Shown here: positions 1-64,000 of the stretch, piece by piece | How the letters are laid out: every line of letters begins with the position of its first letter | How positions within the stretch are numbered: the stretch's first letter is position 1 | NCBI GenBank assembly: GCA_015060115.1 | Contig: SUZB01000010.1 | Location: 1-64,000, forward strand | From: Rikenellaceae bacterium | GTDB taxonomy: Bacteria > Bacteroidota > Bacteroidia > Bacteroidales > Rikenellaceae | Reading direction: 5' to 3' | DNA length: 64,000 nt | Program-made: the position numbers and the translations under genes | Notes under the pieces: model-generated | What the model was told of the DNA's origin: nothing | The model's input: only the letters and a program-made list of their open reading frames with translations | Database searches by the model: none

Positions 1-70
<70 letters not shown>

Positions 71-232
71 AAAAATTAAAATGTTTTGTTAGAGTCCTGA
101 CTGTTTCATTTTCCTAAAAGGAAATTGACAGATAAATACTACACTTTTCTCTCAATATATAAAAACCAGTAAATCAAAGAACCGTTTTTAATCCACTTTC
201 GAGCCCTCAATTTTTGAGGCGGGAAAGTGGTG

Positions 233-264
233 CAAAGGTAAGGCAAATTTTTTGAACCACCAAA
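233..264 (-). promoter_or_regulatory. rRNA operon promoter P1 (proximal)
   Basis: On the minus strand TTTG (261-264) is followed after 20 bp by TACCTTTG (233-240), matching the Bacteroidetes -33/-7 consensus. It is the promoter nearest the 16S gene and lies in the first of three similar tandem units. Confidence 0.75.
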
Positions 265-342
265 TTTTTTGGAAACTTTTTTCAAAAAACTTTTTCTAAG
301 AACCTTTATTGCTCATCGCCGTTTTAGAGGCGAAAGCGGGTG

Positions 343-374
343 CAAAGATAAGTCATCTTTTTGAAACCACCAAA
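343..374 (-). promoter_or_regulatory. rRNA operon promoter P2
   Basis: On the minus strand TTTG (371-374), 20 bp, TATCTTTG (343-350). The surrounding 90 bp closely resembles the P1 unit, including a shared 'ctaagaacct' segment, so the promoter unit appears to have been duplicated in tandem. Confidence 0.75.
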
Positions 375-458
375 TTTTTGGTAAACTTTTTTCAAAAAAT
401 TATTTCTAAGAACCTCTGCTGCTCTCTTGAGGTGTTGTTCATCTCTCGATTGCGGGTG

Positions 459-489
459 CAAAGGTAGCGCTTTATTTTTATTCTCCAAA
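459..489 (-). promoter_or_regulatory. rRNA operon promoter P3 (distal)
   Basis: On the minus strand TTTG (486-489), 19 bp, TACCTTTG (459-466). It shares the 'gggtgcaaaggta' core with P1 and P2 but less of the flank. The rest of 71-630 contains no gene that I can support. Confidence 0.7.
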
Positions 490-630
490 CATTTTGTGAA
501 CTTTTTTTTGCGCCATTTTTAGCCCACCACATTTAATACACGATATATCAATATGTTACATCGAATAAAAATTTTCGATCCGCAAAACTCCTTTATAATA
601 TATATAAAAATAGGTATAGGAATATGGTTT

Positions 631-1359
631 TTATCGCACTGTCTTAGCCTCGAGTACAACAAATCTTGGGAAGAGGATATTATTCTCGATATGGATATGC
701 TCAAAAAGTGAATCCATAAACTCCTCAAGCTCCGCCAACATCAGTCGATAGCTTGCACAAGCATCTGCCGGAACCTCGAAATTATTCATCAACTTTTGTA
801 TAAATTTATAGCGCACACCCTCATCATAGTGCTCATGGTGCATCTGTCTTATGGGGTTAGCCACCGTGCCGCAGTGCATCTGCTGCATCGTAGCACCTCG
901 CATATTTGCATCAAAAAGTTCGTAACAGTAGGGAAACAACACACGCTCCTCCTTCAAAAGATGATTCTCAAGGTCGTCGAGTGATAGGCGAAGGTGGTCG
1001 ATAAGCTCATAGAGTTCGGGGTGTCGCTCACCGTGAGCTGCCGCCACCTTCTCAACCAAGGCGAGAAGCTCCGGACCCTTGGTGCGGATACCGCGATGGT
1101 GAATCTTGAGCACATAGTCGATAAGCAGATCTGTAGGCCAACTATCGAAGGGTATAGAGTAGCCCTCCGTAGCAGGTGCGCTGAGAGCCTCGACTACCCT
1201 ATCGATATCGACACCCGCCATACGGCAAGCCTCGGCGAGCGTGGTGTTACCACCACAGCAGAAATCAATGCCTAAATATTTGAATATACGCGCCGTAGCA
1301 AAGTCCTGATTTACAATTGATGCCACGGTGCACTGAGCGATAGAATTTTTTGCTGACAT
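631..1359 (-). CDS. ric: Iron-sulfur cluster repair di-iron protein (Ric/ScdA/YtfE family)
   Basis: Predicted cytoplasmic protein that repairs iron-sulfur clusters damaged by nitric oxide or oxidative stress. The N-terminus has the ScdA_N (DUF542) signature FKYLGIDFCCGG with its Cys pair. The rest is a hemerythrin-like four-helix domain with spaced His and Glu ligands (HHRGIRTKGPELL, HLLKEERVLFPY, HHEHYDEG, HIHIENNILFPR). I start it at MSAKNS (242 aa) and not at the ORF-track start, because the 28 extra residues have no family character and come from AT-rich upstream DNA. Single gene, transcribed toward the rRNA operon. Assignment is from motif recognition; YtfE/Ric proteins are about 220-245 aa. 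Confidence 0.9.
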   Translation of the reverse strand: MSAKNSIAQCTVASIVNQDFATARIFKYLGIDFCCGGNTTLAEACRMAGVDIDRVVEALSAPATEGYSIPFDSWPTDLLIDYVLKIHHRGIRTKGPELLALVEKVAAAHGERHPELYELIDHLRLSLDDLENHLLKEERVLFPYCYELFDANMRGATMQQMHCGTVANPIRQMHHEHYDEGVRYKFIQKLMNNFEVPADACASYRLMLAELEEFMDSLFEHIHIENNILFPRFVVLEAKTVR

Positions 1360-1476
1360 ATATTTTTGGTTTTTATTATTATCTTTTTCGTCTGCAAAGA
1401 TAGTACAAAAACCAAAGCTGTCAAATCGGAAATTTTGATACAAGGATAAGGGGAAGCTATAAGAGCGAAAAGAGTT

Positions 1477-1669
1477 GGTAGTTGGTAGTTGTTAGAGTTG
1501 CAGGCGTTTCGCCTGCGGGCTAAAGCGCCTCGTTGAGGCGCAGAGCTTAAGCTCCGTGAGACTGTGGGAAAGACGAGAGAGACGAGAGAGACAACAACGA
1601 AGTCTGGTATCATCTTTCTCTGTGGTCTCTGTGGTCTCTGTGGCCTCTGTGGTCTCTGTGGTCTATTCA
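1477..1669. repeat. Composite intergenic repeat with 9-bp tandem 'tctctgtgg' units
   Basis: The segment holds a 'gttggtagttgttagag' stretch, a short palindrome (ggcgtttcgcctgcgggc), two 'gacgagaga' units and then about five tandem copies of a 9-bp unit, (t)ctctgtggt (1617-1665). The ORFs that cross it encode CGLCGL and QRPQRP strings and are artefacts of the tandem repeat. The same type of mosaic recurs in at least nine other gaps of the window. Confidence 0.8.
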
Positions 1670-1718
1670 CCCCAATTTCTTGTCAGAAGGGGTTAGATGT
1701 GGCCTCGATAAAGAAATT

Positions 1719-1763
1719 GCCCTGGATGGGACATACTCTTGCATATTTCCCATTCGCCCTCAC
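1719..1763. terminator. Hairpin copy 1 of a tandem terminator-like pair
   Basis: An inverted repeat pairs 'ggatgggacata' with 'tatttcccattc'. It resembles the hairpin at 1846-1893 about 125 bp further right, so the two look like tandem copies of one unit behind the minus-strand MFS gene. Confidence 0.45.
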
Positions 1764-1845
1764 GACTGAAGCGTCATAGTAGCGCCGCTATCACGGCAAA
1801 CTAATTTCTTGTCAAAAGTCGTGAGATGTGGCGCCAAATGAAAGA

Positions 1846-1893
1846 GCCTCGGATGGGACATACTAAAATGTATTTCCCATTCGAGGCTCTAAG
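1846..1893 (-). terminator. Hairpin terminator of the MFS transporter gene
   Basis: AGAGCCTCGGATGGGA pairs with TCCCATTCGAGGCTCT around a short A/T loop. It sits about 35 bp beyond the stop codon of the minus-strand MFS gene. It belongs to a hairpin family, stem core GCGxATGGGAAA, that recurs at 9069, 41463 and 46538. Confidence 0.65.
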
Positions 1894-1927
1894 TTTGGTG
1901 CCGCAGATTGCGGCTTTTCACAAGAAA

Positions 1928-3286
1928 TTACTTGATGTTGGGAAGCTCAAGACCATAACCCTTCTTCTTGTCCTCGCGCTTGAGCCACAAACCAAAGATA
2001 AGGGCAAATACGCCGAATGACGAGAAGATAACCATAGGAAGGGTGTAGCCGCCAGTGGCATCGAGAACCTTACCGATAACAACGGGAACAAGGAGAAGAC
2101 CCCAGTTCTGAATCCAGAAGATCACGCAGTAAGCAGAGCCAAGGATGCGCTCGTCGATAATCTTAGGCACTGAGGGCCAGAGAGCTGCGGGAACAAGTGA
2201 GAACGATACACCGAGGATAGCGATGATGGCAACAGCGAGAACCTTAGAGGGGAAGACGGGGAGAAGGAATGCGAAGCTGAGGTGGCAAGCAATCATAATG
2301 AGCGAGCCAACCATAAGCATCGAGGCAGCCTTACCCTTACGGTCGATAAATGCGCCAAGGAAGGGTGTGAGCACCATAGCGAGGATGGGGAAGCAGCTGA
2401 AGAGCTGTGCACCATTGGTGATATGGAGGGTCTTATCCAAGAAGTCGGGAGCGTAACGCTGGAAGGGGAAGATTGCCGAGTAGTAGAGAACGCAGAGCAA
2501 TGCTACCAACCAGAACATCTTGCTGGTGAAGATCTTGCCGAGGTCGCTGAACTTGAACTCCTCATCGTTAGTCTCCTTCGTAAGCTCACCGGCAGCCTCA
2601 AGCTGCTTATCGAACTTACGATCCAAAAGCACGAACACGAAGTAGAAGATAAGGCCAATCATAAGGAGAACTGCGCCAAAGGCAACGGGAGCAGATACCG
2701 ACTTGCCGAAGGCGTCAGATACCATAGGCGAGAGCCACATAGCAGCGAAGACACCAAGACGAGCGATAGACATCTCAAGACCCATAGCCATAGCCATCTC
2801 CTTGCCCTTGAACCACTTAGCAATGGCCTTAGAGACTGTAGTACCTGCCATCTCGCAGCCACAACCAAAGATCATAAAGCCAAGACAAGAGAGCTTAGCA
2901 GAGCCAGGAAGCGACACCCACCAAGAGTTGAGCCAAGCCTCAAGACCTGTGCCTGCAAACCACTCGCTCATAGCGTAGAACTTGATGCAAGCGCCGATAA
3001 CCATCAATGATGCCGACAACAGACCAGTAAAGCGGATACCCATCTTATCGAGGATGATACCTGCGAAGATAAGGAAGAAGCAGAACACATTGAGGAAGTA
3101 CTCCGAAGCTGCATAGGTGCCGAAGGTGCTACTGTTCCAATTGAGCTGCTGGTCGAGAAGCTCCTTAAGTGGAGAGAGCATATCGACAAACATGTAAGCG
3201 AAGAACATCATCAACGCGATGAGAATCAACGCCGACCAGCGAATAAACGCCGAGTCATTGAGCTTTCGTTGAATAGTTTGAGTCAT
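1928..3286 (-). CDS. Major facilitator superfamily (MFS) transporter
   Basis: A 452-residue integral inner-membrane protein with about 12 hydrophobic segments in two halves, split by a charged central loop near residues 220-250 (DRKFDKQLEAAGELTK...). This is the standard 6+6 MFS layout. Substrate is not evident. The 'LDKMGIRFTG' loop after TM2 and 'IDRKGKAASM' in the second half fit MFS loop motifs. The ATG start follows a short AT-rich leader. A monocistronic unit is likely, because hairpins follow the stop and the upstream TPR gene ends 38 bp before its start. I cannot say whether it exports or imports. Confidence 0.85.
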   Translation of the reverse strand: MTQTIQRKLNDSAFIRWSALILIALMMFFAYMFVDMLSPLKELLDQQLNWNSSTFGTYAASEYFLNVFCFFLIFAGIILDKMGIRFTGLLSASLMVIGACIKFYAMSEWFAGTGLEAWLNSWWVSLPGSAKLSCLGFMIFGCGCEMAGTTVSKAIAKWFKGKEMAMAMGLEMSIARLGVFAAMWLSPMVSDAFGKSVSAPVAFGAVLLMIGLIFYFVFVLLDRKFDKQLEAAGELTKETNDEEFKFSDLGKIFTSKMFWLVALLCVLYYSAIFPFQRYAPDFLDKTLHITNGAQLFSCFPILAMVLTPFLGAFIDRKGKAASMLMVGSLIMIACHLSFAFLLPVFPSKVLAVAIIAILGVSFSLVPAALWPSVPKIIDERILGSAYCVIFWIQNWGLLLVPVVIGKVLDATGGYTLPMVIFSSFGVFALIFGLWLKREDKKKGYGLELPNIK

Positions 3287-3324
3287 AATTGTTTAGTTAT
3301 TAAGTGATTAAAAAATAGTTGCTA

Positions 3325-5334
3325 TCAGTTATGCTCCGCTATGCGGAATTGGCGCAATACATCGTAGGCAGCCTCGATGCCAAGCTCGCCAGCCTTCGAC
3401 AGATCCATACACCCCTTGCGCGTATCCTTCATAAATATCTGCACCAGACCTCGGTTGTAGTAGGCCTCGCCAAGCGATGGCTCAAGCTCGATAGCGCGAG
3501 TATAGTCATCGTAGGCCTCAGGCAGCTGACCCGAAATAGCCATAAGGTTTGCGCGGTTGTAGTAGCCCTCGGCAAAGTCGGGATAGAGCTTTATCACCTT
3601 GTTCATATCCTCGATAGCCTCGTCGTAGCTATATGTGCGAGTGCCCGTGTTGTGAAGTCGCTTAGCGGGGTCGGAATCGAGGGTTATGCTCTGGTAAGAG
3701 TTGTCGATAGAGGAGATAAAGTCGATCATCTCGGCGCGCGTGGTGGCACGGTTGAGATAGAGGAACGGATTTGTCGGATTTAGCTCGATAGCCTCCGAGT
3801 AGGTGTTCACCGCATTGGTATACTGCTTGATAAGCGACTGGCTGATGCCTCGCTCAAAGAGCATTAACCACGACCTCTCGCTACTATGGCGTAGCTGCTC
3901 GGCCAAGCGGCGGTCGATAGCCACAAGTGAGTCGGGAGCAACATTGCTCGTACGGCAGTCGAGGCGCAACAGCGGATTTGCCAAACGCTCCTCGAAGTCC
4001 TTGACACGCTGAGTGGCAAAGCGTATATTGCGCTTATCGACATAGGCGCTATCCTCCTCGATAAGCGTGAAGCGGAACATCGGGATAAGGGTGAGGCCAT
4101 CATCACCCGCCTGCGTAACGGTAGATGCTATACGCTCGAAGTTACGCTCCATAAGGCGGCTCTCGAACGATAGCAGCTTATCAAAACGCTGTGCCGTATC
4201 GGCATATATCGAGTAGGTGGAGTCCTTAAGGCGTGAGCGGTACTCCGAAATCTTGCGCTGTGCGGTGCGCTCATCGCTAAGTGCACCTCGAACATCGTGC
4301 TTGGCACGGCGCAGAACGCTACGACCGAGGTAGGCATTGGCAAAGTCGGGGTATAGCTCGATGGCACGGCTATAGTCTGCAATGGCATCGTCAATCTCGC
4401 CAAGGCGTGTGTTGAGAAGTGCGCGGTTGTAGTAGAGCAACACATTGTCGGGCGAGTAGCGTGCCACAAGGTTGAAATCCTCCAGCGCACGGTTGTAGTC
4501 GCCAATCTCTGTGCGCACAATGGCACGGTTGAAGTAGCCGAGCGAGCTTGTAGAGTCGAGCTCCACCACACGGTCGAAGTCGCGAATAGATGCCATAGGG
4601 CGGCGCAGGTAGTTATTGACCAAGGCGCGGTTGAAGTAGCCAGGGATATATGCCGAATCGCACTTTACAGCCATATCGAAGTCGGCAAATGCCTCATCGT
4701 AGCGGCGTTGCTCCATAAGGAGGGCGCCACGGCGGTTGTAGGCATCGGGATCTTCACGGTTGGTGCGAATGGCCAAGTCGTAGTCTTGAAAGGCACGCGC
4801 AGTATCCTTCAGATAGAGGTAGCTTGTGCCACGATTGATATATGCGGCGACATTGCGTTTCTCGTAGCGTATATATTTGTTGAAGTCGTCAATGGCCGCC
4901 TCGAACTGCTGATTTAGGAGGCGTGTAACACCACGACTATAATAGGGGTCGGGGAGGTCGGGGCGTAGCTCGATGGCTTGGCGGAAGTCGCTCAGTGCAT
5001 CATCGTAGTTACCGAGGCGTGAGCGGGTGATAGCGCGATAGTAGAAGGCACCCGTAAATACGGGGTTGAGCATCACGGCACGCGAGAAGTCGGCATCGGC
5101 GCCCAGTAGGTCGTCCATATTGTACTTGGCGATACCGCGCAAGAAGTAGGCGTCAAAGTCCTTGTCGTCGCTACGCAACAGCACATTGAGTACATCGATA
5201 GCCTCGCGGTAGTTGTTATCGACCATACACTGCTGACCCATCCAGTAGATGTAGTTGCGGTTGTACTGCGCACCGACCTCGGTGGGCAACACAACCATCA
5301 GCAAAAATATTATCGCAACAACTTTCCTTCGCAT
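3325..5334 (-). CDS. Secreted tetratricopeptide-repeat (TPR) protein
   Basis: Predicted exported protein of 669 aa. An N-terminal signal peptide (VVAIIFLLMVVLPTEVGAQ) is followed by at least nine TPR units with the usual W/Y-G-A-Y-P pattern, such as AYFLRGIAKYNMDDLLGADADF and YYNRALLNTRLGEIDDAIADY. Two more clear units lie near the C-terminus (AIEDMNKVIKLYPDFAEGYYNRA). A non-TPR stretch of roughly 150 residues splits the two blocks. TPR arrays act as protein-protein scaffolds; the partner is unknown. I use the ATG at 5334 in place of the TTG one codon upstream. It lies 45 bp downstream of era on the same strand and may be co-transcribed. Confidence 0.88.
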   Translation of the reverse strand: MRRKVVAIIFLLMVVLPTEVGAQYNRNYIYWMGQQCMVDNNYREAIDVLNVLLRSDDKDFDAYFLRGIAKYNMDDLLGADADFSRAVMLNPVFTGAFYYRAITRSRLGNYDDALSDFRQAIELRPDLPDPYYSRGVTRLLNQQFEAAIDDFNKYIRYEKRNVAAYINRGTSYLYLKDTARAFQDYDLAIRTNREDPDAYNRRGALLMEQRRYDEAFADFDMAVKCDSAYIPGYFNRALVNNYLRRPMASIRDFDRVVELDSTSSLGYFNRAIVRTEIGDYNRALEDFNLVARYSPDNVLLYYNRALLNTRLGEIDDAIADYSRAIELYPDFANAYLGRSVLRRAKHDVRGALSDERTAQRKISEYRSRLKDSTYSIYADTAQRFDKLLSFESRLMERNFERIASTVTQAGDDGLTLIPMFRFTLIEEDSAYVDKRNIRFATQRVKDFEERLANPLLRLDCRTSNVAPDSLVAIDRRLAEQLRHSSERSWLMLFERGISQSLIKQYTNAVNTYSEAIELNPTNPFLYLNRATTRAEMIDFISSIDNSYQSITLDSDPAKRLHNTGTRTYSYDEAIEDMNKVIKLYPDFAEGYYNRANLMAISGQLPEAYDDYTRAIELEPSLGEAYYNRGLVQIFMKDTRKGCMDLSKAGELGIEAAYDVLRQFRIAEHN

Positions 5335-5379
5335 CAAACCTATCGTTTCCTAAGATAAACGGCGCTACTCTCGCTTTTA

Positions 5380-6264
5380 TTATTCAAGTTCGTAGCCAAA
5401 GCGCTTAAGTTGGCTATCGTTGTTTCGCCAATCCTCCTGCACCTTGACATAGAGCTCCAAGAATACCTTTTTTTGGAGGAATGCCTCCAAGTCGTGGCGT
5501 GCCGCCTGACCCACCTTCTTAAGTTTCTCGCCCTTATGACCAATGATAATGCCCTTCTGCGAGTTGCGGGCAACATATATTGTCGCCGAGATACGGTCTA
5601 TCGTGGGCTCCTCCTTGTAGCTCTCGATGGCTATCTCGCACGAGTAGGGAATCTCCTTGTCGTAGTTGAGCAAGATCTTCTCGCGGATAATCTCCGAGGC
5701 GAAGAAACGCAAAGTCTTGTCCGTCAGCGTATCTTTGGGATAGAATGGCTCACCCTCAGGCAGACGCTCAAGGATAAGGTTGAAGACACCCTCGACATTG
5801 AAGTTCTCCTTTGCCGAGCAGGGTGCAATTATCGCATCGGGCAACAGTGCCTGCCACTTCTCGACCAAGGCGACAAGCTTATCGGGCGTTGTGAGGTCTA
5901 CCTTGTTGATAACCACTATCGTGGGGATACCCGATAGGCGCACCTTCTCGATAATCTCTGCCGAGCGGTCGCTATCCTCCACCGTGTCGGTAACATACAG
6001 TAGAACATCGGCATCGGTGATTGCGCCACGCACAAACTTCATCATCTTCTCCTGAAGCTTGTAGTTGGGTTTTAGGATACCCGGGGTGTCGGAGTAGACA
6101 ATCTGAAAATCCTCGCCATTGACAATGCCCATAATACGATGGCGTGTTGTCTGCGCCTTCGATGTGATAATCGAGAGTTTCTCGCCCACAAGCTGATTCA
6201 TCAATGTCGATTTACCGACATTGGGATTACCGATGATATTTACAAAACCGCTACGGTGTACCAT
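5380..6264 (-). CDS. era: GTPase Era, 16S rRNA/30S assembly factor
   Basis: Era binds the 3' end of 16S rRNA and helps 30S subunit maturation. The 294-aa protein has the G1 loop GNPNVGKS, the switch region TSKAQTTRHRI, G3 DTPG and G4 NKVD. A C-terminal KH domain carries IIIGHKGEKLKKVG. Length and domain order match the family. The start MVHRSGFVNIIG is the usual Era N-terminus. The TPR gene follows on the same strand. Confidence 0.97.
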   Translation of the reverse strand: MVHRSGFVNIIGNPNVGKSTLMNQLVGEKLSIITSKAQTTRHRIMGIVNGEDFQIVYSDTPGILKPNYKLQEKMMKFVRGAITDADVLLYVTDTVEDSDRSAEIIEKVRLSGIPTIVVINKVDLTTPDKLVALVEKWQALLPDAIIAPCSAKENFNVEGVFNLILERLPEGEPFYPKDTLTDKTLRFFASEIIREKILLNYDKEIPYSCEIAIESYKEEPTIDRISATIYVARNSQKGIIIGHKGEKLKKVGQAARHDLEAFLQKKVFLELYVKVQEDWRNNDSQLKRFGYELE

Positions 6265-6371
6265 AGATGATAGATTACGGATTATATATTCATATATAAT
6301 AATTTACAAAGATAATGATTTTTTAGGGAATTTGAAAGAAAAATGACGAGAAATATAGTAAGTTGTCGTTG

Positions 6372-6485
6372 CGATTGGTCCTTGGGCTAAAGGCCATAAT
6401 AAATGAGTAGATACCACCTACTCGAACAAGTTCGGTTGTGGCATCTACCCATTTATCACCACCTGCGGTGGCCAAGAACCAATCG
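6372..6485. repeat. Large imperfect palindrome with nested hairpins
   Basis: CGATTGGTCCTTGG (6372-6385) pairs with CCAAGAACCAATCG (6472-6485). Inside, AAATGAGTAGATACCAC pairs with GTGGCATCTACCCATTT. There are side hairpins CGAAC/GTTCG and CCACctgcGGTGG. The gap 6265-6610 holds no gene I can support. A 'ctccccaaacccctcctttg' G/C-rich repeat near 6526-6560 has a relative at about 48205-48232. Confidence 0.75.
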
Positions 6486-6610
6486 GTTTTGTTATATCAT
6501 TAAGAGGGAGAAGATATATTTACATTCCTCCCCAAACCCCTCCTTTGGCAAAGAGAGGGGCTTGTTGCACTTTGGCAAAGTGCGGGCTAAAGCCCCGTAG
6601 GCGCAGTTAG

Positions 6611-7117
6611 TTAGAATCTATATCCTAACTTAATATAGCCACTATGGGCTGCACCCCACTTGTATAGCATATTGTAGCCGATACCAAAATTAAAGTGCTT
6701 AAAGTCAAAGCCTGCACCTACCTGAAATCTTAAACCATTCACACCGCCCAGATCTGCAAGACCGAAGAAACCGCCTAAAGAGGTATTAAGATATGGCTTA
6801 AATGCTCTATTTTTTGTAAAATATCCCTTCATATTTACACCCAAGGGAATATATCCCTCAAATAAGTCCAAACGATATACATAATACCCATCTGCAACAA
6901 GAGCATTGGAGAATAGCGAGTCGAAACCTGTCTCTACGCCCGCGTAGAAGTAGTCCAATACCAATGCGCCAGCAGTAATGCCAACAGTAGGACCAGCGCC
7001 ACCACTCATAAATACCGTTCCCACATCTACTTGACCTTGAAACTTAACATTCTGACTCTGCGCATTACATACAAGCGATGCACACAATGCAGCGCATACA
7101 AGCAAAAATTTTTTCAT
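6611..7117 (-). CDS. Small outer-membrane-like exported protein
   Basis: A 168-aa protein with a clear signal peptide (KKFLLVCAALCASLVCNAQ). The mature part is rich in Gly and aromatic residues in alternating strands and ends in an aromatic residue (YIKLGYRF), as expected of a small outer-membrane beta-barrel. I do not recognise the family. It is flanked by repeat-rich gaps and looks monocistronic. The alternative is a soluble periplasmic beta-protein, but the terminal Phe supports a barrel. Confidence 0.7.
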   Translation of the reverse strand: MKKFLLVCAALCASLVCNAQSQNVKFQGQVDVGTVFMSGGAGPTVGITAGALVLDYFYAGVETGFDSLFSNALVADGYYVYRLDLFEGYIPLGVNMKGYFTKNRAFKPYLNTSLGGFFGLADLGGVNGLRFQVGAGFDFKHFNFGIGYNMLYKWGAAHSGYIKLGYRF

Positions 7118-7454
7118 AACGACATACGATTACGACCTATCCACCTCCAACGATAGGATACAATAAAAAGAAAGTGTGGAGATGTTCGTCTATCTGATAC
7201 GAGGTTCTGGAATACCTTTGCGCAAATAAACAATACCCCACACCTGTATAGTATGGGGTAGACACTATTAGTGCCAACAAGTCATACTGATACAAGCAGT
7301 GAGTGTAATCGTTATCCTCGCGCAAAGAAATTTTCCAGATTTCGTATCAAGGATTAGCGAAACACTTTCACTAATAAATATGTAACGCCGAGAACACTAT
7401 CCCCGACAATACAAAATTACAAAAAATTTTCGGCTCTACAAAACATTTTAGCAA
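7118..7454. other. Intergenic region, no supported gene
   Basis: This stretch holds a hairpin around 'taccccacac'/'gtatggggta' (about 7231-7260) and AT-rich DNA. The 62-aa ORF at 7137-7325 has no protein character and crosses the hairpin, so I do not call it. Confidence 0.5.
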
Positions 7455-7840
7455 AGTTTTTAGTTGTTAGTTTTTAGTTTTTAGAGTTTTTTAAGACAAG
7501 TAAGACGAGTAGGACAAGTAAGACCAATAAGACAAGTAGGACAAGTAAGACCAATAAGACAAGTAGGACAAAATGATACCCGACTTCGTAATGGTCTTAA
7601 AGTCTTAAAGTCCTAATGGTCTAAAAAAAGAAAACAGAGAGAGGGGTACAAGAGGTACAAGGGGTACAAGGGGAGATATAGCGTAAGTGCTAACCTCAAG
7701 GTGGGTAAGACCAGCGATGCCCTCGCTAACCTAACCACCCCTTAGACCCCTCAGAGCCCTTTTGCCCCTTGGGGCGTAGCCCGCAGGCGAAACGCCTGCT
7801 CTCTAACAACTAAAAACTAACAACTAATAACTATCACCTA
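7455..7840. repeat. Composite intergenic repeat (7-bp and 9-bp period modules)
   Basis: It starts with 'gttagtttttagtttttag'. Then come 9-bp units (gacaagtag, gacaagtaa, gaccaataa) repeated about eight times, a segment of the form 'gatacccgacttcgtaatgg', 'ggtacaagg' 9-mers, a 'cctcaaggtgggtaagacc' module and finally 'ctaacaactaaaaac' units. It separates an exported protein gene from the sigma factor gene. Confidence 0.8.
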
Positions 7841-7966
7841 ACAACTAATTACAAAATATTTTTTATCACTTGTGAAACAAATAGCCACACTTTGTCGTAT
7901 TGTTATATGATTGCAAAAAAAATGGGAGCAATCAGGCGTTTGCTAATTAAAAGAATTATATAATAT

Positions 7967-8827
7967 ATGCGTCAATTAAAGATTACAAAGTCGATCACCA
8001 ACCGCGAGAGTGCATCGTTGGATAAGTACTTGCAGGAGATTGGTAAAGAGGAACTTATCTCTGTCGAGGAGGAGGTAGAACTCGCGCAACGAATCAAGAA
8101 GGGTGATCAGGAGGCGTTGGAGAAGCTTACCAAGGCAAACCTTCGTTTCGTAGTGTCGGTGGCTAAGCAGTACCAGAATCAGGGTTTGAGCCTTCCCGAC
8201 CTTATCAACGAGGGTAACCTCGGCCTTATCAAGGCTGCCGAGAAGTTCGACGAGACCCGTGGTTTTAAGTTTATCTCATACGCCGTATGGTGGATTCGTC
8301 AGTCTATTCTTCAGGCGCTTGCCGAGCAGTCGCGTATTGTGCGCTTGCCCCTCAATCAGGTAGGCTCGCTCAACAAGATTAACAAGGCATTTGCTCGTTT
8401 CGAGCAGGAGCACGAGCGTACACCTTCGGCTGAGGAGTTGGCAAACGAGTTGGAGTTGCCCAAAGAGAAGGTTACTGATACTCTGCGTGTTGCAGGTCGT
8501 CATATCTCGGTAGATGCCCCCTTTGCTGATGGCGAGGATAACTCGTTGCTCGATGTCTTGGTCAACACCGACTCACCCAATGCCGATCGTGGCCTTATCA
8601 ACGAGTCGTTGGCAACGGAGGTGGAGCGTGCGTTGGAGATTCTCACCGAGCGTGAGCGCGATATTATCCGCTACTTCTTCGGCATCGGCTGTTCGGAGAT
8701 GACCCTTGAGGAGATTGGCGAGAAGTTCGACCTTACACGCGAGCGCGTGCGTCAGATTAAGGAGAAGGCAATCCGCAAGCTCCGCCAGTCATCACGCAGC
8801 TCACTGCTTAAGTCGTACCTCGGATAA
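7967..8827 (+). CDS. rpoD: Primary RNA polymerase sigma factor (RpoD/SigA, short Bacteroidetes type)
   Basis: Housekeeping sigma factor that directs core RNA polymerase to promoters. The 286-aa protein lacks the long region 1.1 and starts with region 1.2 ([16 protein letters not shown]). Region 2 contains [20 protein letters not shown] and [14 protein letters not shown]. Region 3 follows. Region 4 ends with the helix-turn-helix [20 protein letters not shown]. This short form is the normal primary sigma of Bacteroidetes and recognises the TTTG/TAnnTTTG promoters seen here. Monocistronic, with repeat-rich DNA on both sides. Confidence 0.97.
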
Positions 8828-8844
8828 GTCGTAGCAAAGAGAGA

Positions 8845-9065
8845 GCAGGTGTTTCGCCTGCGGGCTAACGCCCAAGGGGTCTAAGGGTTCTGAGGGGCAA
8901 AAGTGCTTTAGCCCGCAGACGGAATGCTTGCTCTGTTTTTAGGACCATTAGGACTTTAAGACCTTAGGGCCTTACGAGGTCGGGTATCACAAAGTCCTTC
9001 TTGTCCTAATGGTCCTACTCGTCTTAATTGTCCTAAAAAACTCTAACAACTAACAACTAATAACT
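8845..9065. repeat. Composite intergenic repeat
   Basis: The segment has a 'caggtgtttcgcctgcgggc' palindrome, 'ggggtctaagg'-type units and 9-mers in a constant phase (aggaccatt, aggacttta, agaccttag, ggccttacg, aggtcgggt). It ends in 7-bp 'taacaac' units. No gene. Confidence 0.8.
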
Positions 9066-9068
9066 AAA

Positions 9069-9104
9069 AAGAGCGGATGGAAACAATTTCCATTCGCTCT
9101 TTTA
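9069..9104. terminator. Recurring terminator hairpin, downstream of efp
   Basis: AGAGCGGATGGAAA pairs with TTTCCATTCGCTCT and is followed by T residues on the plus strand and preceded by A residues, so it could work in both directions. It belongs to the hairpin family also seen after infC and pckA. Confidence 0.6.
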
Positions 9105-9185
9105 GCTTAGCGGCAGTAGCTGTCTGCCTACCGCAAGAAATTAATTTTTGATTAGAAGGCTGCAGATACAACGCTCGGCAAAAAT

Positions 9186-9236
9186 CCCGACGATGGGCTG
9201 TACTTGAAGTACTGCTCATTGTCGGGACTTTTTGTT
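9186..9236 (-). terminator. Terminator of efp
   Basis: CCCGACGATGGGC...TACTT pairs with AAGTA...GCTCATTGTCGGG, with a T run on each strand. It lies about 35 bp beyond the efp stop. A 24-bp direct repeat, ttagcggcagtagctgtctg and neighbouring bases, flanks the hairpin at about 9107 and 9235. Confidence 0.7.
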
Positions 9237-9269
9237 AGCGGCAGTAGCTGTCTGCCTTATCATCAAAAA

Positions 9270-9842
9270 TTACTTGATGCGCTCGTAATACTCACGAGTA
9301 CGAGTATCAACACGAATCTTATCACCAGTGTTGATGAACAAGGGCACCTTGATGGTTGCACCGGTATTTACGGTAGCAGCCTTGAGTGAGTTGGTAGATG
9401 CGGTATCGCCACGAACACCGGGCTCTGTGTAGGTGATCTCCATATCAACGATAGGAGGAAGCTCGGCTGAAAGAACGGTCTCCTTCTCGGTGTGGAACAT
9501 AACCTCAACAATCTGACCGTCGGCCATAAGGTCGGCGTTGTTGATAAGGTTCTTGTCGATGTTGATCTCCTCGAAGGTCTCGGTGTGCATAAAGTGTGCG
9601 CCGAGGTCATCCTCGTAGGTGAACTGATAGGGGCGACGCTCTACGCGCACCTGCTCAATCTTCTGAGATACTGAAGAGAAGGTCTTGTCGAGGACATTAC
9701 CATTCTCAAGGTTCTTGAGCTTTGAGCGCACGAATGCGGGACCCTTACCGGGCTTGCAGTGCTGGAAGTCAACGACAATAAATGTCTTGCCGTCCATCTC
9801 TACGCACATACCAATCTTGATGTCTGATGCTGTAATAGTCAT
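9270..9842 (-). CDS. efp: Translation elongation factor P
   Basis: EF-P relieves ribosome stalling at polyproline stretches. The 190-aa protein has the three-domain EF-P layout: KOW-like domain I with HCKPGKGPAFVRSKLKN, where the Lys after PG is the position modified in other bacteria, then two OB folds ending with GDKIRVDTRTREYYERIK. Length matches the family (about 188 aa). Monocistronic, followed by two hairpins. This proteome has many proline-rich lipoproteins and a proline-rich fusion protein, which fits a need for EF-P. Confidence 0.97.
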   Translation of the reverse strand: MTITASDIKIGMCVEMDGKTFIVVDFQHCKPGKGPAFVRSKLKNLENGNVLDKTFSSVSQKIEQVRVERRPYQFTYEDDLGAHFMHTETFEEINIDKNLINNADLMADGQIVEVMFHTEKETVLSAELPPIVDMEITYTEPGVRGDTASTNSLKAATVNTGATIKVPLFINTGDKIRVDTRTREYYERIK

Positions 9843-9946
9843 AGTGTAATATGTGTTAATTGAATTAAAATCTTGCTAATAAGCGCACAAAGGTAGCAAT
9901 TTTATTCGGAATTAGCAATTTCCGCAGCGTTTTTCTGATATTTAGC

Positions 9947-10501
9947 CTACTCTTTATCGCCCCAAACGGGGTGGTCGGTAGCTATGCCGAGCATTGCGAC
10001 AGCACGCTGAGTAACGCTCATTGCCACTTCCTCGATACTCTCAGGGCAGAAGTAGAATGATGGCGAGGCGGGCACTACGATGCCTCCTGCCTCGGTCAGC
10101 GCCACCATATTGCGCAGATGGATAAGCGAATAAGGCGTTTCGCGCACCACCGCCACAAGCCTACGGCGCTCCTTGAGCATCACATCTGCGGCACGCTCTA
10201 TCAATGTTCGGGACACGCCCTGTGCTATGCGTGCCACAGTGCCCATCGAGGCGGGCACAACGATCATCGCATCCCAACGCGCCGAGCCACTTGCCGGCGA
10301 TGCCCACATATCGCTGTTGGCATAACGCTCTATACGCTCGCTCTCAGGCAGTTGCTCACGCTCTGCCGCTATAACATCCTCGGCGTGGTCGCTAAGGATA
10401 AGTGCGATGCGCTCAACGGAGTTTGAGGCAAGCAACAGCTCCAAGGTCTGGCGGGCATATATTGCACCACTTGCACCTGTTATGGTAACGATAATATTCA
10501 T
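9947..10501 (-). CDS. ubiX: Flavin prenyltransferase UbiX
   Basis: UbiX makes prenylated FMN, the cofactor of UbiD-type decarboxylases. The 184-aa sequence has the N-terminal flavoprotein motif VTITGASGAIYARQTLELL, the SGSARWDAMIVVPASMGTVARIAQG stretch, and VVRETPYSLIHLRNM, all typical of UbiX. It starts 2 bp after the polysaccharide deacetylase gene ends, so the two form an operon. The window has mqnA and mqnE, and a late futalosine-pathway step uses a UbiD-like decarboxylase. A role of this UbiX in menaquinone synthesis is therefore plausible, as inference. Confidence 0.93.
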   Translation of the reverse strand: MNIIVTITGASGAIYARQTLELLLASNSVERIALILSDHAEDVIAAEREQLPESERIERYANSDMWASPASGSARWDAMIVVPASMGTVARIAQGVSRTLIERAADVMLKERRRLVAVVRETPYSLIHLRNMVALTEAGGIVVPASPSFYFCPESIEEVAMSVTQRAVAMLGIATDHPVWGDKE

Positions 10502-10503
10502 AG

Positions 10504-11112
10504 TTAAAGCTCTAATATCTTACAGGTTAGGCCCTTTTCGCGGGCTTTGCGCAGAATGGCTGGCAGGGCATAGCTCATATTGCGGAACGACTTGGCGCTG
10601 TCGTGCAACGACACAATGTCGCCACCACGCAGATCGCGGATAGCACCCCTCAGACAGCTCTTTGGCGACACTGCGCGGTTGTAGTCGCGCGTGAGGATGC
10701 TCCACATCACCACCTTGTAGCGTTGCGCCACAGCACGAAACTGGTTGATGGTGATATTGGCGTATGGTGGTCGGAAGAGCTCGCTATGCACCATATCGGC
10801 AGCAAGGTCTACATCTTCGATGTAGCGCCTTAGCGACATACCCCACCCCTTTTGGTGCGAATAGGTGTGGTTGCCCACCTTGTGGCCACGCTCCAAAATC
10901 ATACGATAGAGGTCGGGATATAGCTCGACATTCTTGCCAAGCACGAAGAATGTAGCCTTGGCATCATAACGGTCGAGTGTCGAGAGTATCCACTCCGTAA
11001 CACCGGGTGTAGGGCCATCGTCGAAGGTTAGATACAAACCTTCGGGATCGTCTATACTCCAAACCATATCTGGATAGATACGCTTTACTATGCCTGGGAC
11101 CTTTATTCTCAT
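10504..11112 (-). CDS. Polysaccharide deacetylase (NodB/CE4 family)
   Basis: A 202-aa carbohydrate esterase with the NodB motif YLTFDDGPTPGVTEWILSTL. The DD pair supplies a catalytic base and a metal ligand. HTYSHQKG supplies the His metal ligands (HxxxH type), and LFRPPYANIT is the third motif. These enzymes remove acetyl groups from peptidoglycan or other N-acetylated glycans. No signal peptide is obvious. A conserved SLHD near residue 175 matches CE4 motif 5. First gene of an operon with ubiX. Confidence 0.93.
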   Translation of the reverse strand: MRIKVPGIVKRIYPDMVWSIDDPEGLYLTFDDGPTPGVTEWILSTLDRYDAKATFFVLGKNVELYPDLYRMILERGHKVGNHTYSHQKGWGMSLRRYIEDVDLAADMVHSELFRPPYANITINQFRAVAQRYKVVMWSILTRDYNRAVSPKSCLRGAIRDLRGGDIVSLHDSAKSFRNMSYALPAILRKAREKGLTCKILEL

Positions 11113-11199
11113 TCTAAAGGTATATTCTACAAATTAGTAAATTAGCTATTCATTTCCGCCACAAAAGTAACTTTTTTTCTCAATTCTAAAAAATATCGT

Positions 11200-11207
11200 T
11201 ATCTTTG
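11200..11207 (+). promoter_or_regulatory. -7 promoter element TATCTTTG
   Basis: TATCTTTG lies 50 bp before the start of the DUF4837-type lipoprotein gene. No good -33 TTTG is seen at the usual distance, so the promoter is only half supported. Confidence 0.5.
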
Positions 11208-11256
11208 TATTGACGAAAAAACAATTTATTTCACGATATTTGCTAAATCTTCAACT

Positions 11257-12240
11257 ATGAAACGAATATTATCTCTACTTATTGTTGTGGCCTCGCTCCT
11301 CGCTGTGGGCTGCGCCACACGCTCAACCACTCCCGACAAGACTACGGCAGGCAAGAGCTACGATATGTTTATCCTTGCCAGCGACGAACTTTGGCAGGGC
11401 GACCTGCGCTTTGCCGTATGCGATGCCTTGGAGGCTGATGCTCCGGGACTTACACGCCCTGAGGGCTACTTTAACATCGTAGATTGGCGCAACCCCGACA
11501 ACGCCACCGCCGTAGACCTTAAGTATGGCAATATTCTGAAGTTGGCTGTTGAGCCAACAATTGTCGAGCCCATATTCAGTGTGGCGCAGAATGTCTATGC
11601 CCGCCCTCAGACTATCGTTACGGCAAAGGCATCATCTGCCGAGGCTCTCACCACTTTTATTAGGGATAATGCAGCCACCCTCCGCGAGATATTCGAGCAG
11701 GCAGAGCGCACACGCAGCAACGCCTACTACAGTGCAGGTGCTGCCGAGCTGCTTATCGAGGACTTTAAGAACCATACTGGCTATGAGATGCTTATCCCCG
11801 CCAACTTCTACAAGGCTAACACGCTCGACAAGAGCCTGTTGTGGTATATCCGCGACTACAAGAACAAGGCGCAGTATATCTTTGCCTTCAAGTACCCCTA
11901 CACCGATGTTTCGGACTTTACGCCCGAGTGGCTGATGCGCACGCTCGACAACAAACTCTCGACAATATCGAGCAAGGGCGCTGTAGGCTCATATATGGGT
12001 GTTAATGAGAGTGGCCCTGCCATCGTTACCGAGCAGAGCATTGCGGGCAAAAAGTGGTATGAGCTGCGTGGCTGGTGGGAGGTCAACAACGACTTTATGG
12101 GTGGCCCATTTGTAAGCTACTCTACGCTCGACGAGGCGACAAACGAGATTACCACCATTATGTTTGCGCTCTACGCCCCTGAGGAGGGTCAGCGCAACCC
12201 CTTACGCGAACTCGAACACCTTATATATACTATAAAGTAG
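11257..12240 (+). CDS. DUF4837-type lipoprotein
   Basis: A 327-aa protein with a lipoprotein signal peptide (LLIVVASLLAVGC, lipobox Cys 19). It has the general sequence character of the Bacteroidetes DUF4837 family (KSYDMFILASDELWQG; GYEMLIPANFYKA). Function is unknown; it should be anchored to the outer or inner membrane facing the periplasm or surface. Transcribed divergently from the deacetylase-ubiX operon. Family assignment is from memory of the sequence pattern and is moderately sure. Confidence 0.75.
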   Translation: MKRILSLLIVVASLLAVGCATRSTTPDKTTAGKSYDMFILASDELWQGDLRFAVCDALEADAPGLTRPEGYFNIVDWRNPDNATAVDLKYGNILKLAVEPTIVEPIFSVAQNVYARPQTIVTAKASSAEALTTFIRDNAATLREIFEQAERTRSNAYYSAGAAELLIEDFKNHTGYEMLIPANFYKANTLDKSLLWYIRDYKNKAQYIFAFKYPYTDVSDFTPEWLMRTLDNKLSTISSKGAVGSYMGVNESGPAIVTEQSIAGKKWYELRGWWEVNNDFMGGPFVSYSTLDEATNEITTIMFALYAPEEGQRNPLRELEHLIYTIK

Positions 12241-12610
12241 AGTTGTTAGTTATTAGTTTTTAGTTATTAGAGAGAGTCATCCTGAGTGTAACGAAGGATC
12301 TCAAGGTCAGCACAACAACCAACCTAATTAATAACTGCGAGATTCTTCACTGCGTTCAGAATGACAAAACAAGAGCAGAAAGAGTTTTTAGAGTTAGTTA
12401 TTAGAGATTTTTTTAAGACAAGTAAGACGAGTAAGACCACTAAGACAAAATGATACTTGACCTCGTAATGGTCTTAAGGTCCTAAGGTCTTATCGGTCCA
12501 AAAAAGTTGTTAGTTGTTAGTTGTTAGAGACTATCAACCTATCCTTAAATTCCCTAAATTCTCTAAACTCCTTAAACTCTCTAAACTCCTTAAACTCTCT
12601 ACACTCCCAA
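12241..12610. repeat. Composite intergenic repeat containing the left arm of a 114-bp inverted pair
   Basis: It contains 'ttagttattag' units, then the 114-bp element (12267-12380), then 9-mers in phase (agacaagta, agacgagta, agaccacta ... ggtcttaag, gtcctaagg). Last come about eight 9-bp units of the 'ctaaactcc/ttaaactct' type (about 12541-12606). No gene in this 419-bp gap. Confidence 0.8.
12267..12380 (+). repeat. 114-bp inverted repeat, left copy
   Basis: This segment is the exact reverse complement of 16068-16181 by base-by-base reading. Internally it is an imperfect palindrome: 'gtcatcctgagtgtaacgaa' at one end pairs with 'ttcactgcgttcagaatgac' at the other. The core resembles a dispersed repeat found in many bacteria. 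It flanks the gene pair at 12660-15854. Confidence 0.9.
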
Positions 12611-12659
12611 CCAATTACATATAAGAAACAAATATTACTAACTTTATAAAACTTGGATT

Positions 12660-13649
12660 ATGAGAATTAGAGACCTTCTTGTGTTGCTTCTGACCGCGTT
12701 TTTCGCTGGTTGCCAGAATGAGCCTACACCTACGCCCAAACCCGAACCTGAGCCACAGCCCGAACCTGAGCCACAGGGCATTATCTTCGAGGCCAACTAC
12801 TCAAGTGGCGCATACTATGGCGACCAATACTCCCCCGGCGTAGATAACTACTTTATCTCGATGTCGGACAATGGCTTCGACGAGAACGGCTATGCTAAGC
12901 CCAACTCAACATACTATCGCCTTGACCTCTACGCTCCTAAGTATGATGGCGAGTGGCAGGAGTATATGCCTCTGCCCTTGGGCGAGTACCACTACGATGC
13001 GGAGGACACCTTTGCCGAGTGGACCTTCTCGGCCGACTACTCGGAGTATGTCAAGAACAATGATAGCGAAACCGAGGCAAAATTGAAGTTCGAGTCTGGC
13101 GTGCTTGTCGTTGGCGAGGAGCAGACAACACTCACCGTTACTATCGAGGGCGAAAAGCACACCGTAATATTCCGTGGCGAGCACATTATCGCCAATGTTG
13201 CGCCCAAGCCGATGGAGAACAGGGAGCTTACTGTTGACCACGCCTACGCCATCTACTATGGCGATAAGTTTACGCCCGACACGGCAGATAACTTCTACCT
13301 CTACCTTAGCGATAAGGGTCTTGACGAGTACGGCTTCGAGCAGGCTGGAGGCTCCTACTACGCCTTTGACCTCTACACCGAGTGTGTCGAGGATATGGTG
13401 CTACCCTACTTCGACTACGCTTGGGACGACAACGACACCCTTGCGGCGGGCACAATCAGCGCCTACTACACCAAGTACTACCGCTACAACGATGAGGGCA
13501 CAGGCTTCGAAGAGAGCGTCTACCCCACTATGGCAACGCTAAGCGTTGCGGAAAGTGGCATCGAGGCCGAGGTATGGTTCGACGAGACCAAACATATCCT
13601 GCACTTCGAGGGCACAGCAACGGTGTACGAAGCCCCCAAAGATGAATAA
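12660..13649 (+). CDS. Surface lipoprotein with two copies of uncharacterised module A
   Basis: A 329-aa predicted lipoprotein (LLVLLLTAFFAGC, Cys 19). The Cys is followed by a Pro/Glu-rich stalk (PTPKPEPEPQPEPEP). Then come two copies of a roughly 130-residue module that starts near YYGDQYSPGVDNYFISMSDNG and YYGDKFTPDTADNFYLYLSD, continues with TYYRLDLY/SYYAFDLY, and ends in a Glu/Lys-His strand (GEKHTVIFRGEH; DETKHILHFEG). The same module occurs in the lipoproteins at 13770, 16352, 53579, 59417 and 60770. No enzymatic motif is seen. A stalked surface or outer-membrane beta-sandwich protein is likely; function unknown. Confidence 0.8.
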   Translation: MRIRDLLVLLLTAFFAGCQNEPTPTPKPEPEPQPEPEPQGIIFEANYSSGAYYGDQYSPGVDNYFISMSDNGFDENGYAKPNSTYYRLDLYAPKYDGEWQEYMPLPLGEYHYDAEDTFAEWTFSADYSEYVKNNDSETEAKLKFESGVLVVGEEQTTLTVTIEGEKHTVIFRGEHIIANVAPKPMENRELTVDHAYAIYYGDKFTPDTADNFYLYLSDKGLDEYGFEQAGGSYYAFDLYTECVEDMVLPYFDYAWDDNDTLAAGTISAYYTKYYRYNDEGTGFEESVYPTMATLSVAESGIEAEVWFDETKHILHFEGTATVYEAPKDE

Positions 13650-13670
13650 TCGTTAAAAAGCAATAAATTA

Positions 13671-13702
13671 TTTGGATTTTTGGCCAAATTTACATACCTT
13701 TG
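13671..13702 (+). promoter_or_regulatory. Promoter of the BACON lipoprotein gene
   Basis: TTTG (13671-13674), 20 bp, TACCTTTG (13695-13702). This places a transcription start near 13709 and supports the ATG at 13770 over the upstream GTG of the ORF track. Confidence 0.7.
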
Positions 13703-13769
13703 TATTAGCTCTACAAAGATGAGTATTCACTAAGTGCACAATAAAAACAACTTAATAATAATTAAAACT

Positions 13770-15854
13770 ATGAGAATTAAACATTTACTCTATCTCTTGC
13801 TCGCATTGCCTTTGGCATTTGTAGCTTGTAATGATCCCGAAGAGCCAAAGCCAGTGGTTGAGGATCCCGTTTTGAATGTTACCGAGACTACTCTCAACTT
13901 CGTAGCTGAGGGTGCTGAGGGTACTATTCACTACTCTGTTGAGAACGCAGTAGAGGGCACTGAGGTTGAGGCTACTTGCGCAGCTGAGTGGGTAACCAAC
14001 CTTACCGTAGCGGAGAACATCACCTTCGTAGTTGAGGCTAACGAGGGCGAGGCTCGTGAGACATCTATCGTTGTTGCTTATGGCGACCTTCAGAAGAGCG
14101 TAGCCGTTAAGCAGGCAGCTAAGGGCGAGGAGCCCAAGCCTGAGTATGCAATGGATGTTAAGCTTGCGGCAGCTCAGCGCTACGCGAGCTCGGAGTATGG
14201 CCTCTCTGACAGCTACTTTGCGTTGGCATTTGCCGATGATACCGAGAATGTTGAGCTCTTCTTGCTCTTGGTAGGCGCTGAGGGCGAGACCGTTCTTGCT
14301 GCTGGCGACTACTCAAGCAACACCGATAGCCTCTTGGCCGAAGAGTGCGAGATGTTCATCTGGGAGCCCGCTGCTGGGTACACCTTCACCGAGGGCGTTG
14401 CATCAGTAGCTGTTGATGGCGACACCTACACTTTCGATATTGAGCTTACCGATGAGGATGCTCTTCTCTACCACTTCACCTACGAGGGCACTGTCCTTGA
14501 TATGGTACCTGCCGAGAAGCCCGCGCCTGAGGCATTTGTTCCCGTAAAGGTTGAGGCTTACCGCGCTGATACTTGGGATTTGGGTAACTTCGAGCTCGAC
14601 CTCTACATCGACGAGAACAACTACCACTCACTCGATATGCAGGATTTGGTTGCTCCTAACGATAAGTACCTCACCGCAGGCCACTACTCTATGGAGGATG
14701 GTAGCGTTACCTCTTGGTCAAACTTTGTTTACAACATCGAGACTGGCGAGGGTGCATTTATCGTAGCTGCCGAGTTAGACCTTACACACAATGCCGATGG
14801 TACATCTACACTCAAGGGCTACTTCGAGTCGGAGTATGGCAACCACTTGGATGTTGACTGGACTGGCGTAATCGCAGGTTTCATCTTTGGCTCATCAGAG
14901 CCTGCTGGAGATAAGGAGTTCACCGCTTCGTTCTTCGGTGGCGAATACTACGAGGGCACTTACAACAACCACAACTACTACTTCGTGCTCTCAGACACTG
15001 TTGTAGATGGTAGCTCACCAACCGAAGGCGCTACATACTACTACTTCGACCTCTACGCCGATGAGCTTACCGATCCTCTGCGCGTAGCTAATGGTGTCTA
15101 CACCTATGACACTACAGATAGCGGCGCATCAGGCACATTCTCATCATCCTACAGTTACGGTTTCTATGCAGCTGGATCAGAGGCTACAGTATGGTACATC
15201 TATGCCGAGGGTAGCAAGGTGACAGTTTCGGACAACAAGATTGTCGCTGAGCTTATCTTGGAGGATGGTTCAAAGCATACTGTAACCTACGAGGGCGATC
15301 TCTCGTTGACAGCATCGTCGGGTGGTGGTGATGATATCTATAGTACACTCACAGGCGACCTTGAGGTAAACTTGAATGGTGCAACGATTATCGCTGATTA
15401 CTACGGCCAGTACTACGATGACTATACCGACAACTACTATGTTTCAATCTACGAGGATTTGGAGAATGGTTCAGGCAAGTACTTTGTCTTCGACCTTTTG
15501 GCCGACTACGCAACAGCCGTTGACTATAGTGGCACATTCTCAGCCTCAGACTACATCGCGCCTAACACCTTCCTCACAGGCTATTTGGATGGTGGTTATT
15601 TGACTGGTAGCTGGTATGCCGAGATTGAGGATGGCACTGTAAGTGGCAATATGGCACCCTTTGTTGGTGGTACTATCAACATCACAATCAACGACGATGG
15701 CTCGAACACCATCACCCTTGACTGCGTTGACGACTTGGGCTACAAGATTACAGGCACTGTCAATGCTATGCCCTACGCTGGTCCACTGAGTGTTTCAAAG
15801 GATACTACGAAACCCTATAAGTCACTGAAACTTCAAAAGAGCGATATTCGCTAA
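13770..15854 (+). CDS. BACON-domain surface lipoprotein (694 aa)
   Basis: Starts at MRIKHLLYLLLALPLAFVAC (lipobox Cys 20). A short Pro/Glu linker leads into one BACON domain (DPVLNVTETTLNFVAEGAEG ... DLQKSVAVKQA). BACON is an Ig-like beta-sandwich common in Bacteroidetes surface proteins. Two diverged repeats follow (from YALSDSYF-like and LGNFELDLYIDE-like strands), then module A (EYYEGTYNNHNYYFVLSD...) and module B (YSTLTGDLEVNLNGATI ... DCVDDLGYKITGTV). The N-terminal 280 bp are nearly identical at the DNA level to those of the 17506 and 19358 genes. A strong promoter precedes it and a terminator follows. Function unknown; probably glycan or surface binding. Confidence 0.85.
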   Translation: MRIKHLLYLLLALPLAFVACNDPEEPKPVVEDPVLNVTETTLNFVAEGAEGTIHYSVENAVEGTEVEATCAAEWVTNLTVAENITFVVEANEGEARETSIVVAYGDLQKSVAVKQAAKGEEPKPEYAMDVKLAAAQRYASSEYGLSDSYFALAFADDTENVELFLLLVGAEGETVLAAGDYSSNTDSLLAEECEMFIWEPAAGYTFTEGVASVAVDGDTYTFDIELTDEDALLYHFTYEGTVLDMVPAEKPAPEAFVPVKVEAYRADTWDLGNFELDLYIDENNYHSLDMQDLVAPNDKYLTAGHYSMEDGSVTSWSNFVYNIETGEGAFIVAAELDLTHNADGTSTLKGYFESEYGNHLDVDWTGVIAGFIFGSSEPAGDKEFTASFFGGEYYEGTYNNHNYYFVLSDTVVDGSSPTEGATYYYFDLYADELTDPLRVANGVYTYDTTDSGASGTFSSSYSYGFYAAGSEATVWYIYAEGSKVTVSDNKIVAELILEDGSKHTVTYEGDLSLTASSGGGDDIYSTLTGDLEVNLNGATIIADYYGQYYDDYTDNYYVSIYEDLENGSGKYFVFDLLADYATAVDYSGTFSASDYIAPNTFLTGYLDGGYLTGSWYAEIEDGTVSGNMAPFVGGTINITINDDGSNTITLDCVDDLGYKITGTVNAMPYAGPLSVSKDTTKPYKSLKLQKSDIR

Positions 15855-15873
15855 ACGATATAGGTTAATGTTG

Positions 15874-15908
15874 GACCGACCGAGAGTAATTCTTGGTCGG
15901 TCTTTTTT
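15874..15908 (+). terminator. Rho-independent terminator
   Basis: GACCGACC (15874-15881) pairs with GGTCGGTC (15895-15902), followed by six T. It ends the BACON lipoprotein gene. Confidence 0.9.
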
Positions 15909-16280
15909 AGTTGTTAGTTTTTAGTTGTTAGAGTTGCGCTCGTTTCGAGCGCAGAGATTTTTTAAGACCGATAAGACCTTAGGACTTTAAGACCATTACG
16001 AGGTCGGGTATCATTTTTTCTTACTGGTCCTACTTGTCTTAAAAAATCTCTAACAACTAACAACTCCTTCTGCTCTTGTTTTGTCATTCTGAACGCAGTG
16101 AAGAATCTCGCAGTTATTAATTAGGTTGGTTGTTGTGCTGACCTTGAGATCCTTCGTTACACTCAGGATGACTCTCTCTAACAACTAAAAACTAACAACT
16201 TTTAGGACCTTAAGACCATTACGAAATCGGTTATCATTTTTTCTTATTGGTCCTACTTGTCTTACTCGTCATAGGGCTCT
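15909..16280. repeat. Composite intergenic repeat containing the right arm of the 114-bp inverted pair
   Basis: It has 'tagttgttagtttttagttg' units, a 'gcgctcgtttcgagcgcaga' palindrome, and 9-mers in phase (aagacctta, ggactttaa, gaccattac, gaggtcggg). The 114-bp element follows in inverted orientation (16068-16181), then another 9-mer block. No gene. Confidence 0.8.
16068..16181 (-). repeat. 114-bp inverted repeat, right copy
   Basis: Exact reverse complement of 12267-12380. The pair encloses about 3.7 kb with two lipoprotein genes and the promoter at 13671. Confidence 0.9.
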
Positions 16281-16294
16281 CTGCCTGCTCCAGT

Positions 16295-16325
16295 TTTGTT
16301 CTTTTCCATTTTTTTTGTATCTTTG
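16295..16325 (+). promoter_or_regulatory. Promoter of the 16352 lipoprotein gene
   Basis: TTTG (16295-16298), 19 bp, TATCTTTG (16318-16325), 26 bp before the ATG. Confidence 0.7.
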
Positions 16326-16351
16326 AAGGTTGTTTGTAATTACTACCAACT

Positions 16352-17341
16352 ATGCGACTACTTTTTGCTTTTATAGCGCTCCTTGCGGTAGCGTGCAACA
16401 GAGGGCACGAAACACCTGAAATTCAATACGATGTCAAGTGCAAGGCCACACACCTTGTGGGCACATATCACGGCTTGGAGCACTCCGAAGCGTACAACTA
16501 CAATATCGTGCTTTCTAACGCCAATGCCGACAGCGACAGCTTTGCGCCCAACGCCTCGTACTACTACTTCGAAATCTACTCCGACATCTACAGCAAGGGT
16601 GGCGAATATATCGACCTCCCCGTAGCGAGCAACACATCGAGGCAGTACCGCTACGACCAATACAGCCGCCACCGCAGTGGTTTCTTCTCGGCCGAGCATA
16701 GCTACGCCATATTTACCGACAACGAGGGCAACACCACACAGGTTGGCTACTCCGAGGGTACACTAACGCTCAATCATAATGGCTCAAGCGTAGAGATCAC
16801 CGCAGAGCTTGTTCTGGAGGACGGCACAACACACTGCGTGAAGTACTCGGGCCCACGCCAATACCACAACCTAACAAACCAACCTTACAGCACACTGCGC
16901 AACGACCTTGAACTAAGCCTCAGCGACACTGCGCTATATACCGAGCACTTGGGGGTGTATACCGAAAGTGTTGATTGTTACTACATTATGCTCTCAGAGG
17001 ATATCAACTTCGAAGATGGCAAGACAATCATACTCGAGCTACTCTTACCCAGCCATAGCGAAGTGCTCTATGGCACATATAACGCCTTCGATAGGGATGC
17101 GAGCTACCCCGAGGAGCTACACTACACCTACTTCCCCGGCACTATTGAGCAGGAGGCACTGCGCGGTGCTTGGTATGTCGAGTTGGTGGGTGGCTCGGTT
17201 GGCTCGGTGATGGCACCTATTATGGGTGGCGAGATAAAAATCTCGGAGGGCGACAACCTCTCAACAATCTTCACTTTTGACTGCTATGACGATGCCTCGA
17301 ACAAGATTTCGGGCATCGTAACCACCTCGACAGCGCTGTAA
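16352..17341 (+). CDS. Surface lipoprotein with modules A and B
   Basis: A 329-aa predicted lipoprotein (RLLFAFIALLAVAC, Cys 15) without a BACON domain. Module A spans roughly residues 30-170 (VGTYHGLEHSEAYNYNIVLS ... SYYYFEIYSD ... GTTHCVKYSG). Module B spans roughly 175-325 (YSTLRNDLELSLSDTALY ... GAWYVELVGGSVGSVMAP ... DCYDDASNKISGIV). The same A-B order is seen in the 13770, 53579, 59417 and 60770 products. Its own promoter lies upstream. Function unknown. Confidence 0.8.
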   Translation: MRLLFAFIALLAVACNRGHETPEIQYDVKCKATHLVGTYHGLEHSEAYNYNIVLSNANADSDSFAPNASYYYFEIYSDIYSKGGEYIDLPVASNTSRQYRYDQYSRHRSGFFSAEHSYAIFTDNEGNTTQVGYSEGTLTLNHNGSSVEITAELVLEDGTTHCVKYSGPRQYHNLTNQPYSTLRNDLELSLSDTALYTEHLGVYTESVDCYYIMLSEDINFEDGKTIILELLLPSHSEVLYGTYNAFDRDASYPEELHYTYFPGTIEQEALRGAWYVELVGGSVGSVMAPIMGGEIKISEGDNLSTIFTFDCYDDASNKISGIVTTSTAL

Positions 17342-17368
17342 CTGAGTGCGACAAACACAAAATTTTGT

Positions 17369-17407
17369 TACTTTTGTTTCGCATTTCGAAAAATATATAT
17401 ATTTTTG
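17369..17407 (+). promoter_or_regulatory. Possible -7 elements upstream of the three-BACON lipoprotein gene
   Basis: TACTTTTG (17369-17376) and TATTTTTG (17400-17407) both fit TAnnTTTG. Neither has a good -33 at 19-21 bp, so it is not clear which is used. Confidence 0.4.
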
Positions 17408-17505
17408 CACCGATAGAGAGGAGTGTGTATGTCTACAGATTTTAGGCTAAGCGCTGCTCCACCCCTAAAGAAAGCAATTTAACAACCTAATAATTAACAT
17501 TTTGT

Positions 17506-19188
17506 ATGAAAAAGTTTTTCTATTTCTTGCTTGCATTGCCTTTGGTATTTGCAGCTTGTGGTAACGAGCCCGAACCCGAGCCCCAGCCCGTGGTTAAGGA
17601 TCCCGTTTTGAATGTTACCGAGACCTCTCTCGACTTCGTAGCTGAGGGTGCTGAGGGTACTATCCACTACTCTGTTGAGAACGCAGTAGAGGGCACTGAG
17701 GTTGAGGCTACTTGCGCAGCTGAGTGGGTTAGCGACCTTACCGTTGCTGAGAACATCACCTTCGTAGTTGAGGCTAACGAGGGCGAGGCTCGTGAGACAT
17801 CTATCGTTGTTGCTTATGGCGACCTTCAGAAGAGCGTAGCCGTTAAGCAGGCTGCTAAGGGCGAGGAGCCCAAGCCTAATGCTCCCGTACTTGAGGCTGT
17901 TACAGCTGAGGTAGAGTACGATTGGAACACTACAATGGGTGAGGTAGAGTTCAAGCTCGAGAACCCCATCGAGGGTGTTAATGTAGAGGCTAAGAGCGGC
18001 GCTATGTGGATTAGCCAGGTACAGGTTAAGGAGAACAAGATTCTCTTCGCTATGTCGGAGAACAAGGGCGAGGCTCGCGAGGGCAAGATTACCGCTCAGT
18101 ACGGTATGTTGGAGCCTATCGAGTTTACCGTTAAGCAGGGTGCTTATGTTGCTCCAGACCCCGTAGTAACTATCAACGAGGAGAGCGTAGAGTTGGCTTA
18201 CGACGCTACCGAGGGTTCGTTCACCTACACTGTAGAGAATCCTGTTGAGGGTGTTGTGGCTGAGGCTACTACCGATGCTGAGTGGATTTCTAACCTTGCA
18301 GCTGCTGATGGCACTGTATCGTTCACCACCAGCGTAAACGAGGGCTTTGTTCGCGAGGCTACAGTTACCGTTACCTATGGCGTCGCATCAGATACTATCA
18401 ATGTTAAGCAGGCTGCCGAGGGTCAGAATCCCGATTTGAACTACTATCAGTATGGCATCGTAACATTCGAGGCACAGGCTCGTACCGCCAATGTTTGGGA
18501 TATCATTATGAGCGAGCAGCACCCCGAAATGGGTCAGATGTTTACCCGTATCACTGTTCAGCTTGCTGAGGATAACACAGGTCTTATCCCCACTGGCGAG
18601 TACAGCACCGAGGATGGCTCTATTCTTGTAAACACTTCAACTGCAAATGGCTATAGCACTTGGCGTTATAACTCTTCAAGTGCCGACATCACTATCTGCG
18701 AGCTCTATGTTGAGAACGACCTCGAGGCTCACACTTCATATATTGAGGGTATGTTCCAGATTGGCAACGATGTATACGGTTTCGTATTCGAGGGTGCTGT
18801 TCCCGGCTTTATGTACGAGGAGCTTGGTGAAGAGGGTGTAACCAACTGGACATCATTCTCAAGCCGCTACGCATTTGATGACTGCTATATTCTTTCGGGT
18901 AACGCTGAGGGCTTCACTATTGAGCTCTACATTCACGAGATGGGCGTAAACAAGAACAATCACGGCACTTCTCCTGCGGTTGGCACTTATCCTTTGCTCA
19001 ACTGGATGTTCAGCACTTCTGAGAACTACTGCGAGGGTGCAAACGGTGGTTCAAAGGTTAACGGCATCTACCTCAAGAGTGAGGGTGAGGTCGTAATCGA
19101 GGAGGCTGCTGGCGGTTACACTGTTACTTTCAATGTTGTTGACTCAAACGGCACAGCTTGGAAGGGTACATACACCGGCGCTTTGTAA
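17506..19188 (+). CDS. Surface lipoprotein with three BACON domains (560 aa)
   Basis: Starts MKKFFYFLLALPLVFAAC (lipobox Cys 18), then a Pro/Glu linker. Three tandem BACON domains follow: about 32-122 (VLNVTETSLDFVAEGAEG), 126-213 (APVLEAVTAEVEYDWNTTMG) and 216-304 (VVTINEESVELAYDATEG). Each ends in a 'KQA/KQG' strand. The C-terminal 250 residues form two beta-rich repeats (NVWDIIMSEQHPEMG; DDCYILSGNAEGFTIELY) that resemble module A only weakly. BACON 1 is nearly identical to that of the 13770 product, while BACON 2 and 3 are diverged. A terminator follows. Function unknown. Confidence 0.85.
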   Translation: MKKFFYFLLALPLVFAACGNEPEPEPQPVVKDPVLNVTETSLDFVAEGAEGTIHYSVENAVEGTEVEATCAAEWVSDLTVAENITFVVEANEGEARETSIVVAYGDLQKSVAVKQAAKGEEPKPNAPVLEAVTAEVEYDWNTTMGEVEFKLENPIEGVNVEAKSGAMWISQVQVKENKILFAMSENKGEAREGKITAQYGMLEPIEFTVKQGAYVAPDPVVTINEESVELAYDATEGSFTYTVENPVEGVVAEATTDAEWISNLAAADGTVSFTTSVNEGFVREATVTVTYGVASDTINVKQAAEGQNPDLNYYQYGIVTFEAQARTANVWDIIMSEQHPEMGQMFTRITVQLAEDNTGLIPTGEYSTEDGSILVNTSTANGYSTWRYNSSSADITICELYVENDLEAHTSYIEGMFQIGNDVYGFVFEGAVPGFMYEELGEEGVTNWTSFSSRYAFDDCYILSGNAEGFTIELYIHEMGVNKNNHGTSPAVGTYPLLNWMFSTSENYCEGANGGSKVNGIYLKSEGEVVIEEAAGGYTVTFNVVDSNGTAWKGTYTGAL

Positions 19189-19209
19189 TCACACAACAAG
19201 CATAAAGAC

Positions 19210-19238
19210 AAAAACGACTCCTTCGGGGGTCGTTTTTG
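19210..19238 (+). terminator. Rho-independent terminator
   Basis: AAAACGACtCC pairs with GGgGTCGTTTT around a TTCG loop, about 20 bp after the stop of the three-BACON gene. Confidence 0.85.
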
Positions 19239-19277
19239 CTTTTATAGCTACCCATTTCAAAAAAATTATAGACAAGG

Positions 19278-19307
19278 TTGCTATTTGAAAAAAATGTATT
19301 ACTTTTG
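19278..19307 (+). promoter_or_regulatory. Promoter of the BACON/SusE-like lipoprotein gene
   Basis: TTG (19278-19280), 19 bp, TACTTTTG (19300-19307), 50 bp before the ATG. Confidence 0.6.
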
Positions 19308-19357
19308 TATAGTGAGAGAATTTTTTTGCACAAACACTAACAACCTATTTCTACAAA

Positions 19358-20755
19358 ATGAGAAAGTTTTTCTATTTCTTGCTTGCATTGCCATTGGTAT
19401 TGGCATTTGCAGCTTGTGAGAACACCGAGGAGCCTAAGCCCGATGTTAAGAATCCCGTTTTGAATGTTACCGAGACCACTCTCGACTTTGTAGCCGATGG
19501 TGCCGAGGGCACTATCCACTACTCTGTTGAGAACGCAGTGGAGGGCACTGAGGTTGAGGCCACCTGCACAGCTGAGTGGGTTAGCAACCTTACAGTTACG
19601 GAGAACATCACCTTCGTAGTTGAGGCTAACGAGGGCGAGGCTCGTGAGACATCTATCGTTGTTGCTTATGGCGACCTTCAGAAGAGCGTAGCCATAAAGC
19701 AGGCTGGCGCAGAGGCACCCGTAGCCGTTGTAGGCTGGGGCATTGTGGGCACTATGAACGAGTGGAACGCTACGAAACCTATGCTTATGGAGGAGAGCGA
19801 TGACTACTTCATGCTCACAGGCGTGGAGCTTACCACAGAGGATAAGTTCAAGTTTATCAAGGATGGCGACAACGCCTACAATCGTGGTGGCAATGGTCAG
19901 GTTGCCGAGCCCAACTACTTCTACAAGGCACAATCGTGGGGCAGCGACATCTATGTTAGCGAGGCAGGTAGCTACGACATATATCTCAACAAGAAGGAGG
20001 ATACCTACTATATTATGAGCGAGGGCAAATCACCCGCCGAGGCACTTGAGCCACTTGCACCGGGCGAAGATTTGTGGGAGGTATATGGCAACTTCGAGGG
20101 CGAGAAGATGCGCCTGACAACCGATAAAAAGTATATGGTAGCCAAGGGCGTAAAGTTCAGCTCGACAGTTGCCGAGTTCGATATTCGCATCAACGAGGGC
20201 GAGAAGGTATTTGGCGCCAAGAACGATGCGGTAAAGGAGGTTGAGGAGCAGATACTCTTAAGCGAGGCAAGCGGCATTAAGGCTAAGGCAAATGTCGAGG
20301 CTGGCGTGGCATACGACATCTACTATCGTAGCGATATGTCGAGCGCTTGGGTGATGCCTGAGGGTATGAAGCCCTTGGTATGGAAAGAGGTAACAGGCAT
20401 AGCATTTAGCGCCACAAACTTCGCACTCTTCCTTATCGCCGATGGCATCGAGCTATTGCTTGACTTCAATTGTGGCGTAAATGCCGAAAACAGCATTATC
20501 CCCGAAGGCACATACTATGTAAACAACGAGAACGATGGAGGCTTCAACTTCAACTTCGAGAACGAGTACGATATGCGCATAGATGGCGTAAAGACCAAGC
20601 TCAAGGACGGCACAATGGTAATCAAGCATATCTCAGGTGGCTACGACATCACAGTAGATATGGAGAGCATCCACAACCACAAGGTTAATGTTCACTACGC
20701 CGGCCCTGTAGGCGAGGTAGATATGATGGGTCGCCCCATCACCAACCCCGAATAG
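19358..20755 (+). CDS. BACON lipoprotein with SusE/SusF-like C-terminal domains
   Basis: A 465-aa predicted lipoprotein (RKFFYFLLALPLVLAFAAC, lipobox Cys 20). One BACON domain (about 30-120) is almost identical to that of the two preceding BACON genes. It is followed by a starch-binding-like beta-sandwich (WGIVGTMNEWNATKPMLM ... KFKFIKDGDNAYNRGG) of the kind seen in SusE/SusF outer-membrane proteins, then a second related domain (LWEVYGNFEGEKMRLTTDKK) and a C-terminal beta domain. The W-x-x-x-G-x-M-x-x-W pattern suggests carbohydrate binding. No SusC/SusD pair lies nearby, so it is not part of an obvious polysaccharide utilisation locus. Confidence 0.8.
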   Translation: MRKFFYFLLALPLVLAFAACENTEEPKPDVKNPVLNVTETTLDFVADGAEGTIHYSVENAVEGTEVEATCTAEWVSNLTVTENITFVVEANEGEARETSIVVAYGDLQKSVAIKQAGAEAPVAVVGWGIVGTMNEWNATKPMLMEESDDYFMLTGVELTTEDKFKFIKDGDNAYNRGGNGQVAEPNYFYKAQSWGSDIYVSEAGSYDIYLNKKEDTYYIMSEGKSPAEALEPLAPGEDLWEVYGNFEGEKMRLTTDKKYMVAKGVKFSSTVAEFDIRINEGEKVFGAKNDAVKEVEEQILLSEASGIKAKANVEAGVAYDIYYRSDMSSAWVMPEGMKPLVWKEVTGIAFSATNFALFLIADGIELLLDFNCGVNAENSIIPEGTYYVNNENDGGFNFNFENEYDMRIDGVKTKLKDGTMVIKHISGGYDITVDMESIHNHKVNVHYAGPVGEVDMMGRPITNPE

Positions 20756-20786
20756 GAGAAATCGACAAAGTTTAGACAATATAGGG

Positions 20787-20813
20787 ACTGCCAAAAATTT
20801 TGGTAGTCCCTAA
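20787..20813 (+). terminator. Terminator hairpin overlapping the next promoter
   Basis: GGGACTGCCAAAA pairs with TTTTGGTAGTCCC and is followed by a T-rich stretch. Its right arm contains the -33 TTTG (20799-20802) of the following kinase gene. Confidence 0.75.
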
Positions 20814-20829
20814 TATTTTAGTATCTTTG
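20799..20829 (+). promoter_or_regulatory. Promoter of the PfkB-family kinase gene
   Basis: TTTG (20799-20802), 19 bp, TATCTTTG (20822-20829). The ORF-track GTG start lies on the last bases of this -7 element, which argues for the downstream ATG at 20853. Confidence 0.75.
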
Positions 20830-20852
20830 TGGAAACGAAAACTCAAAACCAG

Positions 20853-21857
20853 ATGATTAAGAGAGTCATTGGCATAGGTAATGCGCTTACCGATATGCTT
20901 GTAAACCTATCGTCAGATGCCGTATTGGCCGACTACGAACTGAAGAAGGGCTCGATGAGCCTTGTTGATAACCAGTTCCAAACAGATATTTCGAAGGCTG
21001 TTGCCGGTTGCCCCTACTCACTATCATTAGGTGGCTCGGCGGGCAACACCATACGCGCTATGGCACGCCTCGGCACTCACACGGGCTTTATCGGCAAGGT
21101 GGGCTACGACACTACGGGCGAATTCTACGAGCAGGCACTGCGCAACATCGGCGTTGAGCCATATATCCTTCACTCGAAGTCGCGCTCAGGCACCTGCTTA
21201 GCGCTGGTATCGCCCGATGGCGAGCGCACATTCGTAACGCACCTCGGTGCTGCATTAGACCTTCAGGCCGATGATATTGATGGCGCAATCTTCGACGACT
21301 ACGACTGCCTATATATCGAGGGCTACTTAGTCCAAGACCACGACCTTATTCGTAGCGCTGTAAGGCTTGCCAAGGAGCACGGCCTAAAGGTGGCTATCGA
21401 CCTCGCATCGTTCAATGTAGTGGAGGAAAACCGCGACTTCTTGCACGACATTGTCGAAAAGTATGTAGATATCATCTTTGCCAACGAGGAGGAGGCGCAC
21501 GCCTTTACGGGCAAGGAGGATGCCGAAGAGGCACTCGACATTATTGCCCAGATGTGTGAACTTGCCGTAGTTAAGATTGGCAAGCGAGGCACGCTTATCC
21601 GCCGTGGCGAGGAGCGTGTGCATGTAGGCATTATGGCAGCTGCCAAGCGCGTAGACACCACAGGCGCTGGCGACTTCTACGCCGCAGGCTTCCTATCGGC
21701 ACTTGCCGAGGGCCTGAACCTACGCCAGTGCGGGACGATGGGCGCTATCACCGCAGGCAAGGTTATCGAGGTTGTAGGCACAACCTTTGGCGAGGATGTA
21801 TGGCGCGAAATCTTCCGCCTCCGAGAACGAGTTCGAGCCGACAAATACCTATTTTAG
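20853..21857 (+). CDS. PfkB-family carbohydrate/nucleoside kinase (adenosine kinase-like)
   Basis: A 334-aa ribokinase-fold kinase. The N-terminal motif GIGNALTDMLVNLS and GGSAGNTIRAMARLG bind the substrate. The C-terminal PfkB signature DTTGAGDFYAAGFLSAL carries the catalytic Asp and anion hole. The overall pattern is closest to the adenosine/sugar kinase branch found in Bacteroidetes and alpha-proteobacteria; the substrate is not certain. I start at MIKRVIG because the earlier GTG sits within the promoter. Monocistronic. Confidence 0.88.
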   Translation: MIKRVIGIGNALTDMLVNLSSDAVLADYELKKGSMSLVDNQFQTDISKAVAGCPYSLSLGGSAGNTIRAMARLGTHTGFIGKVGYDTTGEFYEQALRNIGVEPYILHSKSRSGTCLALVSPDGERTFVTHLGAALDLQADDIDGAIFDDYDCLYIEGYLVQDHDLIRSAVRLAKEHGLKVAIDLASFNVVEENRDFLHDIVEKYVDIIFANEEEAHAFTGKEDAEEALDIIAQMCELAVVKIGKRGTLIRRGEERVHVGIMAAAKRVDTTGAGDFYAAGFLSALAEGLNLRQCGTMGAITAGKVIEVVGTTFGEDVWREIFRLRERVRADKYLF

Positions 21858-21860
21858 AGA

Positions 21861-22110
21861 GTTGTTAGTTTTTTAGTTGTTAGTTGTTAGAGGGCAGGCG
21901 TTCCGCCTGCGGGCTAACGCCCCAAGGGGCAAAAGGGTTCTAAGGGGTCTGAGGGGTGGTGAGGTTAGCAAGAGCCTTGATAGTCTTACCCACCTTGAGG
22001 TTAGCACGCACACTCTATCTCCCCTTGTGCCACTTGTGCCACTCGTGCCCCTCAGCGATAGCTGGCGCTCCCTCGAAGCGCAATACTAACAACTAAAAGC
22101 TAACAACTAA
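21861..22110. repeat. Composite intergenic repeat
   Basis: It has 'gttgttagttttttagttg' units, a 'caggcgttccgcctgcggg' palindrome, the 'gaggttagcaagagcc' module, and 9-bp units (cttgtgcca, cttgtgcca, ctcgtgccc). It ends with 'taacaactaaaaac'. No gene. Confidence 0.8.
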
Positions 22111-22122
22111 AAACTAAAGAAA

Positions 22123-22153
22123 GGAGATGACTAAAAACAAATTAGTCATCTCC
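22123..22153. terminator. Bidirectional terminator hairpin
   Basis: GGAGATGACTAA pairs perfectly with TTAGTCATCTCC. The gap lies between converging genes. An almost identical hairpin occurs at 54831-54862, next to the same 125-bp element. Confidence 0.8.
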
Positions 22154-22161
22154 TTTAGCTT

Positions 22162-22286
22162 AAGAGGTTGAATAAAAAGATGTAGTTTTAGGCTTGCGAA
22201 GCCCGAAAAACCGCAGTTTACTGAAGCGTAAATGAGGATTTTGAGGGCGAGCGTAACGACAAAATACACTTTTTATTCAGCCTCTT
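22162..22286. mobile_element. 125-bp MITE-like element, copy 1
   Basis: Terminal inverted repeats AAGAGGTTGAATAAAAAG (22162-22179) and CTTTTTATTCAGCCTCTT (22269-22286) bound a 125-bp segment with no coding potential. Copy 2 at 54871-54995 has the same length and about three mismatches. Target-site duplications are not clear. Confidence 0.7.
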
Positions 22287-22305
22287 TTACGCCTATTACA
22301 AAAAA

Positions 22306-22776
22306 TTACTTCTTGATAGACAACTTAGCACCCTCACCATTAGTATTTACCTGAAGGCTAGCACCCTCAGTTACGGTGATATTAGATGCATCAACCTTCT
22401 TGCTACCAGCAACCTTAATGTTAGTCTTACCTACCTTAGAGTTTGGATCAATCTCCTTGATAGGCTCCTTGTTCACCTTAAACTGGCTCTCCTTCTTTTC
22501 ATCAGCCGAAATTGAAAGATTAGAAGAGTTGCTTACCTTAACATTTGACTCAACAGCCTCAACAACCTTCTCAGCAACCTCGGGCTTCTCAGCCTTCTCA
22601 GCCTTAACTGCAGGTGCTGCAGGTGCTGCGGGTGCTACAGGAGCTGCGGGTGCCTCCTCTACAACAACCTCCTCAACAGCTACATCCTCAGCCTCCTCAG
22701 CCTTGGGCTGCTCGCCACCGCAAGCAACCAACGACATTGCAGCAAACAATACTGCAAAAGCAAAAATCTTCTTCAT
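22306..22776 (-). CDS. Small low-complexity lipoprotein
   Basis: A 156-aa predicted lipoprotein (IFAFAVLFAAMSLVACG, Cys 19). The mature part starts with a Glu/Val/Ala/Pro-rich segment (EEVVVEEAPAAPVAPAAPAA), probably an extended linker. It then has a basic/Ser/Asn-rich region with repeated short beta-like motifs (SNVKVSNSSNLSI, KTNIKVAGSKKVDASNITV). I do not recognise a family. An envelope or peptidoglycan spacer role is possible but unproven. It ends directly at the MITE-like element. Confidence 0.7.
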   Translation of the reverse strand: MKKIFAFAVLFAAMSLVACGGEQPKAEEAEDVAVEEVVVEEAPAAPVAPAAPAAPAVKAEKAEKPEVAEKVVEAVESNVKVSNSSNLSISADEKKESQFKVNKEPIKEIDPNSKVGKTNIKVAGSKKVDASNITVTEGASLQVNTNGEGAKLSIKK

Positions 22777-22837
22777 AGTATAAAAAATATTAATTGGTTA
22801 AAAGTTTCTCAATATACAAATATACGATGATTATCGT

Positions 22838-24658
22838 TTATTTCCAAATTTTCTTGCCACTTCTCTCCACACCACCCCTCTTTTGAGGTTTTGCAGAGGC
22901 TTTATTCGCGGGTCGTGCCGCAGGTTTTGCACCTCGTCGATGCTCCGCCTCAGGGAGAGTACCACCAAAGAAGTAGGCCTTCTGTCGGCGCTTATCCTCC
23001 TGTGAACGAGCCACATAGACCTTCTCGCCAGTATAGGGATTCTCGCCCATATAGAACATAACCGATGAGAGTGTCATCGGCGTAGGCGTAAGGTCCTGCA
23101 CCTGCTCAAGGTTGAAGTGCAACTTGCCCAACACCTTATCGGCCAAGGCTCGCATATCGCTCTCCTCACATCCGGGGTGCGACGATATGAAGTAGGGAAT
23201 AAGCTGATACTTCAACCCCTCACGGCGACATAGCGTATTAAAACGGCTGTTTAGTCGCTCGAAGAGGTCAAACGAGGGCTTGCGCATAAGCTTAAGCACC
23301 CTATCCTCGGTATGCTCTGGCGCAACCTTAAGTCGGCCCGAGGTGTGGTACTTTATCACCGTATCGAAGTAGGGCGAGTCGTCAAAGAGGTCGTAGCGTA
23401 TGCCACTGCCGATAAATGCCCTCTTCACACCCTTTGTCTCACGAATCTTGCGGTATAGGTCGATAAGGGCAGAGTGGTCGTTATTCATATTGGGGCAGAG
23501 CTTGGGGTGCAGGCACGATGGGCGCTTGCACTTTTTGCATAGCTCCTCATTGCGACCACGCATACGGTACATATTTGCAGATGGCGCACCAATATCCGAG
23601 ATATAGCCCTTGAAGTCGGGCATCGCCACCACGCGCTTAACCTCCTCAAGGATAGAGCGCTCGGAGCGTGAGTTGATAAACTTGCCCTGATGTGCCGAGA
23701 TGGTGCAGAATGAGCAACCACCAAAGCAACCACGATGGATATTTATCGAGTGCTTGATCATCTCCCACGCCGGAATATCGCCCTTGCCATTGTAGCGGGG
23801 GTGTGGCGCACGCTCATACGGCAGTTCAAACGAGTGGTCAAGTTCTTCGGTAGTGAGCGTCTCGTGGGGCGGGGTGATGACGACATAGCGGTCATCGACC
23901 TGCTCAACGAGCGTGGTGTTGCACTCCATCATATTGCTCAGTTGCTCGATATGGCAGAAGTTCTCGCCAAACTTGTGCTTATCCTGAGCACACTCCTCGA
24001 AGGTATTAAGTACGATGGTCTTGCCATTGTACAGGCGCTCGACATACTCCTTATCTGCCAAGAATCCCACCTGTCTAAGACCTCGCAACAGCTTCATATT
24101 AAAGCCATTACGCAAGCTCTTAGCCACCTCGCGGATAGGCTTATCGCCCATACCGTAGATAAGCAGGTCGGCACCCGATGTCGCCAACACCGAGCGCTGG
24201 AGCTTATCCGACCAGTAGTCGTAGTGGGTCAAACGGCGCAACGATGCCTCGATGCCACCCACCACCACAGGGGTGTGAGGGTATAGGCGCTTAAGAATCT
24301 TGGTATAGGTATCTATGGCACGGTCGGGGCGGAAGCCAGCCTTGCCACCTGGAGTGTAGGCATCGTTGGAGCGTAGGCGCAGGTTTGCCGTATAGTGGTT
24401 TACCATCGAGTCCATAGCGCCTGCCGAGACAGCGAAGAAGAGGCGTGGCTTGCCCAACTTGGTAAAGTCGCGCAGGTCATCACGCCAGTTGGGCTGTGGC
24501 ACGATAGCCACACGGTAGCCCTCGGCCTCCAAGATACGACCGATAACCGCAGGGCCAAAGGCTGGATGGTCAATATAGGCATCACCCGAGAAGATAATAA
24601 CATCTAACTCGTCCCAGCCTCGAGCACGAACCTCCTTAAGTGTTGTTGGCAAAAACAT
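22838..24658 (-). CDS. YgiQ-family radical SAM protein
   Basis: A 606-aa radical SAM enzyme. The cluster motif CFGGCSFC (C-x3-C-x2-C) lies in NIHRGCFGGCSFCTISAHQG. The N-terminal half has the UPF0313/YgiQ pattern (DVIIFSGDAYIDHPAFG, VVGGIEASLRRLTHYDYWSD). The C-terminus is a basic, probably disordered tail (RPANKASAKPQKRGG). The start is set at MFLPTTLKEV: the 25 extra residues of the ORF track overlap the rluD end and have no family character. The reaction catalysed by YgiQ proteins is not known to me. Confidence 0.9.
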   Translation of the reverse strand: MFLPTTLKEVRARGWDELDVIIFSGDAYIDHPAFGPAVIGRILEAEGYRVAIVPQPNWRDDLRDFTKLGKPRLFFAVSAGAMDSMVNHYTANLRLRSNDAYTPGGKAGFRPDRAIDTYTKILKRLYPHTPVVVGGIEASLRRLTHYDYWSDKLQRSVLATSGADLLIYGMGDKPIREVAKSLRNGFNMKLLRGLRQVGFLADKEYVERLYNGKTIVLNTFEECAQDKHKFGENFCHIEQLSNMMECNTTLVEQVDDRYVVITPPHETLTTEELDHSFELPYERAPHPRYNGKGDIPAWEMIKHSINIHRGCFGGCSFCTISAHQGKFINSRSERSILEEVKRVVAMPDFKGYISDIGAPSANMYRMRGRNEELCKKCKRPSCLHPKLCPNMNNDHSALIDLYRKIRETKGVKRAFIGSGIRYDLFDDSPYFDTVIKYHTSGRLKVAPEHTEDRVLKLMRKPSFDLFERLNSRFNTLCRREGLKYQLIPYFISSHPGCEESDMRALADKVLGKLHFNLEQVQDLTPTPMTLSSVMFYMGENPYTGEKVYVARSQEDKRRQKAYFFGGTLPEAEHRRGAKPAARPANKASAKPQKRGGVERSGKKIWK

Positions 24659-24684
24659 AGGGTAAAGTATTATGGGTAAGGCTA

Positions 24685-25785
24685 TTAGATTTCGTCGATA
24701 TTGAGTCCCACAGAGTCGGTGTAGGTCTCCCACTTCTGCAATACGGCCTTCAAATCTTCGGGCAACTCCGATTCAAACTGCACATACTTGCCCGTTGTGG
24801 GGTGCTCAAAACCGAGAGCTCGAGCGTGCAACGACTGACGAGGGATAAGCTTGAAGCAGTTCTCGATAAACTGCTTATACTTCATAAATGTTGTACCCTT
24901 AAGGATGCGGTTGCCACCATATCTTTCGTCGTTAAACAAGGGGTGGCCCTGCCACGACATGTGCACACGAATCTGGTGCGTTCTACCCGTCTCCAAACGG
25001 CACTCCACAAGCGTAACATAGCCATAGCGGCGCAACACCTTGTAGTGGGTTACGGCGTGCTTGCCATCGGAGCCATCGGCAAAGACATACATCTGCAATC
25101 TATCCTTGGGGCTACGGCCGATATTTCCTGTAATAGTGCCCTCATCCTCGGCTATATTGCCCCATACGAGTGCCACATAGCGACGATAGATGGTATGGTC
25201 GAAGAACTGCTTGGCAAGCGAGGCGTGAGCCCTCTCGTTCTTGGCTACAACCAACAGTCCCGATGTATCCTTGTCGATACGATGCACCAATCCCGCACGG
25301 GCGTTGCCCTCGGAAAACATCGGCAGATTCTTAAGGTGGTACGACAAGGCGTGCACCAGCGTACCGCTATGGTTGCCCACGCCGGGATGAACGACCATAC
25401 CCGCCTCCTTGTTTACCACGATGATGTCGTCATCCTCGTAGACGATGTTAAGCGGGATATTCTCCGGCACAATCTCCTCCTTACGGCGGGGATAGGGCAA
25501 GACGATAGATATTTGGTCGAGGGGCTTAACCTTGTAGCTCGACTTCTGCGCCTTGCCATTTACAAGGATGTTTTGGCCATCGGCAGCCGCCTGAATACGG
25601 TTGCGCGAGGTGTGTTCAAGGCGTATTGTAAGATACTTATCGAGGCGCATCATCGACTGCCCCTTATCGACCGTTACGGCGAAGTGTTCGTACATCTCAT
25701 CGCCCTCGTCCGTAGTTTCCTGCTCCAGAAGGTCGATATCTTCGGTTAGGCGCTCGTCAAGCGTTGCGCTAATACTCTCTGTCAT
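24685..25785 (-). CDS. rluD: 23S rRNA pseudouridine synthase RluD family
   Basis: A 366-aa protein with an N-terminal S4 RNA-binding domain (MRLDKYLTIRLEHTSRNRIQAAADGQNILVNG) and a pseudouridine synthase catalytic domain. The catalytic motif HRIDKDTSGLLVVAK holds the essential Asp, and RRYVALVWG and GRTHQIRVHMSWQGHPL are further family motifs. RluD modifies helix 69 of 23S rRNA. It lies 22 bp downstream of the MqnE-PASTA gene; neighbouring PASTA and rluD genes are, as I recall, a usual Bacteroidetes arrangement. Confidence 0.93.
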   Translation of the reverse strand: MTESISATLDERLTEDIDLLEQETTDEGDEMYEHFAVTVDKGQSMMRLDKYLTIRLEHTSRNRIQAAADGQNILVNGKAQKSSYKVKPLDQISIVLPYPRRKEEIVPENIPLNIVYEDDDIIVVNKEAGMVVHPGVGNHSGTLVHALSYHLKNLPMFSEGNARAGLVHRIDKDTSGLLVVAKNERAHASLAKQFFDHTIYRRYVALVWGNIAEDEGTITGNIGRSPKDRLQMYVFADGSDGKHAVTHYKVLRRYGYVTLVECRLETGRTHQIRVHMSWQGHPLFNDERYGGNRILKGTTFMKYKQFIENCFKLIPRQSLHARALGFEHPTTGKYVQFESELPEDLKAVLQKWETYTDSVGLNIDEI

Positions 25786-25807
25786 AAACTTTTAGGTGGG
25801 TTGATAG

Positions 25808-28000
25808 TTACTCCTCGCTCGTTTCGGCCTCCTCCTTAGCCAACTGAGCCTCACGCTCGGCCTCCTCCTCACGGCGCTTCTTCTCATAAGTGCGAGCATC
25901 ACGGTCCGAAATCTTTGTTAGCGAGTCCACAAGCTCCATATCGCACGAAAGGTATAACGTTAGCTCCGAGCCACGCTGAGCTCCCGCATTGGGGTGCAGC
26001 GACTGCTTATATACCTTAGCCTCACGACGCTGCTTAAAGTCCGTAACCGTAGCGTCGTAGACTATCTCTTTGATGTTTAGACCACGATCCCACACCGTGC
26101 TCTTGGCCTGCGATAGGCGCATACCGACCAAGCGGGGAACTACGGTATACTGCTCATCACGGCGGTAGGTAACACCCAGCGTAACACCCGTAGCGTATGG
26201 CACCTTTGCCGCTGTCGAGGGCGATATCTCGCGACCCTCAATCGACTGACGCACAACATAGTCCGTAGAGGTGAGGTTAGGCTCATAGTTGAGCCTCTCG
26301 ACGCTCAATCCCGCACGCTCCAGCTGGTTGAGTGCCTGACGCAGTGTCTGCTTTGCAACATACGGAACATCGACCATACGGCGGTTGTAGGCGTTGATTG
26401 TAACATATATCTTACGGCCGGGCTTCACCGTTACGGTACGCTTTGTCGAGAGCTTGGGCAACTGGTCAACAACCACACCTCCTGCAACATCGGAGTCGAA
26501 TACCGAGTCTCGAACAACGATTTCGAGACCCTCACGCTTGGCGTGGGCACGGACATCATCGACCGACATACCGAGGTAGTTGGGCACAGCGATAGTATTG
26601 CCATGGCGTGTGCCAATCTTTAGTCCAATGTAGAGCGCAATGATAAGCGCAATGCCCACAAGGCCAATAAGTATTATGTGGCTTAAGATGTGGTGGCGCT
26701 CATAGAACGACTTGACACCCTCTTTTGCTTTTGCTTTAGTTTTCGCCATACTCTTATTCTCTTTCTCTTTATTTTCTCTCTTTGGCTGCTCAACTTTGGG
26801 TTGGGGTTTTGGCTCAGGTTGTGGCTTAGGCTCAACTTTGGGCTCAGGCTGAGGTTGTGGCTTAGGCTCAGGCGCCACAACCACGGGCTGAGGCTCTGCC
26901 TTAGGCAGTTCTGTACCCTTTTTCTCGCGAACCACTGCACGATAGTGCGTATCGCGCTCAATAGGAACAAAGCCGGCACCACGCACCAAATCCGCCAACT
27001 CCGCAACACTCATCGAGGGCTTCTCGTCAGCACCTGCCATCGAATAAATCTTCGTTGAGTCGTCAATCGTGCCATCAATGTCATCTGCACCAAATGCCAA
27101 CGCCATCTCGGTTGTGGGCTTGCCATACGCCACCCAGTACGCCTTGATATGCGGTATATTGTCGAGGAAGATTCTACTCATAGCAATCATTCGCATATCC
27201 TCCTCCACCGAGCACTCGCCAATCTCTGACATACGGTTGTTGCGGCTGCGATACTTCAACGGAATAAAGGCATCGAAGCCCGGCGCCTCGTCTTGCAAGC
27301 GGCGCAGACGATCGAGGTGGTCTACACGCTGCTCTATGGTCTCAATATGGCCGTAAAGCATTGTGCAGTTGGTAGGTATATCCATATTGTGGGCTGCACG
27401 ATGCACCGCCAACCACTCCTCCGAAGAGCACTTGTCGGGACATATCTTTGCACGCAACTCCTCATCGAAAATCTCGGCTCCACCACCCGGTATAGCCTCC
27501 ATACCCGCCTCCTTCAAACGGCGCAGACCCTCGACAATAGAGATGCCGGCACGGCGTATCATATATAGAATTTCGACTGCCGTATAGGCCTTAATCGCAA
27601 CATTGGGCAGAGCGCCCTTCACACGGCGAATCATTGCGCAGTAGGTCTCCAAGTCGTGCTTGGGGTGTACACCGCCTACGATATGCACCTCCGTAATATC
27701 GCTACCCTGCATCTCGCGGGCACGAGCCTCGACATCATCGAGTGACATAGTCCAAGCATCGGGGTCGCCCTCACGACGACGAAACGAGCAGAACTCACAG
27801 TTGAAGAGGCAGATATTCGAGGGCTCAAGGTGGATATTGCGGTTGTAGTATACCTCATCACCACTCGCCTGGCGCTTACGCTCCACTGCCAACTCGCCAA
27901 GCAACCACAATGGTGCCTCACGCCATAGCTTTATGGCATCGGTGGTCGTAAGGCGCTCGCCACGGCGCAACGAATCGGCTATTTGATTGATACTCATCAT
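25808..28000 (-). CDS. mqnE: Aminofutalosine synthase (MqnE) fused to a membrane PASTA-domain protein
   Basis: One uninterrupted 730-aa frame. Residues 1 to about 355 are a radical SAM aminofutalosine synthase: C-x3-C-x2-C at 64/68/71 (CLFNCEFC), VEGLRRLKEAGMEAIPGGGAEIFDEE, TMLYGHIETIEQRVDHL and PHIKAYWVAYGK. About 356-417 is a Pro/Lys/Glu/Gln linker. Met418 starts a natural-looking second protein (MAKTKAKAKEG) with a membrane segment (about 439-463, ILSHIILIGLVGIALIIALY), three PASTA repeats and a Glu/Lys-rich tail. MqnE makes aminofutalosine for menaquinone; PASTA proteins bind envelope muropeptides. Fusion by stop loss, or two products with an internal start at 26749, are both possible. 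Adjacent to rluD. Confidence 0.9.
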   Translation of the reverse strand: MMSINQIADSLRRGERLTTTDAIKLWREAPLWLLGELAVERKRQASGDEVYYNRNIHLEPSNICLFNCEFCSFRRREGDPDAWTMSLDDVEARAREMQGSDITEVHIVGGVHPKHDLETYCAMIRRVKGALPNVAIKAYTAVEILYMIRRAGISIVEGLRRLKEAGMEAIPGGGAEIFDEELRAKICPDKCSSEEWLAVHRAAHNMDIPTNCTMLYGHIETIEQRVDHLDRLRRLQDEAPGFDAFIPLKYRSRNNRMSEIGECSVEEDMRMIAMSRIFLDNIPHIKAYWVAYGKPTTEMALAFGADDIDGTIDDSTKIYSMAGADEKPSMSVAELADLVRGAGFVPIERDTHYRAVVREKKGTELPKAEPQPVVVAPEPKPQPQPEPKVEPKPQPEPKPQPKVEQPKRENKEKENKSMAKTKAKAKEGVKSFYERHHILSHIILIGLVGIALIIALYIGLKIGTRHGNTIAVPNYLGMSVDDVRAHAKREGLEIVVRDSVFDSDVAGGVVVDQLPKLSTKRTVTVKPGRKIYVTINAYNRRMVDVPYVAKQTLRQALNQLERAGLSVERLNYEPNLTSTDYVVRQSIEGREISPSTAAKVPYATGVTLGVTYRRDEQYTVVPRLVGMRLSQAKSTVWDRGLNIKEIVYDATVTDFKQRREAKVYKQSLHPNAGAQRGSELTLYLSCDMELVDSLTKISDRDARTYEKKRREEEAEREAQLAKEEAETSEE

Positions 28001-29109
28001 TATTTCGGGGCTTTAATATAGACAACGATAGCTATGATAGCAAAAATGAAGTTGGGTAGCCATACACCAAACCATGGCTCCATAGAGCCACTGATAGCAA
28101 TCTGCTCGAAGACACGGCCGAGCATAATATAGCTGAAACACAAGGCGATACCCAAGCCGATATGCATACCCAAACCACCACGCACCTTACGCGACGAGAG
28201 GGCAACGCCTATAAGCGTAAGGATAAAGGTCGAGAAGGGGTACGAATAGCGGCAGTGGCGCTCCACCTCGATAAGGTAGACATTATCAGAGCCCTTACGG
28301 CGCTGGTGGCCAAGGAAGTCGTTAAGCTCCTCGATAGTCATCGTCTTAACCAACGACTTAACCTCCGAGAGCTCACGGGCATCGAGGTTGATAAGCGTAT
28401 CGAGGTTGCGGTACTGCTTATAACCCAACGAGCCATCCTCGGTGCGCGAGTAGATAACATAGCGAGGCGCTGTCCAGCGACCTGTCTCCTCATCAAACGA
28501 GGCACTTGCAGCGTTCAGGGTCTCGACCATCTCCGAGCCTTCGTAGCGCTCCAATGCAAAGAATGGCACACGCTCGGTATTTGCCGAGTAGCCACGCACA
28601 TAGGCGAATGTGCCGGGCTCAATCTGGCGATATACATGGTCCTCGTACATCACCCTTCGGTTTGACTTAATATATTGACTCTCAAACTGGATGCTCACCT
28701 TCTGAGCCTCCGGGATAACCCATAGGCTAAGAGCTAAGCTACCGACAGCGATGATAAACGAGCCCATAAAATATGGCCACATCAGTCGTCTGAAACTTAC
28801 ACCACCCGACAAAATCGCCACAATCTCGGTCTGCATCGCCATCTTCGAGGTAAAGAAGATTACGGCAATAAATGTAAAGAGCGAGGAGAACTGGTTGATA
28901 AAGTAGGGGATAAAGTTCAGATAGTAGTCGAAGACAATAGCACGCCACGGCGCTTTAAGCTCCGTGAAGTCATCGACCTTCTCGACATAGTCGAAGACCA
29001 CGACAATGATGATAATCATCAGCAAGCCAAAGATATAGGTTAAGAGGAACTTGCTGAGGATATATCTGTCGATAGTTCTAAATCCCGGTATTGATAATCG
29101 TGTTTTCAA
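28000..29109 (-). CDS. LPS export permease, LptF/LptG (YjgP/YjgQ) family
   Basis: A 369-aa inner-membrane protein with the LptF/G layout: one group of N-terminal membrane segments (FLLTYIFGLLMIIIIVVVFDYVEKVDDF, FINQFSSLFTFIAVIFFTSKMA), a roughly 150-residue periplasmic beta-jellyroll-like region, and three C-terminal segments ending in VWLPNFIFAIIAIVVYIKAPK. LptF and LptG form the membrane part of the LptB2FG exporter that moves lipopolysaccharide toward the outer membrane. Which of the two paralogues this is cannot be told. Its stop overlaps the start of the mqnE fusion gene by 1 nt, so they are co-transcribed. Confidence 0.9.
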   Translation of the reverse strand: MKTRLSIPGFRTIDRYILSKFLLTYIFGLLMIIIIVVVFDYVEKVDDFTELKAPWRAIVFDYYLNFIPYFINQFSSLFTFIAVIFFTSKMAMQTEIVAILSGGVSFRRLMWPYFMGSFIIAVGSLALSLWVIPEAQKVSIQFESQYIKSNRRVMYEDHVYRQIEPGTFAYVRGYSANTERVPFFALERYEGSEMVETLNAASASFDEETGRWTAPRYVIYSRTEDGSLGYKQYRNLDTLINLDARELSEVKSLVKTMTIEELNDFLGHQRRKGSDNVYLIEVERHCRYSYPFSTFILTLIGVALSSRKVRGGLGMHIGLGIALCFSYIMLGRVFEQIAISGSMEPWFGVWLPNFIFAIIAIVVYIKAPK

Positions 29110-29128
29110 TTTTTCTCTCAGTTTTGAC

Positions 29129-30259
29129 TTATAATCTACGACCCAACTTCTCGACCATCATCTCCTTCCATGGCTTGAAGTCGCCAGCGATGATATGCTT
29201 GCGTGCCTCGCCCACCAACCAGAGGTAGAAGGCGGTATTGTGCAACGATGCTATCTGCGCCGCAAGCATCTCCTTGCATACGACCAAGTGGTGAAGGTAT
29301 GCCTTGGTGTACTGGTGATCGACAAAGGCCACGCCATTGGGGTCGATAGGCGAAAAGTCCGTCTCCCACTTCTTGTTGCGGATATTTATAATGCCCTCCG
29401 AGGTAAAGAGCTGGCCATTGCGGCCATTGCGTGTGGGCATCACGCAGTCAAACATATCGACACCTCGGTCGATACCCTCCAAGATGTTAATCGGCGTGCC
29501 GACACCCATCAAGTAGCGGGGTTTATCCTCTGGCAATACTGCGTTGCAGACCTCAATCATCGCGTACATAACCTCGGTAGGCTCACCTACGGCCAAGCCA
29601 CCGATAGCGTAGCCATCGGCATTGTACTGCAAGACATTGCGGGCAGCCCTCTCACGAAGGTCGGCATAGCCACAGCCCTGCACAATAGGGAACAACGCCT
29701 GATAGTGTCCCCACTTGGGCGCTGTCTGGTGATAGCGGTTGAAGCAACGGTCAAGCCACCTCTCGGTCAGAGCCAACGACTTGGCGGCATAGTCGTGGGG
29801 AGCATCACCCGGAGGACACTCGTCGAATGCCATCATAATGTCGGCACCGATGGTGCGCTCGGTGTCGATAACACTCTCGGGCGTAAAGAGGTGGCGCGAG
29901 CCATCGATATGCGACTGAAAGTGGCAACCCTCCTCCTTAAGTTTTCGACACGCAGCCAACGAAAAGACCTGAAAACCACCGCTATCCGTAAGCATAGGCT
30001 TATCCCACGACGAGAAGCGGTGTACGCCTCCTGCCCTCTCCAGAATATCCATTCCGGGGCGGAGGTAGAGGTGGTAGGTGTTGGCCAAGATTATCTGGGC
30101 GTGTGCCTCGTTTAGAACATCACGATGAAAGATTCCCTTCATCGCGGCGGCCGTACCTACGGGCATAAATATTGGCGTTTCGATAGCGCCATGATCTGTT
30201 TGGAGCAAGCCTGCACGGGCCTTGCTACCAGCAGCGGTATGTTGTAAAGTAAATTCCAT
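29129..30259 (-). CDS. tgt: Queuine tRNA-ribosyltransferase (Tgt)
   Basis: Tgt exchanges guanine 34 of GUN tRNAs for the queuosine precursor. The 376-aa protein has the substrate motifs LTDSGGFQVFSL, DIMMAFDECPPGD and GGLAVGEPTEVMYAMI, and the catalytic-loop segment FDCVMPTRNGRNGQLF. Odd: where most bacterial Tgt have a Cys-x-Cys-x2-Cys zinc site before the AYLHHL helix, this protein reads DPNGVAFVDHQYTKAYLHH with Gly, Ala and Asp at the Cys positions. My recollection is that other Bacteroidetes Tgt also lack them. First gene of a likely tgt-lpt-mqnE-rluD transcription unit. Confidence 0.95.
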   Translation of the reverse strand: MEFTLQHTAAGSKARAGLLQTDHGAIETPIFMPVGTAAAMKGIFHRDVLNEAHAQIILANTYHLYLRPGMDILERAGGVHRFSSWDKPMLTDSGGFQVFSLAACRKLKEEGCHFQSHIDGSRHLFTPESVIDTERTIGADIMMAFDECPPGDAPHDYAAKSLALTERWLDRCFNRYHQTAPKWGHYQALFPIVQGCGYADLRERAARNVLQYNADGYAIGGLAVGEPTEVMYAMIEVCNAVLPEDKPRYLMGVGTPINILEGIDRGVDMFDCVMPTRNGRNGQLFTSEGIINIRNKKWETDFSPIDPNGVAFVDHQYTKAYLHHLVVCKEMLAAQIASLHNTAFYLWLVGEARKHIIAGDFKPWKEMMVEKLGRRL

Positions 30260-30400
30260 AATGTATATATAACGGCGTAAAGATAACTATTTTTTTGCTA
30301 CTAACAACGGCTAAACGCCATTTTTTCTTCACCCCATCTTGCTTTGCAAGAGAGAAGCAAAATATTTCGATATTGGCGAAAAATAATTAGCCATATTTTA

Positions 30401-30430
30401 TTGACTATTGCGAATTGTTTCGTATCTTTG
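30401..30430 (+). promoter_or_regulatory. Promoter of the GT2-sigma operon
   Basis: TTG (30401-30403), 19 bp, TATCTTTG (30423-30430). The ORF-track start at 30415 lies inside this promoter, which supports the ATG at 30457. Confidence 0.7.
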
Positions 30431-30456
30431 TGCGATTATATACTTACACGGAGCGT

Positions 30457-31614
30457 ATGCAATTTTTCAACAATATATTAGCCCACTATGGTTGGCAGGG
30501 CCTTGCACTTCTCGGAGTCTTTATCACTCTCTTTGCCGTGCAGTTCTACTACTACGCCATAGCCTACAACCGCATCTACAACTTCCGCCTTGTGCGCACG
30601 CTGAAGAAGCGTTGCAGCGACCCCGGCGTCTCGGTAATCATAGCTCTTCGTGGCGAGAACGAATACTTCCTTAGCCACGAGTTACCCACAATCCTTGCGC
30701 AGGAGTACGACTACTACGAAGTTGTCGTTGTCTACATCGGTGGCGATGCCGACTTCTATGGCGAGTTGCAGCGTATGCGCGAGGTATACCCCCACCTTCG
30801 TCTTACGAAGATGGGTGGCAACGAGCGCCTCTACATAACCACCAAACAGGCTCTGAATGTGGGCATTAAGTCGGCGCAGTACGACAACTTCCTCTTCACG
30901 ATGCCCGGCTCACTACCCCGCTCCGAGCAGTGGGTAAAGGTGATGTCGCGCGGCTTTGAACGAGGTATGGTTGTCGTGGGTCCCTCAGTCCCTGCTATCG
31001 AGGAGGCGGGCTTCCGCCCCACGCTGATGCGCCTCACGGAGATGCACCGCTCACGCAACGCCTTTGCGCAGGCCGTGTCAGGCAGATTTTATTGGGCTCC
31101 GCGCAGCAACTTCGGCTTCACGCGCAAGCTCTACAACTCGACACGCGGTTTCGACCATCTAAACCTCGACCTTGGCGAGAACGACCTCTATATGCAGGCT
31201 ATCGCCAACCCTCGCCGCACTGCTGTGGTGCTCTCGCCCCACGCCGTAACCGTCGAGGAGCGCCCCTCGGAGTGGCGTGATTGGCTGGAGCTAACACGCT
31301 ACAACGACACGACACTGGCCTACTACCCCACTTCGTACAAGACCTTCCGCAACTGGGAGCGTTACAGCCGTATGCTCTTCTTCCTTGTGGCTCTTGTGGC
31401 TCTTGTGGTTTTGCCCACCGAGCTTAAGATTGGCGTGATGGTTGCTATAATCGTGCGTTACCTTATCGTGGTGTGGTCATCGCGCCGTACCGCCCACAAA
31501 CTTGGAGAGAACAACATCGCTTGGCGATATTGGATATATGACCTTATTGGCCCTGTGGTAGACCTTATCATCGAGCGTCGCTCAAGCCGCGAAACAGCAT
31601 CTGCATGGAGATAG
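30457..31614 (+). CDS. Membrane glycosyltransferase, family 2
   Basis: A 385-aa GT2 enzyme. One N-terminal membrane segment (GWQGLALLGVFITLFAVQFYYYAI) precedes the GT-A domain (PGVSVIIALRGENEYFLSHELPTILAQEYDYYEVVVV). Two C-terminal membrane segments follow (FFLVALVALVVLP, IGVMVAIIVRYLIVVW). The usual DxD is not obvious; the nearest acidic pairs are GGDAD and LDLGEND. The start MQFFNN is set downstream of the promoter. Its 3' end overlaps the ECF sigma gene by 10 bp. Substrate unknown, probably an envelope glycan. Confidence 0.85.
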   Translation: MQFFNNILAHYGWQGLALLGVFITLFAVQFYYYAIAYNRIYNFRLVRTLKKRCSDPGVSVIIALRGENEYFLSHELPTILAQEYDYYEVVVVYIGGDADFYGELQRMREVYPHLRLTKMGGNERLYITTKQALNVGIKSAQYDNFLFTMPGSLPRSEQWVKVMSRGFERGMVVVGPSVPAIEEAGFRPTLMRLTEMHRSRNAFAQAVSGRFYWAPRSNFGFTRKLYNSTRGFDHLNLDLGENDLYMQAIANPRRTAVVLSPHAVTVEERPSEWRDWLELTRYNDTTLAYYPTSYKTFRNWERYSRMLFFLVALVALVVLPTELKIGVMVAIIVRYLIVVWSSRRTAHKLGENNIAWRYWIYDLIGPVVDLIIERRSSRETASAWR

Positions 31615-32168
31615 AAGATTATATCGTTGCAACCGACCTACAGCTTGTGGGGCTAGCTTCGGAGGGCGACCAACAGGCCTTCGAGCACCTCTTCACGCGC
31701 TATAGCGAGGCCATTAGACGACTCTTCGAGCAGCGACTTGGCGATAAGTCTACGGCAAGCGACCTTCTGCAAGAGACCTTCATCAAGGTGTACTTGCACC
31801 TGTCGAGCTACTCCGAGCGTTACACCTTTGGGCAGTGGATATATACCATTGCCCGCAACACGCTGATAGACCATCTGCGCAGACGCTCCGACGATATACC
31901 TATCGATGAGAGGTTTCGCTCTCCGGCAGCCTCATCACCCAACCCCGAGGAGTCGGTGATAATCAACCAGAGCCGCACCCATTTTGAGGCATCGCTCAAC
32001 GAGCTCTCGGAGGACTATCGCCGCATCATCGAGATGCGCTTTTTGGACGAATACTCCTACGAGGAGATTGCCGAGAAGCTGGGGCGTCCGCTAAATACGG
32101 TCAAGACACAGATACGCCGTGCAAAGGCCGCCGTATGCAAGATGATTTTGGAGAAGGAGGCAAAGTAA
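31605..32168 (+). CDS. ECF-family RNA polymerase sigma factor
   Basis: A 187-aa sigma-70 family factor with regions 2 and 4 only. Region 2 has AFEHLFTRYSEAIRRLFEQRLGDKSTASDLLQETFIKVYLHLSSY and FGQWIYTIARNTLIDHLRR. Region 4 has DYRRIIEMRFLDEYSYEEIAEKLGRPLNTVKTQIRRAK. No anti-sigma gene is next to it, which is unusual for ECF groups with FecR partners. It overlaps the glycosyltransferase gene, so it is translated from the same message. Possibly an envelope-stress regulator. Confidence 0.93.
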   Translation: MEIEDYIVATDLQLVGLASEGDQQAFEHLFTRYSEAIRRLFEQRLGDKSTASDLLQETFIKVYLHLSSYSERYTFGQWIYTIARNTLIDHLRRRSDDIPIDERFRSPAASSPNPEESVIINQSRTHFEASLNELSEDYRRIIEMRFLDEYSYEEIAEKLGRPLNTVKTQIRRAKAAVCKMILEKEAK

Positions 32169-32223
32169 GACGAAGGGCAACGGCAGATAACTAAACCACA
32201 CTTAACGAGCAAGTTACCGCAAT

Positions 32224-32853
32224 ATGAATAGCGAACTAATAAAGCGATATTTTCCTGAGATAAGCCCCAAGCAGGAGGAGCAGTTTGAGCGCCTCGGAGA
32301 GTTGTATGCCGACTGGAACAGCCGCATCAATGTTATCTCACGCAAGGATATGGAGCACCTCTACACGCGCCATATACTCCACTCGTTGGCCATTGCCAAG
32401 GTGTGCCAATTTGAGGCGGGTGCTAAGGTTGCAGATATCGGCTGTGGCGGTGGCTTCCCCTCGGTGCCTTTGGCTATCCTCTTCCCCGAAGTTGAGTTCA
32501 TCGGCATCGACTCTATCGGCAAGAAGATTCGCGTTGTCGAGGGCGTTAAGGAGGGTGCCGAAATCGAAAATTTGCGTGCCGTAAACTGCCGTGCCGAGCA
32601 ACTTGGCGAGAAGGTGGACTATGTGGTATCGCGTGCCGTTACGGAGATGGCACGATTTGTGCCGTGGGCGTGGCAACTCCTGCGCAAAGGCGAGCGTGGA
32701 ACACTCCCCAATGGCATTCTCTACCTCAAGGGTGGCGACTTGGCCGAGGAGCTGGCTTTAACACGCAAGAGATGGGATATTTACGAGATATCATCGATGT
32801 TCGATGATGAATTTTTCGATACAAAGAGGGTGGTTTACACACCTTTCAAATAG
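32224..32853 (+). CDS. rsmG: 16S rRNA (guanine-N7)-methyltransferase RsmG
   Basis: RsmG methylates G527 (E. coli numbering) of 16S rRNA. The 209-aa Rossmann-fold methyltransferase has the SAM motif VADIGCGGGFPSVPLAILFP, the acidic end of beta 2 (FIGIDSIGKKIRVVEG), NCRAEQL and DYVVSRAVTEMARFVPWA. Length matches the family. It lies 55 bp after the ECF sigma gene, so may share its transcript. Confidence 0.95.
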   Translation: MNSELIKRYFPEISPKQEEQFERLGELYADWNSRINVISRKDMEHLYTRHILHSLAIAKVCQFEAGAKVADIGCGGGFPSVPLAILFPEVEFIGIDSIGKKIRVVEGVKEGAEIENLRAVNCRAEQLGEKVDYVVSRAVTEMARFVPWAWQLLRKGERGTLPNGILYLKGGDLAEELALTRKRWDIYEISSMFDDEFFDTKRVVYTPFK

Positions 32854-32916
32854 GTTCGGATAGGTGAATGATGAGAAGTGTTGCAACGAGATTCCGAAAC
32901 TTATAAATTTTAGATA

Positions 32917-34635
32917 ATGAGCAAATTACGACATCTTAGCGAGGCGGAGTGCCAAGAGCTTATGGCACGCGGTTGCTATGCCGAGGATTGGGAGAAAGTG
33001 CTTGTTTCCGACGACTTCGAGACAAAGCAGTTGCGAGCTGTGCGTTTCGAGGGTGATATTGCTATCGGCTCACGCACACGCATCTACGACTCATCTATTG
33101 CCAACTACCATATTGGCGAGGATTGCTATATCGACGATGTCTTGCGTATGGAGTGTCGCCACCGCTCATCGTTTGGCGAGGGTGTCGGCGTGAGTGCCGT
33201 AAACGAGAATGGTGGCCGTACGGCATACCTATATCGCGACCTCACGGCACAGACAGCCTACCTTATGACTATGATGCGTAACCGCCCAGATGCCGTTGAG
33301 CGCATAATAGCGATGATTAAGGAGAGGGCCGAGGAGCACGCCTCAACGATTGCTAAGGTGGGTCGAGGCACAACGATTATCGGCTCACGCTTTATCCGTG
33401 AGGTGAACATCGAGGAGGATGTTACGATTGAGGGCGTTTCTCTCTTGGAGAATGGCACGGTGGGTCGTGGCTCGTTGATGGGTGTCGATGTGCGTGCCAA
33501 GGAGTTTATCCTCTCGGACGATGCTCGTGTCGAGGGTGCTTCGAGCTTGGAGCGTTGCTTCGTAGGCGAGAAGACGATGATAGCCAATGAGTTCACGGCT
33601 GTCGATACGCTATTTTTCGCCAACTGCCACTTGGAGAATGGCGAGGCTGCTGCGGTATTCGCTGGCCCCTATACCGTGTCGCACCACAAGTCATCGTTGC
33701 TCATTGCGGGCATCTTCTCGTTCTTCAACGCAGGTAGCGGCACCAACCAGTCGAACCACCTCTTTAAGAGTGGCGCGGTGCATCAGGCGGTACACCAGCG
33801 AGGCACGAAGTTCGGCAGTAGCGCCTATGTGATGTCGCCATCTATCGAGGGCCCCTATACGGTCGTTCTCGGTCGCCATACACGCCACCACGACACGCAG
33901 GATATGCCCTTCTCATATCTTATCGAGGATGGTGGTCAAAGCTCGTTGATGCCGGGTCTTTCGCTCAGGAGCTACGGTACGGTGCGCGATATCGAGAAGT
34001 GGAAACAGCGCGATAAGCGAACAGTGAAGCGCGACAACATCCACTTTGCCGAGTTCAACCCCTTCTGCACGGGTAAGATGTTGCGTGGCGTGGATGCCCT
34101 TACGCGAATGCGCGAGATAGACCCTGAAGCGAAGAGCTACACCTACAACCGCACGATTATCCGTGCCTCGATGCTCTCGCGTGGCATCAAGCTCTACAAT
34201 AGCGCCATTGCCGCATCGTTGGGCTCTATGCTCCGCGATGGCGATTATAGCAAGGCCAAGTGCGATGGCACGGAGTGGATAGATGTGGCGGGTCAGTACC
34301 TGCCGTTGGGCGATGTGGAGCAGTTGCTTCGCGACATTGCCAATGAAGAGCTATCGTTGGAGGGTATCAAGGCTCGTTTCGATGAGAAGATGGAGGAGTA
34401 CAATGATATGGCGGCAGCCTATGCCCTCGATATTCTCGCTCGTTTGTTGGGTCATACGCCCGATGAGAGGGAGATAGAGGAGATTATCGCCACCTCAGAC
34501 AATATTTTAGCGCGTATGCGCGAGGCTACGGATGCCGACCGCAAGCGCGACGAGGGCGAAGATATGATGGTGGGCTACGGCTACGACTTCCGTGACGAGA
34601 GTGAGAAGATTGCCGACTTCAAGGCCACCAGATAG
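32917..34635 (+). CDS. DUF4954-type left-handed beta-helix protein
   Basis: A 572-aa protein rich in hexapeptide-like strands typical of left-handed beta-helix proteins (GDIAIGSRTRIYDSSIANYHIGEDC; DVTIEGVSLLENGTVGRGSLMGVDV). It has a conserved central block (LLIAGIFSFFNAGSGTNQSNHLFK, HHDTQDMPFSYLIEDGGQSS) as in Bacteroidetes DUF4954 proteins. A mostly helical C-terminus follows. Such folds often belong to nucleotide-sugar enzymes or acyltransferases, but no catalytic assignment is possible here. Cytoplasmic, no signal peptide. Confidence 0.78.
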   Translation: MSKLRHLSEAECQELMARGCYAEDWEKVLVSDDFETKQLRAVRFEGDIAIGSRTRIYDSSIANYHIGEDCYIDDVLRMECRHRSSFGEGVGVSAVNENGGRTAYLYRDLTAQTAYLMTMMRNRPDAVERIIAMIKERAEEHASTIAKVGRGTTIIGSRFIREVNIEEDVTIEGVSLLENGTVGRGSLMGVDVRAKEFILSDDARVEGASSLERCFVGEKTMIANEFTAVDTLFFANCHLENGEAAAVFAGPYTVSHHKSSLLIAGIFSFFNAGSGTNQSNHLFKSGAVHQAVHQRGTKFGSSAYVMSPSIEGPYTVVLGRHTRHHDTQDMPFSYLIEDGGQSSLMPGLSLRSYGTVRDIEKWKQRDKRTVKRDNIHFAEFNPFCTGKMLRGVDALTRMREIDPEAKSYTYNRTIIRASMLSRGIKLYNSAIAASLGSMLRDGDYSKAKCDGTEWIDVAGQYLPLGDVEQLLRDIANEELSLEGIKARFDEKMEEYNDMAAAYALDILARLLGHTPDEREIEEIIATSDNILARMREATDADRKRDEGEDMMVGYGYDFRDESEKIADFKATR

Positions 34636-34698
34636 GCTAAAACAACTTAACAAAAAGATAGAAACAACTTATTATAATTAACTTAAAACTTTAAGGTT

Positions 34699-35628
34699 AT
34701 GGAGAAAGTAAAAGTATTGATTATTGGTAGCGGCCCCGCTGGTTACACCGCTGCAATCTACACATCACGCGCCAACCTCTCACCCGTGCTGTACGAGGGT
34801 ATCGAGCCCGGTGGTCAGCTCACCACAACTACCGAGATTGAGAACTTCCCCGGCTACCCCGAGGGTATCACCGGCACTGCTATGATGGAGGATTTGAAGA
34901 AGCAGGCACAGCGCTTTGGTGCAGATGTTCGTCGTGGTATCATCACCGACCTCGACCTGTCGCAGCGCCCCTTCAAGGTTAAGGTTGATCACGAGCACGA
35001 GATTGAGGCTGAGGCTATCATCGTATCTACTGGTGCATCGGCTAAGTACCTCGGTTTGGAGTCTGAGGCTAAGTTCCGTGGTATGGGCGTTAGCGCTTGC
35101 GCTACTTGCGACGGTTTCTTCTATCGCAAGAAGGATGTAGCCGTTGTTGGTGGTGGCGACACCGCTTGCGAGGAGGCTACCTACCTTGCATCTATCTGCC
35201 GCAAGGTATACCTTATCGTTCGTAAGAACTACTTGCGTGCTTCGAAGGCTATGCAGGAGCGTGTATTCAACACTCCCAACATCGAGGTTCTGTTTGAGCA
35301 CAACACCAAGGAGGTTTTGGGTGACGAGAACGGCGTAACTGGCGCACTTCTCTACCACAGCGAGACCAAGGAGGAGCGCACTATCGACATTATGGGCTTC
35401 TTCCTCGCTATCGGCCACAACCCCAACACCGAGTTCCTCAAGGGTCAGTTGGAACTTGACGAGCAGAAGTACATCAAGGTTGTTCCTGGCACATCTAAGA
35501 CATCTGTAGAGGGCGTATTCGCCGCTGGTGATGTTAAGGATCCCCACTATCGTCAGGCTATCACTGCCGCAGGTTCGGGCTGTATCGCAGCTCTCGACTG
35601 CGAGCGTTGGTTGCTCTCGCAGAACTAA
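34699..35628 (+). CDS. trxB: Thioredoxin reductase
   Basis: NADPH-dependent flavoenzyme that reduces thioredoxin. The 309-aa protein has the FAD motif IIGSGPAGYTAAIYTSRANL, the redox-active CATCDG, the NADPH-binding VVGGGDTACEEATYLASICRK, and the C-terminal FAD motif VEGVFAAGDVKDPHYRQAI. Length and order match low-molecular-weight TrxB. The codon usage appears strongly biased, as in highly expressed genes here such as thrS and pckA. Confidence 0.96.
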   Translation: MEKVKVLIIGSGPAGYTAAIYTSRANLSPVLYEGIEPGGQLTTTTEIENFPGYPEGITGTAMMEDLKKQAQRFGADVRRGIITDLDLSQRPFKVKVDHEHEIEAEAIIVSTGASAKYLGLESEAKFRGMGVSACATCDGFFYRKKDVAVVGGGDTACEEATYLASICRKVYLIVRKNYLRASKAMQERVFNTPNIEVLFEHNTKEVLGDENGVTGALLYHSETKEERTIDIMGFFLAIGHNPNTEFLKGQLELDEQKYIKVVPGTSKTSVEGVFAAGDVKDPHYRQAITAAGSGCIAALDCERWLLSQN

Positions 35629-35638
35629 TTCGTAGGGA

Positions 35639-36559
35639 ATGTCATTTAGCGTAACCATATTAGGAAACGCTTCTGCTAAACCTACACCCACCCATCACCC
35701 ATCGGCACAGGTCGTAAACCTCAACGAGCAATACTACCTTGTGGATGCAGGTGAGGGCGTACAACAGCAGCTCATAAGGCGCGGTATTAACCCACTGCGC
35801 CTTAGGGCTGTATTTCTGTCGCACCTACATGGCGACCACTGCTTCGGCATCTTTCCGCTAATCTCGACACTTGGGCTCTATGGCAAGCGCACACCTCTGG
35901 ATGTTTACGCTCCAGCCCCCTTTGGCGAGATTTTGGCGTGCCACCTACGCTACTTCGACAAGGATTTGCCCTACGAGGTGGTGTGGCACGAGGTAGATAC
36001 CACCAAGCACCAGATAATAATGGAGAACAGCACCTTAGAGGTGTGGTCAATACCTTTGCGCCACCGTGTTCCCACATCGGGTTATCACTTCAAAGAGAAG
36101 CAACCGGGGCTAAATGTCGAGAAGTACAAAATCGAGAAATATGCACTCTCGATAGCCGAGATTGTGGCGGCCAAGCGTGGCGAGGATATTGTGCGCGATG
36201 GCGAGGTAATCGCCAACAGCGACCTTACCTACACACCCTACAAGGCACGCTCCTACGCCTACCTCTCGGATACCAACTACTCGGCACGCGCTGCCGAGAG
36301 AGTACAGGGCGTAGACCTTCTCTACCACGAGGCAACCTATTCGGCAGAGCTTGGCTCTACGGCCAAGGAGCGCGGTCATTCGACCACAGCCGATGCAGCT
36401 AAGGTGGCCACTAAGGCAGAGGCTAAGCGACTAATTATCGGGCACTTCTCGTCACGATACAAGGAGCCAGAGAGGCTTCTGGAGGAGTGTCGCGCAATTT
36501 TTGAAAACAGCTATCTCGCCTCGGAAGGCGAGACATTCTACATTGAGGAAGTACGATGA
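35639..36559 (+). CDS. rnz: Ribonuclease Z
   Basis: RNase Z removes the 3' trailer of tRNA precursors without encoded CCA; the tRNA-Thr in this window lacks an encoded CCA. The 306-aa metallo-beta-lactamase fold has the metal motif FLSHLHGDHCFGIFP, plus RHRVPTSGYHFKEK, AYLSDTNYS, LYHEATY and a HST/HFSSRY C-terminus. It is 10 bp after trxB, and its last bases overlap the next gene by 4 bp, so the three may be co-transcribed. Confidence 0.94.
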   Translation: MSFSVTILGNASAKPTPTHHPSAQVVNLNEQYYLVDAGEGVQQQLIRRGINPLRLRAVFLSHLHGDHCFGIFPLISTLGLYGKRTPLDVYAPAPFGEILACHLRYFDKDLPYEVVWHEVDTTKHQIIMENSTLEVWSIPLRHRVPTSGYHFKEKQPGLNVEKYKIEKYALSIAEIVAAKRGEDIVRDGEVIANSDLTYTPYKARSYAYLSDTNYSARAAERVQGVDLLYHEATYSAELGSTAKERGHSTTADAAKVATKAEAKRLIIGHFSSRYKEPERLLEECRAIFENSYLASEGETFYIEEVR

Positions 36560-37296
36560 CCAAGGCCGAAATACAGTTTGTCCGCTCGCTTGCGGATAAG
36601 CGCACACGCGATGAGGAGCGATTGTTTATCGCCGAGGGCAAGAAGCTTATCGACGAGATTGAGCAATCGAAGCTCACCATTCGTCGTATCTACACCACAC
36701 GCCCCGACTTTACGGGCAGTAATGTCGAGATTGTGGACAAGAAGACGATGGAGCGTATCACGCAGCTAAAGTCAGCTTCGGACTCGTTGGCTATCGTCGA
36801 GCAACCTCGCCACAGGCTTGACAGCAAAGCACTTAAGGGCAAGCTTACTCTCGCCCTTGATGGCGTGCAGAACCCCGGCAACCTCGGCACAATCATCCGC
36901 CTTGCCGACTGGTTTGGCATCGAAAATATCATCTGTTCAACCGAGTGTGCCGACCTCTTCAACCCCAAGGTTGTGCAGGCCACGATGGGTGCTATCTTGC
37001 GTGTTAAGGTGCACTACACACACTCCCTCGCCTCAATTTTGCACGATGCCGAAGAGAGCGGATTGGCCATCTACGGCACGCTGCTCGATGGCGAGAATAT
37101 CTACTCCGAAGAGTTGCTCACAGAGGGCATTATCGTTATGGGCAACGAGGGTCGAGGCCTCAGCGATGAGTGCCGTAACGAGCTTACGCACAAACTCTTT
37201 ATCCCACCCTACCCTGCCGATGCTCCGACCTCCGAGTCGCTCAATGTGGCTATGGCTACGGGCATCATTCTTGCCGAGTTCCGCCGTCCAAGATAG
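36556..37296 (+). CDS. TrmH/SpoU-family RNA 2'-O-methyltransferase
   Basis: A 246-aa SPOUT methyltransferase. An N-terminal substrate-binding domain (VRSLADKRTRDEERLFIAEGKKLI) precedes the knotted catalytic domain with LALDGVQNPGNLGTIIRLAD (motif 1), VVQATMGAILRV (motif 2) and IIVMGNEGRGLSDE (motif 3). The target is probably an rRNA or tRNA ribose; the exact site cannot be inferred. Start overlaps the rnz stop (ATGA). Confidence 0.9.
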   Translation: MTKAEIQFVRSLADKRTRDEERLFIAEGKKLIDEIEQSKLTIRRIYTTRPDFTGSNVEIVDKKTMERITQLKSASDSLAIVEQPRHRLDSKALKGKLTLALDGVQNPGNLGTIIRLADWFGIENIICSTECADLFNPKVVQATMGAILRVKVHYTHSLASILHDAEESGLAIYGTLLDGENIYSEELLTEGIIVMGNEGRGLSDECRNELTHKLFIPPYPADAPTSESLNVAMATGIILAEFRRPR

Positions 37297-37345
37297 CAGA
37301 CCGAGCGGGAATATTCAAAGCATCGCACATTTTTCTCAATTTTTC

Positions 37346-37376
37346 TTGTTGCATTCCTATCTTTTTCGTATATTTG
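37346..37376 (+). promoter_or_regulatory. Promoter of pdxA
   Basis: TTG (37346-37348), 20 bp, TATATTTG (37369-37376), 20 bp before the ATG. Confidence 0.6.
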
Positions 37377-37395
37377 TACTTTAATAGTTAAAGTA

Positions 37396-38487
37396 ATGAG
37401 CAAACTAAAGATAGGAATTACCCAGGGCGACACCAACGGTGTTGGCTGGGAGATTATCCTCAAAATATTTTCAGACAATCGTCTTACCGAGCTCTTCACG
37501 CCTGTGGTCTATGGCCATAGCGCTGCTGCAGCATACTACCAGAAGCCCCTCAAGGCGTTGGAGTACGAGCCCGTGAAGTTCAATATTGTGGACTCAGCAG
37601 AGCGTGCTCAGGCAGGCAGAGTAAACCTTGTAGAGTGTGGCAAGGAGCTATCTATCACACCCGGCAAGCCCTCAAAGGTGGGTGGCGAGGCTGCGGCTAT
37701 CGCCCTTCGCAAGGCTATCGACGACCTTAAAGATGGTGCTATCGACGCCCTTGTAACAGCACCTATCGACAAGGAGATGATTCAGAGCGCCGAGTTCAAC
37801 TACACCGGCCACACCGAGTTTTTGGCCAAGGAGCTTGACGGCACACCGCTGATGATTATGACCTCGGAGCTCATGCGCGTAGGTCTTACAACAATACATA
37901 TCCCCGTGTCGCGCGTTGCGGAGGTACTCACAAAGGAGCTTATCGTGGAGCGCATCGGCCAGATGAATAGCTCTATGAAGCAGGACTTCGGCATCGTGCG
38001 CCCCAAGGTTGCAGTCTTGGCACTCAACCCCCACGCAGGCGATGGTGGTCTCTTGGGCAAAGAGGAGGAGGAGGTTATCAAGCCCGCCATTGTCGAGGCA
38101 TACGAGAGTGGCATCCTCGCCTTTGGCCCCTTTGCTGCCGACGGTTTCTTCGCTTCGGGAGCATTCAGACGCTACGATGCTATCTTGGCGATGTACCACG
38201 ACCAAGGCTTGGCTCCGTTCAAGACCCTTACGCCCAATGGCGTGAACTTCACCGCCTCGCTTTCGGCAGTTCGCACATCTCCCGATCATGGTGTGGCATA
38301 CGACATTGCAGGTCGCTGTATCGCCGACGAGAGCTCTATGCGCAACGCCATCTACGCGGCTATCGACATTGTTCGTCGTCGTGACGAGTGGGAGGAGTGG
38401 AACGAGAACCCCTTGGAGCACTTCGAGAGAGAGAAGGGTCGTGATATCTCGATTAAGGATTTGCCCGAAACGGAGCATAATGACTAA
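37396..38487 (+). CDS. pdxA: 4-hydroxythreonine-4-phosphate dehydrogenase
   Basis: PdxA acts in the DXP-dependent pyridoxal phosphate pathway. The 363-aa protein has GITQGDTNGVGWEIILKIF, the metal-site segments YTGHTEFLAKEL and ALNPHAGDGGLLGKEE, and MYHDQGLAPFKTL, plus FTASLSAVRTSPDHGVAYDIAG. These are the family signatures. Length is slightly above the usual 330 aa because of a charged C-terminal tail. A 7-bp-unit repeat lies between it and the next small gene. Confidence 0.95.
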   Translation: MSKLKIGITQGDTNGVGWEIILKIFSDNRLTELFTPVVYGHSAAAAYYQKPLKALEYEPVKFNIVDSAERAQAGRVNLVECGKELSITPGKPSKVGGEAAAIALRKAIDDLKDGAIDALVTAPIDKEMIQSAEFNYTGHTEFLAKELDGTPLMIMTSELMRVGLTTIHIPVSRVAEVLTKELIVERIGQMNSSMKQDFGIVRPKVAVLALNPHAGDGGLLGKEEEEVIKPAIVEAYESGILAFGPFAADGFFASGAFRRYDAILAMYHDQGLAPFKTLTPNGVNFTASLSAVRTSPDHGVAYDIAGRCIADESSMRNAIYAAIDIVRRRDEWEEWNENPLEHFEREKGRDISIKDLPETEHND

Positions 38488-38514
38488 TGAGTTGTTAGTT
38501 TTTAGTTGTTAGAT
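38487..38514. repeat. Short 'ttagtttttagttgttag' repeat
   Basis: A single short copy of the dispersed 7-bp-period repeat lies in the 28-bp gap between pdxA and the small membrane protein gene. It shows that the repeat also enters very tight gaps. Confidence 0.7.
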
Positions 38515-38515
38515 T

Positions 38516-38734
38516 ATGCGACAGGATATTAGACTTATTATCAGCATCGTTATCAGCGCTGTATTGTTGGGTTTGGTGGTTGTATATTGCATCAACGCTT
38601 GGATGCCCACCGAGCCTAACGCCTGGATTTTGTGGGGCGCTTCGGTGGCAGTTGGCATTTCGGCCATCTACCGCATCTCGAACCTCGCCAAGGCGCTGGG
38701 TATGCTCAAGAGCGACAACAAAGAGAAAGAGTAA
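38516..38734 (+). CDS. Small two-segment membrane protein
   Basis: A 72-aa protein with two hydrophobic segments (IISIVISAVLLGLVVVYCI and WILWGASVAVGISAIYRI) separated by MPTEPNA, and a charged C-terminus (SDNKEKE). I do not recognise a family. Start MRQDIR fits the spacing after pdxA. Coding nature is supported by the clear amphipathic layout and codon usage like its neighbours. Confidence 0.65.
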   Translation: MRQDIRLIISIVISAVLLGLVVVYCINAWMPTEPNAWILWGASVAVGISAIYRISNLAKALGMLKSDNKEKE

Positions 38735-38826
38735 AACACGGAGTGCAGCTGAGTAGTAATCCGTCTCGTTATTGTGGAGCTACGAAGGCACTCGAAACAT
38801 AAACAATTAAAAAACATTATTTAGTT

Positions 38827-40770
38827 ATGGTTAAAGTAACCTTCCCCGATGGCTCAGTAAGAGAGTTTGCCAAAGGGACTACTGCCTTTCAGGTAGCAGA
38901 GAGCATCAGCCCTCGTTTAGCTGCTGACTCACTGGCTGCTGAGGTAAATGGCGCAACCGTAGATATGATGCGCCCTATCGATTGTGATTGTACAATCAAA
39001 TTCTTTAAGTGGGACGACGCCGAGGGCAAGCACGCCTTCTGGCACACCTCATCACACCTCTTGGCTGAGGCGTTGGAGGCACTCTACCCCGGCATTAAGT
39101 TCGGTATCGGTCCCGCTATCGACAACGGTTTCTACTACGATGTGGACTCACCGGTGGCTATCACAGAGGCTGACCTTGCTACCATCGAGCAGAAGATGGT
39201 AGAGCTTTCGCGCAACAAGGAGCAGCTCGTGCGCACCGAGGTATCGAAGGCCGAGGCGTTGAAGACCTTCACCGAGAAGGGCGACCGGTACAAGGTTGAG
39301 CTTATCACCGACCTTGAGGACGGCACTATCTCGTTCTACACCAACGGCGCATTCACCGACCTCTGTCGTGGTCCTCACATCCCCAATACAGGCTATATCA
39401 AGGCTATCAAGCTCACCTCGGTTGCTGGTGCTTACTGGCGCGGTAACGAGAAGAACAAGATGCTCACCCGTATCTACGGCGTATCGTTCCCCAAGAAGTC
39501 GATGCTCGACGAGCACCTCGCACTGTTGGAGGAGGCTAAGAAGCGCGACCACCGTAAGCTCGGCAAGGACCTTGAGCTCTTCATGTTCTCACAGCGCGTA
39601 GGTCAGGGCTTGCCTATGTGGTTGCCCAAGGGTGCTGAGTTGCGCGACCGCTTGGAGCGTTTCCTCCGCCAGATTCAGAAGGAGTACGGCTACCAGCAGG
39701 TTATCACACCTCATATCGGTAACAAGGATTTGTATGTTACCTCAGGCCACTATGCTAAGTATGGCAAGGACTCATTCCAGCCTATCCACACACCTTTCGA
39801 GGGTGAGGAGTACCTGTTGAAGCCTATGAACTGCCCCCACCACTGCGAGATTTACCGCTCTAAGCCCCGCTCATACAAGGATCTCCCTGTACGCTTGGCT
39901 GAGTTCGGTACCGTATATCGCTACGAGCAGTCTGGTGAGTTGCACGGCCTAACCCGTGTTCGCTCGTTCACTCAGGACGATGCCCACCTCTTCGTGCGCC
40001 CCGACCAGCTCTTGGAGGAGTTCGAGAAGGTTATCGACATCGTATTGTATATCTTCCGCACCTTGAAGTTCGACAACTACAACGCACAGATTTCGTTGCG
40101 CGACCCCAACAACAAGGAGAAGTATATCGGCTCTGACGAGAACTGGGAGAAGGCAGAGGCAGCTATCATCAAGGCTTGCGAGGATAAGGGTCTTAAGACC
40201 ACTGTTGAGCTTGGCGAGGCAGCGTTCTATGGTCCTAAGCTCGACTTTATGGTTAAGGATGCCCTTGGCCGTAGCTGGCAGCTTGGCACAATTCAGGTAG
40301 ACTACAACCTTCCCGAGCGCTTCGACCTTACTTTCAAGGGCTCTGACGACAAGCTCCACCGCCCCATCATGATTCACCGTGCACCATTTGGCTCTATGGA
40401 GCGTTTCGTAGCCGTACTTTTGGAGCACACCGGCGGTAAGTTCCCCTTGTGGCTCACTCCCGATCAGGTGGTTGTATTGCCCATCTCGGAGAAGTTCAAC
40501 GACTATGCCGAGGAGGTAGCACGCGAGCTTAACGCTCAGGATGTGCGTACACAGATTGACGACCGCAACGAGAAGATTGGCCGTAAGATTCGTGATAACG
40601 AGCTTAAGCGTATCCCCTACCTGCTCATCGTAGGTGAGAAGGAGGCTCAGGAGCGCAAGGTGTCGGTACGAGCACAGGGCGAGGGCGACAAGGGTCAGAT
40701 GACCATCGAGGAGTTTGCCCAGTTTATGAAGCAGCTCGTAGCCAACGAGATTGAGGCTAACAAGGCATAA
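38827..40770 (+). CDS. thrS: Threonyl-tRNA synthetase
   Basis: Charges tRNA-Thr. The 647-aa class II enzyme has an N-terminal TGS domain ([24 protein letters not shown]), an editing domain with [17 protein letters not shown] and GPHIPNTG, a catalytic core with [11 protein letters not shown] and [17 protein letters not shown], and the anticodon-binding domain ([22 protein letters not shown]). Length matches the family. infC follows after 35 bp. The window also holds a tRNA-Thr(GGT) gene. Confidence 0.98.
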
Positions 40771-40805
40771 TTCGATAACACAAGTATAACTAACAATTAA
40801 CTAAT

Positions 40806-41423
40806 TTGGCAGGACAATTTCCATTCCGCCCGCGTCCACAGCAGACGCCGGGGAATAACCAGCAGCAAAACAATCAGCAGAGAGATCCTCGCGGTCGTCG
40901 CCCGCAGCAGGAGAATCCCAATCGCATCAACGACGAGATTACAGCACCCACCGTGCGTGTTGTAGGCGAGAATGTTGAGCCCAACCTCGTGTTGCCCATC
41001 AAGGAGGCTATCCACCTCGCTGATGAGATGGAACTCGACCTTATTGAGATCTCTCCCAAGGCCGATCCTCCGGTATGCCGCATCGCCGACTACCAGAAGT
41101 TCCTCTACCAGCAGAAGAAGAAGGCCAAGGAGATCAAGGCAAAGCAGGTAAAGGTTGTTGTCAAGGAGATTCGTTTTGGTCCGCAGACCGACGACCACGA
41201 CTACAACTTCAAGCTTAAGCATGCCGAGAACTTCCTCAAGGAGGGTGCAAAGGTTAAGGCCTATGTATTCTTCCGTGGTCGTTCGATTGTCTTCAAGGAG
41301 CAGGGCGAGATTCTGCTGTTGCGCTTTGCCAACGACCTCGAGGAGTTGGCTCGTGTAGAGCTGATGCCTAAGCTCGACGGCAAGAAGATGAATATGATTC
41401 TTGCACCTAAGTCCAAGAAGTAA
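40806..41423 (+). CDS. infC: Translation initiation factor IF-3, with a TTG start
   Basis: IF-3 checks the start codon on the 30S subunit. The protein has a Gln/Asn/Arg-rich N-terminal extension, then [56 protein letters not shown] (linker) and the C-domain [26 protein letters not shown]. No ATG is near the N-terminus. The frame opens with TTG GCA GGA, and the next methionine lies inside the conserved domain. A non-AUG start allows IF-3 to repress its own synthesis in other bacteria. Unusually, rpmI and rplT do not follow; a terminator and repeats do. Confidence 0.95.
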
Positions 41424-41462
41424 TCTCTTGTGATAAGGAGTCATCGACGACTCTTTTAGTCA

Positions 41463-41497
41463 AAAGAGCGGATGGGAAAATTTCCCGTCCGCTCTTT
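41463..41497 (+). terminator. Terminator of the thrS-infC operon
   Basis: AAAGAGCGGATGGGAAA pairs with TTTCCCGTCCGCTCTTT. It is a member of the recurring hairpin family of this window. Confidence 0.8.
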
Positions 41498-41499
41498 GT

Positions 41500-41825
41500 A
41501 GTTGTTAGTTTTTAGTTGTTAGAGTTGCGCTCCGTTGGAGTGCCAGCTAACGCTGAGGGGTACATGTGGCACGAGTGGCACAAGGGGAGTTAGAGCGTGG
41601 GCGCTAACCTTAAGTTGGGTAAGACTATCAAGGTTCTTGCTAACCTTACCACCCCTTTTGCCCCTTGGGGCTTTAGCCCGCAGGCGAAACGCCTGCAATC
41701 TTTTTTAAGACCATTAGGACTTTAAGACCTTAGGACCATACGAGGTCGGGCATCATATTGTCCTACTTGTCCTATTGGTCTTACTTATCCGAAAAAAATC
41801 TAACAACTAATAACTAACAACTCTT
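41500..41825. repeat. Composite intergenic repeat
   Basis: It has 'gttgttagtttttagttg', a 'gcgctccgttggagtgc' partial palindrome, 'gtggcacgagtggcacaagg' 9-mers, the 'aagttgggtaagactatc' module, a 'caggcgaaacgcctgc' palindrome, 9-mers in phase (gaccattag, gactttaag, accttagga), and 'taacaactaataac'. No rpmI, rplT or other gene. Confidence 0.8.
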
Positions 41826-41876
41826 TTTTCCCTCCTCCATTTCCATATTTCTATTTTTATTTATAATTTTGTAGGT

Positions 41877-42848
41877 ATGACTATCGAGAATATTGTAAAT
41901 ATCCGAACTGAAGAGGAGTTCACAAGCGCTGCACTGGAGCTATTTCGCTATCAAGCAGAGCGTTGTGCGCCCTATCGTGAATATATAGCTCTGCTCGGTA
42001 TCGACCCTGCGGAGGTTAAGCGAGTGGAGGATATCCCCTTTTTGCCCATTGAGATATTCAAGAGCCACGATGTATATTGTGGCGAGGGTGAGCCCGAAAT
42101 AGTATTTACTTCGAGCAACACAGGTGGCACGGTGGCCTCACGACATATAATGCAGAGCCTTGCCACCTATCGACTGGCCTTTACGCACGCCTTCGAGGAG
42201 TTTTATGGCGCAACCGAAAAGTGGAGCATCTACGGCCTTCTACCCAACTACCTTGAGCGCGAAGGCTCATCGCTTGTCTATATGGTCGATGAGCTTATCC
42301 GCAAGGCTGGCTCAGGAGGCTTCTATCTCAATGACTACGAGCGTCTTATCGCCGATATTGAGGCCGATACCAAGCCAAAAATCCTACTTGGCGTAAGTTA
42401 TGCACTATGGGACTTGGCAGAGCAGTATGCGCCGAAGCTCAAAGATACCGTAGTGATGGAGACAGGCGGAATGAAGGGCAGACGCAAGGAGTTGGCGAAG
42501 AGCGAGTTGCACAAGATTTTATGCGATGGCTTTGGCGTTGAGAAGATTCATTCGGAGTATGGTATGGCAGAGCTTACATCGCAGGCCTACTCTGCGGGAG
42601 ATGGCATCTTCTGCACACCTCGCTGGATGCGTGTCCTGGTGCGCGATGTCAATGACCCCTTTGACCACTCGCCTGCAGGAGCGCGTGGTGGCATCGACAT
42701 CATCGACCTTGCAAACCTCTCGTCGTGCGCCTTTATACAGACACAGGATATTGGCAGAAAGTACGCCGACGGCAGCTTCTCGATTGAGGGGCGCATAGCA
42801 GGTAGCGACATTCGTGGTTGTAACCTGCTGGTGCATAACCTATTATAA
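41877..42848 (+). CDS. LuxE-like acyl-protein synthetase / acyl-activating enzyme
   Basis: A 323-aa protein related to the LuxE acyl-protein synthetase branch of adenylate-forming enzymes: N-terminal YIALLGIDPAEVKRVEDIPFLPIEIFKSHDVY, a Ser/Thr-rich nucleotide-binding loop (EIVFTSSNTGGTVASRH), VVMETGGMKGRRKEL, and HSEYGMAELTSQAYS near the C-terminus. LuxE activates a fatty acid with ATP and carries it on a Cys. The product here is unknown. It lies one base before the LicD-GT2 gene, so both probably modify a surface glycan or a lipid. A TAATTTTG element ends only 6 bp before the ATG, suggesting a leaderless or very short leader. Confidence 0.8.
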   Translation: MTIENIVNIRTEEEFTSAALELFRYQAERCAPYREYIALLGIDPAEVKRVEDIPFLPIEIFKSHDVYCGEGEPEIVFTSSNTGGTVASRHIMQSLATYRLAFTHAFEEFYGATEKWSIYGLLPNYLEREGSSLVYMVDELIRKAGSGGFYLNDYERLIADIEADTKPKILLGVSYALWDLAEQYAPKLKDTVVMETGGMKGRRKELAKSELHKILCDGFGVEKIHSEYGMAELTSQAYSAGDGIFCTPRWMRVLVRDVNDPFDHSPAGARGGIDIIDLANLSSCAFIQTQDIGRKYADGSFSIEGRIAGSDIRGCNLLVHNLL

Positions 42849-42849
42849 G

Positions 42850-44637
42850 ATGAAGTACAATAGCGACATATTGCGTGAGTTACACGCCGAGCTTCAAGAG
42901 ATTCTCGGTGAGGTGGTGCGTGTGTGCAATCTTGCGCAGATTCCCTACTTTATTCAGGGTGGCACGGCCATCGGTGCGCACTTCTTCTCGGGCATCGTGC
43001 CTTGGGACGATGATATCGACCTCGGTATGACACGCGAGAACTATGAGCGTTTCTTGCGTGAGGCACCCTCGTTGCTTGCCGAAGGCTATGTACTTCAGGA
43101 GTTTACGACAGAGCCCGATACCCCTTTCTACTTTGCCAAGGTGCGCAAGGTGGCAACTCGCTTTGTAGAGAGCGAGTGGGTGGGATTGGATATTGCTGAT
43201 GGCATATATATCGACATCTTCCCCTACGACCTTATCCCCGATGATAGGGCCAAGGAGCGAGCACAGCGCCGTAGGGTAAAATTCTGGATTAACTGCTTTA
43301 CGGCAAAGAGCGTATGGCTCTGGCGCTGGTTAGGCAAGGCAAATAATGGCGTGGTTATGCCCAAGAGCCTCTTATCGTGCGCCGCAATACGCCTTGTTAC
43401 GGCACTTATGACCAAGGAGCAGATATACCGCCGAATGAATAGCGAGCTGCAACGCTACAACCATAGTTCGGCATCGCGCTACAATATCGTGCGAATGCCC
43501 AAGGATATGATAGCTCGCACGGCAATCGAAAATCCTGAGCTACGCACCTTTGGCGACATGGAGGTGTGGGCACCGAGCGACTTGGAGCGCTACCTACGCA
43601 ACCACTACGGCGATATACAGAAGTGGTTGCCTGAGGATAAGCGCCTAAACCACGCACCCGAAATTCTGCATTTTGGTCGCCGCCTTACGACAACCGAATC
43701 CGAGGATATAAGCGTGGTGATACCTTTATATAATAAGGAGGCCGATATTGAGCGCACACTTCTCTCTGTCGTTCAGCAGAGCCTTGCACCGCACGAGATT
43801 ATTGTGGTCGATGATGGCTCGACCGATAAGTCGGCAACTATCGTGGAGCGCATAGCAGCGGAACACCCTGAGGCAAATATCCGCCTTATCCGCCAAGCAA
43901 ACGCTGGCGTGAGTGCTGCCCGCAATCGAGGTGTGGCGGAGGCAAAGACAGCATATATCGCTCTGCTCGATGGCGATGATGAATACCTTACAGGTTATAT
44001 CGCTGAGATATGCCGACTTATGGAGTATTACCCATCGGCAGATGGCTACTCTACGGCATTCGATATCGTGAACGATGGCAAGCGCACAGCAGCACCCTGC
44101 CCCACGACCGAGGGCGAGATAAACCCTGCCGAAGAGGCGCTTAAGGGTCGCTATCCTATTATCCCCTCTACCGCCACACTGCGCCGTGAGAGTATCATCC
44201 GGGCTGGAGGCTTCCCTGAAGGTATGCGCCTTGGCGAGGACCAGTGGCTGTGGGCTCGAATGATGCAGTGCAAGATGCGATTTGTCTTTTCGCCAATGTC
44301 GTTGGTGCGCTACTCACGCTCGGCGGCTAACCGCTCGGCTACGATTTATCGTAGCGAAAAGAGTGAGCACTCTATCGAAGAGCTACTCAACGGCAATAAC
44401 ACACAGATACTCAACGAGTATATCGCACGCATCGCTATTGGCAAGGCTATCACGCAGAGTGTTCGCGGAGGTAGCGATGATGCACTGAGGGCGATTGAGA
44501 AGTTCTCCTTCACGCGCCTTTCGTGCCGTCAGTTGCGCCGCTTAAAGGTGCTTAACGCCCTGCCCTCGGCACTCCGCCCTACGGTCGATGCTATCTATCG
44601 CGCTGCCGCTTGGACGCTGAAAAAGAGAGGGTTATAA
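42850..44637 (+). CDS. LicD-family phosphotransferase fused to a GT2 glycosyltransferase
   Basis: A 595-aa two-domain protein. Residues 1 to about 275 are LicD-like: AQIPYFIQGGTAIGAHFFSGIVPWDDDIDLGMTRENYERFL carries the G-G-T and D-D-D-x-D nucleotidyltransferase-type site, with DGIYIDIFPYDLIP further on. Residues about 290-500 are a GT2 domain (ISVVIPLYNKEADIERTLLSVVQQSLAPHEIIVVDDGSTDKS; ALLDGDDEYLTGYI). LicD proteins add phosphocholine or similar groups to glycans. The true start is MKYNSD, 1 nt after the LuxE-like stop. The fusion couples sugar transfer with decoration of the sugar. Confidence 0.88.
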   Translation: MKYNSDILRELHAELQEILGEVVRVCNLAQIPYFIQGGTAIGAHFFSGIVPWDDDIDLGMTRENYERFLREAPSLLAEGYVLQEFTTEPDTPFYFAKVRKVATRFVESEWVGLDIADGIYIDIFPYDLIPDDRAKERAQRRRVKFWINCFTAKSVWLWRWLGKANNGVVMPKSLLSCAAIRLVTALMTKEQIYRRMNSELQRYNHSSASRYNIVRMPKDMIARTAIENPELRTFGDMEVWAPSDLERYLRNHYGDIQKWLPEDKRLNHAPEILHFGRRLTTTESEDISVVIPLYNKEADIERTLLSVVQQSLAPHEIIVVDDGSTDKSATIVERIAAEHPEANIRLIRQANAGVSAARNRGVAEAKTAYIALLDGDDEYLTGYIAEICRLMEYYPSADGYSTAFDIVNDGKRTAAPCPTTEGEINPAEEALKGRYPIIPSTATLRRESIIRAGGFPEGMRLGEDQWLWARMMQCKMRFVFSPMSLVRYSRSAANRSATIYRSEKSEHSIEELLNGNNTQILNEYIARIAIGKAITQSVRGGSDDALRAIEKFSFTRLSCRQLRRLKVLNALPSALRPTVDAIYRAAAWTLKKRGL

Positions 44638-44667
44638 CATTTGAAAAAATTAAATTCAATAGCGAAT

Positions 44668-44708
44668 GGCTGGCCGAAAAAATCGGTCGGCCTTTTTTTT
44701 TAAATTTT
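44668..44708 (+). terminator. Rho-independent terminator
   Basis: GGCTGGCCGA pairs with TCGGTCGGCC around AAAAA, followed by eight or more T. It ends the LuxE/LicD operon. Confidence 0.9.
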
Positions 44709-44754
44709 TTTAAAAAAAGTCGTGTTAAAATTTTCACAGACCAAAAATAATACT

Positions 44755-44888
44755 TAACTTTGCATCGATTTTGTTATTCCGAGGAGTGGTTATCGCCAAT
44801 GAGCCTAACCCCAAGGCATCGGAGGGATAGACCATCGGGAGGACAAAAAAGTTAAAACGAGATATAGAATCATTTAAAAATAAAAATT
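44755..44888 (+). promoter_or_regulatory. pckA -7 element and structured 5' leader
   Basis: TAACTTTG (44755-44762) would start transcription near 44769 and give a 120-nt leader. The leader can fold: CCGA...TCGG outside, GTGGTTA with TAACCCC inside, followed by a purine-rich 'ggagggatag' and 'gggaggac' stretch. No known riboswitch class is recognised. No good -33 box is seen. Confidence 0.45.
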
Positions 44889-46493
44889 ATGGCTACTATT
44901 GATTTATCAAAGTACGGTATTACCGGCGTAGAGGAGGTTTTGTACAACCCCTCATACGAGACTCTCTTCGAGGAGGAGACCAAGGAGGGCCTTACTGGTT
45001 TTGACAAGGGTGTCGTAACCGAGATGGGCGCTGTAAATGTGATGACTGGTGTTTACACAGGCCGTTCACCTAAGGATAAGTTCTTCGTAATGGACGAGAC
45101 CACTAAGGATACTATCTGGTGGACTTCGGAGGAGTACAAGAACGACAACAAGCCCGTAACGAAGGAGACTTGGGCTGAACTTAAGAAGTTGGCTTCTAAG
45201 GAGCTTTCTAACAAGAAGCTCTATGTTATGGATACCTTCTGCGGTGCTAACGAGAACACTCGTCTTAAGATCCGCTTCATCATGGAGGTAGCTTGGCAGG
45301 CACACTTCGTAAAGAATATGTTTATCCGCCCCACCGAGGAGGAGTTGGCAAACTATGGTGAGCCCGACTTCGTAGTGCTCAACGCTTCGAAGGCTAAGGT
45401 TGAGAACTACAAGGAGCTCGGCCTTAACTCTGAGACCGCTGTTGTCTTCAACCTCACCGAGAAGATGCAGGTTATCATCAACACTTGGTATGGTGGTGAG
45501 ATGAAGAAGGGTATGTTCTCTTATATGAACTACCTCCTTCCCTTGAAGGGCATCGCATCTATGCACTGCTCGGCTAACACCAACGAGAAGGGCGAGACCG
45601 CTATCTTCTTCGGTTTGTCGGGTACAGGTAAGACCACCCTCTCTACCGATCCTAAGCGTCAGCTTATCGGTGATGACGAGCACGGCTGGGACGATGACGG
45701 CGTATTTAACTTCGAGGGCGGCTGCTACGCTAAGGTTATCAACCTCTCGAAGGAGAACGAGCCCGACATCTGGAACGCCATCCGTCGTGATGCCTTGTTG
45801 GAGAATGTAACTGTTGATGAGAACGGCAAGATCGACTTCTCGGATAAGTCGGTTACCGAGAATACTCGTGTATCTTACCCCATCAACCACATCAACAACA
45901 TCGTGAAGCCCGTATCTAAGGCTCCCGCAGCAAAGAAGGTTATCTTCCTTTCGGCAGATGCTTTCGGCGTGTTGCCTCCCGTATCTGTACTTACTCCTGA
46001 GCAGACCAAGTACTACTTCCTCTCTGGCTTCACCGCTAAGTTGGCAGGTACTGAGCGCGGTATCACCGAGCCTACTCCTACCTTCTCGGCTTGCTTCGGC
46101 GCTGCATTCCTCTCACTCCACCCCACAAAGTATGGTGAGGAGCTCGTTAAGCGTATGCAGGAGTCTGGCGCTACCGCTTACCTCGTAAATACTGGTTGGA
46201 ACGGTACAGGCAAGCGTATCTCTATCAAGGATACCCGTGGTATTATCGACGCTATCCTCGATGGCTCTATCGACAAGGCAGAGACCAAGCAGATTCCTAT
46301 CTTCGACTTCAAGGTGCCCACAGCATTGCCCGGCGTAGACCCCGCAATCTTGGATCCCCGCGACACCTATGCAGATGCTTCGGAGTGGAACACTAAGGCC
46401 GAGGATCTTGCAGGTCGCTTTATCAAGAACTTCTCGAAGTTCACCACCAACGAGGAGGGTAAGGCTCTTGTAGCTGCTGGTCCCCAGTTGTAA
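44889..46493 (+). CDS. pckA: Phosphoenolpyruvate carboxykinase (ATP)
   Basis: Interconverts oxaloacetate and phosphoenolpyruvate with ATP/ADP. In many anaerobic Bacteroidales it works toward oxaloacetate and succinate. The 534-aa protein has the kinase loop [15 protein letters not shown], the second metal site [30 protein letters not shown] and [17 protein letters not shown]. Length and motif order match ATP-type PckA. Codon usage appears highly biased, which fits high expression. It has its own leader and terminator. Confidence 0.97.
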
Positions 46494-46537
46494 TTTCTTG
46501 TAAAAAAGGGGCTATCTTTTGAGGCCTCAATCTAAAT

Positions 46538-46578
46538 AGCGAATGGGAAATACCACTATTTCCCGTTCGCTTTTTTTT
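46538..46578 (+). terminator. Terminator of pckA
   Basis: AGCGAATGGGAAATA pairs with TATTTCCCGTTCGCT, followed by seven or more T. Same hairpin family as the one after infC. Confidence 0.9.
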
Positions 46579-46808
46579 AGTTGTTAGTTATTAGTTGTTA
46601 GAGTTGCGCTCCGAGGGAGCGCAAGCTGAAGCAGAGGGGCATAAGGGGCACGAGGGGCACGAGGGGAGATAGACCGTAGGACATTAAGACCTTAAGACCA
46701 TTACGAGGTCGGGTATCACATATTCTCTTACTCGTCTTACTGTCTTATTGGTCCTATCGTCTTAAAAATCTCTAACAACCAACAACTAAAAACTAATAAC
46801 TAACAACT
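46579..46808. repeat. Composite intergenic repeat
   Basis: It has 'gttgttagttattagttg', a 'gcgctccgagggagcgc' palindrome, 9-mers (aggggcacg, aggggcacg, agggg...), and a 'gaccttaagaccattacgag' block in 9-bp phase. It ends in 'taacaaccaacaacta'. No gene. Confidence 0.8.
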
Positions 46809-46827
46809 ATCTTTCCTCTTTTTTTCG

Positions 46828-46835
46828 TATCTTTG
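46828..46835 (+). promoter_or_regulatory. -7 element TATCTTTG upstream of obg
   Basis: TATCTTTG lies 38 bp before the obg ATG. The -33 is weak. Confidence 0.5.
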
Positions 46836-46873
46836 CAACCGAAATAGATTAGACGATATAAAACACTAACAAT

Positions 46874-47890
46874 ATGGCAGGTAGTAACTTTGTAGACTAT
46901 GTAAAGATTTTTGCACGCTCAGGACACGGTGGAGCTGGTTCGTGCCACTTCCGTCGCGAGAAGTTTGTCGCCTTCGGAGGCCCCGATGGTGGCGATGGCG
47001 GTAAGGGCGGTAGCATCATCTTGCAGGGCGACAGCCAGTATTGGACACTTATCCACCTTAAGTATAAGCGCCACCAGTTTGCCGAGGATGGCGAGAATGG
47101 CCACGGCGCACGCTCTACGGGTGCCGATGCCAAGGATATCATTATCCCCGTGCCTCTGGGTACGGTGGCCAAGCAGGTATTCACCGACGAGGAGACGGGT
47201 GAGACATATACCGAGGTTGTCGGCGAGGTTACGGAGCACGGCGAGCAACTTGTGTTGCTCAAGGGTGGTCGTGGTGGTCTTGGCAACTGGCACTTCCGCA
47301 CCGCTACCAACCAGACACCGCGCTATGCACAGCCTGGCGAGGAGGGCAAGGAGGGCGCCTTTGTCCTTGAGCTTAAGGTGCTTGCTGATGTAGGCCTTGT
47401 GGGCTTCCCCAATGCGGGTAAGTCTACCTTGCTATCGGTGGTCTCGGCTGCCAAGCCTAAGATTGCAAACTACGCCTTCACCACCTTGGAGCCTAACCTC
47501 GGCATCGTCTCGGTGCGTGATGACCACTCATTCGTTATGGCCGACATCCCAGGTATTATCGAGGGTGCTCACGAGGGTAGGGGTCTTGGTACACGCTTCC
47601 TAAGGCATATCGAGCGTAACTCTGTTCTGCTCTTTATGGTGCCGGCAGATAGCGACGATATCGCTGCCGACTATGAGGTGTTGCTCGGCGAGCTTACGCA
47701 GTATAACCCTGAGTTGCTCGACAAGCGCCGACTGCTCGCTATCACCAAGTGCGATATGCTTGATGACGAGCTAATGGAGGAGATGAAGTCGCACCTGCCA
47801 GAGGGCATAGAGTCGATATTTATCTCGTCGGTAGCAAATATGAATATCACCCAGCTTAAGGATATGCTCTGGCGTGCATTGCAGGAGTAA
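46874..47890 (+). CDS. obg: GTPase Obg (CgtA)
   Basis: Obg helps 50S subunit assembly and links it to the nutrient state. The 338-aa protein has the glycine-rich Obg fold at the N-terminus ([33 protein letters not shown]), then the G domain with [12 protein letters not shown], switch [15 protein letters not shown] and a TKCD. The variable C-terminal domain is absent, as in many short Obg proteins. Monocistronic. Confidence 0.96.
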
Positions 47891-47981
47891 CCTATGCGCG
47901 ATATTATATATAGGTATCGAAGTAGAAAAGAGCGTAAATCGAGTAATTTTTAAGATTTTTTAGACTTTTAGCTCCAAAAAA

Positions 47982-48012
47982 TTTGCAGATTCAAAAAAAA
48001 GGAGTACTTTTG
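47982..48012 (+). promoter_or_regulatory. Promoter of tRNA-Thr
   Basis: TTTG (47982-47985), 19 bp, TACTTTTG (48005-48012), 37 bp before the tRNA. Confidence 0.7.
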
Positions 48013-48048
48013 TGCACTCTTTCATAGGAGTAAAGGTTTAAGGTTATT

Positions 48049-48122
<74 letters not shown>

Positions 48123-48129
48123 CGAAAAG

Positions 48130-48162
48130 CAAGTGCTGCCCAAAGGGTAGCACTTGTTTTTT
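48130..48162 (+). terminator. Terminator of tRNA-Thr
   Basis: CAAGTGCTGCCC pairs with GGGTAGCACTTG, followed by six T. Confidence 0.9.
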
Positions 48163-48243
48163 GTTTCCTACTGACGAGGGTTTAAGGAGTGGCCTCTAAA
48201 GCCCTCCTTCTCAAAGGAGGGTTTGGGTGGATTGTAAATATAA

Positions 48244-48292
48244 CCCTGTGGGTGCTTCAGCACCCACGAGTTCAAGCCTCGTCAACAGCTCA
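48244..48292 (+). repeat. tRNA-Thr 3' fragment, copy 2, with adjacent hairpin
   Basis: Bases 48265-48292 equal the resident tRNA 3' end exactly. A GTGGGTGCT/AGCACCCAC hairpin (about 48248-48267) leads into it. The gap before it holds a 'cctccttctcaaaggagg' repeat also related to about 6530. No full tRNA is present. Confidence 0.85.
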
Positions 48293-48414
48293 AAGAATTA
48301 AAAGCAAGTGCCACCGCAAGGTGGCATTTGTCGTTTATGTATACTGCTATGCTTGCATAAAGCGGTATATATAAACGGCAAATTACCGCAACGCGGCTTG
48401 CTTTTAATTCTTTG
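48291..48414. repeat. 124-bp palindromic element between tRNA fragments
   Basis: Perfect 18-bp ends CAAAGAATTAAAAGCAAG (48291-48308) and its complement (48397-48414). Inside, 'cgtttatgtatactgc' pairs with 'gcggtatatataaacg' around a 'tatgcttgcata' centre. A local GCCACCGCAAGGTGGC hairpin is also present. Likely a MITE, or the end of a lost element. Confidence 0.75.
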
Positions 48415-48460
48415 ACAGCGCCCCCGCGGCAGCGGTGAGGCAAGCCAAGCGTAGCGAAGG

Positions 48461-48480
48461 CAAGTCTCGTCAACAGCTCA
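48461..48480 (+). repeat. tRNA-Thr 3' fragment, copy 3 (partial)
   Basis: Twenty bases, 'caagtctcgtcaacagctca', match the resident tRNA 3' end with one change (C to T). It marks the left edge of the Cas12f region. Confidence 0.75.
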
Positions 48481-48511
48481 CTAATTTATCAAAAAAACCT
48501 TTGTCAAATTC

Positions 48512-48542
48512 TTTGATTTTCAATAAATTATTTCTACCTTTG
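48512..48542 (+). promoter_or_regulatory. Distal promoter of cas12f
   Basis: TTTG (48512-48515), 19 bp, TACCTTTG (48535-48542). The -7 lies inside a small palindrome, CTACctttGTAG. Confidence 0.65.
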
Positions 48543-48647
48543 TAGTAGAATGGGAGGTGTGCCTTGCAAAGTTTGCGGTCTTGGCGCAAAGGAAATACAT
48601 TTTCACTTATTAAGCATTAGAAAGCAACACATTTAGTCTCTTAATTC

Positions 48648-48680
48648 AATAATTATTACTACCTTTGTAGTATGATGGAT
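48648..48680 (+). promoter_or_regulatory. Second copy of the promoter/palindrome unit
   Basis: 'attattactacctttgtag' repeats the 48525-48545 unit, with TACTACctttGTAGTA as the palindrome and TACCTTTG at 48660-48667. The two copies are about 125 bp apart. A third -7 (TAGCTTTG, 48716-48723) is close to the ATG. The palindrome could be an operator. Confidence 0.5.
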
Positions 48681-48738
48681 GATGCAACATCTATAAATCT
48701 ATATCACAAAATTATTAGCTTTGTGAAAAACTAAAAAT

Positions 48739-50205
48739 ATGGCTAACGAATTCACTTGTATTACTCGCAAGATTGAGGTACACCTTCACAAGCATGGCGA
48801 TAGCGATGAAGCAATCCAACGCTACAAAGAGGAGTACCGCATGTGGGATGATATCAATAACAACCTATACAAGGCGGCCAACCGCATTGTATCGCATTGT
48901 TTCTTCAATGACACTTATGAGTATAGATTGAAATTGCACTCTCCGCGCTTTCAAGAGATAGAGAAGTTGTTGAGCAACCCAAAGCGCAACAAGTTATCTG
49001 ACGACGATATAAAGGAGTTGAAGGCAGAACGCAAACTATTGTTCTCTGATTTTAAGAGTCAGCGACAAACATTTTTGCGTGGAGGCATAGAAACTGGCAC
49101 AAACCCAGAGCAAAACTCTACATACAAAGTTATTAGTAACGAATTTATAGATTGCATACCATCTGAAGTACTAACCAACCTCAACCAAAATATATCCTCC
49201 ACATATAGAGAATACACACTGGATGTGGAGAGAGGTATTAGAACTATACCCAATTTTAAGAAAGGTATTCCTGTCCCGTTTTCCATAAAACAACACGGCG
49301 AGATTGCGTTGAAAAAGCGAGATGATGGTACTATCTATGTGCGCTTTCCTAAAGGTTTAGAATGGGATTTGAATTTTGGTCGTGATCGTAGCAATAATCG
49401 CGAGATTGTTGAGCGAGTATTAAGCGGACAATACGGAGTTGGCAATTCATCTATTCAAGAATCCAAGAACAAGAAACAATTTCTCCTGCTTGTTGTTAAG
49501 ATTCCCAAAGAGAATAGAGTTCTAGACAAGGAGAGAATCGTAGGTGTGGATTTGGGAGTTAACACCCCACTCTATGCAGCACTCAACGATAACGAATACG
49601 GCGGTATGGGCATTGGCTCGCGAGAACAATTCCTAAAGGTGCGCGAGCGAATGAATGCGCAGAAACGAGAGTTGCAACGCAACCTTCGCCACTCGACAAA
49701 TGGTGGACACGGTCGCTCGCAGAAACTCCAAGCACTCGACCGTTTAGAGGGCAAGGAGCGAAATTGGGTACATCTTCAGAATCATATATTCAGTAAGTCA
49801 ATCATAGAATATGCTCTAAAGAACGATGCTGGAGTAATTCAGATGGAGCGATTAACGGGATTTGGTCGAGATAACAACGAAGAGGTACAAAACGAATATA
49901 AGTATATCCTTCGCTATTGGTCATACTTTGAGTTACAGACTATGATTGAGTATAAGGCGAAGGCGGCTGGTATCGAGGTTAGATATATCAACCCCTACCA
50001 CACAAGTCAAACTTGTAGTTTTTGTGGACACTACGAAAAGGGGCAACGCATTAACCAACCAACCTTTATCTGCAAAAACCCTGATTGCACAAAAGGCAAG
50101 GGTAAGCAAAAGAGCAATGGAGCTTATGAGGGCATAAATGCAGATTGGAATGCTGCAAGAAATATTGCGAGGAGCAACGAATTTGTCGAAAAAAAGAAAA
50201 AATAG
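48739..50205 (+). CDS. cas12f: Cas12f-like miniature CRISPR effector nuclease (type V-F / former V-U3, Cas14-like)
   Basis: A 488-aa RuvC nuclease. Catalytic residues: D271 (IVGVDLGVNTPLY), E370 (GVIQMERLTGF) and D469 (INADWNAARNIA). A zinc finger lies between the last two motifs (C426, C429, C445, C450). The GHGRSQKLQALDRL segment at about 323 and LRYWSYFELQTMIEYKAKAAGIEV match, as I recall, Un1Cas12f1 at equivalent places. The N-terminal 260 residues would be the WED/REC part. TnpB proteins are shorter (about 370-420 aa) and have no array; here a CRISPR-like array follows on the same strand. The gene looks AT-richer than its neighbours and lies in an island behind tRNA-Thr. Guide-directed dsDNA cleavage is inferred. 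Confidence 0.88.
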   Translation: MANEFTCITRKIEVHLHKHGDSDEAIQRYKEEYRMWDDINNNLYKAANRIVSHCFFNDTYEYRLKLHSPRFQEIEKLLSNPKRNKLSDDDIKELKAERKLLFSDFKSQRQTFLRGGIETGTNPEQNSTYKVISNEFIDCIPSEVLTNLNQNISSTYREYTLDVERGIRTIPNFKKGIPVPFSIKQHGEIALKKRDDGTIYVRFPKGLEWDLNFGRDRSNNREIVERVLSGQYGVGNSSIQESKNKKQFLLLVVKIPKENRVLDKERIVGVDLGVNTPLYAALNDNEYGGMGIGSREQFLKVRERMNAQKRELQRNLRHSTNGGHGRSQKLQALDRLEGKERNWVHLQNHIFSKSIIEYALKNDAGVIQMERLTGFGRDNNEEVQNEYKYILRYWSYFELQTMIEYKAKAAGIEVRYINPYHTSQTCSFCGHYEKGQRINQPTFICKNPDCTKGKGKQKSNGAYEGINADWNAARNIARSNEFVEKKKK

Positions 50206-50215
50206 ATTATCTTTG
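50182..50215 (+). promoter_or_regulatory. Promoter for tracrRNA/array at the cas12f 3' end
   Basis: TATCTTTG (50208-50215) starts 3 bp after the cas12f stop codon. TTTG (50182-50185) lies 22 bp upstream, slightly longer than usual. A transcript would start near 50222. Confidence 0.55.
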
Positions 50216-50221
50216 CAATCA

Positions 50222-50419
50222 AGAATAGTTCTTTGATATAGGATGTATATACGAATTTCAATTACCACCCCAATGGGGTGAGGGCGTGTTGGAGCGCCTT
50301 AGTTTGAGGTTTGATACTAAAAATTGAGATGATGGAGGTCATTTCGATAATCAAGCACTCAAAAAATCTACTTAATTTTTAAGATATATAGTTGGAGTTC
50401 ACCATATTCCAACCAATAA
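50222..50419 (+). ncRNA. Candidate tracrRNA of the Cas12f system
   Basis: The non-coding gap between cas12f and the array has several stem-loops: CACCCC/GGGGTG (50266-50280), GGCG/CGCC (50283-50298), and a two-part stem TTTGAG..TTGAT (50303-50315) with ATCAA..CTCAAA (50350-50363). Near its 3' end, GTTGGAGTTCAC (about 50391-50402) can pair with the repeat's AAGTGGATATCCAAC by 6 + 3 bp, as an anti-repeat would. A degenerate repeat-like segment, ctacttaatttttaag, lies just before. Boundaries are estimated; expression is not shown. Confidence 0.6.
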
Positions 50420-50652
50420 GGTGCATGGCACTTCATTTTTAAGTGGATATCCAACACCTTGTAAATTGCATTTGTGATTTCTATTGGTGCATGGCACTAC
50501 ATTTTTAAGTGGATATCCAACGGTTAAATATGGCAACTAAAGAGATCAAGGGTGCATGGCACTACATTTTTAAGTGGATATCCAACTCAAATGGATGCAG
50601 CAACTATCACCCATAAGGTGCATGGCACTACATTTTTATGTGGATTTATCCC
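50420..50652 (+). CRISPR. Short CRISPR array, four 36-bp repeats, three spacers
   Basis: Repeats at 50420-50455, 50486-50521, 50551-50586 and 50617-50652. The unit begins GGTGCATGGCACTACA and ends TTTTTAAGTGGATATCCAAC. Repeat 1 has one change (CTTCA for CTACA). Repeats 2 and 3 are identical. Repeat 4 is degenerate at its 3' end (ATGTGGATTTATCCC), as a terminal repeat often is, so transcription runs on the plus strand. Spacers are 30, 29 and 30 bp and unrelated to each other. The repeat holds GTGC/GCAC and GGATATCC palindromes and ends in AAC. A CCACTTCC/GGAAGTGG hairpin follows at 50651-50673. Confidence 0.93.
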
Positions 50653-50673
50653 ACTTCCCCGCCAAGGAAGTGG

Positions 50674-50966
50674 TTAGAGGGACACGAGGGACACAAGTGG
50701 CACAAGAGTCGGAGAACCGAACCATTTAATAACCTCTTCCTCAAAAAAAACATTTTAACCCATCGTAACTCATTTTAACCCAAAGCGCAGTTAATAGGGA
50801 ATTTAGGAAATTAGAGAATTTAAGGAGGTTAGGGAGTGCGCTAACGACAATTATCCCAAACTCACTCGGTGAGCGAGTGCGGTGGTGGCTATGTGGCAAC
50901 CCCGATACCGCCGAGAGGCATAATCTGCAAATAATCACAAATTTTAGGAAATATTTTGTGGCAAAG
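50674..50966. other. Gap between the CRISPR array and L31, no gene seen
   Basis: It contains 'gggacacgagggacacaag' 9-mers, a repeated 'cattttaaccca' pair (about 50752-50782), 'gggaatttaggaaattagag' units and a CTCACTCGGTGAGCGAG hairpin (about 50851-50880). No third tRNA-type repeat is found here, so the right edge of the island is undefined. Confidence 0.55.
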
Positions 50967-50997
50967 TTTGCGGGTTAGGAAAAAAGTGTTACCTTTG
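50967..50997 (+). promoter_or_regulatory. Promoter of rpmE2
   Basis: TTTG (50967-50970), 19 bp, TACCTTTG (50990-50997), 39 bp before the ATG. Confidence 0.75.
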
Positions 50998-51036
50998 CCG
51001 CCGAATTAAGTACTTAATTATAACAAAAAGACGAAA

Positions 51037-51303
51037 ATGAAAAAGGGTATTCATCCGGAGAATTATCGTTTAGTGGCGTTCAAGGATATGTCGAACGACC
51101 ACGTGTTTTTGTGCAGGTCCGCCGTTTCGACAAAGGAGACCATCGAGGTGAACGGCGAAACCTATCCCGTGTATAAGATGGAAATCTCTAACACATCTCA
51201 CCCCTTCTATACAGGTCAGATGAAGTTGGTAGACACCGCCGGTCGTGTGGATAAGTTTATGAGCCGTTACGCAAAGCGCTACGATAAGAAGAACAAGCAG
51301 TAA
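51037..51303 (+). CDS. rpmE2: Ribosomal protein L31, type B
   Basis: An 88-aa 50S protein. MKKGIHPENYRLVAFKDMS and SNTSHPFYTGQMKLVDTAGRVDKFMSRYAKR are the L31 signatures. The zinc-binding CxxC motif of type A L31 is absent, so this is the zinc-independent type B form. Strong promoter upstream and terminator downstream. Confidence 0.97.
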   Translation: MKKGIHPENYRLVAFKDMSNDHVFLCRSAVSTKETIEVNGETYPVYKMEISNTSHPFYTGQMKLVDTAGRVDKFMSRYAKRYDKKNKQ

Positions 51304-51326
51304 TCGCTTGTTACTCCTAAGTTAGG

Positions 51327-51358
51327 AGAGGGTTGCACAAGTGCAATCCTCTTTTTTT
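51327..51358 (+). terminator. Terminator of rpmE2
   Basis: AGAGGGTTGCAC pairs with GTGCAATCCTCT around AA, followed by seven T. Confidence 0.9.
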
Positions 51359-51535
51359 GTAGTTTTTAGTTGTTAGTTGTTAGTTGTTAGTTGCGCTCCG
51401 TTGGAGCGCAGAAGGTTTTTTAAGACCTTAGGACTTTAGGACCTTAAGACCGTTACGAGGTCGGGTATCATATAGTCTTACTCGTCTTAGAAAAATCTCT
51501 AACAACTAACAACTAATCTCTAACAACTAAAAAAA
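51359..51535. repeat. Composite intergenic repeat
   Basis: It has 'tagttgttagttgttagttg', a 'gcgctccgttggagcgcaga' palindrome, 9-mers in phase (agaccttag, gactttagg, accttaaga, ccgttacga), and 'taacaactaacaactaat'. No gene. Confidence 0.8.
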
Positions 51536-51554
51536 CGAATTTATAGCATTTTTC

Positions 51555-51585
51555 TTGGCGGGCTCGATTTTTTGTACTACCTTTG
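51555..51585 (+). promoter_or_regulatory. Promoter of mqnA
   Basis: TTG (51555-51557), 20 bp, TACCTTTG (51578-51585). A GGGG/CCCC hairpin lies in the short leader. Confidence 0.7.
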
Positions 51586-51651
51586 CAATGATAAAGCGGG
51601 GTGTAAAAACTCTCCCCACAATGTTAAACCAATAATTACTGGCTATGGACG

Positions 51652-52422
51652 ATGGTTATCATTCCAAAAATAACAGCCGTATCGTATCTCAATACGATAC
51701 CCTTCGTCTATGGACTCAAGCACGCAGATAGCCTGCGAGCTGAGTTGCTATTGGCACCACCTGCCGACTGCGCACGCAACTACATAGAGGGCAAAGCCGA
51801 CATAGCCCTACTTCCCGCAGCCGTAGTTCCCCAGCTGAAAGATACCAACATCATTACCGACTACTGCATTGGTGCAGTGGGCGCAGTACGCACCGTAACG
51901 GTGATGTCGAATGAGCCAATATCGGCTATCAAGCGTATATGGCTCGACCCACACTCACGCACCTCGGTGCAGCTATGTGGCTATCTTGCTCAGCACAAGT
52001 GGCATATTGCGCCTGAGTGGCTTGCAATGACCGACTACAAGATTGTCGATACTCCGCAAGAGGGCGATGCCTACCTGCTTATTGGCGACAAGGTTTTTGG
52101 CTACGAAGGTCGCTTTAAGTATGTCTACGACTTAGCCGTTGAGTGGCGCGAGCTCACATCGCTACCCTTTGCCTTTGCTGTATGGGTGGCTCGCAAGGGC
52201 GTATCCTACGAGGTGATAGATGCCCTGCAACACGCGCTGACCTTTGGCGTGGAGCATATCTGGGAGGCTATCATGGAGCTTGGCTACACGGGCAACGATG
52301 GTGGCATCTCGGCCTACGAATATCTAACACGCAACATCGACTTTATCCTCGACGACGAGAAGCATAAGGCGCTTAAGAAGTTCTGGGACGCAGGACTCAA
52401 GGTAACGCCCCGATCCTATTAA
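51652..52422 (+). CDS. mqnA: Chorismate dehydratase MqnA (futalosine pathway)
   Basis: MqnA turns chorismate into 3-enolpyruvylbenzoate, the first step of the futalosine menaquinone route; MqnE, encoded in the fusion at 25.8-28.0 kb, acts next. The 256-aa periplasmic-binding-protein fold has the VSYLNTIPFVYGL N-terminus, ADIALLPAAVVPQL, a LDPHSRTSVQL segment and AYLLIGDKVF. Length fits the family. Single gene; a structured region separates it from corA. Confidence 0.92.
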   Translation: MVIIPKITAVSYLNTIPFVYGLKHADSLRAELLLAPPADCARNYIEGKADIALLPAAVVPQLKDTNIITDYCIGAVGAVRTVTVMSNEPISAIKRIWLDPHSRTSVQLCGYLAQHKWHIAPEWLAMTDYKIVDTPQEGDAYLLIGDKVFGYEGRFKYVYDLAVEWRELTSLPFAFAVWVARKGVSYEVIDALQHALTFGVEHIWEAIMELGYTGNDGGISAYEYLTRNIDFILDDEKHKALKKFWDAGLKVTPRSY

Positions 52423-52440
52423 AGAAGCCGTTGGGCGTAA

Positions 52441-52513
52441 GCCTTGCGACTTCTTACCTCCGACCTATGAGGCGTTCATTGTATTCCGCCTCAAGCAAGG
52501 CCCTGATAGGGCA
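52441..52513 (+). ncRNA. Structured RNA candidate between mqnA and corA
   Basis: GCCTTGC (52441-52447) pairs with GCAAGGC (52495-52501). Inside, GAGGCG (52469-52474) pairs with CGCCTC (52487-52492). A CCCT-gat-AGGG hairpin follows directly. It may be a leader or attenuator for corA, or the terminator region of mqnA. No T run follows, and I do not recognise a known riboswitch class. Confidence 0.45.
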
Positions 52514-52584
52514 AAGTTGAATAAATCGAATTAGGGGTACTAAGAGAGAGTGCAGACCCCAAGAATAAAACTTTTGGAGGGGAT

Positions 52585-53538
52585 ATGATTACAATTTATC
52601 TCAAGCAATACAACAAGATTATACGAAATGCCGATCCCGATCTCTTCGATGAGCTCGGCTTCGATGATATTCTCTGGATTGACCTTTTGGAGCCCTCAAT
52701 CAAGGAGCAGAAGGCGGTGGAGAACTTTATGGAGCTAAGCCTTCAGACCAAACAGCAGGTCGAGGAGATTGAGTCTACATCAAAATACTCGGAGACCGAG
52801 AATGCCATTATCTCGAACTCCAACTTCTTCGTTCCTATGGGCGAGACATTCACCGTTGAGCCTGTGTCGTTCCTAATCTCTAACGAGGGTGTACTTGTGT
52901 CGATGCGTCAGGCCGAGTTCCGCACCTTCCGTGAGGCTGAGAAGCGTCTGCAGATGAACTACCGCTCATACTCGACAGGTTATCACATTCTTATCTCGTT
53001 GCTCGAGGTGCGCATCGACTACGATGCCGACCTTGTGGAGATGGTGGGCAAGCAGGTAGCGGCTGTGAGCAAGGAGATATCGAGCGGCTCGAAGATTGAC
53101 AAGGAGGTACTCTACAAGATTAACGCCTTGCAGGAGAACACCATGTTGCTCCGCGAGAATATCTTTGATAGACAGCGTGTGCTCTCGTCAATATTGCGTT
53201 CGGAGCGCTTCCCCAACGATATATATCCCCGTTTGCAGCTGATGCTCAAGGATGTTAATTCGCTAATCAGCCACGCCGACTTTAGCTTCCAGCGTTTGGA
53301 CTATATTCAGGATGCTGCGCTTGGTCTTATCAACATCGAGCAGAACGAGATAGTAAAGATCTTCTCGGTGGCAGCCGTAATCTTTATGCCCGCGACACTG
53401 GTGGCGAGTATGTACGGTATGAACTTTAAGTTTATGCCAGAGCTGCAGTGGGAGTATGGCTATCTGTGGGCAATAGCCTTGATGCTTATCGTGTCGGGCT
53501 TGACCTACTGGTTCTTCAAGTTTATGAAGTGGCTGTAG
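52585..53538 (+). CDS. corA: CorA-family magnesium/divalent metal transporter
   Basis: A 317-aa inner-membrane channel. A long cytoplasmic alpha/beta domain (MITIYLKQYNKIIRNADPDLFDEL...) and helical stalk (YKINALQENTMLLRENIFDRQRVLSSIL) precede two C-terminal membrane helices. The signature YGMNF lies in SMYGMNFKFMPELQWEYGY at the end of helix 1. The C-terminus is basic (FFKFMKWL). Length and architecture match CorA, which works as a pentamer. Confidence 0.95.
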   Translation: MITIYLKQYNKIIRNADPDLFDELGFDDILWIDLLEPSIKEQKAVENFMELSLQTKQQVEEIESTSKYSETENAIISNSNFFVPMGETFTVEPVSFLISNEGVLVSMRQAEFRTFREAEKRLQMNYRSYSTGYHILISLLEVRIDYDADLVEMVGKQVAAVSKEISSGSKIDKEVLYKINALQENTMLLRENIFDRQRVLSSILRSERFPNDIYPRLQLMLKDVNSLISHADFSFQRLDYIQDAALGLINIEQNEIVKIFSVAAVIFMPATLVASMYGMNFKFMPELQWEYGYLWAIALMLIVSGLTYWFFKFMKWL

Positions 53539-53578
53539 AGATTGAAAATCAACAAATCAATAAAATATCAAGGTTCAA

Positions 53579-54805
53579 ATGAGAAAGATTTTTTCACTTT
53601 TAGCAGTCGCATCGCTACTCTTCGTGGCGTGCGAGACAGTATCTGAGGAGTATCCCTCATCTATCCGCCTCTCGAAGAGTGTGGTAGAGTTCGGCAATGC
53701 GGGTGGTACTCAGAGTGTTTCGTTTACCATCGAGAACTCTAAGGGTGGCAGTGTTACTGCCGAGGACAATGCCGACTGGGTGGATGCTGTGGTAGACTTC
53801 AACGCTGAGGTCGTCATCACCGTTGATGCCAACACAGGCGATGCTCGCGAGGCTTCGGTAACAGTAAACTACGAGTACGCCAAGGCCGTAAAGATTACCG
53901 TAAAGCAGAAGGAGGCAGGTAACAGCAACTTCGATGTGGAGTTTGAGGCAAAGCGTTTCGAGGGCATCTACTTCGGCACTGAGTACTCATCAACACCCAA
54001 CTACTATGTTATCCTCTCGGATCGTGGTGCAGCATCTGATGGTTCACCCAAGGCAAACGGCACATACTACTTCTTTGATATGTACAACAAGAGCGCAGCT
54101 GACGAGGCGTGCCCCATCTTGCCAAACGGTAACTACACCTATGATACTAATAACAGCTATGCAAACCTTACTTTCAGTGAGGAAGGCAGCTGGTATGCCG
54201 TTATGGATGCCAATGGCGAGTATGCCAAGACAGGCGAGTATGTAAGTGCATCTGTATCAGTAACTGACAACAAGTTTGAGGCTATCGTTGAGCTTAAGTC
54301 AGGCGAGAAGCACCACATCGTATACGAGGGCAAGTTGCAGACCTCCATTGGACACATACTCTCAACATTCACCGAGGATGTAGAGTTTGCAGTAGAGGAC
54401 GCGACCATCACAGCCAACCTCTATGGCGATAGCTACGAGGTGGGCCAGCAGAACTGGTTTGTCGAGGCTAAGAAGGGCGACGACCTCTTTATGATCGAGC
54501 TATTCAACTCAAGCACTGATTCTTGCGACGGTCTCTACCAGATGCTACCCGCCGAGAGTTCGGACTATGCTAACCGCTATCTCCCCGGTTTACTTGGGGA
54601 AGACGGTCTTGTAGGCTCGTGGTATGCTAAGCTAACCAATGGCGCAATTAAGGGTGATGTTATGGCACCTATCACCGAGGGTGTAATCCGCCTCGCCACT
54701 TCGGACAACACACTCACCATCGAGTACGGCTGTAAGGACGATGCCGGCAACAACATTACTGGCTCGGTATCGGGCAGTGTAACCGTTAAAGATTTACGCG
54801 AGTAA
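53579..54805 (+). CDS. BACON lipoprotein with modules A and B
   Basis: A 408-aa predicted lipoprotein (FSLLAVASLLFVAC, Cys 17). One diverged BACON domain (about 24-112, IRLSKSVVEFGNAGGTQS ... VKQK) is followed by module A (FEGIYFGTEYSSTPNYYVILSD ... TYYFFDMYN ... GEKHHIVYEG) and module B (LSTFTEDVEFAVEDATI ... GSWYAKLTNGAIKGDVMAP ... CKDDAGNNITGSV). Same layout as the proteins at 13770 and 59417, which lie in other parts of the window. It starts 40 bp after corA. Function unknown, surface exposed. Confidence 0.82.
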   Translation: MRKIFSLLAVASLLFVACETVSEEYPSSIRLSKSVVEFGNAGGTQSVSFTIENSKGGSVTAEDNADWVDAVVDFNAEVVITVDANTGDAREASVTVNYEYAKAVKITVKQKEAGNSNFDVEFEAKRFEGIYFGTEYSSTPNYYVILSDRGAASDGSPKANGTYYFFDMYNKSAADEACPILPNGNYTYDTNNSYANLTFSEEGSWYAVMDANGEYAKTGEYVSASVSVTDNKFEAIVELKSGEKHHIVYEGKLQTSIGHILSTFTEDVEFAVEDATITANLYGDSYEVGQQNWFVEAKKGDDLFMIELFNSSTDSCDGLYQMLPAESSDYANRYLPGLLGEDGLVGSWYAKLTNGAIKGDVMAPITEGVIRLATSDNTLTIEYGCKDDAGNNITGSVSGSVTVKDLRE

Positions 54806-54830
54806 CAACTCTAATCGGGTAAAAACTAAG

Positions 54831-54862
54831 GGAGATGACTAAAAAGCAAATTAGTCATCTCC
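54831..54862. terminator. Bidirectional terminator hairpin (copy 2)
   Basis: GGAGATGACTAA pairs with TTAGTCATCTCC. It lies between converging genes, directly before MITE-like copy 2, as at 22123. Confidence 0.8.
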
Positions 54863-54870
54863 TTTAGTTT

Positions 54871-54995
54871 AAGAGGTTGAATAAAAAGATGTAGTTTTAG
54901 GCTTGCGAAGCCCGAAAAACCGCAGTTTACTTTGGCGTAAATGAGGATTTTGAGGGCGAGCGTAACGACAAAATACACTTTTTATTCAGCCTCTT
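54871..54995. mobile_element. 125-bp MITE-like element, copy 2
   Basis: Same ends (AAGAGGTTGAATAAAAAG and its imperfect complement) and the same length as copy 1 at 22162-22286. About three mismatches in the middle (ctgaagcg versus ctttggcg). Same orientation and the same position behind a minus-strand stop codon. Confidence 0.7.
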
Positions 54996-54999
54996 TTGT

Positions 55000-57515
55000 T
55001 TAGTAGTTATTAATCAGCTCATCGAGCTTTGGGATGCGCTCTTTGATGTATGTTTTTACTGTGCCTACCTCAGCTTCGTAGGAGCCTAAGGCTTGGAAGT
55101 TCATATGTACCCACTGGTCGAGAATTGGCCAACGCAGGAAGTTGAGTCTCTGCGACTCCTCAAGCAACGCCGCAGTATCTTCAACATATTCCAAAAGCGA
55201 GGCCTCGTCTATGCCATTGAGCTTTACCTCGTTCCATATAGAAATCAGCTCGTTACGGGCTGCCATATCCTCACGAACAATGCGGTTTACCATCTGCTTA
55301 ACAGCATCGCTTGCGCAAGAGCCCTTTTCGTAATATATAAAGTCCGAAGCAGAGTTAATAGGATAGGTGCGGTAGTCATTCTCGAAGGCGAGGTCGTAAT
55401 CCCATACCGGGCCTACATAGAACCTATCCTTAGCCCTATGCTTATACATATATACGCTCCAGTAGGTGTCGGTGTTGCCCGTAAACTCGCCAATAATAAA
55501 GTGTCTTAGGAAGCTATCCAAGTCGAGATATTTGCGATAGCCACTCTCCTCATCCGTATAGTTAGATGCAAATACCGAGCTCTCCATTAGGTTGAAGTAG
55601 TCCTCTATATATTTGCGCTGTTCGGCTGTAATCTTGTCATCATCAGGCGATTTAATAGTTACAGGTATGCCCTTTGTCGAGTAGAAATAGACATCCTCGC
55701 CCTCAGCATAGGCATCAATCTCGACAAGGTAGCCACCCGTAAGGTTGGTGCCCGAATTATCTGTCTCCTCCATCTCCTCGATATCGACACGGTTAGTGCG
55801 CACCTCAATCTGGTCGCATAGCTGATAGCAACCCTTGTATTCGCCATTGATAACGACATCTACAGGGTGGCAGAAGGGGGTATATTCCATACCAAGACGA
55901 CGGCTAACCTCAAATGCCAAGATATTGCGCATCAAGGTCTTATCGCCGTGGTTGCTGAGCAGTGTCCACTTCTTCGCCGAGGCTGGAGCACCCAACGGAC
56001 TACGCTTCTCGCTAAACTTCAGGCGATAGGGCTTCTTCTCGAAGTTCCAACTTGCATTGCCACGACCACGAATACCCGTTTCAGTGTCGGTAAGTAGCGA
56101 TGTGCCCCCGTTCGAGATTATATGCACCGTGCTTGTAATCTCAACCTCCTTAGATGTAATCTCCTGAGCATTAGCGGTATTTATCACCACCGTAGGTAGG
56201 TTTGTCAGCTGATATAGTTGCTCGTCGCTACCTTCGCCCTCGTAGCCGAAAAACTCCAGCTCGGCAAGGTTGCAACGCTTATCGTTGGGCGTTACATAGC
56301 GCACATAGCGAAAACCGCGCGAGCAGTTGATTGTGGCGTATGTCATCTCGCGCTCAGGGGCACTCTCACGAATGATGTAGAGGGGCAGCGCATCGCTAAA
56401 GTCGGCGCTGTTTGCACCCTCGATAAGTGCCGTAACAACACGGCTCGGTTGTGTGATACGGGGTGAGTAGCCTACTTGGGTGATAATATGCTTCGTGCCA
56501 AGGTCAAGACCTACCCAAGTATTCGACCTGTCGAAAGAGGCGAAAAATGTGTCATAGTCGCCATCAAAAACACTCTCCTTGCCGTTTACGCTCTCGCTCT
56601 TGTTGCCTGAGTTGTAGTCCACCGAGTAGCGTGTGCCGATAATCGTGCCTGTGAGCTTGTCGCCATTGGTCGTGCTACCTCGCTTGTCGATTTTCAACGC
56701 ATAGCAATACCTCTTGCCCGCCTCTAAGCTGAGCTTATTGTCGGTTGTAATGTAGTAGTTGCTGCCATTGACCACCGCACGAACAAGGTGTGTCGAGCCA
56801 TTTATGCTCTGGGGGAGTACCAATGCACTAAACATATCCCCATCTTTGTAGGCCTTGATATCTGTTGGCGCACTCTCCTTAAGGCGAAGGTTGCCATTCA
56901 CGAGATTGAGGTATGCCTCACGCTGGGTGTTGGTCACCGTTACACTCTTCTCTACAGCCTGCCACTCTTCCGCACTCCAGCCCTCGCCCTCGGTCAGGGT
57001 TATCTCGATAGAGGCAACCAAGGGGCTTAGCTCTATGCCTACACCCGCCTCGGTAGGTAAGATGCCACGCTCACGACCCCACATAAGTCTCGATGGTGCA
57101 AGACCCTCGCTCTGGTCGCTTGCCACCGAGAAGAAGAGGTTGCCAATATCGCTCACGCGCTTATGGGGCGTGTAGGCTATCAAATCAACCTTGGTATTCT
57201 TATTAAGGAAGTAGGCCTCCGCCTCCGATTGCCAGCTGTTGGTGGCTGAGCTATACTCAAAAGCGACATTATCCACCTGATTGCCACTCGCTGCCACGCC
57301 ACCGGGGTTGTTGCCACTATAGTTTACGACATAGAGGCCCAATCTGTCGCCATCGGCGAACTCGGATACTATCTCGTTCTGGGCTATCGTAGGTTGAGCT
57401 TAACGACAATATCTCCCGACGGTCCAACATTTGGTTTATTCTCTGTTTTGTCGTCGTTACAACTTATGGCAAGGCCAACGGCAAGAATGATGTATAGAAA
57501 TCTAAAAACTCTCAT
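55000..57515 (-). pseudogene. CotH-kinase-family lipoprotein with discoidin domain, frameshifted near the N-terminus
   Basis: The long frame (55000 to about 57399) encodes a fimbrillin-like N-terminal domain (GLYVVNYSGNN...), a discoidin/F5-8 type C domain (SVFDGDYDTFFASFDRSNTWVGLDLG) and a CotH kinase-like domain (GIRGRGNASWNFEKKPYRLKF; LSNHGDKTLMRNILA; VGPVWDYDLAFEND). The ORF-track start is an internal TTG. Upstream, ATG at 57515 opens a lipoprotein signal (MRVFRFLYIILAVGLAISC) that stops at TAG (57384-57386), in a frame offset by one base. The two frames overlap at 57384-57399. A one-base indel (or a sequence error) best explains this. No slippery heptamer is visible. Confidence 0.75.
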
Positions 57516-57721
57516 TTTTTTAATTTTTAGTCGCTCAATTATCGTGATTTACAAAGATAATAAAATAATATCGAACATTTGTCGCACGGAAGAGATATTT
57601 TTAAAAATATTTATTTTTATCAATCTATACACTATTGAAATAAATCTTTTATATTTGCACAATGAGAGGTGTGTATATAACTAAAAATTAGAGTATATAA
57701 TATTAAAATAGCAGTTTATAA

Positions 57722-59392
57722 ATGAAAAGATTCTTTACCCTATTTGGCATCTTCGCACTCATCTTTGCAGCTTGCGAGAATGAGAGTCCTGCACCTAACG
57801 AGGAGCTTACTCCAGAGATTACTGTTTCACCCTCAGGCATTGTTACTATGCCCGCAGTAGGTGGCGAGGTGGAGCTCAATTTTCAGATTATCAACCCCAT
57901 CGAGGGTGCAAAGCTTGAAGCTACAGCCGATAGCGAATGGATTACCAATCTTTCGGTAGACGAGAAGGTTAGATTTAGCGTTGAGCGCAACCACTCGGAT
58001 CAGCAGCGCATTGGCATCGTTACGCTTAGCTACCCCAATGCCGAAGCGTTATCTGTGGCCATTCAGCAGAACGAGGCCTTGGCATCGGGCGATGTGCGCA
58101 TCTCGATCACCTCGGAGCGCAAGACCATCTTCGAGGCCGAGGGTGGCAAGGGCAAGGTAAGCTATATGCTTGAGACCGACGACGAGGGCGCTATGCCTGA
58201 GGTGGAGGCCGATGTAGATTGGATTACGATTGACAATATTTCGAGCGACAAGGTTGAGTATAGCGTTGCCCGCTCACTCTCGGAGGAGCGCCGTGTAGGC
58301 CATATAACCCTCTCATACTCAGGCAAGAGTGCCGAGGCCACAATCGAGCAGAAGGCAGCAGAACTTCTCCCCGTGCTTACGGCCAACGCCACCTCTATCC
58401 GCTGTGGCGAGAGCATCACATTTAGTGTTAGCTATGCCGAGGAGGATGTTACCGAGGAGGCTGTTATCTTCGACTACTATACAAAGAGCGAGGTAGATAA
58501 CCCATATACCCCTGCGGAGCCTGCCGAGCGTGTATTCTACGCCACCTACAACAACCGCACATCGAAGGTGCTCACCGTAAATGTTATTCCGGAGTACACC
58601 CCTGAGCTTCCTGCCGACCCCCAACCCGAGAGCTACGACTTCAACCAGCGTATGCTTATCGTAGACCACACGGGTGTTGGCTGTGGCTACTGCCCCAATA
58701 TGAAGTCTGCACTTAAGTCGTTGGAGGAGAACAGCGACTATGCCCATAAGTTCAACATCGTATACGCCTACTCGTACAGCTCTAACGAGGTATGCTACTC
58801 TTCGGCATCTAAGACCCTCTGGCAATACTATGATGGTGTATGTAGCACAAGCTATATGCCTCTTACGGGCTATCCCAGCGCTACATTCAATTTCTGCCGT
58901 GACTTCGCGGCAGCGCCTGGCCATATGGCATCAAAGGTCGATGAGTATTGGGTGGAAAATCCCACAGCATCGGTGGCACTTGCGGCAACCATCAACGAGG
59001 GTAAATATGTTGTAAATGTGGAGGTTAAGAGTGCAGTGGCTCAGAATATTCACATTGCTCTCTGGGCTTTGGAAGATGACATCTACGCCAAGCAGTCGGG
59101 CGGTAGCGCCGAGTGGATGAACAACCACCACAGCGTCTTGCGTGATGCTCTTACGGGTGTTTCGAAGAGCGATATTTCGGGTATCGACTTCGGCTATATG
59201 CAGGCCAACACCGCGAAGAGCAAGGTGCTGGAGTTTGAGCTCTTCGAGGCTACGGCGTGGAATAGAGATAACTTCAAACTTATCGCCATAATATCATCTC
59301 CCAACGAGGAGTTCGACAATCGCTACGAGGTGATTAACAGCGCAATGTGCGAGATTGATGGCGCAAAGGCTCACGAGTACAAAACAAAATAA
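57722..59392 (+). CDS. BACON lipoprotein with Omp28-type thioredoxin-like domain
   Basis: A 556-aa predicted lipoprotein (RFFTLFGIFALIFAAC, Cys 18). Two BACON domains (about 30-118 and 122-212) are followed by an Ig-like stretch (LLPVLTANATSIRCGES ...). The C-terminal 250 residues resemble Omp28-related proteins: RMLIVDHTGVGCGYCPNMKSALKSLEE carries a thioredoxin-like CGYC, and MPLTGYPSATFNFCRD a cis-Pro-like loop. A role in extracytoplasmic redox or adhesion is possible. First gene of a four-gene unit (gaps 24, 21 and 5 bp); a TATATTTG -7 element lies at 57650-57657. Confidence 0.82.
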   Translation: MKRFFTLFGIFALIFAACENESPAPNEELTPEITVSPSGIVTMPAVGGEVELNFQIINPIEGAKLEATADSEWITNLSVDEKVRFSVERNHSDQQRIGIVTLSYPNAEALSVAIQQNEALASGDVRISITSERKTIFEAEGGKGKVSYMLETDDEGAMPEVEADVDWITIDNISSDKVEYSVARSLSEERRVGHITLSYSGKSAEATIEQKAAELLPVLTANATSIRCGESITFSVSYAEEDVTEEAVIFDYYTKSEVDNPYTPAEPAERVFYATYNNRTSKVLTVNVIPEYTPELPADPQPESYDFNQRMLIVDHTGVGCGYCPNMKSALKSLEENSDYAHKFNIVYAYSYSSNEVCYSSASKTLWQYYDGVCSTSYMPLTGYPSATFNFCRDFAAAPGHMASKVDEYWVENPTASVALAATINEGKYVVNVEVKSAVAQNIHIALWALEDDIYAKQSGGSAEWMNNHHSVLRDALTGVSKSDISGIDFGYMQANTAKSKVLEFELFEATAWNRDNFKLIAIISSPNEEFDNRYEVINSAMCEIDGAKAHEYKTK

Positions 59393-59416
59393 AAACAGAT
59401 TAATACCTAAAACATT

Positions 59417-60748
59417 ATGAGAAAACTATTTGCACTTATTGCACTTGCAGCTGCCGTGTTCACAGCTTGCGAGGGCGACAACGAGGTTAACTACGACAAC
59501 CTCAAAATCAAACTTTCGTCTGATTCTGTGATGAGCTTCGGCGTCGATGGTGGCGAGGGCGTTATCACCTATGAATTTGAGGAGATTAGCGATGCTACTC
59601 GCGCAAAGATGAAGTATCCAGCTACGGAGGCAGCAACTGCCGTAAATTGGATTACCGACCTTAAGGTAAACGCCCACTCGCTTGAGGTAACATTCAATGT
59701 TGCGGCCAACGAGGGCGGTAACCGCGAGGCTACCATCAAGGTTTGGTCGGGAGACCACAGCTTTATGGTGATGGTTAAGCAGGAGGGCCTTATTTCGGCA
59801 GATGTTAACTTCAATGCATCGTATGTAGGCGGTACCTTCTATGGTAAGTCTATCGATGGCGAGAAGCAGACCGAGGGTTTCAACTACTTCGTTATTCTCT
59901 CTGACACTCAGCCTGAGAGCATCAACACCGTACCTCAGTACGCTACGGAGTACCGTTTCGACATCTACGCCGACAAGTCGGCTGAGTTCAACAGCGAGTT
60001 GCGTATCCCCGTAGGCACCTACACCCTTGACCATCAGCGAACTGGCCGTGTTGGCACTATTGATGCGCATATGGATTGCAGCTACTACTACAGCTCAAGC
60101 AATGTAGCTACAGCATTCAAAACCGGCACATTGACCGTAACTGAGGAGAGCATTGTTGCCGACATTACGCTACTTAACGGCGAGACTCACCGCGTTGTAT
60201 ATAATGGTGAGCCCGTTATGTGCGACTATAGCCAGCCTACCTATGCTGATGTATATCCTGTGAGCCAGTACACCTCAACCGTAGAGTTTGATGTTACAGG
60301 CGGTTATATGTATGCATACTTCCGTGGCGACTGGTTTGGCACCGGCAACGATGTATGGTTTATGCATATGATTGAGACTAAGGCGGGCTTTAGCGGTGTA
60401 TATATGCTCTTCAACTTTATCGTTCCCAAGTCGGCTGGTGGTTATAGCAATAAGACAGGCTTTGTTGGCGAGTACAAGCTCTCAGACCCCACCCAGTCGC
60501 TCGACTACACCTTCCCTGCGGGTCGTTTGCGTGATGATAGCACGCAGCTCAACGCTTGGTATCTCTATTGCGTAAATGGTCAGATTGATATGTCTAAGGC
60601 AGCACCTATCAAAGATGGTACTATCAAGGTTGAGAGTGTTGATGGCGACACAGTTATTACTGTTGATGGTATTGACGATGCCGGCAACGATATCAAGGGT
60701 ACATTCCGAGGCATTGTTAACGAGATGGTAGACCAGAGCCAATATTAG
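59417..60748 (+). CDS. BACON-like lipoprotein with modules A and B
   Basis: A 443-aa predicted lipoprotein (FALIALAAAVFTAC, Cys 17). A BACON-like domain (about 25-135) is followed by module A (YVGGTFYGKSIDGEKQTEGFNYFVILSD ... EYRFDIYAD ... GETHRVVYNG) and module B (YTSTVEFDVTGGYMYAYFRGD ... NAWYLYCVNGQIDMSKAAPI ... GIDDAGNDIKGTFRG). Second gene of the operon starting at 57722. Same architecture as the 53579 product. Function unknown. Confidence 0.8.
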   Translation: MRKLFALIALAAAVFTACEGDNEVNYDNLKIKLSSDSVMSFGVDGGEGVITYEFEEISDATRAKMKYPATEAATAVNWITDLKVNAHSLEVTFNVAANEGGNREATIKVWSGDHSFMVMVKQEGLISADVNFNASYVGGTFYGKSIDGEKQTEGFNYFVILSDTQPESINTVPQYATEYRFDIYADKSAEFNSELRIPVGTYTLDHQRTGRVGTIDAHMDCSYYYSSSNVATAFKTGTLTVTEESIVADITLLNGETHRVVYNGEPVMCDYSQPTYADVYPVSQYTSTVEFDVTGGYMYAYFRGDWFGTGNDVWFMHMIETKAGFSGVYMLFNFIVPKSAGGYSNKTGFVGEYKLSDPTQSLDYTFPAGRLRDDSTQLNAWYLYCVNGQIDMSKAAPIKDGTIKVESVDGDTVITVDGIDDAGNDIKGTFRGIVNEMVDQSQY

Positions 60749-60769
60749 TCGATAACGAGATTATAGCGT

Positions 60770-62437
60770 ATGAAAAAGTTTTTATCGGTGCTTGTTGTAG
60801 CCCTTGTCGCACTTGTAGCGTGCGACAAGGAGCCAAGCGCTGAGAACTATACCGTTACATTTGCCGAGATTAGCTGCTCTGCGGAGAGTAGCACGGCAAC
60901 TATTACCACCAAGCGCCCTACGGTGATGCTCAACGGCACAGCCGTAGATGTTGAGGAGTCGGCGATTGCGCTAATCCTTCGTAAGGCAGATGACGAGCAG
61001 ATTCTGACCGGGTTTACAAGCGATGGCGACAATATCACTTTCGCACTCCTCGACCTTGAGGCCGAAACGCACTATGCTGTAAAGTTGCAGTACGATGGTG
61101 GCTCACGTGGCATATTCCTTAGCGATGAGGTGGAGTTTACAACCACTCAGGCTGAGGTGCCCGTGCCCGATACAAAGTTCGAGATTCTAAGCTCGGCAAC
61201 CGTTGAGATTGGTGCAGAGGGTGGCGAGGTTACCGTAGAGTACCTCTTGGAAAATCCCAAGGAGGGCGTAGAGCTTGAGGTGTCAGCCACTGCGGAGTGG
61301 ATTGCCGAGAGCACAGCTGAGGCTGGCGAGAATAGATTGAGCTTCGTTGTGCAGGCCAACACCGCCGAGGAGTTGCGCTCGGCCGCTATTCGCCTAAAGT
61401 ACGATAGCATCGAGCACGAAGTTACGATAAATCAGGCGGCTGCCGAGCCTGAACCTGAGCCTACTGCAACCGAGTTGCCCTATCTTTCGGGCAACTACTT
61501 TGGCAATCAGTATGGCGCAACCGAGACCGATTACAACTACTCGGTAGTCCTTGCAACCATCGAAAATTGTGTAGATATAATCTCTGGCGAGCAGTATGTC
61601 TATCCCTATAACACCTACCTCTATCTCGACCTCTATGCAGATAGCCCCTCGGCAAACTACAATGTTGAGTTTACTATCCCTGAGGGTGAGTATCATCTCG
61701 ATTTGGAGTGCAGTTCTACGGCAGGCACGCTCGGTGGCGAGTATACTATGCTCTATATCGCTGACGAGGTGGAGGGCGTAGAGATTCACTTTGTAGATGG
61801 TGTGGTAAAGGTTAGCGCCGAGGGTATTGAGGCACGCTTTACTGACGAGGCGGGTAATAGCTATGAGTATACCTGCCCAACAGCCACCGTTGACAACAGC
61901 AAAAACTTCGTAGGCGTGGGTATGCACGGCGAGTTCTCGACACTTGAGGGTGATTTGGCTATACCCTTCGATGATGGTGCGCTCTATGCCGAGGGCTACG
62001 GCGACTACTATGTCGTTGGCAAGGATTTATGGACACTCTATGTCGATGACTACGCTACGGGCCACGGCTTTGTCTTTGAGGTACTTACACCCCTTAGCGA
62101 TGAGCTTCCTACGGGCGAGTTCACCATATCGAGCGACCTTAACTTGGAGCGTATGGCACTGCCCGGATATGTAGATGGCTACGGCGATACTATGTGGTCT
62201 TGGTATTACTACTACGATGAGAGTGGCGAGATTGCAGGCCAGGCACCTATCGTTGAGGGAAGTTTCACAATTGTCGATAATGGCGATGAGACCTTTACCG
62301 TCTCATTCGACCTCGTTGATGATTGTGGCAATAGCATAACTGGCGAGTGTGTAGCATATTTCGAGTACTACGACTTCGATACGATGTCTACTCGTGCAAC
62401 AATCACCCCTCGCACAGCTAAACCTGCACGCAAATAG
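60770..62437 (+). CDS. BACON lipoprotein with modules A and B
   Basis: A 555-aa predicted lipoprotein (LSVLVVALVALVAC, Cys 18). An N-terminal fibronectin-like domain (about 25-122, ENYTVTFAEISCSAESS ... VEFTTTQ) precedes a BACON domain (about 132-225, SATVEIGAEGGEVTVEYLLENP ... TINQAA), then module A (LSGNYFGNQYGATETDYNYSVVLA ... TYLYLDLYAD) and module B (FSTLEGDLAIPFDDGALY ... QAPIVEGSFTI ... LVDDCGNSITGEC). Third gene of the operon. The C-terminal tail (MSTRATITPRTAKPARK) is basic. Confidence 0.8.
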   Translation: MKKFLSVLVVALVALVACDKEPSAENYTVTFAEISCSAESSTATITTKRPTVMLNGTAVDVEESAIALILRKADDEQILTGFTSDGDNITFALLDLEAETHYAVKLQYDGGSRGIFLSDEVEFTTTQAEVPVPDTKFEILSSATVEIGAEGGEVTVEYLLENPKEGVELEVSATAEWIAESTAEAGENRLSFVVQANTAEELRSAAIRLKYDSIEHEVTINQAAAEPEPEPTATELPYLSGNYFGNQYGATETDYNYSVVLATIENCVDIISGEQYVYPYNTYLYLDLYADSPSANYNVEFTIPEGEYHLDLECSSTAGTLGGEYTMLYIADEVEGVEIHFVDGVVKVSAEGIEARFTDEAGNSYEYTCPTATVDNSKNFVGVGMHGEFSTLEGDLAIPFDDGALYAEGYGDYYVVGKDLWTLYVDDYATGHGFVFEVLTPLSDELPTGEFTISSDLNLERMALPGYVDGYGDTMWSWYYYYDESGEIAGQAPIVEGSFTIVDNGDETFTVSFDLVDDCGNSITGECVAYFEYYDFDTMSTRATITPRTAKPARK

Positions 62438-62442
62438 GGCTT

Positions 62443-63096
62443 ATGAAGAGAGTACTGTCTATTATGGTCGCACTCCTCGTTATCGGGGCGTGCGACCCTG
62501 ATATTGTCCCTCTGCCAGATGATCCCCAACCGGAGCAACCAGTGCCAACACCCGACCCTGAGCCTGACCCTGACCCTGACCCTGAGCCTGAGCCTGAGCC
62601 CGACCCCGAACCAAATAATCCGCTTTCGACCCTTAAGGGCGATATCGAGGTTGTCTTCTCTGCGGATAGTTCGCTGGCCTATGCCGACTGCTTTGGCGAC
62701 TACTACTCTACGGGGCTATATATGTGGGGCTTCTACTTTATGGAGTTTACCGCAAAGGTGCAGCTCTATATCGAGGTGATGTGTCAATCCAACGAGTTGG
62801 AGATACCGACAGGTGTGTTTAGCGCCACCGATGACAAAGCAAGTGATGGGGCACTGCTTATAGGTTGTGTCGAAGAGGATGTAGATGGCCTCTATGATGC
62901 CTATTCGTGGTATACGCAGTTGGCCACCGAGAGCCAAGAGGCTGCCACAGCACCCATTGTCGATGGCGTGATGAAGATATCGTATGACGAGGCAAGTGAT
63001 ACATATAGCGTTACGCTCGACCTCAAGGACGATGCCGACAACTCAATTACGGCACACTACGAGCACCGTATAATATTGGAGGATTTTAGAATGTAA
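62443..63096 (+). CDS. Short lipoprotein with a D/P/E stalk and one module B
   Basis: A 217-aa predicted lipoprotein (VLSIMVALLVIGAC, Cys 17). A Pro-Asp/Glu stalk with PDP and PEP repeats (about 20-58) carries a single module B (LSTLKGDIEVVFSADSSLAYADCFGDYY ... TAPIVDGVMKISYDE ... LDLKDDADNSITAHYEH). It is the smallest member of the family and shows that module B can stand alone. Last gene of the operon, 5 bp after the previous stop. Confidence 0.8.
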   Translation: MKRVLSIMVALLVIGACDPDIVPLPDDPQPEQPVPTPDPEPDPDPDPEPEPEPDPEPNNPLSTLKGDIEVVFSADSSLAYADCFGDYYSTGLYMWGFYFMEFTAKVQLYIEVMCQSNELEIPTGVFSATDDKASDGALLIGCVEEDVDGLYDAYSWYTQLATESQEAATAPIVDGVMKISYDEASDTYSVTLDLKDDADNSITAHYEHRIILEDFRM

Positions 63097-63140
63097 AATT
63101 AGGTAATGATGCAAAAAGTGGCGTTTTTTGCATCATTACT

Positions 63141-63246
63141 GTTATTAGTTGTTAGAGTTTTAAGACAATAAGAGCTTATGACTTTAAGACCTTAGGATTT
63201 TTCTCCTATCGTCTTTTCGTCTTACTTGTCCTATCGTCTTAAAAAT
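63141..63246. repeat. Composite intergenic repeat (short)
   Basis: It has 'gttattagttgttagag', then 9-mers related to 'gactttaag/accttagga' and 'gtcttactt/gtcctatcg'. It separates the converging lipoprotein operon and cyclo-ligase gene. A small GCAAAAAGTGGC/GTTTTTTGC hairpin precedes it at about 63112-63132. Confidence 0.7.
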
Positions 63247-63254
63247 CTCATTGC

Positions 63255-63791
63255 TCATTCAAAAACTACTCTGTCCACCAAGATATCGTGCTTGTCGGTG
63301 GGTAGCTCATCGAATATCTGACAGCCAAACGCAACACCCACTTTATAGGCGCTAAAGCCTTCGAGCGACATATATTTATCGTAGAAGCCACCGCCACGAC
63401 CAAGACGCGCACCAGCGAGCGTGAAGGCGCGCGCAGGAACGATGATAAGGTCTATCTCTCGGGGTGCTACCTCATCATTGCCAATAGGCTCCTCGATGCC
63501 GTAGGCGCCAACCACGATGCGGTCGGGCGAGTAGTCGTAGAAACGCATTATATCGCCCTCGACACGCGGAACAACTATGCGCTTGCCCAACTTCAGCCAG
63601 CGCTCCAAAATCTCCTTGGTGGGCACCTCGTCGGGCATAGCGACAAAGGCCGCCACACACTGAGCCTTATGGAAGCTATCGAGAGCCTCCACTCTATCGA
63701 ATATCGAGCGTGCTTCAGCCATTCGCTCCTCAGGGCTTAATGACTTAATTCGCTGTCGTACCTCGCGGCGAATATCACTTTTTTCCATCAT
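63255..63791 (-). CDS. 5-formyltetrahydrofolate cyclo-ligase
   Basis: Converts 5-formyl-THF to 5,10-methenyl-THF with ATP. The 178-aa protein has KSDIRREVRQRIKSLSPEERMAEA at the N-terminus, KRIVVPRV, LIIVPARAFTLAGARLGRGGGFYDKYM (the family signature) and KVGVAFGCQIFDELPTDKHDILVD. Length fits the family. It lies head-to-head with a gene that starts at the right edge. Confidence 0.93.
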   Translation of the reverse strand: MMEKSDIRREVRQRIKSLSPEERMAEARSIFDRVEALDSFHKAQCVAAFVAMPDEVPTKEILERWLKLGKRIVVPRVEGDIMRFYDYSPDRIVVGAYGIEEPIGNDEVAPREIDLIIVPARAFTLAGARLGRGGGFYDKYMSLEGFSAYKVGVAFGCQIFDELPTDKHDILVDRVVFE

Positions 63792-63838
63792 AATCCAAAC
63801 TTTTTCTCATTTTACATAGTAAAAAGGGCGTTTCGCTA

Positions 63839-63984
63839 TTGCAAAGTTACAAAGATTTGCTAACTTTGCATAGCTTTATGCCGTGTTTTATGCACGGTGG
63901 CGCCCATCTTGTTAAGGATAGGTGCGCTTCGAGGGACATTGTACGCAAACAAAACTATTTACAAATATAACTTAATTTATTACA
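63839..63984 (+). promoter_or_regulatory. Promoter and structured leader of the gene at the right edge
   Basis: TTG (63839-63841), 19 bp, TAACTTTG (63861-63868). The leader (about 63875-63984) has a CCGTG/CACGG hairpin and a GCGC...GCGC stem followed by 'cgagggacattg'. Its -7 region (TAACTTTGCAT) is the same as that of pckA. No known riboswitch is recognised. Confidence 0.5.
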
Positions 63985-64000
63985 CTATGAGCTGTTTCCT
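63985..64000 (+). CDS. Start of a truncated gene at the window edge
   Basis: An ATG with the codons for Met-Ser-Cys-Phe follows the promoter and leader described for 63839-63984. Only five codons are in the window, so no identification is possible. Confidence 0.4.

Follow-up and report, generated by a model that had tools for sequence, protein, structure and literature searches.

An mqnE-PASTA fusion gene in Alistipes that probably retains the translation start of its swallowed neighbour

We analyzed a stretch of 64,000 nucleotides from the genome of a Rikenellaceae bacterium (contig SUZB01000010.1, positions 1 to 64,000; hereafter, the window), in which one open frame on the minus strand (25808..28000) joins the aminofutalosine synthase MqnE to a single-pass membrane protein carrying PASTA domains. 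The same architecture is present in 38 species. We consider it quite probable, from the sequence features described below, that this is a nested gene with two products, namely an 82-kDa membrane-tethered MqnE-PASTA protein and a 35-kDa PASTA protein. Taken separately, synthesis of the full-length protein seems close to certain, and synthesis of the internal product is very likely.

According to the mechanism that we propose, mqnE in ancestral Alistipes would have been followed immediately by a gene encoding a PASTA protein with a single membrane span. In one lineage, the stop codon of mqnE would have been lost in frame and the junction would have grown into a disordered linker, within which the promoterless second gene would have retained its own start. 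The same mRNA, read from the mqnE start, would give the 82-kDa protein, in which MqnE lies on the cytoplasmic side, a flexible leash leads to the inner-membrane helix, and the PASTA domains are outside. Read from the internal ATG, it would give an ordinary 35-kDa PASTA protein of the kind found in relatives.

Architecture of the fused gene

The fused gene encodes 730 amino acids (82.4 kDa); all features of the gene and both of its neighbours described here lie on the minus strand. Its ATG overlaps by one base the TAA stop (TAATG) of an upstream permease-like gene (28000..29109; LptF/G-like by appearance), and downstream there is a gene for what appears to be an RluD-like pseudouridine synthase (24685..25785). 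The MqnE module comprises residues 7-356 (26933..27982), to which the profile search aligned TIGR03700 over the full model (1-351 of 351), and it also matches Radical_SAM and CofH_C. The TIGR03700 score was 433.4 bits in the protein scan, marginally below the cut-off of 434.55, and 435.6 bits in the DNA search, above the cut-off. The CxxxCxxC motif for the 4Fe-4S cluster is intact as CLFNCEFC (residues 64-71, 27788..27811), and its cysteines C64, C68, and C71 are invariant across 33 fused proteins. The closest solved structure to the module is aminodeoxyfutalosine synthase (6xi9/6xig, E 2.7e-111).

The linker (residues 357-439, 26684..26932) is free of stops, has a pN/pS below 1, and is predicted to be disordered from both model confidence and composition (16 Pro, 12 Lys, and 11 Glu in 60 residues), being Pro/Lys/Glu-rich ahead of Met418 and Lys-rich behind it. 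It leads into a predicted transmembrane helix at approximately residues 437-464 (26609..26692; hydropathy peak 2.7). Three PASTA repeats follow, all above the Pfam cut-off for PF03793, at 26393..26590 (40.7 bits), 26219..26374 (26.2 bits), and 25946..26143 (29 bits), and the model ends in a charged C-terminal helix (residues 688-729, 25814..25939). The AlphaFold2 model, for which 33 fused proteins served as input, consists of two well-folded modules and one membrane helix (437-464), with a disordered region at 361-433 (pLDDT of about 30-40). The ATG of Met418 (26747..26749) would initiate the predicted second product, a PASTA protein alone of 313 aa and 35.2 kDa (25808..26749), which is the counterpart of the separate gene of relatives. 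An earlier sequence-only reading of this DNA had described a complete MqnE, a Pro/Lys/Glu linker, and a PASTA protein in a single frame, and had placed a natural-looking start at Met418; the profile matches bear out the former, and the codon lies where it was claimed.

We also searched the window for other Pro/Lys/Glu-linked open reading frames. The only other one of such low complexity is predicted to encode a small lipoprotein that contains a stretch rich in Ala, Pro, and Glu (22306-22776, minus strand), and there was no sign of a general habit within the window.

Distribution and history of the fusion

In the genus set of 180 Alistipes species, a strong MqnE match is present in about 114 (our own count from the genus-wide match table). 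The other species, about 66 in number, have at best a PASTA protein or a weaker match, and most have PASTA only. MqnC-type matches apparently go with mqnE, and the futalosine pathway would seem to be patchy within this one genus. In two genomes without mqnE (G023 and G032), the PASTA proteins occupy frames of approximately 400 codons and match from query residue 384-386, possibly as a relic of the linker after loss of mqnE.

We read the junction in 87 records, corresponding to 85 genomes. The two genes are fused in frame in 38 of these genomes; in the other 47, mqnE ends in a stop and a separate PASTA gene is found just downstream, in any frame. For about 29 further mqnE-bearing species, the matches end with MqnE according to the genus-wide table. 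The earlier reading had pointed to this junction in relatives; not all of them have separate genes. The named records among the relatives are metagenome-assembled genomes (MAGs) of Alistipes and Rikenellaceae, mostly from the ruminant hindgut, with one from an isolate (A61_54.AF.DSS); the fused genomes identified by name are all MAGs.

In the listed matches, which come from 393 genomes of the order, no MqnE frame other than that of the window (734 codons) is longer than 470 codons, which rules out the fusion as a trait of the whole order. Several individual candidates were also rejected. The genes are separated by a stop in two genomes with long open frames (G030 and G058), and they are likewise separate, with a stop, in the cultured Rikenella microfusus (L185) and in a Rikenella from rabbit (L180). 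In two Rikenella MAGs (L182 and L183), the PASTA gene is located upstream of mqnE on the opposite strand instead of behind it, and the neighbourhood appears to be rearranged in this genus.

A tree was built from MqnE plus the PASTA domains, with the linker left out. In this tree, a fully supported clade unites 37 fused genes with three separate ones (L113, L114, and L115, from G139, G095, and G017). Synonymous change is saturated over its 37 fused species, and the tree rules out a private stop-loss of the window's strain. The outgroups have separate adjacent genes, and the 37 fused genes fall in one supported clade, as for a fusion of adjacent genes. The sequence-only reading had suggested a stop-loss event giving two products. 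Its origin from neighbouring mqnE and PASTA genes stands, and two products are well supported, with Met418 bearing the marks of a conserved internal start; a recent event is not what we find, however, as the fusion is old, is shared by 38 species, and has a linker under protein-level selection.

The three separate genes were placed inside the fused clade by a careful tree, and a grouping of the fused genes without them was rejected (AU p 3.5e-6). One fusion with one later fission is the simplest account of the clade; several fusions without any fission are also compatible with the tree but require a larger number of events. The split mqnE genes end in SRSE, SRNE, or CRREADEQ..., their fused sisters read HRSE..., and the ancestral form is NEI-stop. 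These ends, being unlike the ancestral one, fit a broken linker, and stops have accumulated between the end of MqnE and the start of PASTA. The genus thereby offers a natural series from separate to fused to split again, and it shows how a gene can swallow its downstream neighbour without loss of that neighbour's own start.

The 38th fused gene (L065/L186; G163, isolate HAN008) falls among the separate genes on a long branch and probably represents a second, independent fusion. Its linker has only five codons ahead of the Met (NEIEPGNGM...), and the arrangement resembles an early stage of the process in the main clade.

Selection on the linker and conservation of its internal ATG

The 38 linkers contain no in-frame stop in 3,897 codons, where base composition predicts about 180; their other two frames contain 145 and 332 stops. 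When the window is compared with its two closest species, the linker ahead of Met418 shows a pN/pS of 0.24-0.32, versus 0.03-0.05 in MqnE, and all linker indels are multiples of three. More diverged pairs gave a linker pN/pS of 0.38-0.77 and a few gaps that are not multiples of three, in alignments that are poor. The absence of stops, the low pN/pS, and the in-frame indels together argue that the linker is translated. Its composition ranges from Pro/Lys/Glu in the window to Ala/Thr in L064; it is openness and disorder, not sequence, that have been retained.

These data bear on the possibility of a neutral stop-loss, in which the cell makes both products and tolerates the long one as a by-product, while tethering of MqnE has no effect. 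We give this reading a little less than an even chance. The two origins by simple stop-loss (the main clade and L065/G163) and the one reversal (L113-L115) suggest a low cost either way, and linker sequence and length vary widely, the internal ATG being preceded by 5 to 145 linker codons. On the other hand, the fusion has been kept over 37 species despite saturated synonymous change, and the linkers, none of which has acquired a stop, grew instead of decaying.

An in-frame ATG is present in the linkers of all 38 fused genes, most commonly some 43 codons upstream of the membrane helix, while the background rate of Met (1.1% per codon) predicts that 24 of the linkers would have one. We scored all in-frame ATGs with a start profile built only from the 47 starts of separate PASTA genes. 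The linker ATG ranks first among the 13-29 in-frame ATGs of its gene in 31 of the 38 cases and is not first in the remaining seven; in the window, Met418 scores highest among 19 in-frame ATGs. Directly ahead of Met418 lies an A-rich putative internal translation initiation region (aataaagagaaagagaataagagt, 26750..26773), marked by its start-profile score and, for these regions as a class, by low RNA structure.

The codon preceding the internal ATG ends in T rather than C at a ratio of 29:1, versus 834:746 elsewhere in the linkers (p 2e-7), and the separate PASTA genes likewise have T at position -1 (0.67). Since GAT, AGT, and ACT are synonymous with GAC, AGC, and ACC, the T bias points to a signal in the RNA and not in the protein. 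The RNA around the internal ATG is predicted to be nearly unstructured, with a median folding energy of -1.45 versus -9.8 kcal/mol for the remaining in-frame ATGs. Where a linker has more than one ATG, we picked the start with a score that favours A-rich sequence, and the tests of A content and folding are biased for those linkers; the linkers with a single ATG and the -1 position are free of this bias. In the 15 single-ATG linkers, the T:C ratio is 13:0 (p 3e-4), the A content is 0.49 versus 0.31, and the folding energy is -1.4 versus -8.0 kcal/mol. The 38 species share ancestry, and all these p-values therefore overstate independence and are upper bounds on the strength of the evidence. Still, linker turnover is so great that shared ancestry alone would not be expected to keep one codon.

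These features agree with what has been described for the phylum. In Bacteroidetes, where there are no Shine-Dalgarno sequences, A-rich leaders drive initiation, and ribosome profiling in Flavobacterium found no Shine-Dalgarno sequence, low structure, and A at positions -3, -6, and -12/-13 (PMC6847099). Together, they show that the internal ATG is conserved along with its initiation context. The linkers would supply many independent examples of what a start site needs in Bacteroidota (A-rich, unstructured, T at -1), under the further limit of having to encode protein, in a phylum without Shine-Dalgarno sequences.

It is accordingly unlikely that only the 82-kDa fusion is made and that the linker Met is a relic or a chance residue without function. 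The linkers are long and do hold other Met codons, and the seven ATGs that are not best by the start profile would suit such an account, but the ATG is retained in every fused gene although the rest of the linker residues vary, and it is preceded by the synonymous T bias and the A-rich unstructured leader. Somewhat less likely still is that only two separate proteins exist, with ribosomes seldom passing the linker or the protein always being cut there; disordered linkers are protease-sensitive, yet the pN/pS below 1 and the in-frame indels mean that the protein sequence of the linker matters to some degree. Finally, a fusion found in 38 species is no chance event, nor does it stem from an assembly or sequencing error at 26750-26950, the probability of which is negligible: the genome of the window is fragmented (32 contigs), but 38 independent assemblies have the same open junction and the nearest two species are 94-95% identical over the full length.

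Predicted products and related systems

If one nested gene does give two products, gene callers would list a single protein for a locus from which the cell obtains two, and an otherwise soluble enzyme of quinone synthesis would be located on the membrane in these gut bacteria. We infer the topology, with MqnE inside and the PASTA domains outside, and the membrane tether proposed by the sequence-only reading follows from it. The two earlier ideas, a tether and two products, fit together. That tethering is adaptive is possible, though we lean against it, and a neutral fusion that is tolerated has about the same likelihood as a useful tether. Roles such as bringing MqnE near the membrane-bound steps that come later in menaquinone synthesis, or placing it under the control of the wall, are conjectural. 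We consider it improbable that the free PASTA protein forms assemblies with the tethered MqnE-PASTA protein or competes with it, whereby menaquinone synthesis would be kept at the growing wall or adjusted by it. If true, futalosine-pathway catalysis and a PASTA wall sensor would here be physically linked for the first time. The earlier premise that quinone-synthesis catalysis is not known to be tied to cell-wall sensing stands, in that our literature search found no paper naming both MqnE and PASTA; the search returned nothing useful on the PASTA proteins of Bacteroidetes.

The arrangement of a cytoplasmic enzyme, one membrane helix, and extracytoplasmic PASTA repeats is also that of the PASTA Ser/Thr kinases (NF033483). 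However, no Pfam kinase domain was matched in the fused protein, and only its PASTA half aligns to NF033483, at 86.7 bits versus a cut-off of 450, which rules out membership in this family. The helix and three PASTA domains instead resemble the single-pass membrane PASTA protein of Bacteroidales, which adjoins mqnE in Alistipes with separate genes; the fusion differs from it by the cytoplasmic enzyme at its N-terminus, and it has neither a kinase nor a transpeptidase domain.

Fusion of neighbouring genes and in-frame genes within genes are both known kinds. Examples of the latter are RpnL/RpnS of the Rpn system (PMC10327210) and archaeal Cas11b (PMC11899642), where one frame gives a long product and a separately initiated C-terminal product, as is predicted here from sequence. 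In contrast to those cases, the nested unit here once stood as a gene of its own, was captured by the fusion, and was released again in one subclade. To our knowledge, an MqnE-PASTA fusion in which the swallowed gene keeps its start, the linker can evolve freely, and one subclade has reversed the joining is undescribed; the lack of a paper naming both terms is weak evidence for this.

With MqnE itself (TIGR03700; 6xi9/6xig), the fused protein shares the full-length match, the intact Fe-S motif, and a genome that carries other early families of the futalosine pathway; it differs by the attached membrane PASTA protein, and the other MqnE frames listed from the order reach at most 470 codons. The fused MqnE is probably active, since its residues are strongly constrained and it is the only MqnE-grade gene of a genome that also has an MqnC-type gene (on contig C32) and two MqnA/MqnD-family genes (PF02621). 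An MqnA/MqnD-family gene is located in the same window (51667-52389, plus strand; 138.5 bits), and another is found on contig C18.
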